20,956 bases of DNA, taken from IMG/VR virus record IMGVR_UViG_3300005581_000171, positions 1-20,956 of that record, one strand, 5' to 3'. Under the pieces are notes generated by a model. It was not told the DNA's origin. It searched no databases and saw only the letters and a program-made list of their open reading frames with translations. The stretch's first letter is position 1; each line of letters begins with the position of its first letter. Source of the DNA: a virus. A program made the translations under genes and the position numbers. Shown piece by piece: positions 1 through 20,956 of this stretch.

Positions 1-215
1 GGTGTCGGACCCCGCGTCTCTCCATAGACTTGCAATAGTTTCCTTAGGGGGGCCACCCCCTTGCATATGTTCGCTAGTTGCTGTTGCACTTGCAATAACA
101 GTCCCCTACCCCAGAACAAAAGCCGTGCAATGGCATTGCGCTGCACCTTGTCGTTTCCTTGCGTTTTACGAGCAGCAAGCCGCCAGTCGGTAGGGTGGTA
201 TAGGTCAGTCATCAT
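1..215 (-). CDS. Partial gene leaving the left edge, unknown function
   Basis: An open frame starts at tandem ATG codons (215 and 212) and stays open to the window edge, giving at least 71 residues with no stop. It begins MMTDLYHPTDWRLAARK and continues through a basic, Gln-rich stretch (QVQQQLA). The ATG pair overlaps the TGA of the preceding gene (205-207), the same close coupling used elsewhere, which supports the start. I do not recognise the family. The first 30 or so residues look protein-like. The later part runs through a G/C hairpin and short TTGCA repeats, so the gene might end differently from a chance open frame, or this end might be regulatory DNA. Confidence 0.45.
   Translation of the reverse strand, partial: MMTDLYHPTDWRLAARKTQGNDKVQRNAIARLLFWGRGLLLQVQQQLANICKGVAPLRKLLQVYGETRGPT
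28..97. repeat. Short ACTTGCAATA repeats around a GC hairpin
   Basis: ACTTGCAATA occurs exactly at 28-37 and 88-97, and a partial copy (CTTGCAT) lies between them at 60-66, so CTTGCA recurs about every 30 bases. Between the outer copies is a 6-bp hairpin at 46-61: AGGGGG, loop GCCA, CCCCCT. No U-run follows on either strand, so it is not an evident intrinsic terminator. The regular spacing could be operator-like. It lies inside the partial open frame at the left edge, and its role is unknown. Confidence 0.4.
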
Positions 216-660
216 TCGCCGCAATCTGACTGTCAGAACGGCCAGCAAGGCGCATTGCGTCAGCCGAGCTGATGGCGTCCTCATGATGCGAAACTGTGTC
301 GCGAAGTTCTTGCAGCATGGAGGCCAGGTGGGGGAAGATCGCCTTGATCGCCCGCTGGTCTTGCGCCCACTGCCAGTGCAACGCCTGCCGCGTCAATCCG
401 CGGCCTTTCACCTGTTGCTCATAACTCGCAACGACCGCGTTGACCTGGCCGCAACCGACGTGCAGCACAGTGCGGTAAGCGCTCGGAGACAAGTCGGCAA
501 TGGTCGCTAGGCGGCGCACCAGTGCAGCTCCCTCGGCGTGCTTGACCTCCTCAAGCTCAAGAAGTCGCTCGCAGATCTCGGAGAGGAGCTTCGCGGCCTC
601 GCTGGTCGCAGCCGCAGACGGTCGGTTGATGGGCGTACGACCCAGCGAGTACGTGATCAC
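205..660 (-). CDS. Hypothetical protein, possibly DNA-binding
   Basis: A 151-residue protein with a GTG start at 660. A good ribosome site (GGAGGG about 9 bases upstream) and a 1-base gap after the preceding stop support this start. The protein is mostly helical. It has an N-terminal Glu/Leu-rich helix (ERLLELEEVKHAEG, about residues 32-45), then LATIADLSPSAYRTV and a Gln/Trp/Arg-rich helical segment (TRQALHWQWAQDQRA). The middle could be a helix-turn-helix, but I cannot match a family. It follows the replication genes and precedes the gene running off the left edge. A small terminase subunit or a late regulator are possible but unproven roles. Confidence 0.7.
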   Translation of the reverse strand: MITYSLGRTPINRPSAAATSEAAKLLSEICERLLELEEVKHAEGAALVRRLATIADLSPSAYRTVLHVGCGQVNAVVASYEQQVKGRGLTRQALHWQWAQDQRAIKAIFPHLASMLQELRDTVSHHEDAISSADAMRLAGRSDSQIAANDD

Positions 661-661
661 G

Positions 662-910
662 TCAGAGTCCCTCCGATGGGTTGAGGATTAGCTTCTCGTC
701 GTCCTCGGTGAGCTGGATCGCGTCCAGTCCTTCCATCGGCAGCACGCCCATTTGATCGCGCGCCTGCACCATCTCGATGATCTTCGCGAGCCGCTTCAGC
801 CGCTCGTTATACTCTCCCACCACCGCCTTCTTGTGCGCCTCCAATTGCGTGATGGCGCGCAATGCACGCGCCGTCAGTCTAAGCGCTTCCAGTTCTTTGC
901 TGTCGGACAC
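662..910 (-). CDS. Small coiled-coil protein, unknown function
   Basis: An 82-residue protein. The frame is open up to an ATG at 961, but the GTG at 910 is preferred because AAGGAG lies 8 bases upstream of it and the residues before it (MAEAHSLNCQAQKGETT) look like untranslated leader. The protein is charged and helical. Residues 5-55 (for example LRLTARALRAITQLEAHKK) fit an amphipathic coiled coil, followed by an acidic tail (LTEDDEKLIL). No enzymatic motif is visible. It sits between the helicase-loader gene and the 151-residue protein, 1 base from the latter. It may be a replication or regulatory accessory protein, but the function is unknown. Confidence 0.7.
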   Translation of the reverse strand: MSDSKELEALRLTARALRAITQLEAHKKAVVGEYNERLKRLAKIIEMVQARDQMGVLPMEGLDAIQLTEDDEKLILNPSEGL

Positions 911-996
911 AGTCGTTTCTCCTTTTTGAGCTTGGCAGTTAAGCGAATGTGCTTCTGCCAAGCATGGTTTGATACGAGTTTAGGTTTGCCTGCCAC
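874..996 (-). CDS. Possible short gene in the gap after the helicase loader
   Basis: The 140 bases between the dnaC-like stop (1051) and the GTG at 910 contain a protein-like frame in phase with dnaC, open from 1050 to a TGA at 874-876. Its residues include DLRWTEFVAGKPKLV and KHIRLTAKLKKEK. No ATG lies in the frame. The best initiator is a GTG at 996, giving about 40 residues, without a clear ribosome site. An alternative frame, ATG at 1037 to 939 (32 residues), looks less natural. This could be a small gene with an unusual start, a readthrough tail of the loader, or a decayed gene. I see no known family. Confidence 0.3.
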   Translation of the reverse strand: MAGKPKLVSNHAWQKHIRLTAKLKKEKRLCPTAKNWKRLD

Positions 997-1050
997 AAAT
1001 TCTGTCCAGCGCAGGTCGTGCGCGTAGTCAAGGCCATAATACGTTTTGAC

Positions 1051-1866
1051 TTAAAACATAACAGGTTCGCACGACTCAGCGATGCGACGGCGTATATCGA
1101 CGCCGAGCACTGAGTCACCGAACCGAGCCTCGAAGTCAGCGCCGCCGTAGCGCGTCGTGATCACCATCGGTCGCCGGTTAGCGTACCTCGAGTCGATCAA
1201 CTCCCAAAGCAGCGCAGCCACGGATGCGGTCAACTTCTCCTTGCCGAGATCATCAATGAGCAGGACGCGGCAATGAGTCAGATGCTTAATGGACTTAATG
1301 TCCCGCGCAGCCTCGCTGAGTTGGCGCTGTAGCTCAACGGCAGTCAGGAAGGTGCAGCCGTACTCGCGGCGCTCAAGCTCGCGTGCAAGCGCCCACATTG
1401 CCGTCGTCTTGCCAGCGCCAGACAGCCCAGTGATGACCAAGCCCTTGCCTGTCTGAGGCGGGACGTACTGCGTGACACGGTCGTAGCCTTTGCGACGCAC
1501 CGTGTCCGGCACGTTATCGACCAACTCCTTGTAGAGCGCCGGGCAGTTCTCATCCCACCAAGGCGTGCGCGACGTCACTTGCTGTTCCTGCACCGTGCGC
1601 GAATAGTGCGCGTCGCGAATAGGCGTGCAGTCGTCGCAGCAGCCGTAAACAAACACGGTCTCGACGCCCAAGATCTCGAACACGCCGCGTGAGATCGGCA
1701 AACGATTACCGCAGATCTTGCAGTGACCCTCCGCCCAGGTTGCGGATCCGTCGCCCCACTTACGCGCAAGACGGCGCTCCATGTCGCTTCGGAACTCTGG
1801 CTTCGGCTCAATGCTGATGCCCACGGCGTCGTAGACAGCAAGTGCCTCGTAGTCGGTGTGGCTCAT
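1051..1866 (-). CDS. dnaC: DnaC/IstB-like AAA+ helicase loader
   Basis: A 271-residue ATPase that by family would load the replicative helicase at the origin. The ATG at 1866 is chosen because GGGAGG lies 9 bases upstream and it follows the initiator stop by 2 bases. An upstream in-frame start at 1890 would overlap that gene. The N-terminal part has a probable zinc site (C49-x2-C52 and C76/C77-x2-C80). The AAA+ core has Walker A GLSGAGKTT (147-155), Walker B VLLIDDLGKE (201-210), sensor-like VITTRYG (235-241) and the Arg-rich box RRRIAES (259-265) typical of DnaC and DnaA relatives. The length fits phage DnaC-like proteins. No replicative helicase is visible in the window, so it probably uses the host DnaB or one encoded elsewhere. 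Confidence 0.9.
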   Translation of the reverse strand: MSHTDYEALAVYDAVGISIEPKPEFRSDMERRLARKWGDGSATWAEGHCKICGNRLPISRGVFEILGVETVFVYGCCDDCTPIRDAHYSRTVQEQQVTSRTPWWDENCPALYKELVDNVPDTVRRKGYDRVTQYVPPQTGKGLVITGLSGAGKTTAMWALARELERREYGCTFLTAVELQRQLSEAARDIKSIKHLTHCRVLLIDDLGKEKLTASVAALLWELIDSRYANRRPMVITTRYGGADFEARFGDSVLGVDIRRRIAESCEPVMF

Positions 1867-1868
1867 GG

Positions 1869-2672
1869 TCAAAAGCCTCCCTTTTCCCAAGCAAACTGAC
1901 CGCCGGCGGCTGCGCGTTCGCGTGCGACCTGATCACCGCCCGTCGTTGCCCTTGGCTTGGCAGCAGCGCAGACAGCCCAGTGCTTCGACAACGCCGTCGG
2001 AGTCAGCGCAGCGCCGTCGAAGTGCGTTCGGTAGTTCGCAGCCCGGCGGCGCACCTCATCAGGCGTTACGTCGGGACTGACGACGACAATCTCGGCGCGA
2101 GCAGCGATGGCTGGTCCCCATTGCGTGACCTCCTCTGGCTTACCGCCTCCGACCGTTGCCAGCGCATCGAGCAGCTCATTGCGTGCGCGCGGCGCGCCGA
2201 CAGGCGCATAGGATTGATTATCCTTCCTATTCCTTTTCCCTTCCTTTTCTTTTCTTTTCTTTTCGTTGCGGCACTCCTCGAAGGACTCCTTCAAGGACTC
2301 CTTCGCGCTATGGTCAAGGACTGCTTCAACCTTAGGCGCAACTCTCGACCTAGCAGAGCTTAAACCACCCTTGCGGCCTCCCTCGCGTTTAGCTTCAAGG
2401 ACAGTTTGCGCAGAGGACGGATAGGACCAGACAACCAAGTCATCGCCTTGCCAAGCAAGCAGCGGTGCAGCACCGTTAACCTCAGCCAGTGTCACTCCGC
2501 AGAGCTGCTGCCATTGCCGGTCCTTCCAAGCCTTCGCACCAGCGAGCGTGCCGCCGTTTTCTTGGTCGGCACAGTAAGCGAGTACGCAGAACCAGGTCGC
2601 CCGTGCCACAGGATCGCAGCCTAAGAATTCAGGTGCGCGTATGTTCGGAATGTAAATATTGAGCCAGTTCAT
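1869..2672 (-). CDS. Phage replication initiator (DnaD / lambda O-like)
   Basis: A 267-residue protein starting at the ATG at 2672, whose ATGA overlaps the previous stop (2669). The frame extends upstream to 2792 but that part is a shadow. The N-terminus (MNWLNIYIPNIRAPEFLGC, then DPVARATWFCVLAYCADQENGG) is the winged-helix opening seen in phage replisome organisers. Residues 93-104 carry AKREGGRKGGLS. A very basic linker (about 128-152, KKRKEKEGKRNRK) follows, and the C-terminal part has VRRRAANYRTHFDG and LTPTALSKHWA, also usual in such initiators. The dnaC-like loader follows directly, as in O/P-type modules. The linker DNA carries origin-like repeats, listed separately. Confidence 0.8.
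   Translation of the reverse strand: MNWLNIYIPNIRAPEFLGCDPVARATWFCVLAYCADQENGGTLAGAKAWKDRQWQQLCGVTLAEVNGAAPLLAWQGDDLVVWSYPSSAQTVLEAKREGGRKGGLSSARSRVAPKVEAVLDHSAKESLKESFEECRNEKKRKEKEGKRNRKDNQSYAPVGAPRARNELLDALATVGGGKPEEVTQWGPAIAARAEIVVVSPDVTPDEVRRRAANYRTHFDGAALTPTALSKHWAVCAAAKPRATTGGDQVARERAAAGGQFAWEKGGF
2221..2327. other. Candidate replication origin inside the initiator gene
   Basis: On the plus strand, AAGGACTCCTTC occurs twice in tandem (2281-2292, 2293-2304), with a one-mismatch third copy AAGGACTGCTTC at 2316-2327. The core AAGGA-C-TCCTT is a perfect palindrome. A partial copy TTCAAGGAC lies at 2394-2402. About 16 bases away is an uninterrupted 35-base pyrimidine tract (2230-2264) that includes four tandem TTTTC units (2245-2264). 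Repeats next to a strand-biased A/T-rich tract within an initiator gene match the layout of lambdoid origins in gene O. The repeats also encode KESLKESF and a basic run, so a purely coding explanation is possible. Confidence 0.5.
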
Positions 2673-3178
2673 TTGATTTCGGGTTGTCTGCTTGTCTCGT
2701 AGCCGTGCGGAGCTAACTCGCGGAACTTGGACAGCGGAATCAAGATCAGCGGTTCGATATTGGAGCGACTGTCGGTGCCGCGCGATTGGCAACCACCGAT
2801 GCGGATTTGGTGAGCGTCAACAGTTCGAACATCGATCCAAGCGGTCCAGTCAGACCACTGGGAAACATAGATCGGAGGAACACCCATGCCCTCGCCCGCT
2901 AAAAGCAGCGCGAGCCATTTCCGAAGACTCAGAAGAACGGTGTCGAACTTCTGCGAGTGCATACGGTGGATCTTCAGTTCGCCTACGCCGACGATGCGGT
3001 CGTTTCGGTTAAAGACCCAGTCGATCGCAGCCAGGCGTGCCATCGGATGCGCCTGACAATTGAAGTGTGCTTCGACTAGCTTTGCGATTGACGCTTCGTT
3101 TGCGTCGTCCTCGGCGGTCTTAAAGATTAAGCTTCCGTCGATGTGCGTTTGTGGTTTGCGGTCATAGAAACTATTCAT
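2669..3178 (-). CDS. Putative PD-(D/E)XK nuclease-like protein
   Basis: A 169-residue protein whose ATG at 3178 overlaps the previous stop by ATGA, with GGGAGG upstream. The pattern E36 (KLVEAHF), D53 (AAIDWVF) and E67-L-K69 (GVGELKIH), with a strand-turn-strand between D53 and E67, matches the core of PD-(D/E)XK nucleases. It is followed by a helix-rich stretch (LLSLRKWLALLLAGEG). The C-terminal third includes an LILIPLSKF strand. This is a fold-level guess from spacing only, and the protein could instead be an inactive structural relative. It sits immediately before the initiator gene in the replication cluster. Confidence 0.55.
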   Translation of the reverse strand: MNSFYDRKPQTHIDGSLIFKTAEDDANEASIAKLVEAHFNCQAHPMARLAAIDWVFNRNDRIVGVGELKIHRMHSQKFDTVLLSLRKWLALLLAGEGMGVPPIYVSQWSDWTAWIDVRTVDAHQIRIGGCQSRGTDSRSNIEPLILIPLSKFRELAPHGYETSRQPEIK

Positions 3179-3438
3179 TCCGCCTCCCTTCGTAGCCGAT
3201 AGAACGAATGCACCTTTCCAGCGCGGCGCACGCTTGTCTGCTCGATATCATACCCGCGTTTGCGCAGATCAGCCACGCGCGAATGCACCGCGTAGCCGCC
3301 AGAGACCGCGACGAGTTGCGGCAGCGTGACCCATTCGTGACCAAGCGGACATTCCGTCGAGGCGCGCAGTAGGGCCTCAAGGATCCGGTCAGCTTGAGAG
3401 ACGCCAGCGCCGGTCGCTTCGTAGAGTTGCTGGTTCAT
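3175..3438 (-). CDS. Small winged-helix DNA-binding protein
   Basis: An 87-residue protein with its ATG at 3438 overlapping the previous stop (ATGA) and GGGAGG about 8 bases upstream. Residues 16-32 (ADRILEALLRASTEC) form a first helix, EWVTLPQLVAVSGGYAVHSR resembles a helix-turn-helix with recognition helix, and RKRGYDIEQTS plus KVHSFYRLR look like the wing strands. This is the winged-helix layout of small phage regulators and primosome-type proteins. The gene lies upstream of the nuclease-like and initiator genes, so replication control or assembly is plausible. No precise family is assigned. Confidence 0.7.
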   Translation of the reverse strand: MNQQLYEATGAGVSQADRILEALLRASTECPLGHEWVTLPQLVAVSGGYAVHSRVADLRKRGYDIEQTSVRRAGKVHSFYRLRREAE

Positions 3439-3450
3439 GGCTTGGCCTCC
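3432..3450. repeat. 19-base repeat carrying a ribosome site and start codon
   Basis: GGTTCATGGCTTGGCCTCC is repeated exactly at 4162-4180. On the coding strand each copy holds the ribosome site (GGAGG), the end of one gene (…AKP then TGA) and the ATG of the next. The DNA just upstream of each copy is also similar, encoding alike C-termini (…EAKP). A second junction type shares AATCACAGCGCACC at 4309-4322 and 6333-6346. These repeats mark duplicated gene borders. Confidence 0.8.
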
Positions 3451-3662
3451 CCCAGCGCAGCCTCGACCCGCGCAATGTAGGCGTCGCCCTCGGGCAGGTC
3501 GTACGGGTCAACGTGCTCTCTGATGGCCTCGCGCAGGAGTGAACGCAGCGCGGCGTTCTCGCGCTCAAGCTCGCGAGCAAAGTCAGCCAATACATACATT
3601 AGCTCGCCATCAATACGAGGATGGGTATATGCTCTTCCATCTGTTCTAGGCGTATCACTCAC
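3435..3662 (-). CDS. Small coiled-coil protein of the SDTPRTD type
   Basis: A 75-residue protein with a GTG start at 3662 in a GTGA overlap, and AGGAGGT 6 bases upstream. It begins MSDTPRTDGRAYTHP, then has a heptad-like helix FARELERENAALRSLLREAI (about 28-47) and ends …AALGEAKP. From memory, short phage proteins with an SDTPRTD start and an ELERE helix recur in environmental phages without known function. The helix is shared with the upstream 169-residue protein, including an exact 17-base DNA repeat (3544-3560 and 3849-3865). It is probably a paralogous module, perhaps an oligomeric accessory protein. Confidence 0.7.
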   Translation of the reverse strand: MSDTPRTDGRAYTHPRIDGELMYVLADFARELERENAALRSLLREAIREHVDPYDLPEGDAYIARVEAALGEAKP

Positions 3663-3865
3663 GACGCACCTCCTTTCTTGGCGCGGGCGGCGTTGATGGC
3701 GGCGCGAAGGTCGATGTGAACCACTGGTAGCTCTCGGTCATTGTAGTAGACAGACCACGCCGGGAAAAGGCCGACCTCGGGATCGCCGGGTTCAAAGACT
3801 GCGCTTGCCTCGTTCTCTTCCAACCAATCGACCAGCTTCTTGTCGTCCCGCAGCGCGGCGTTCTC
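3544..3865. repeat. 17-base repeats encoding ENA(A/V)LR helix units
   Basis: CGCAGCGCGGCGTTCTC occurs exactly at 3544-3560 and 3849-3865, and a one-mismatch copy is at 3912-3928. On the minus strand each encodes ENAALR or ENAVLR in a coiled coil of the 75- and 169-residue proteins. They show that the two genes share a duplicated helix module. Confidence 0.75.
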
Positions 3866-4168
3866 CTGAGACACGGCGAAGAACTGATCGGTCATGTCGT
3901 CTGAATACGTTCGCAGCACGGCGTTCTCGCGTTCGAGTTCGTCAAGGGTCTTAAGGGAAAGTGCCAGCGCGAGACGATCAGCACTAACCGCGTCGCGAGC
4001 GTGTGAGGTACGTCTGTACAGCCCGTGCTCTCGGTCCACGCAAACGTAATCGTCCGTTTGTTTTTTGTTGCTTGCGGCTAAAGACTCTAGCCGGTTACGC
4101 AAGTCTTCGCACTCGCGAATGTACCACGCGATGTCGCGATCGTTAGGTTTGGTAGTGGGGAGGTTCAT
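3659..4168 (-). CDS. Coiled-coil hypothetical protein
   Basis: A 169-residue protein. The ATG at 4168 is chosen over an upstream in-frame start (4228) because AGGAGG lies 8 bases before it and the upstream portion overlaps a separate small gene. Residues about 8-35 (RDIAWYIRECEDLRNRLESL) and 85-125 are helical, with repeated ENA(A/V)LR units (ELERENAVLR, then VSQENAALRDD). A more globular C-terminal part follows (DPEVGLFPAWSVYYNDREL … IDLRAAINAARAKK). The repeated helix is encoded by near-identical DNA here and in the next gene. No enzyme motif or membrane segment is visible. It is probably a small accessory protein of the replication cluster. Confidence 0.75.
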   Translation of the reverse strand: MNLPTTKPNDRDIAWYIRECEDLRNRLESLAASNKKQTDDYVCVDREHGLYRRTSHARDAVSADRLALALSLKTLDELERENAVLRTYSDDMTDQFFAVSQENAALRDDKKLVDWLEENEASAVFEPGDPEVGLFPAWSVYYNDRELPVVHIDLRAAINAARAKKGGAS

Positions 4169-4314
4169 GGCTTGGCCTCCTTGGAGCGCACCGCCGCCCG
4201 CGCAGCCTCGATCTGCGCAACGCTGCACTGTTCCTCAAGCGCGACAATGTACTCGGTAAGCTGCGCGATCAGCTTCCGATAATGGCTCGGAAAATCGTTT
4301 GTCGGCTCAATCAC
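4165..4314 (-). CDS. 49-residue helical protein
   Basis: A short gene with a GTG start at 4314 (GTGATTGAG) that overlaps the RuvC-like stop as GTGA. It is preceded by a strong AGGAGGT 5 bases upstream, and its TGA overlaps the next ATG as ATGA. It reads MIEPTNDFPSHYRKLIAQ, then a helix with EYIVALEEQCS, and ends VRSKEAKP. Coupling at both ends and the strong ribosome site make it convincing despite its size. Its C-terminus and downstream DNA resemble those of the 75-residue gene at 3435-3662, suggesting duplication. Function unknown. Confidence 0.75.
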   Translation of the reverse strand: MIEPTNDFPSHYRKLIAQLTEYIVALEEQCSVAQIEAARAAVRSKEAKP

Positions 4315-4772
4315 AGCGCACCTCCTTGGCGCTGCGCATAATCAAGCAGCAACAGCGCATCACAGTTATCAAGCGTCACGCGCACGCCAGCCGCAGCAAA
4401 GCGCCGAGCGGCCTCGTCACGCAACGCACGCTTGCGCTCCGGCCCTTTCAGCGAGGAACCGGCCAAACCTTTCTGCCACGTCTGCGGACGTACCAGCACA
4501 GTGCGCACCTCAAGTGCCGCAAGCAGACCAAGCCAGTACCCGAAGTTCTGCCCAAACTTAAACATCGCAGAGCCAGGCTGCGGCTTGCCGATAAAGCCGC
4601 CAACCTGCTCGACGTAAGCAACGGCACGTTCAGCGCCGGCGATAGCGTCACGCAGCGCATCGAGTGGCGGCGTCGTCTTCGTTAGGTGGACTACGACTGC
4701 TGGCGATCCAGCAGGCTGGAACACGAGAGCGCCATTCGCGCCGGGATCAATTGCAATGTATCGAGTGCTCAT
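4311..4772 (-). CDS. RuvC-like Holliday junction resolvase
   Basis: A 153-residue protein of the RNase H-like fold that would cut four-way DNA junctions during phage recombination or before packaging. Visible motifs are IAIDPGANGAL (D9), YVEQVGG (E55) and the C-terminal DNCDALLLLDYA (D135, D138), which give the acidic set of RuvC-type nucleases. FGYWLGLLAAL and RPQTWQKGL match the usual middle region. The ATG at 4772 overlaps the previous stop as TGATG. A TTG one codon earlier is possible, since AGGAG sits 7 bases from TTG and 10 from ATG. The neighbours are an SSB-like protein and a recombination nuclease, a coherent recombination set. Confidence 0.85.
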   Translation of the reverse strand: MSTRYIAIDPGANGALVFQPAGSPAVVVHLTKTTPPLDALRDAIAGAERAVAYVEQVGGFIGKPQPGSAMFKFGQNFGYWLGLLAALEVRTVLVRPQTWQKGLAGSSLKGPERKRALRDEAARRFAAAGVRVTLDNCDALLLLDYAQRQGGAL

Positions 4773-5062
4773 CAAAACGGCACTCCTTCCGTGTCGTCTA
4801 AGCGCGCGACGTGCGCGACCTTTGGCTGTGCAGCCGGCGGCGCATATGACGCACCGGGAGCTGCGTCTTTGCGCTCGGCTTTGCCTCGGATGTACTTGCT
4901 GCCTGCGTTCTGGCCGTTCTTCACCTCAGAGATCCACCCGCTTAGTTTGTACTGAACACCGCCGATTGTGATCTCGCCCTTATAGTCGGGTCGTTTCGGG
5001 TTGTCGGCCTTGTCGTTTTTGAAAAGGCGGAACGTTAGTTCGTTGTCGAATTGGTTGTTCAT
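4772..5062 (-). CDS. DUF736-like protein with an SSB-like acidic tail
   Basis: A 96-residue protein with its ATG at 5062 overlapping the previous stop (ATGA). The N-terminal 65 residues (LFKNDKADNPKRPDYKG … YKLSGWISEVKNGQNAGSKY) resemble DUF736-type small beta proteins. A Pro/Ala-rich linker follows, and it ends in DDTEGVPF, which looks like the acidic tip of bacterial SSB proteins (DDDIPF type) that recruits partner enzymes. The combination suggests a phage single-strand binding protein. It lies between a conserved recombination-cluster protein and the RuvC-like resolvase, which supports that role. DNA binding itself is inferred. Confidence 0.65.
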   Translation of the reverse strand: MNNQFDNELTFRLFKNDKADNPKRPDYKGEITIGGVQYKLSGWISEVKNGQNAGSKYIRGKAERKDAAPGASYAPPAAQPKVAHVARLDDTEGVPF

Positions 5063-5445
5063 TGGTTGATCTCCTTGATGCGAATGCCGCCGACTGCTTT
5101 ACCGCCGAACCGAACGTCGGGATCGTGATAAAGGTAAATGGTCTTACCGCGCCAGGTCTGCGTGTTAGCGCCGAACATACGAACAAGCGCGCGTCGATTG
5201 GCAGAGGTGCGTAGTACAAGCTGCTTGGCCTTGCCCTTGAACTTGAGCGCGGGAACGTTGCGTTCCTTGCGCCCCTTGTCGAAGGCGACCTCGTCGTAGA
5301 GCAGGACGTCCTCGATCTCAGCCGGAACGTCACCGAGTCCGACCAAGTCTTCCGACGCGAGCCACGGCGAGGTCCGCAGCATACCAGACAAGCCGGTGAA
5401 AACTTTCGGCTCCTGCTTTGGAGCGGGTGTGTCGTCCATGTTCAT
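5059..5445 (-). CDS. Conserved phage protein of the recombination cluster
   Basis: A 128-residue protein. The ATG at 5445 overlaps the nuclease stop as ATGA, and the earlier in-frame start at 5499 is rejected. The N-terminal 25 residues are low complexity (MNMDDTPAPKQEPKVF). The rest carries patterns I recall from many phage proteins next to recombination nucleases: FKGKAKQLVLRTSANRRAL, RMFGANTQTWRGKTIYLYHD and VRFGGKAVGGIRI. It probably has a small beta fold. The function is unknown. Placement between the nuclease and the SSB-like protein suggests a role in single-strand DNA handling or recombination. Confidence 0.75.
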   Translation of the reverse strand: MNMDDTPAPKQEPKVFTGLSGMLRTSPWLASEDLVGLGDVPAEIEDVLLYDEVAFDKGRKERNVPALKFKGKAKQLVLRTSANRRALVRMFGANTQTWRGKTIYLYHDPDVRFGGKAVGGIRIKEINQ

Positions 5446-6338
5446 GCTGCGGTTCCTTTCGTCATGCCTGACAGTTCCGTTTCGTCGCCGTAGACCCACT
5501 TGGGCAAGTCAATCGTGTTCATCAAGCCAATGTCTTTGTCGTGGTAATCCGGCCAGCGGCCAGTCGTGCGGCACTCGTTTAACTTCTCCTCCAGGTTGTG
5601 GATTTCCTCGTCGCCGTAATCAATCGCCGCCTCGTCCAGCTTCCACACATTCACGCGCGGAATGGGATCGACCTCGACCGCGACGAACCAGAACTCGAAG
5701 CGCACCGTCTTGTCGATGAACTGAGCGATCAACCGACGATACCACGCAGCCTGCCGGTGGTAGCCGCGTTGCAGGATGGTCTTGCTGAAGGCAGACATTC
5801 GAGCGTCCTGCGTCGTCTTAACATCGATCACCTGCACGCGGTCGCCTCGAAAGTTCACGGCGTCCATGCGACCTTTGCCCCAAGCTGCGCCAGTTCGCGA
5901 TGCGCCGAAGACCGACAACTCCTTGTATGCGCCGTTGAGCAGGTGCGTCACTGTCTCGTGAGCCAGCGCGTGCCGAACAGCACACTCCAGCGCATCCGCC
6001 TCATTAGCGGAGAAGACCGTCTCGCCAGCGTGGCGAGCCATCCATTCCTTGCATTCCTTGGCAGCACCGTGCCACGGCTTCTCGTCAGGACCGTAGGTCT
6101 CAGGCTTAATGACGTACCGCGTCTGACCTTCTAGCAGCAGCGAATGCAGCGCACGACCGAACGACATCGCCGCAGTGTCTTGGCGCTCGACGTACTTAAA
6201 GAGCGCCGGCGACTCGGCAAAGCGGTTAAGGTCTGACTGCGTCAGTCCAGGTGCTGCACGGTAGGCGTCATCAGTCATGCCGGCGACAGCGCAGGTCGTG
6301 TGAGGTTGCCACGCGCTAGGAGTTGTCAGCGTAATCAC
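5442..6338 (-). CDS. RecB/RecE-like PD-(D/E)XK exonuclease
   Basis: A 298-residue nuclease of the phage PD-(D/E)XK type (PF12684-like), expected to resect double-strand DNA ends for recombination. It shows GRALHSLLLEG (H65), KELSVFG (E140), GKGRMDAVNF (D159), VIDVKTTQ (D172, K174) and the RecB-type QxxxY motif RQAAWY (Q196, Y200), all in the expected order. The start is GTG at 6338 in a GTGA overlap, with a GGCGGT-like site upstream. With the SSB-like protein and RuvC-like resolvase downstream it forms a recombination module. I see no obvious single-strand annealing protein in the window, though the protein at 5059-5445 is an open candidate. Confidence 0.85.
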   Translation of the reverse strand: MITLTTPSAWQPHTTCAVAGMTDDAYRAAPGLTQSDLNRFAESPALFKYVERQDTAAMSFGRALHSLLLEGQTRYVIKPETYGPDEKPWHGAAKECKEWMARHAGETVFSANEADALECAVRHALAHETVTHLLNGAYKELSVFGASRTGAAWGKGRMDAVNFRGDRVQVIDVKTTQDARMSAFSKTILQRGYHRQAAWYRRLIAQFIDKTVRFEFWFVAVEVDPIPRVNVWKLDEAAIDYGDEEIHNLEEKLNECRTTGRWPDYHDKDIGLMNTIDLPKWVYGDETELSGMTKGTAA

Positions 6339-6637
6339 AGCGCACCGCCTTCCAGCGCCTCGGCCTGCTCAACGAGCTTGGCAGCCCGCTCGCGTAGCTC
6401 CTCGGCTGATCGCGTTGACAGATGCTCGATGGCTTCGGCAGGCGTGTCGCAGTAGGTGCTTGCTAAGTGCTCCTTGCCAACAGCAATGCTGACACCGAAG
6501 AAAACCTTGGCGTCGCCCCAGTATGCAACGGTGACCGAGTGGTGGCTCGCACCGGGAAAAGCGTTCTTTAGCTGACTCATGACCGGAGAGAGTAGAACGC
6601 GAGCCTGCTCTGCGGTTGTTATTGTGTTGTGTTCCAT
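6335..6637 (-). CDS. Hypothetical protein before the exonuclease
   Basis: A 100-residue protein from an ATG at 6637, placed 20 bases after the previous gene. The frame extends to another ATG at 6760 (141 residues), which would overlap the helix-turn-helix gene by about 100 bases. Neither start has a strong ribosome site, so the N-terminus is uncertain. The sequence looks alpha/beta: NAFPGASHHSVTVAYWGDA, KVFFGVSIAVGKEHLAS, then a Glu/Ala-rich helix ending LEGGAL. Its stop overlaps the exonuclease GTG, and that junction is nearly identical to the one at 4309-4322. No family is recognised. Confidence 0.65.
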   Translation of the reverse strand: MEHNTITTAEQARVLLSPVMSQLKNAFPGASHHSVTVAYWGDAKVFFGVSIAVGKEHLASTYCDTPAEAIEHLSTRSAEELRERAAKLVEQAEALEGGAL

Positions 6638-6657
6638 AACCGAAAGTTTGATCCGCG

Positions 6658-7041
6658 CTACTCGGTATGCGGCACGCTGACGCGCGGCTCGGATAAGCTG
6701 GTCGCACCTTTCAGGAGTAAGAGTTTGGAAGAGTGCTCCAGTTCTGTGCGCTTGTTCCATGCAGTCGCGTAAGGAATTTTAAGTTGGGCTGCTAAACTGC
6801 GAGTAGTCTGCTTCGTTTCAATTGCCTTCAAGACGGCTGTTATTTCGTCTGGTGTCCATACTCGCTGCGGAGTTCCCGGCTTGCGCTTGCGTGGATTGGA
6901 CTTTGCCTGCTCCTTGAGCTTTGCGGCTTGCTTGACCGAAAGTGCGACGTGCCTCGATTGCTCGCGCTCCCACTTGGTGAACGCTTTTTCGAGGAACTGG
7001 ATGCAATTCGTCGCTTCCTGTCCCGTGACGTGTAGTGACAT
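6658..7041 (-). CDS. Helix-turn-helix DNA-binding protein
   Basis: A 127-residue protein from the ATG at 7041; the upstream extension to 7131 looks like shadow. An N-terminal helical region (NCIQFLEKAFTKWEREQS) precedes a basic linker (KSNPRKRKPGTPQR). It then has WTPDEITAVLKAIETK and SLAAQLKIPYATAWNKRTEL, which fit a Myb/resolvase-like helix-turn-helix with recognition helix YATAWNKR. It is likely a phage regulator. The first 224 bases are also covered by another frame (6818-7177) encoding a possible membrane protein, so one of the two may be wrong or they truly overlap. Confidence 0.7.
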   Translation of the reverse strand: MSLHVTGQEATNCIQFLEKAFTKWEREQSRHVALSVKQAAKLKEQAKSNPRKRKPGTPQRVWTPDEITAVLKAIETKQTTRSLAAQLKIPYATAWNKRTELEHSSKLLLLKGATSLSEPRVSVPHTE

Positions 7042-7177
7042 GAATGGGATCTGCGTAGAGGTAGAACCGACGTTTGCGCCACCGTAGGTACTCGCGACGT
7101 GCGCGCAGTAAAACGATGATCGAACTGGCAAGACTAAGCCCGCCGAGGATTGTGGCGCAGATCGTCAGCGCATTCAC
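6818..7177 (-). CDS. Possible membrane-anchored ORF overlapping the HTH gene
   Basis: The GTG at 7177 overlaps the stop of the small ribbon-helix-helix gene as GTGA. It opens with a convincing membrane segment (LTICATILGGLSLASSIIVL, residues 4-23) followed by a basic stretch (RARREYLRWRKRRFYLY). The first 45 residues fill the 130 bases before the HTH start at 7041 and look genuine. The remaining frame to 6818 overlaps the HTH gene and has poorer composition (RRTFGQASRKAQGAGK). It may be a short inner-membrane protein, possibly with an extended tail. A holin role cannot be argued, as the lysozyme is about 2.7 kb away. Confidence 0.45.
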   Translation of the reverse strand: MNALTICATILGGLSLASSIIVLLRARREYLRWRKRRFYLYADPIHVTTRHGTGSDELHPVPRKSVHQVGARAIEARRTFGQASRKAQGAGKVQSTQAQAGNSAASMDTRRNNSRLEGN

Positions 7178-7320
7178 CGAGGCGTGTCGAGCATCAGACG
7201 TACCGCCTCGCGGAGCACGTCGGATAGACTCAGTTGGCGCTCGACTGCAATGTCGCGCAGCGCGGTGACTTGCTCAGTCGTCAGAACGACCGAGACCTTA
7301 GCTTTAGACGGGAGGTGCAT
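7174..7320 (-). CDS. 48-residue ribbon-helix-helix protein
   Basis: A short gene with ATG at 7320 and TGA at 7174-7176. It reads MHLPSKAKVSVVLTTEQV, then residues from LRDIAVERQLSLSDVLRE to LMLDTPR. The beta strand KVSVVLT followed by helices around residues 14-27 and 31-44 fits the CopG/Arc ribbon-helix-helix fold, which binds DNA as a dimer. It overlaps the preceding ribbon-helix-helix gene by 17 bases, and the next ORF starts inside its stop codon (GTGA). It is probably a small transcriptional regulator. The start has only a weak ribosome site, so coupling to the upstream gene is likely. Confidence 0.7.
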   Translation of the reverse strand: MHLPSKAKVSVVLTTEQVTALRDIAVERQLSLSDVLREAVRLMLDTPR

Positions 7321-7489
7321 TGCGTTCAATTATCCGAGAAAGAAGTTCGCTGGGTTGTACGGCTTGCTTGGCGGCTTGCCAGCGCAGTCGCTCGATGAGG
7401 CGCGGCGACACGCGCCACGGAATCATGACCTTCGGTCCGCTCTGGGATGGACGCCGACCGATGCCGTTGCGCTTCAAATCGGTTTTCAT
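7304..7489 (-). CDS. 61-residue ribbon-helix-helix-like protein
   Basis: The ATG at 7489 overlaps the methyltransferase stop as ATGA. A longer in-frame start at 7672 lies wholly within the methyltransferase and is rejected. After a basic N-terminus (MKTDLKRNGIGRRPSQS), the strand KVMIPWRVSP and helices LIERLRWQAAKQAV and SELLSRIIERN fit a ribbon-helix-helix DNA-binding domain. It is followed by a second, different protein of the same fold type. The pair could repress phage promoters or each other. Toxin-antitoxin function is not supported, as no toxin is visible nearby. Confidence 0.7.
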   Translation of the reverse strand: MKTDLKRNGIGRRPSQSGPKVMIPWRVSPRLIERLRWQAAKQAVQPSELLSRIIERNAPPV

Positions 7490-8475
7490 TCGAACTGTAG
7501 CTCGTTCGTTTTTTGATCTCGCGCAATCGACGATAGATTTCGCACGGCTTGCCGGTAGTAGCTTGACTTTAGCTCGACGCCGACGCCCTTGCGTCCGTTT
7601 AGCACGGCGCCGTAAACCTCGGAGCCAACGCCCATGAAAGGCGTGAACACAATCTCGCCGGGATTCGACCATAGGACAACGGCTCGCTCGATGACGTCAA
7701 GTTGCAGCGGATGCACGTGCCGCTCGTCGTCCTTGTCGCGGCTCTCCTCATAGGCGAGCACGTTCTCGATGCGGATGTCGTCCCATACGCACGAGGCGTA
7801 CTGCCGCCAAATCCAATGCGAGAACCGGTTCTCGGTCTGTTTGCCGTCGTGCCCCTTCCACTCGAGCAGCTCGCGCGGCATCTGCCGCTCGCCAGCGTAG
7901 GAGTGCAGCCCGGTAGGATGCGCCACCGGCACAGGATTTTCTCCCTTCTTGCGAAAGCACAGGAGGTAATCGCCTCCGGCCACGTCGCAGAGCGTCGAGT
8001 CCTCGACAATCTGCGCGTGCGCCAGCCCCTTCGCCATCGTCCGCAGGCGAACGCCGAGCGGCTCCTTCCAAATTACGCGGCGCATACAGAATTGAAACCC
8101 GTGCTTTTCGTGCGCGCGGATAATATCGCCAGGAAAATCTATCAGTCCCGAGCCTACGTTCGCAGCGACGCCCATCTTGGCGGTCGGCCCGTTGCCGGTG
8201 CCAGCCACGTCCATACAATGCACAGCGGTAATCCGGCCAGGCTTGGTGAGTCGCGCGATCTCCGAGATCACGAAGTCGTAGTGCTCGAAGAACTCCGAGT
8301 AGGAGCGGCAGTTCGAAAGATCGCGCTCACTGCTGCTGTAGTTGTAAAGCCCGCAGAACGGAGGCGAGTAAACGGATAGGTCAATCGCTCCGTCTGGCAT
8401 CGCACGCATTACGTCGATGCAATCGGAGTTGTAGAGTGCGAATCGGTCGGTGATGTGTTGCTTGTCGTTGTTCAT
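7486..8475 (-). CDS. Beta-class DNA methyltransferase (probably N4-cytosine or N6-adenine)
   Basis: A 329-residue methyltransferase. The ATG at 8475 overlaps the helicase stop as ATGA; a TTG two codons earlier is less likely. The catalytic motif IV VYSPPFCG (SPPF at 37-40) comes first and the AdoMet-binding motif I FMGVGSE (280-286) near the C-terminus, which is the beta-class order. SPP-type catalytic motifs are usual for N4-cytosine enzymes, though some adenine enzymes use them. PGDIIRAHEKHGF, VIWKEPLG and RELLEWKGHDGKQ fit known phage and restriction-type enzymes. No cognate endonuclease is seen, so it looks like an orphan enzyme protecting or marking phage DNA. It is translationally coupled to the helicase. 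Confidence 0.88.
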   Translation of the reverse strand: MNNDKQHITDRFALYNSDCIDVMRAMPDGAIDLSVYSPPFCGLYNYSSSERDLSNCRSYSEFFEHYDFVISEIARLTKPGRITAVHCMDVAGTGNGPTAKMGVAANVGSGLIDFPGDIIRAHEKHGFQFCMRRVIWKEPLGVRLRTMAKGLAHAQIVEDSTLCDVAGGDYLLCFRKKGENPVPVAHPTGLHSYAGERQMPRELLEWKGHDGKQTENRFSHWIWRQYASCVWDDIRIENVLAYEESRDKDDERHVHPLQLDVIERAVVLWSNPGEIVFTPFMGVGSEVYGAVLNGRKGVGVELKSSYYRQAVRNLSSIARDQKTNELQFE

Positions 8476-9839
8476 AGCCAAGAGGGGAAAGCGGGTTTGA
8501 AGGCAACGTGTTTGGCGCCTTCGATGCGGAGTTCGTCGTTGATGAGTGCGACCAGATGCTTAAACATCGCGTCGGCTTGGTCCGCCTTGCGTTGAAGATT
8601 CGAGACGACGCCAGATTCACCCTCAGAGGCGACGACATCGATGACCACTTCGCGCTTTTGTCCGAAGCGCCAACAGCGACGAACGGCTTGGTACCATTGC
8701 TCGAACGAGTGCGACGGGAAGAAGGTCTGATGGGCGCAATGCTGCCAATTGAGCCCAAAGCCCGCGATCTGCGGCTTGGTGATCAGCACGCGCAATTCGC
8801 CATTAGCAAACGCCTCGAAGGTCTCCTCCTTCTTGTCGTCCTCATCGTCGCCAGACACCTCGGCTGCGTCTCGAATGAGCTTCGATAGCGTCTTCCCCTC
8901 GTCGTTGAGATGGCACCATACAACGGCAGGCTTGCCGGTATTGCTAACCAGATTCGCGACTAGTTCGCACCGCTCCGTCAGCGTGCGGCGCCGCTCCTCT
9001 CGTTGCTCGGCCAGCGTCATTGCAGGCAGATCAAACAGCATCCCGTCGCGATGGCTCCGCGCAACCACGACGTGCTCGCGCGTGGTAAGTTTCGGCAACT
9101 TGAACGGGCCATCATCGCAGCCCATATCGCTCGGCCTCCGAACTGCCCGCGCCCACGAGCAAACCCAGCGCCAGAACTCCTTCTCGGCGTGACCGCGGAA
9201 GCGCCAGACTCCGGCGCGGTGCTCGTCAGACCTCGACGTGGTCGGTCCCTGCTTCTTGAAGAAGCGGCCAAGCATATCCGAAAAACCCATCTCGCCTAGC
9301 GCCTCGCTCGACGTGCCGAGCTCGATGTAATCGTTGGGCGCTGCGGTCGCGGTGCAGAGCAGGCGGTAGGGAATCTTACGCGCGAAGTCCGTCACCGCGG
9401 ACTTTGTCATCCCGTCGAAGTTCTTGAGAATCGACGACTCGTCGCAGACCACGCCCGCAAATTGCGTTCGGTCGAAATGGTGCAGGCGTTGGTAGTTCGT
9501 GACCACGACGCGCGCGCCGGGCGGGAACTTGCCGTCAGAGGACCGCACGCAATCAATGCCAAACTTCTCGCCCTCCTCCACGGCCTGACGCGCAACAGCC
9601 AGCGGAGTAAGCACCAGCACAGGACGGTTTGTGTGGCGCACTACGTTTTCGGCAAAGCTCAACTGCATCGCGGTCTTGCCTAGTCCGCAGTCTGCAAAGA
9701 TCGCCGAGCGTCCTCGCTCAACCGACCACGAGACAAGCGCCCGTTGAAAGTCAAAAAGCTTGGAAGGCATGAACGTCGGCTCAAAGCCATGCCGCGCGCC
9801 GACGTGTCGTTTGGCGTCTAAAAAGGTCTCGTAGTTCAC
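8472..9839 (-). CDS. SNF2/DEAD-like superfamily 2 helicase
   Basis: A 455-residue ATPase with a GTG start at 9839 overlapping the lysozyme stop as GTGA. The superfamily 2 motifs are in order: Q-like FDFQRALVSW (29-38), Walker A ADCGLGKTAM (49-58), Ia LTPLAV (77-82), Ib TNYQRL (114-119), II DESS (133-136), III CTATAAPND (162-170), V GFGLNWQHC (360-368) and VI QAVRRCWRFGQKR (384-396). The last is the SNF2-type arginine-finger motif. The N-terminal MNYETFLDAKRH fits related phage helicases. It would translocate on DNA with ATP. Its overlap with the methyltransferase gene suggests they work together, perhaps exposing or remodelling DNA for modification. Confidence 0.88.
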   Translation of the reverse strand: MNYETFLDAKRHVGARHGFEPTFMPSKLFDFQRALVSWSVERGRSAIFADCGLGKTAMQLSFAENVVRHTNRPVLVLTPLAVARQAVEEGEKFGIDCVRSSDGKFPPGARVVVTNYQRLHHFDRTQFAGVVCDESSILKNFDGMTKSAVTDFARKIPYRLLCTATAAPNDYIELGTSSEALGEMGFSDMLGRFFKKQGPTTSRSDEHRAGVWRFRGHAEKEFWRWVCSWARAVRRPSDMGCDDGPFKLPKLTTREHVVVARSHRDGMLFDLPAMTLAEQREERRRTLTERCELVANLVSNTGKPAVVWCHLNDEGKTLSKLIRDAAEVSGDDEDDKKEETFEAFANGELRVLITKPQIAGFGLNWQHCAHQTFFPSHSFEQWYQAVRRCWRFGQKREVVIDVVASEGESGVVSNLQRKADQADAMFKHLVALINDELRIEGAKHVAFKPAFPSWL

Positions 9840-10228
9840 TGCGCACTCCCCATTGCCGATTTTACGCGCGCTGCGTAAGCCTTAGTCTGTGGCTTGCTGG
9901 CACCGCGAGGACCGCCGTTGTGTACGCGAGCCAACGTCTCGACGTCGCCAGCCGCCCAAGCCTTCGGCGCGTAACGCTTGAGATAAGCAGTCACGACGCG
10001 CCGCGAGTAGCCCAAGTCATCGACATTCTCGTAAGCACCAGCGACGCGCGAGTCAGCGTGGTATCCGCGCATAATCTGAAGTGGACCACGACTGCGACCT
10101 TGGTCGCCAAGGATCAGGCCACCGCGCTTGCCGCTAGATTCTACGACGTGCAGCGCACGCCAGAACGACTCAGGAGGCGCAGCGTGCAGGCTGGCGGTAA
10201 GGCTCAAAATAATGAGTAGGGAGCGCAT
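9836..10228 (-). CDS. Secreted lysozyme, i-type (destabilase)-like endolysin
   Basis: A 130-residue protein from the ATG at 10228; the frame also reaches a GTG at 10270. The ATG is preferred because it starts directly with a signal peptide (MRSLLIILSLTASLHA, likely cut before APPE). The mature part has HVVESSGKRGG (E30 as likely acid), LGDQGRSRGPLQIMRGYH (D42, GPLQI at 48-52), SRRVVTAYLKRYAP and LARVHNGGPRGAS. GP(F/L)QI together with a RxHNGGP loop is the pattern I know from invertebrate-type lysozymes, here without their cysteines. It should cleave peptidoglycan in the periplasm at lysis. No holin is evident nearby. A GH19 or SLT transglycosylase is the alternative. Confidence 0.75.
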   Translation of the reverse strand: MRSLLIILSLTASLHAAPPESFWRALHVVESSGKRGGLILGDQGRSRGPLQIMRGYHADSRVAGAYENVDDLGYSRRVVTAYLKRYAPKAWAAGDVETLARVHNGGPRGASKPQTKAYAARVKSAMGSAQ

Positions 10229-10342
10229 GGTTGCTGGTTGTGTAACGACCACAATGCAGACCGAGCGCACAGGCTCAAGCGGAAATTTGCGGAATTTATC
10301 CGCACACGCAGACGTTGCGGCACAGCAACGACTTACGCAGTT
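10229..10342. other. Short gap before the lysozyme gene with a 6-bp hairpin
   Basis: The longest non-coding stretch in the window apart from the gap after the helicase loader. It holds a perfect 6-bp inverted repeat with a 5-base loop at 10288-10304 (TGCGGA, ATTTA, TCCGCA), preceded by a similar GCGGAAATTT at 10279-10288. On the minus strand there is no run of T after it, so it is not a clear terminator, and I do not see a convincing -35/-10 pair. It might control lysozyme translation or be a processing or binding site. Confidence 0.4.
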
Positions 10343-10546
10343 TTAATCCGACGTGACCGGATCCTTTTGCCGCTCGCCAGCCTCAATCTCCAAGTCCGAC
10401 CTTACCTCCTCGGACCCGCTAGAGTCAGCCACGAGGTACTCAATTGTCGCCGCTCGGTAGACGTGACCGACAACCACAAAGCCGCAGCTCGGATCAATGC
10501 GTGACCGCACCAGCTCGCCAAGTTGAAACTGTGGCGGTCTGTCCAT
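10343..10546 (-). CDS. Small beta-rich protein, DUF2158-like
   Basis: A 67-residue protein with its ATG at 10546, 1 base after the preceding stop. The sequence QFQLGELVRSRIDPSCGFVVVGHVYR followed by ATIEYLVADSSG suggests a small SH3-like barrel. It resembles the F-x-x-G-D-x-V pattern of DUF2158/YodC-type and KOW-like phage proteins. The C-terminal 20 residues are charged and probably disordered (EEVRSDLEIEAGERQKD). The function is unknown. It lies between a winged-helix protein and the lysozyme. Confidence 0.65.
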   Translation of the reverse strand: MDRPPQFQLGELVRSRIDPSCGFVVVGHVYRAATIEYLVADSSGSEEVRSDLEIEAGERQKDPVTSD

Positions 10547-10547
10547 C

Positions 10548-10805
10548 TCAGAGCGGACGATACCAGACGCGCCGCGTCATTTTCTTCTCCAACTTTACCG
10601 ATCCCACAAAGCGCTCGACCTTCTTCTTTGCCAGCATTTCGCTGACGAGCGAGTACGCGCGATCCGTTCCGACCTTCAGCTTCGCGGCCAGCTCAACGAC
10701 GGTGACCCAGCCATCGCCTACAGGTCGCCGCTCGTTCTTGTGCAGCGCCTCCTTGAGCAGCTTGACCCACTTGTCGTCAGTACTTCTGGATTCCTTGCGC
10801 TGCAT
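10548..10805 (-). CDS. Small winged-helix protein
   Basis: An 85-residue protein. The ATG at 10805 is chosen because GGAG lies 7 bases upstream and the frame before it (to 10976) is shadow of the phosphoesterase gene, with low-quality residues. It overlaps that gene by 29 bases. Residues 9-22 (DKWVKLLKEALHKN) form a helix, and WVTVVELAAKLKVGTDRAYS looks like a helix-turn-helix. LAKKKVERFVGSVKLEKK and RRVWYRPL would be wing strands. It is probably a DNA-binding regulator in the late region, similar in layout to the 87-residue protein at 3175-3438 but not clearly a copy of it. Confidence 0.7.
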   Translation of the reverse strand: MQRKESRSTDDKWVKLLKEALHKNERRPVGDGWVTVVELAAKLKVGTDRAYSLVSEMLAKKKVERFVGSVKLEKKMTRRVWYRPL

Positions 10806-11520
10806 AAAATGCTCCGTTGATTTTCTTAGCTTGGAAAAGCTGATAAGTTCCGTCCTCGAACAAGACGCCGTAGCACCAGGCGTTGTCGTGCCGCAGCTTG
10901 CCGACCATGTGCTGGTTGTATGCCATGTCGATCTTGCAGGTGCAGCCGATTCCGCGTGCCTCCGCTGGACCGTCAATTGATTCGACCGGCGCAGAGTCGG
11001 TGCTGTGGGTGTGCCCGAACAAGCAGTTGCCGTAGGCGATGCTGTGCCGGCGCGCTGCGCCGAGGCCCGCGAAGTAGCCGTGAACGACCCTTAAGTGTCC
11101 CAGACGGAGTACGCCAAAGCGCGAGTCATATGGCAGCATCCTCGCCTTTGCCTGCGCCACAACGCGCTCCGCTCTCTTGATGCCTTCGGTTGCGTAGTCG
11201 CGGACCAAGCCTGCGGCGTTGTGCGAGAAGTGCCACAGCCGCTCGTCGTGGTTGCCTCGCAGGAAGTGGTTGTCGCGTCCACCGTCGAAGAACGCGCGAA
11301 GCCACTCGACGCCAGCTTCCCAGTCATCTTCGAGGCTGTGCGCTTTCTCATCGTCAGACGCTCCTTTGCGTAGGTTGCGGAAGTCCCAGTTGTCGCCGGC
11401 GTGGATGCGAACCTCGGGTCGGAAGTCAGCGAGGAACGACTTGAGCGCCTTAAATGTTGCCTCGTCGTACTGGTCGCCGTGGTTGTCTGACGCGACGACG
11501 AAGCGCCGTCCCTTAGACAT
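10777..11520 (-). CDS. Calcineurin-like metallophosphoesterase
   Basis: A 247-residue enzyme with its ATG at 11520, overlapping the previous gene by 8 bases. It has the full dimetal motif set in order: SDNHGD (D12, H14), HAGDNWDF (D43), LRGNHDE (N90, H91, D92), VVHGYF (H147) and FGHTHS (H170, H172). Such enzymes hydrolyse phosphomonoesters or diesters including nucleotides and nucleic acids. The substrate cannot be told from sequence. It lies between tail and lysis genes rather than among replication genes. A role in nucleotide signalling, DNA end processing or countering host defence nucleotides is speculative. Confidence 0.85.
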   Translation of the reverse strand: MSKGRRFVVASDNHGDQYDEATFKALKSFLADFRPEVRIHAGDNWDFRNLRKGASDDEKAHSLEDDWEAGVEWLRAFFDGGRDNHFLRGNHDERLWHFSHNAAGLVRDYATEGIKRAERVVAQAKARMLPYDSRFGVLRLGHLRVVHGYFAGLGAARRHSIAYGNCLFGHTHSTDSAPVESIDGPAEARGIGCTCKIDMAYNQHMVGKLRHDNAWCYGVLFEDGTYQLFQAKKINGAFYAAQGIQKY

Positions 11521-11857
11521 CCTCGGCCTGCGCTAAATCAGGCACGCTCACGCCGTTGATGATCTTGACGCACGACGGCTCGGTCTTCGCGATGTGGTAG
11601 AGCTGCGACAAGAAGTTCACGTTAGGAGCTTTGAGCGCAGCGTTGCTCAGGTGATTCGTGAACGGCAGGCCACGCACGTTGATCTGCGCGACGAGCGCCA
11701 GAGGATGCGCCGGCGCTGCGTCGGCTTGAGCCTTGTTCAGATACAAGGCGAGGTAAGCCAACGCGCTTTCAAGGTTGCGGTCCCACTCGACGTTGACCAG
11801 TCGCAGATAGTCGCCAGACGCGCCGTTCGGGAGGGTAATGCTAAGTTTGAGTGCCAT
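11513..11857 (-). CDS. Tail-adjacent hypothetical protein
   Basis: A 114-residue protein, ATG at 11857, 3 bases after the tail-tip gene. It starts with a strand-rich section (MALKLSITLPNGASGDYLRLV), has a helix (NLESALAYLALYLNKAQAD), and later sections with HPLALVAQINVRGLPF and KTEPSCVKIINGVSVPD. The position directly after the tail-tip gene suggests a tail fibre accessory or small virion protein. I do not recognise a family, and no membrane segment is present. Confidence 0.65.
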   Translation of the reverse strand: MALKLSITLPNGASGDYLRLVNVEWDRNLESALAYLALYLNKAQADAAPAHPLALVAQINVRGLPFTNHLSNAALKAPNVNFLSQLYHIAKTEPSCVKIINGVSVPDLAQAEDV

Positions 11858-11860
11858 GAC

Positions 11861-14800
11861 TTAAGGGACCAGACCGTGATGCTGTAGAGCGGAAATGACT
11901 TCGTTGAGGGTTGTCGGCGTTGTGCCGTAGCGTGTCGACAAAACCTTCGCCGATTGAACGTAGACCTCGCCGGTCGCGTTATCGACGCGCATCTTCTGTG
12001 TCGTCGTGTTATCGTAGACGCGCAGGTTGACCGCGTAGACATCGACTGCGGTCGTCTCGTTCGCCTCAAGGCCTCGGTACTGCGTGCCGGAAACTGTAAT
12101 CGGCACTTTGACCTTGGTTGCGGTAATGCTAACCGCATTCATGGTCACCGAGTTGACCGTGCCTCCTGTCACCGAGACATTACTTGACTCCTGCCTGCCC
12201 AATGAGGTGTAGCCTGTGCTGGCTGCGCTGTTCGCGTTTCCGCCATAAACCCAAGTGCTCGCAACCTTGGCGCGATTGACGCTGCGGACGTAGACGTAAC
12301 CGGCGTTCAGTAGCGCGTTGTAGAAGTACGCCTCGTTCTCGCGCGTCTGAAGCAGCCCTCCCGTAGGTCCAGGCGTCCAGTTGTACGAGGTCGAGTTCGG
12401 ATCGTTCGTGCTGACGACCTTCGCCTCGTAGTAGGAGAAATCGGTTTCGGTCGAAGCATCCCACAAAACGCGCGTGCCGAATAGGAGAACCTGAGAATTA
12501 GGAAAGTATTCGGGAATGATTCCGGTTGACGTGATCGACACGTTGGTTGGAGCAGCAGGCGCCGTGGTGCTGCTCGGCGCCGTGCGCGTGAGCGCGGTTG
12601 AAAGCGCGGAGTAGATGCCCGAAGCATTGACGCCACGGCAGGCAAAGTCATAGGCGACCCCAAGCGTCAGGTCGTCGATCTCAAATGCTGACGCGGCAAC
12701 GTTATCGATCTGACCCTCAACTTTGTAACCGTCCGTGCCTGAGACGCGCGACAAGATGTCGAGTGCAACACCACCAGACGGGACAGCCGGAACGGTCAAG
12801 ACAATCGCTGCAAGAGCGGTGCCGTCCGAGGCGAGGTAGGTTCGCTCGCTCTTGAACGTCGGCGCACTTGGCGTACTCGGAGGCGTCAGGTCAGGAGATG
12901 CCGTGACCCCAAGCGGTCGAGCGAACGCGCGATTTGAGAAGTCCGACACGTTCTCGAGCCGATCATAAGCGTTTACCCAGTAATAATAGGTTGTTCCGAC
13001 CGTGACTTCGGCATCAAAGAATCGCGAGCTGCGCGTCTCGGCGATCTTGTCTGATGCTGCGCTGGCCGGCGTGACTCCGGTCGTGTTTCGGTAGACGCCG
13101 TATTCGCTCAGGTCTGCCGAGCTGACGTCATCCCAGTCTAGCGACACCGCCTTGCCCGTGCCAATGTTTGCCGTGAGGCTCGTCGGGACAGATGGTGCAA
13201 CCGTATCCTTCTGCACCGTGACCACGCCGGAAACGTAGCTGGACGAAACCTTGAAATACGACTCGCCGTAGATCCGCACGTTGTAGCCGGTCCCGATGCG
13301 AACGTCGGAGCTGATAAACTCAAGCGTCTGATCTCCTGGCACGCGGCCCCACGTCAAGTACGTCGTTGAGGTAGTATCTTTGTACTCAATGCCAATGAAG
13401 CCGCCCGACTGGACGAACTCCTCGGACGGCGCAGACCACGACACTCTAATACGCGGCAACGCGGTGCCGTCTGCTTGGTACTGCTGCGTCGTTCCGTCTG
13501 CCAGAAGCGACAAAGACGTAGGAGCAGCAATGGTAAATGGATTAGGAAGCGTCGTGTTCGGCGCGTCGGCAACGGCAATCTCATCCGAGACGGTCCACGA
13601 GTAGACGGTCGAATCGATCTCGCGCAGCATCATGTCAACTGCTAGAATCGGAGGCGTGCCATCAGTGACAAACTTCCACTCCATGACCTCGAAGACCTTG
13701 TTAGTCCAGCCGAGCTTGGCATTCGAGATCATCACCGTTTCGCCAGCGCGAATCTGCGTAGCTTCCAATCGGAAGCGCGCATTTAGCACTATCTCCTGAC
13801 GCGCACGTCGTAATTCAATGACAGCGAGACGCTGCGCGCACGACGGCGAAACCGTCATCGGCAGCGACACGTCGCGCGTGTACTTGATTGAGTTGTCCTG
13901 CGTGACGTAGGTTGCAGACGTGATGACCGGAAAGTCGGATGGCTGCCACTGGTTCTCCTCTGAGATGTAGACGCCCTTGACGGTGTTGACGCGATCACGA
14001 GCGCTTGTGCGCGTAGTAACTGAGATCGGCCCGACAAAGTGCTTTTCAGAAAGCGTGATGGTCGGCACTTGGTAAGTGCCAGCATAGATCACCATCTTGC
14101 CCGACGAGTAAGCAGTCAGGCCAGCCATAGCAGACAAGAGCTTCGCGATTGCGGCGCTCGGAGTCTCGCTGGTTGAGATGGTTCCGTTCGTCTCGTAGCG
14201 GTTCTCGTAGGTAGTCGGTGACAGCGGCAGGATCTGAACTTGCTCGTCGCAGACATTAGCAGCGACAGTGCAAGAGGTGTCGTCGATCTCGCTCGTTGTC
14301 ATCGCCATACCCAGCGACGACGTAAGGTAATCACGCAGACACAGCGCCGAGTTTGTCGAATACGCCGTGGTCGCCGTGCGTGGATCGTAGACCTTCTTTC
14401 CCTTGACGATCACGCTGATGTTCGGAATGCCGCCGATGTAGACCTCAGTGTTCCACTTCAGCCGGACATACATACACGCGATGCCGGTTAGCTTGTGGTC
14501 ACTGGTCCACTTGCCATCGGTGAGACTAGCCGTGTCGGTGACTAGAGTTGAAAACGCAGTTTGACCAGAGGCGCCTCGCTTCTTGTAAATGTCTGCGTAT
14601 CCGGCGTACTTGCCGGTCGCGCTGCCATCGCTTGCGCCACTCAGCACCAAGTCTTCGTTGAAGTAGACATCACCCAGCTCCTCGACTTCATGGCCGGCAA
14701 CTGCCAGCACGACGTGCAAATACTCGTTCTTCGCGCCAGTCGTGGAGAGGTAGACAATAGCTCCCGAAACCTTGCAGCGACCGTAGATGATCTGACGTGC

Positions 14801-15037
14801 AGCAATAGGAGAGCGCACCATCTGGCCGCGCGACCCGAGCGAGTCAGCCAGGCTTGGCATCTTCGGCGTCAGCAGCTTAGAAGCAGCCATCGAGATGGCT
14901 ACTACGGCAACGTATTTAATGATCGCCGTTGTGACTGCTAAGGTAGTTGCGCTAACGACTACAGCCGTTCCACCGCCAATTGCGGCAGAGGTAGGCAAAA
15001 GAGTAGTAAGAAGCCAAGTTGCGATTGCCTCTGCCAT
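11861..15037 (-). CDS. Tail tip / central fibre protein (gpJ-like) with FnIII domains
   Basis: A 1058-residue protein, ATG at 15037. It opens with an unusual hydrophobic region (about 5-52, such as AVVVSATTLAVTTAIIKYVA), common in gpJ-related proteins where the lambda I-type N-terminus is joined. Residues about 75-490 form the hub part (RQIIYGRCKVSGAIVYLS, ISVIVKGKKVYDPR). Four fibronectin III-like domains follow at roughly 505-608, 612-708, 720-818 and 825-935 (for example VSLDWDDVSSADLSEYGVYR). The C-terminus from about 955 is beta-rich, with YRGLEANETTAVDVYAVN, ending LNEVISALQHHGLVP. It should form the tail tip and bind the host surface. The C-terminal part is the likeliest receptor determinant. 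Confidence 0.88.
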   Translation of the reverse strand: MAEAIATWLLTTLLPTSAAIGGGTAVVVSATTLAVTTAIIKYVAVVAISMAASKLLTPKMPSLADSLGSRGQMVRSPIAARQIIYGRCKVSGAIVYLSTTGAKNEYLHVVLAVAGHEVEELGDVYFNEDLVLSGASDGSATGKYAGYADIYKKRGASGQTAFSTLVTDTASLTDGKWTSDHKLTGIACMYVRLKWNTEVYIGGIPNISVIVKGKKVYDPRTATTAYSTNSALCLRDYLTSSLGMAMTTSEIDDTSCTVAANVCDEQVQILPLSPTTYENRYETNGTISTSETPSAAIAKLLSAMAGLTAYSSGKMVIYAGTYQVPTITLSEKHFVGPISVTTRTSARDRVNTVKGVYISEENQWQPSDFPVITSATYVTQDNSIKYTRDVSLPMTVSPSCAQRLAVIELRRARQEIVLNARFRLEATQIRAGETVMISNAKLGWTNKVFEVMEWKFVTDGTPPILAVDMMLREIDSTVYSWTVSDEIAVADAPNTTLPNPFTIAAPTSLSLLADGTTQQYQADGTALPRIRVSWSAPSEEFVQSGGFIGIEYKDTTSTTYLTWGRVPGDQTLEFISSDVRIGTGYNVRIYGESYFKVSSSYVSGVVTVQKDTVAPSVPTSLTANIGTGKAVSLDWDDVSSADLSEYGVYRNTTGVTPASAASDKIAETRSSRFFDAEVTVGTTYYYWVNAYDRLENVSDFSNRAFARPLGVTASPDLTPPSTPSAPTFKSERTYLASDGTALAAIVLTVPAVPSGGVALDILSRVSGTDGYKVEGQIDNVAASAFEIDDLTLGVAYDFACRGVNASGIYSALSTALTRTAPSSTTAPAAPTNVSITSTGIIPEYFPNSQVLLFGTRVLWDASTETDFSYYEAKVVSTNDPNSTSYNWTPGPTGGLLQTRENEAYFYNALLNAGYVYVRSVNRAKVASTWVYGGNANSAASTGYTSLGRQESSNVSVTGGTVNSVTMNAVSITATKVKVPITVSGTQYRGLEANETTAVDVYAVNLRVYDNTTTQKMRVDNATGEVYVQSAKVLSTRYGTTPTTLNEVISALQHHGLVP

Positions 15038-15040
15038 AGT

Positions 15041-15457
15041 TCAAAAGCGCCAACACGGCGCGTTGATTTGAAAGTCAAACGGTGCGAAAATTAGACCATC
15101 GCGAGAAACGAATGCTGCGACGTTGCCGAGGGAAATGCCGATGCTTTCGCCTCTACCCATATCAGCGACGACCAAATCGCCACGCTGAATTGAGCGCGAC
15201 GGAACAGACTGAATCCCGATCTGTTCGCCTCGGTTTTTGATCAGACTTCGAACGCCACCGCACCGACCGAGAATGCGAGCAGCACCCAAGGCGCTGCCAT
15301 ATCTACCGCGCAGATCAGCCGCCAGGTCTTTTGAGGTCGCACGCAAAACCCAATCAGCACCGAACAAGCAGCAATCGTTCGTACCCCACGCGAACGGAAC
15401 GTGGCGTCTTTGCTCGATGAATTGAGCAAGCAGAATAGGCCAGTTGTCCGCTTTCAT
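15041..15457 (-). CDS. DUF6950 / NlpC-like tail tip protein (gpK-like)
   Basis: A 138-residue protein, ATG at 15457. The N-terminus HVPFAWGTNDCCLFGADWVL carries the W-G-x-x-D-C signature (D28, C29) of NlpC/P60-related proteins such as DUF6950, followed by DLAADLRGRYGSALGA. In lambda the K protein sits at the same place, before J, and helps the tail penetrate or build the tip. The position expected for the catalytic His reads GNVAAFV, with Asn, so activity is doubtful from sequence. It may be a structural or degenerate peptidase. Confidence 0.8.
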   Translation of the reverse strand: MKADNWPILLAQFIEQRRHVPFAWGTNDCCLFGADWVLRATSKDLAADLRGRYGSALGAARILGRCGGVRSLIKNRGEQIGIQSVPSRSIQRGDLVVADMGRGESIGISLGNVAAFVSRDGLIFAPFDFQINAPCWRF

Positions 15458-15459
15458 AC

Positions 15460-16092
15460 TTACATGATTGGGACGTCATCGCGACCCTTGTCGTCGTTCC
15501 AGTCGGTCTGGTTAGTTGGATTCTGCGCGCCCCAATAGATCGTCTTTTCCTGAATTGCGTTGACGTACTCAAGACCCTTGTCGGTCGCGTCAATGGTCTG
15601 CTGTTCTTCGTCGGTGTATCGCGACTCCTTCACGCGCAGCAGGTCAACCAAGCGAGCCTCGGCGCTCATCGTGATCTGCGCTGTGCTGCCGTCGTCTGAA
15701 ATCGCCATCACGTCCATGCGACCGACGAAAACAGTGACAGGCGAAGCAATCAGTCCAGCCGTGGTCGACAGCGCGCCAAGCTGAACCGAGCAGCTTCGGC
15801 CTTGGTAGTTCTCATTAAGCGCCAGCGAGATGAACGCAGTCGGAATGCCCGAAAGCTGGAACATCAGACCACGCGCGGACAGGTCGGTCGTTTCCTCAAC
15901 TGGCGCAATCGTGCCGAGATCTCCGGTCCCGAGATAGCCTTTGCCTGCGTAAGTCAGCGTGCCATATCCGGTCCATAGGTAGACCGGAGTGGTGAAGTCC
16001 ATGTCGACTAGTAGCACAGGCGAAAGCTGCGCGGTCGTGACCTCCGACACCATGCCGGCGGTCATTGTGCGTCCTGCGGCGGTGATACTCAT
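15460..16092 (-). CDS. Distal tail / baseplate hub-like protein
   Basis: A 210-residue protein with ATG at 16092 overlapping the previous stop (ATGA). It is beta-rich (SPVLLVDMDFTTPVYLW, TLTYAGKGYLGTGDLG) with an embedded RYTDEEQQTIDATDKG segment near the end, which recurs in phage tail proteins preceding K- and J-like genes. It corresponds in position to lambda L. The N-terminal half probably forms the beta-barrel attachment to the tail, and SAEARLVDLLRVKESRYTDE is the most conserved-looking section. No enzymatic motif is visible. Confidence 0.75.
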   Translation of the reverse strand: MSITAAGRTMTAGMVSEVTTAQLSPVLLVDMDFTTPVYLWTGYGTLTYAGKGYLGTGDLGTIAPVEETTDLSARGLMFQLSGIPTAFISLALNENYQGRSCSVQLGALSTTAGLIASPVTVFVGRMDVMAISDDGSTAQITMSAEARLVDLLRVKESRYTDEEQQTIDATDKGLEYVNAIQEKTIYWGAQNPTNQTDWNDDKGRDDVPIM

Positions 16093-16670
16093 TGCGGCAG
16101 TTCCTCCACGATTGAGAAGGCGACTCCGTAAATTCCAGCCAACTCAATCGACCACTCGGTCTGGTTGGTCGCTAGTCGAAACAAGCCCTTCGCATTAGAG
16201 TAAACGATTGATGTTCCCGCTGCGTAGCTTGAGCGGAGAACGGGAAACAGATCGACGGAGCTGCTGGAGTTGACTTGAATGACCTTGTAAAGCGACGTGC
16301 CGATCTGCAACCAGTCGCCCAGCGCGAAGGTGCCAGTTGCTCCAGAGATGCCGAGCGTCGTGCTGTTGGCGGTCGCGCTGGCGACGGTCAACGTTCCTGT
16401 TACCGTGCCACGTCGGGTCGGGTTTGCGTAGTCTTGAAAGTAGAACGTGCCGCGCTGCGCAGCGAGCAGGAAGGCAATCACAGCTTCTGCATCAGCGCGC
16501 ACCATTGGGGGACACTCAACCGATCCAATCCAAGCCTGACCAGGCCAGTTATACTGCTGCTGCTGAAACGTGAACGGCGAGACATTGCGCGACGTTGCGG
16601 ACGTTCCGGTGAAACTGATCTTCGACGCACGAAACGGCGAGGGCGGCGTTAGTGGATAGGAGATAGCCAT
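16089..16670 (-). CDS. Distal tail protein (gpM-like position)
   Basis: A 193-residue protein, ATG at 16670, 3 bases after the tape-measure stop. Motifs include QQYNWPGQAWIGSVECPPM and ADAEAVIAFLLAAQRGTFYF, which recall phage distal tail proteins that cap the tube below the tape measure. Beta strands dominate the second half (GTLTVASATANSTTLGISG, WSIELAGIYGVAFSIVEEL). Gene order tape measure, this gene, hub-like gene, K-like, J-like matches lambda H, M, L, K, J. Confidence 0.75.
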   Translation of the reverse strand: MAISYPLTPPSPFRASKISFTGTSATSRNVSPFTFQQQQYNWPGQAWIGSVECPPMVRADAEAVIAFLLAAQRGTFYFQDYANPTRRGTVTGTLTVASATANSTTLGISGATGTFALGDWLQIGTSLYKVIQVNSSSSVDLFPVLRSSYAAGTSIVYSNAKGLFRLATNQTEWSIELAGIYGVAFSIVEELPQ

Positions 16671-16673
16671 GAC

Positions 16674-18032
16674 TTACGCGAATGCTGCACGATACGAACC
16701 ACCACGGCGAACCATATCTGGAATCTCGGCGCGCAACCGCTTGCGCTCGTTTTCAAGGATCGGCTGCAACTCAGCGCGCGAAACGCCAGACTGGATGTTG
16801 TAGGAGATGTTAACGATCGGCCCGCCGATTCCGCCTCCCGCTTGAGCCATCCGGTCGTTGGGAATTACTGTTCCGCTTGTGCCGGGAATAAAGAGTTCTG
16901 GTCCGGCTTCCCCAACGATGTGAGGCATACCCGCACGTGCTGGACCGCCTTTTTCAAGGAAGGTAAACGCTCCCTTGATGATGTCACTGATCCCACCGGC
17001 CAGCGGTGCGGTGATGACGTTGCGGAAGATAAGGCGGATCAAATCCTGCGCCAAATTGCGCAAGACGTCACTTAGTTTCTGGCCTGACAAGATGGCGTCC
17101 TCAAAGCCTTGCGAGATCATTTCTCCAGCATCTCTCGCGATGCGCTCCAAGTCGGTCTCTAGCCTCTTACGCTGACCAAGCAACTTGACGTACTCCTGCG
17201 AGTCTTTGGTCATCTTCTCCATCAGCGCAATGTCGCGAGGCGTAGCGTTGAGCATGTCGATGCCCTCGGTCTTATCTCCGAGCAGCCTCTTGATCTCAAT
17301 CATGCTTCGCTTCCGCTCGTCTAGCTGGCGCGTGATGAGCGCTTGCTGCTCGGCTTCGGTAAGCAGCGACATGCTGTACTCCGCCTCAGCGGCAGCAGCT
17401 GCTCCGAGAGCTTCGTCCATGCCTTGAAAGGCATTCTTTGCGATCGTTGCTCGATCAAATTGCTTCTCGGCAATCTGGACTTGTCGCTCTGCGTTCTTGA
17501 GCGCATCAATTGACTTGTCGCTAGCCTCGATCTCTCGATTCAGTTTTGCGATTTCATCACCAATACGCGCAAAACGCACAGACTCCGTATCGTCAATACT
17601 GGCAATGCTTTCAAACGTCGCCTTTGCTTTCTTATCAAGTTCATCAAGGGAGTCCTTGAGACGATCGAAGCGAATTTGTGCAGCTTTTGCCGCAACGTCT
17701 CCACCCGTGAATGCACGAGTGAAAAAAGACGCTACCGACGCGACGGTTCTCTGTAGCCCCATTGCGGCTTGATCCGCAAGATTGGTGGCAACAGTAAGTC
17801 CATCCACCTCCTCCGCACTCAGGCCAAGCGCCTTTGCGTTCTTCTCGGCATCCTCAAGCGTTCGATTCAGCCTAGAACCGATCATCAAAAGTGCGCCAAA
17901 TCCAAACGCTCCCTTGATCGAGGTTCCAACCAGCTTCGCGGTAGACTGAATCTTGTTCAGCGAGTTCTGAACGCTGGCAAACGCAGCGCGAGTGGAGTCA
18001 ATCGCGCGAATCGTGAATGAGGCTTCAGCCAT
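16674..18032 (-). CDS. Tape measure protein
   Basis: A 452-residue protein, ATG at 18032, overlapping the frameshifted chaperone end by 8 bases. It starts MAEASFTIRAIDSTRAAF, a usual tape-measure opening, and has a hydrophobic segment at about 39-57 (IKGAFGFGALLMIGSRLN). A long helical coiled-coil part lies at about 140-300 (DSLDELDKKAKATFESI), and a second hydrophobic stretch at about 330-357 (LIRLIFRNVITAPLAGG). Near the C-terminus it has GGPARAGMPHIVGEAGPELF, which is very typical of siphophage tape measures. At roughly 0.15 nm per residue this predicts a short tail of about 65-70 nm. Confidence 0.9.
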   Translation of the reverse strand: MAEASFTIRAIDSTRAAFASVQNSLNKIQSTAKLVGTSIKGAFGFGALLMIGSRLNRTLEDAEKNAKALGLSAEEVDGLTVATNLADQAAMGLQRTVASVASFFTRAFTGGDVAAKAAQIRFDRLKDSLDELDKKAKATFESIASIDDTESVRFARIGDEIAKLNREIEASDKSIDALKNAERQVQIAEKQFDRATIAKNAFQGMDEALGAAAAAEAEYSMSLLTEAEQQALITRQLDERKRSMIEIKRLLGDKTEGIDMLNATPRDIALMEKMTKDSQEYVKLLGQRKRLETDLERIARDAGEMISQGFEDAILSGQKLSDVLRNLAQDLIRLIFRNVITAPLAGGISDIIKGAFTFLEKGGPARAGMPHIVGEAGPELFIPGTSGTVIPNDRMAQAGGGIGGPIVNISYNIQSGVSRAELQPILENERKRLRAEIPDMVRRGGSYRAAFA

Positions 18033-18506
18033 GTTTCTTGGTCACTTGCTGTTGATAGTGCAGATACGCAAGCCAGCCCTTTAGCTCATCTGCCGGCATG
18101 GCTAGAACCTCGTGCGCAAACTTGCCGAGCTTTTCCGCAAGAGCATAGACGGCGAGGAGATCGGCAGCCTCGCCGCCGTGCGTCAGTTTTTTAGGTCATC
18201 AACTGACGGAGCAGCCTCCGACAGGATGAAGTTAGCGGCACGCGCGATCAAGTTTGAGTCCGCCTTGTGAAGCAGCGTCATCTTGTGATCAGCGGTGAAC
18301 AGCTTGTTTCCGTCTTTGTCGGTCGCCTTGAGTATCAAGACATCGACAAGCAGCTCCATGTCGCTTTCCTTGGCCTTGCGGTAAAGTCGATTCTTCTCAG
18401 CCAGCGTTACTGGCGTGGAATAGATCGTCAGCTTCCACTCGGGAATCTCGATAGAGCGAGTCCCAAGCGCAGCGAAGTGTTCGCGTACTAGGTCAATAGC
18501 ATCCAT
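18025..18506 (-). CDS. Frameshifted tail assembly chaperone (gpGT-like)
   Basis: A -1 shift at the heptamer A AAA AAC (18186-18192), just before the G-like stop, would continue translation into a 53-residue extension ending at 18025, for a 160-residue product. The extension reads LTHGGEAADLLAVYALAEK, then KFAHEVLAMPADELKGW, and ends HYQQQVTKKHG. The PADELKGWLAYL section is the kind of sequence found in chaperone T-domains. The extended form is expected at low level and binds tail tube and tape measure during assembly. Coupling to the tape measure start fits. The product is inferred, not seen. Confidence 0.85.
18148..18192 (-). promoter_or_regulatory. Programmed -1 ribosomal frameshift signal
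   Basis: On the coding strand the slippery heptamer A AAA AAC (18186-18192) is followed by 8 bases (TGACGCAC) and then a stem-loop at 18148-18177. The stem is GGCGGCGAGG paired with CCTCGCCGTC (ten pairs, one of them G-U) with a 10-base loop. The zero-frame stop TGA lies immediately after the heptamer. Heptamer, spacer length and strong hairpin are the three parts of a classic -1 signal. Confidence 0.88.
18183..18506 (-). CDS. Tail assembly chaperone (gpG-like)
   Basis: A 107-residue zero-frame product, ATG at 18506, sharing its first base with the last base of the tube gene stop. It has a helical, acidic character (MDAIDLVREHFAALG, EKNRLYRKAKESDM, LLVDVLILKATDKDG), as expected for the chaperone that coats the tape measure. 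It ends …DDLKN at the slippery site. Its position between tube and tape-measure genes is diagnostic. Confidence 0.87.
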   Translation of the reverse strand: MDAIDLVREHFAALGTRSIEIPEWKLTIYSTPVTLAEKNRLYRKAKESDMELLVDVLILKATDKDGNKLFTADHKMTLLHKADSNLIARAANFILSEAAPSVDDLKN

Positions 18507-18892
18507 TAGACAGTAACGGAGCTAAGAGCGCCGTTCCCTTCAATAGAAATCGAGCCTTCGACCATGCCGTCAAACGCGGCACTGATGTCGAACTTCGTCA
18601 CGATGCCGCCACCGCTGTAGTAGCTGTCGCCGGAGTCCGCGCCTTCAGGATACAGATTGACGGTCACCGACGACCCAATGGTCAGCGCGATCTGACCGGC
18701 ATCGGTCTCGTCCCAGTAGAGGTCGCCTGAAACCGACCACGTCTTCATGGTCGCCTTGCGCGTGCGATAAATGTCTCCGATTACGGAGTCTTCGACGACA
18801 TCCGACGAATGCGCGAGCGAGTAGTTGCGCAGTTCGCCGATGGTGGTTGAGCTGATCTTGACGGTGCCTTCGCGGCCCAGGTGGTTAGCCAT
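18506..18892 (-). CDS. Major tail (tube) protein
   Basis: A 128-residue protein, ATG at 18892. It starts MANHLGREGTVKISSTTIGE and contains KTWSVSGDLYWDETDAGQ and VEGSISIEGNGALSSVTV, the beta-sandwich pattern of tail tube proteins of the TP901-1/lambda V type. The length is short but within the family range. It lies after a gpU-like terminator and before the tail chaperone, the standard order. It should form the hexameric rings of the tail tube. Confidence 0.87.
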   Translation of the reverse strand: MANHLGREGTVKISSTTIGELRNYSLAHSSDVVEDSVIGDIYRTRKATMKTWSVSGDLYWDETDAGQIALTIGSSVTVNLYPEGADSGDSYYSGGGIVTKFDISAAFDGMVEGSISIEGNGALSSVTV

Positions 18893-18893
18893 G

Positions 18894-19328
18894 TTAGTCG
18901 GTGGTTAAGTAGATGCAGTTAAAAGTGTGACGCGCGACACCCCAGCGCTTGTCCTCGTCTTCCTCTATCACATATTGGACATTCGTTAAATGCAGGTCGT
19001 CGCAAACGCCTCCGAGTGTAACGTCTTGCAGCACAGCAGACTCGACCGCAGCCGAGCCGGTGTCGAACAAGTCATCAATCACGGTCGTACTCGTCTGCGC
19101 TGTGAAATAGTCCACGTTGACCGTCAGTTGACGATACTGCACGCGGTTGCTTGGCGCTAGCGAGCGCACGTCAATTTGCTCCTCGACCGCATAGACAGCA
19201 GCAGACGGAAACGAAACTGACGCGATGGTGTTGTTCCGGCCTTTGAGAAGGTTTGCGGTCGGCACAACTGCGGCTCCAGCCGTCAGCTTTGCTCCGATTG
19301 CGTTTCGGATCTGCGTTCTTGTGCTCAT
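18894..19328 (-). CDS. Tail terminator protein (gpU-like)
   Basis: A 144-residue protein, ATG at 19328. Sequence MSTRTQIRNAIGAKLTAG and a C-terminal DDLHLTNVQYVIEEDED followed by GVARHTFNCIYLTTD fit the lambda U-like terminator family, in which the last strand reads like …R..F.V.Y.T. The segment AVYAVEEQIDVRSLAPSNRV gives the typical alpha/beta start. It would cap the tail tube and join it to the head. The location directly before the tube gene supports this. No catalytic residues are expected. Confidence 0.8.
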   Translation of the reverse strand: MSTRTQIRNAIGAKLTAGAAVVPTANLLKGRNNTIASVSFPSAAVYAVEEQIDVRSLAPSNRVQYRQLTVNVDYFTAQTSTTVIDDLFDTGSAAVESAVLQDVTLGGVCDDLHLTNVQYVIEEDEDKRWGVARHTFNCIYLTTD

Positions 19329-19330
19329 AG

Positions 19331-20122
19331 TTAGATGATTGGAGATCCGCCCTTAACGCGCACAAAGCCAAGATTCACAGCCTTGCCGGCAAGTACGCGC
19401 TCCAGTTTGCGCTCGGTGATGTAGATGCGCGATTGCAGCGCGCTTCTCACTCGCTTCTGATAAAACGGCAACTTGATGTTGTAATTGATCGCGGTGATAA
19501 ATGGGTTGGGACCGAAGTTGTATCGTGCGGTACCAGATGCGCCGCTCTTTGCGTACTTGATCGGCTTGAGCTTTTCCGCCCAGCGCGGATACTTTGCGCC
19601 GCTAGCCTTTGCTGCTGGAATCCATCCGTTAATGGTCCAGCCCACGCGATTCCAAACGTCGCGTTGCAGCTTCTTGTAGTCGGTCGCATAGCTGGCAAAT
19701 CCGCGCTTGTACCGAATTTTGCCCCACTCGTCTCGACTTGCGCGATGGTACTTTGCCAGTTCCTCTGGCGAGCCAATCATCTTGAGACCAAAGAATCCGG
19801 TCAGATGTTGATTCTGGAAAAGCTGTTGCAGTTTTTCAGTTGAGCGTCGTCTAATGTATCGCGAGATCGAACGATAGAACCCGCCGGTAGTTTCGCGCGA
19901 CTTGAAGTAATCGAACGAGAGCGGATTTGAAAGCTGCTTCATGTCGAGCGTTACATCAGCTTGACCAGTCGCCCTATTGGGCGGAGGCGTGAACGCAATG
20001 ATCGTCTTGAGGACATATGCGGACTCCTGCTTGATCACCTTGCCAAAGTCTACTCTGCCAGCCTTTGCCAACCGATAAAGCGCAACCTCTAGCTTGGCTG
20101 TCCTGACTTCGATTCCGATCAT
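19331..20122 (-). CDS. Neck / tail-completion protein (HK97 gp10-like position)
   Basis: A 263-residue protein with ATG at 20122 overlapping the previous stop (ATGA). It is basic, with many Tyr, Arg and Lys residues (RRRSTEKLQQLFQN, RYKRGFASYATDYKKLQRD), and ends YITERKLERVLAGKAVNLGF. Typical gp10-like proteins are shorter, near 130-160 residues; this one seems to carry an insert of about 100 residues in the middle. The assignment rests on position, between a possible head-closure gene and the terminator, and on the opening MIGIEVRTAKLEVALYRLAK. It is not certain. Confidence 0.6.
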   Translation of the reverse strand: MIGIEVRTAKLEVALYRLAKAGRVDFGKVIKQESAYVLKTIIAFTPPPNRATGQADVTLDMKQLSNPLSFDYFKSRETTGGFYRSISRYIRRRSTEKLQQLFQNQHLTGFFGLKMIGSPEELAKYHRASRDEWGKIRYKRGFASYATDYKKLQRDVWNRVGWTINGWIPAAKASGAKYPRWAEKLKPIKYAKSGASGTARYNFGPNPFITAINYNIKLPFYQKRVRSALQSRIYITERKLERVLAGKAVNLGFVRVKGGSPII

Positions 20123-20436
20123 ATCGATTTCTTAACCTCCATCTGCACGCCGGATCCTTCCGCGTCGAACTCCAGGTTCTCGATAAAGTAGGTCACGCCA
20201 GCGCGCACCACGTTGGTCGTGAGCTGCGGTGCCGTGACGACCTGAGATGCCAAGAAGAACACCGTATAGCGACCCTCATCGCGGCGCTGGTCCTCGAACG
20301 ACTGAAACACGTTGCGCGAGTTCGCCCAGATACCCGTGATGCTCACGCCGAACATCGAGAACGTGATGCCGGCTTGGTCTTGAATGGCGGAGAAGTCGGC
20401 CTCCAGCAAGGCAGGATCGAAATCGCGAACGGTCAT
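20119..20436 (-). CDS. Possible head-tail joining / head-closure protein
   Basis: A 105-residue protein. The ATG at 20436 is taken, 2 bases after the previous stop and with a weak GGGG site upstream. The frame reaches 20538 but that portion is shadow. MTVRDFDPALLEADFSAI opens it, and ITFSMFGVSITGIWANSR, VRAGVTYFIENLEF and VQMEVKKSI form strands. Small beta proteins of this size in this position usually close the portal channel and join head to tail. The assignment is from size and order only. Confidence 0.6.
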   Translation of the reverse strand: MTVRDFDPALLEADFSAIQDQAGITFSMFGVSITGIWANSRNVFQSFEDQRRDEGRYTVFFLASQVVTAPQLTTNVVRAGVTYFIENLEFDAEGSGVQMEVKKSI

Positions 20437-20438
20437 AC

Positions 20439-20956
20439 CTATGCCCCAAATGTCACAACGACTGACTTGGCCGTGATCGTATCGTCCTGCGGCGTACCTG
20501 ACGGTATATGGTAGTACCTCTCGCGGACGGCATCGCAAATGATTGCGGGAGCGCTGTTGATCGTCATGACCTCGCGAGCGTCACGCAAGATGCGGATCAG
20601 CTCAGGAATGTCGCGAGCGGTAATGAACAGCGACTCAGACCAGCCACGCCAGACGCACACTTCGACCTGCTTAGGATCGGCAAGGATGCGCATCGGTGCC
20701 TTGAACTGCGCGAAGGCGTACTGACAGACCATCGCTGGGTTATACTGCACGGTCTGCGAATAGCCAAACGGCGAGACAATCGCCGTAAGTGGTCCCATTA
20801 TGGCGTCTTCCATCGCCGGTCGCGGGTCCAGCTTGTCGAAGACAATGCGACGATCCATGCCGGACAACTCAGGAACTAGACCATAAACGTAATCGGCCCA
20901 GGACTTGCCGCTAGCTCGAAAGTCTGCGTAGCGCTCAGGCCAAATCTGCAAGTCGA
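20439..20956 (-). CDS. Head-tail region protein, cut by the right edge
   Basis: At least 171 residues are visible (…LQIWPERYADFRASGKSWAD onward) and the frame is open to the window edge. The first in-frame initiator is a TTG at 20951, without visible upstream context, so the true start probably lies outside. Sections include DRRIVFDKLDPRPAMEDAI, VCVWRGWSESLFITARDIPE and ERYYHIPSGTPQDDTITAK. I do not recognise the family. Its place before the possible head-closure gene suggests a capsid-proximal or connector protein. Confidence 0.65.
   Translation of the reverse strand, partial: DLQIWPERYADFRASGKSWADYVYGLVPELSGMDRRIVFDKLDPRPAMEDAIMGPLTAIVSPFGYSQTVQYNPAMVCQYAFAQFKAPMRILADPKQVEVCVWRGWSESLFITARDIPELIRILRDAREVMTINSAPAIICDAVRERYYHIPSGTPQDDTITAKSVVVTFGA

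Follow-up and report, generated by a model that had tools for sequence, protein, structure and literature searches.

The stretch of DNA analysed here (the window) spans the whole of a virus record, 20,956 bases, which is possibly a fragment. Two neighbouring genes on its minus strand are considered:

1869–2672, minus strand: putative replication initiator gene, an open reading frame with its translation (267 codons plus stop; 267 residues), with homologues on about 80 viral contigs
1051–1866, minus strand: DnaC-like (DnaC/IstB-like) helicase loader gene, directly downstream of the initiator gene (PF01695, E = 8e-17; phrog_50, DnaC-like helicase loader, E = 6e-22)

The second gene agrees with the first-pass annotation, which had a dnaC-like loader following the initiator. 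Further genes of replication and recombination type are found upstream, coding for a single-strand-binding-like protein, a Holliday junction resolvase and an exonuclease VIII-like protein. On the same strand, at 7486–9839 of the window, genes for a DNA methylase (PF01555) and a SNF2-type helicase lie side by side. The 267-residue protein gave no Pfam, NCBIfam or significant PHROG match (a marginal PHROG match only), and profile searches found no replication family among 49 members of its family. Its role as an initiator is one that we infer.

A model of the protein was built by AlphaFold2 with 49 relatives. It divides the gene as follows:

2373–2672, minus strand: residues 1–100, predicted winged-helix-like DNA-binding domain (pLDDT 92–97 across most of residues 11–80)
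2190–2333, minus strand: residues 114–161, predicted disordered linker (pLDDT below 50), whose coding DNA holds the repeats and the purine tract
1872–2189, minus strand: residues 162–267, predicted C-terminal helical domain

The elements predicted for the N-terminal domain are, in order, helices at 21–37, 51–58 and 62–66, strands at 72–75 and 78–81, and a long helix at 86–111; we read this order as a winged helix. When the model was searched with Foldseek, 14 viral models were obtained at E ≤ 0.001 (E 3e-5 to 9e-4, probability 1.00), of the phage DUF1376/replisome-organizer kind. The TM-scores were low (0.2–0.4 over the whole model), probably on account of the flexible linker, and the sequence profile of the DUF1376/replisome-organizer family did not match the protein. 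No fold match was found in the PDB at E ≤ 0.001, and the sequence search likewise gave nothing useful.

The DNA features of this gene are listed below. As the gene lies on the minus strand, the repeat unit reads GAAGGAGTCCTT and the tract is purine-rich in gene orientation.

2395–2407, minus strand: weak half copy of the repeat, TCAAGGACAGTTT
2316–2326, minus strand: repeat 1 in gene order, AAGCAGTCCTT, in a frame different from that of repeats 2 and 3
2293–2303, minus strand: repeat 2, AAGGAGTCCTT, a perfect palindrome about a single central base
2281–2291, minus strand: repeat 3, AAGGAGTCCTT, 12 bp from repeat 2
2269–2279, minus strand: degenerate further 12-bp unit, GAGGAGTGCCG, adjoining the tract and partly covered by a 2.7-copy array at 2273–2304
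2221–2264, minus strand: A-rich polypurine tract, the proposed DNA-unwinding element (pyrimidines on the plus strand; strictly of one class at 2230–2264)
2181–2273, minus strand: codons 134–164, a block conserved at synonymous sites in four close phages

The two tandem repeats and the near copy that had been noticed at first sight are real: AAGGACTCCTTC occurs at 2281–2292 and 2293–2304, and a copy with one mismatch, AAGGACTGCTTC, spans 2316–2327. With up to two mismatches the unit was matched eight times in the window, where 1.08 matches were expected and shuffles always gave fewer than eight; two of the eight are sites already counted, read on the opposite strand. All four rows returned by Tandem Repeats Finder for the window fall at 2222–2304, with arrays nowhere else; they include CTTTT × 4.2 at 2244–2264 and a 12-bp unit × 2.7 at 2273–2304. 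The best repeat score of the linker was at lag 12, which few synonymous recodings matched (p = 0.004), and the copies lie in two reading frames. The degenerate unit beside the tract is kept as AGGAGTGCC in the relatives L001 and L003. A half copy reported at 2394 is present at 2395–2407; it is weak and absent from L003 and L004, while L001 has a full AAGCTCAGCTT near that place, and the half copy is probably nonfunctional. Single-strand folding of the repeat region was stronger than that of shuffles (z = −4.65), a value that we set aside because palindromic repeats alone would produce it.

Relatives were collected by a scan of viral contigs (80 loci), a scan of genomes (two) and a search of a phage collection (three Akkermansia phages). 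Dereplication left a comparison set of 54 linkers. The usual order in these is a conserved N-terminal domain, then tandem repeats of 11 or 12 bp, then a purine tract that is A-rich on the coding strand. In 39 of 53 linkers the repeat score exceeded that of synonymous recodings of the same peptide (p ≤ 0.05), the best lags being mostly 11, 12, 22 or 24; in the other 14, among them that of the close relative L003, the excess was not significant. Some relatives, L003 included, have degenerate repeats. A second family search mostly found the same contigs again, and the seven new distinct linkers that it yielded all have class A or class B sites, as defined below, ahead of the tract.

Two layouts could be told apart. 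Class A, AACCCAAGC, consists of plain direct repeats at 11-bp spacing, which occupy two or three reading frames per gene in all 17 phages that have it; such frame-cycling repeats are an unusually clean example of one stretch of DNA serving as code and control site. Class B (AAGSNNNSCTT, mostly 12 bp) comprises 18 linkers including that of the window, and keeps mostly to one frame per gene, the frame differing between phages. The first-pass annotation had described the core of the repeat as a palindrome, as for a dimeric initiator. This holds in the window, where the linker has three perfect 5+1+5 palindromes, while a random choice of synonymous codons for the same peptide would give 0.36 (three or more arise in 0.5% of recodings). 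It does not extend to the family, since class A repeats are not palindromic and palindromes exceed the synonymous null in only 4 of the 18 class B linkers; palindromy as a family rule was therefore rejected, and the repeats do not imply that every member has a dimeric initiator.

The start of the tract is marked by a junction, AACGRAAR, found in 32 of 53 linkers and in all three frames, as against eight occurrences in the 33.8 kb elsewhere in these genes. Together, the 11–12-bp repeats, this junction and the purine tract form a signature that could locate origins in uncultured phages. It may be noted that the Akkermansia phages L084, L085 and L087 carry the homologue as a hypothetical or unannotated protein, with repeats of CCAACG type in L084 and L085. 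In L085 the repeat ACCAACGTTGG recurs at a distance of 25 bp, so that its copies fall in two reading frames.

Conservation at synonymous sites was compared in the window, L001, L003 and L004. Among codons for the same amino acid, synonymous variation affected 1 of 27 within codons 134–164 and 103 of 176 outside them (Fisher p = 2e-8); as the motif classes and tract limits were set after the sequences had been seen and the relatives are not independent, this and the other p-values serve as guides only. In close relatives, synonymous differences were seen in 3 of 36 codon comparisons for the repeats and 0 of 66 for the initial portion of the tract; most other parts of the gene gave 16–53%. This comparison had been proposed as a check on the repeats, and it shows them kept beyond amino-acid constraint; what is conserved is the DNA rather than the peptide. 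The conserved block also runs beyond the purine tract, over 2181–2220, into GC-rich sequence (GGCGCGCC).

Codon choice in the tracts differs from that outside for Arg (AGR, 84/98 vs. 85/811), Gly (GGR, 126/140 vs. 251/712), Ile (ATA, 28/31 vs. 50/505) and Asn (AAT, 38/40 vs. 125/477). Part of this bias is expected, the test being partly circular because the tracts were selected as purine-rich; such selection leaves unexplained why the synonymous sites hardly vary. These results bear on whether the region is an ordinary low-complexity linker, in which charged residues and peptide repeats made by slippage would yield repeat-like, purine-rich DNA as a by-product. The linker is indeed predicted to be disordered and is rich in Lys, Glu and Arg, and certain class B repeats, being 12-mers that stay in frame, give peptide repeats. 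Nevertheless, each 11-bp copy shifts the frame, such repeats are rare under synonymous recoding, and frozen synonymous sites together with a tract codon choice unlike that of the rest of the gene are not what a by-product would give. We regard this explanation as very unlikely.

The pyrimidine-only run of 35 nt that had been reported is present, at 2230–2264; single-class runs in the rest of the window reach 14 nt at most, and those in 200 shuffles 22 nt. The tract (2221–2264) has a GC content of 0.34 against 0.59 for the gene, being A+T-rich and strand-asymmetric beside the repeats, and the least stable 50-mer of the window, ranked first of 20,906, is 2213–2262. Among the relatives, no purine or pyrimidine segment of the locus outranked the tract in 51 of 53. 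The tract was among the five least stable stretches of its own gene in 45 of 53, a rank that it kept in only 22 of 53 when the whole locus was considered. GC skew, which the first-pass annotation had named as a check, lent the origin no support: it was uninformative in the window, and in two Akkermansia phages, Chantilly and Chambord, the cumulative skew had no extremum at the gene.

Since AAGGA-like strings occur in the tract, it might instead be read as an RNA or translation signal, at which ribosomes would bind internally to make a separate C-terminal protein. An in-frame ATG lies 3–15 nt beyond the tract in only 1 of 54 genes, and any in-frame ATG, GTG or TTG in 9 of 54; moreover, the repeats would be left unexplained. 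Such a signal is extremely improbable.

Taking the repeats, the tract, the conservation of DNA over peptide and the gene neighbourhood with the predicted two-domain protein and its disordered linker, we conclude that the region of about 2181–2330 is very probably a phage replication origin, set within the linker-coding part of the initiator gene in the intragenic manner of lambda and SPP1. For its firing we infer the following course. The N-terminal helix-turn-helix domain would bind the repeats of about 12 bp (AAGSNNNSCTT), and several bound copies would strain the DNA so that the adjoining A-rich polypurine tract opens. The C-terminal domain would then recruit the helicase, to be delivered by the DnaC-like loader from the neighbouring gene. 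On this reading a phage protein family that has no name, and that occurs in Akkermansia phages and on many viral contigs from the environment, gains a likely function. In the open-access literature we recognised no paper on this family; precedents were found in lambda and SPP1.

In lambda, gene O contains iterons, which are imperfect inverted repeats of 19 bp, and an AT-rich region (PMC7466680), and nearly all bases on one strand of the A+T-rich region of ori are purines (PMC5043065). The present locus resembles it in that the origin lies mid-gene in the initiator, with repeated sites beside an A+T-rich, strand-biased region and a helicase-loading gene next (PMC7466680, PMC5043065). The lambda O/ori likeness drawn by the first-pass annotation thus stands as regards intragenic repeats beside a strand-biased tract. 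It fails as regards the units, which are here tandem and of 11–12 bp (about 12 bp in the window) instead of 19-bp inverted repeats, and palindromic in the window and not in class A. The 267-residue protein, moreover, lacks a Pfam match, and the loader is DnaC/IstB-like. No homology to lambda O was found by Pfam for the window protein or by family profiles for the 49 members. Given this and the shorter repeats, we do not file the element as a lambda-type member despite its like anatomy.

The account of SPP1 (PMC6316719) places direct repeats and an AT-rich unwinding element of oriL inside the initiator gene, 38, and describes the replisome organizer gp38, the loader gp39 and the helicase gp40 as one system. 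Here too a loader or helicase gene adjoins the putative initiator gene. The likeness is one of anatomy. SPP1 has a second origin, oriR, and the passages on oriL drawn on here mention no purine tract biased to one strand (PMC6316719).

Plasmid iterons usually lie outside the rep gene. Like the present locus, iteron plasmid origins have short repeats in arrays that keep phase with the helical repeat and adjoin an A+T-rich region; they differ in that plasmid iterons bind monomers (PMC5043065).

At 20 loci sampled, the next gene coded for a DnaC-like loader in six, a DnaB-like helicase in five, a primase/helicase in one and a DNA helicase in one (13 of 20); the others were unrelated or unmatched. 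A DnaB-like helicase gene is also next in two Akkermansia phages. L009 and L024 are alike in N-terminal domain and repeats and differ in their C-terminal parts, the next gene being a loader gene in one and a DnaB-like helicase gene in the other, which suggests an exchange at the purine tract. Such a boundary is what would be expected if the region were a hot spot for exchange of gene modules; equally, the initiator might bind it as an operator for autoregulation or as a partition or packaging site, as our tests reveal selection on the DNA and not what it serves. That the repeats adjoin a purine tract and the lowest duplex stability, that helicase or loader genes lie next door and that lambda and SPP1 offer precedents all suit an origin, while an operator needs none of this. 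We consider an element of this other kind improbable and prefer the replication origin.

The origin layout itself may be exchangeable. It is possible, though we lean against it, that a near-unchanged DNA-binding domain serves both layouts, the 11-bp direct repeats of class A and the palindromes of about 12 bp of class B, each layout being swapped with its linker. As AAGC is common to the two, the domain may recognise a half-site that they share, with the geometry of assembly perhaps dictated by the linker that is swapped. Pairs of this kind make the specificity of initiator for origin testable. On a tree of the domain, in which many forks are weak and columns few, the class changes about 15 times. 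L051 (class B) and L077 (class A) are identical at 89 of their first 100 residues, and L053 and L061, whose repeat classes also differ, at 83.
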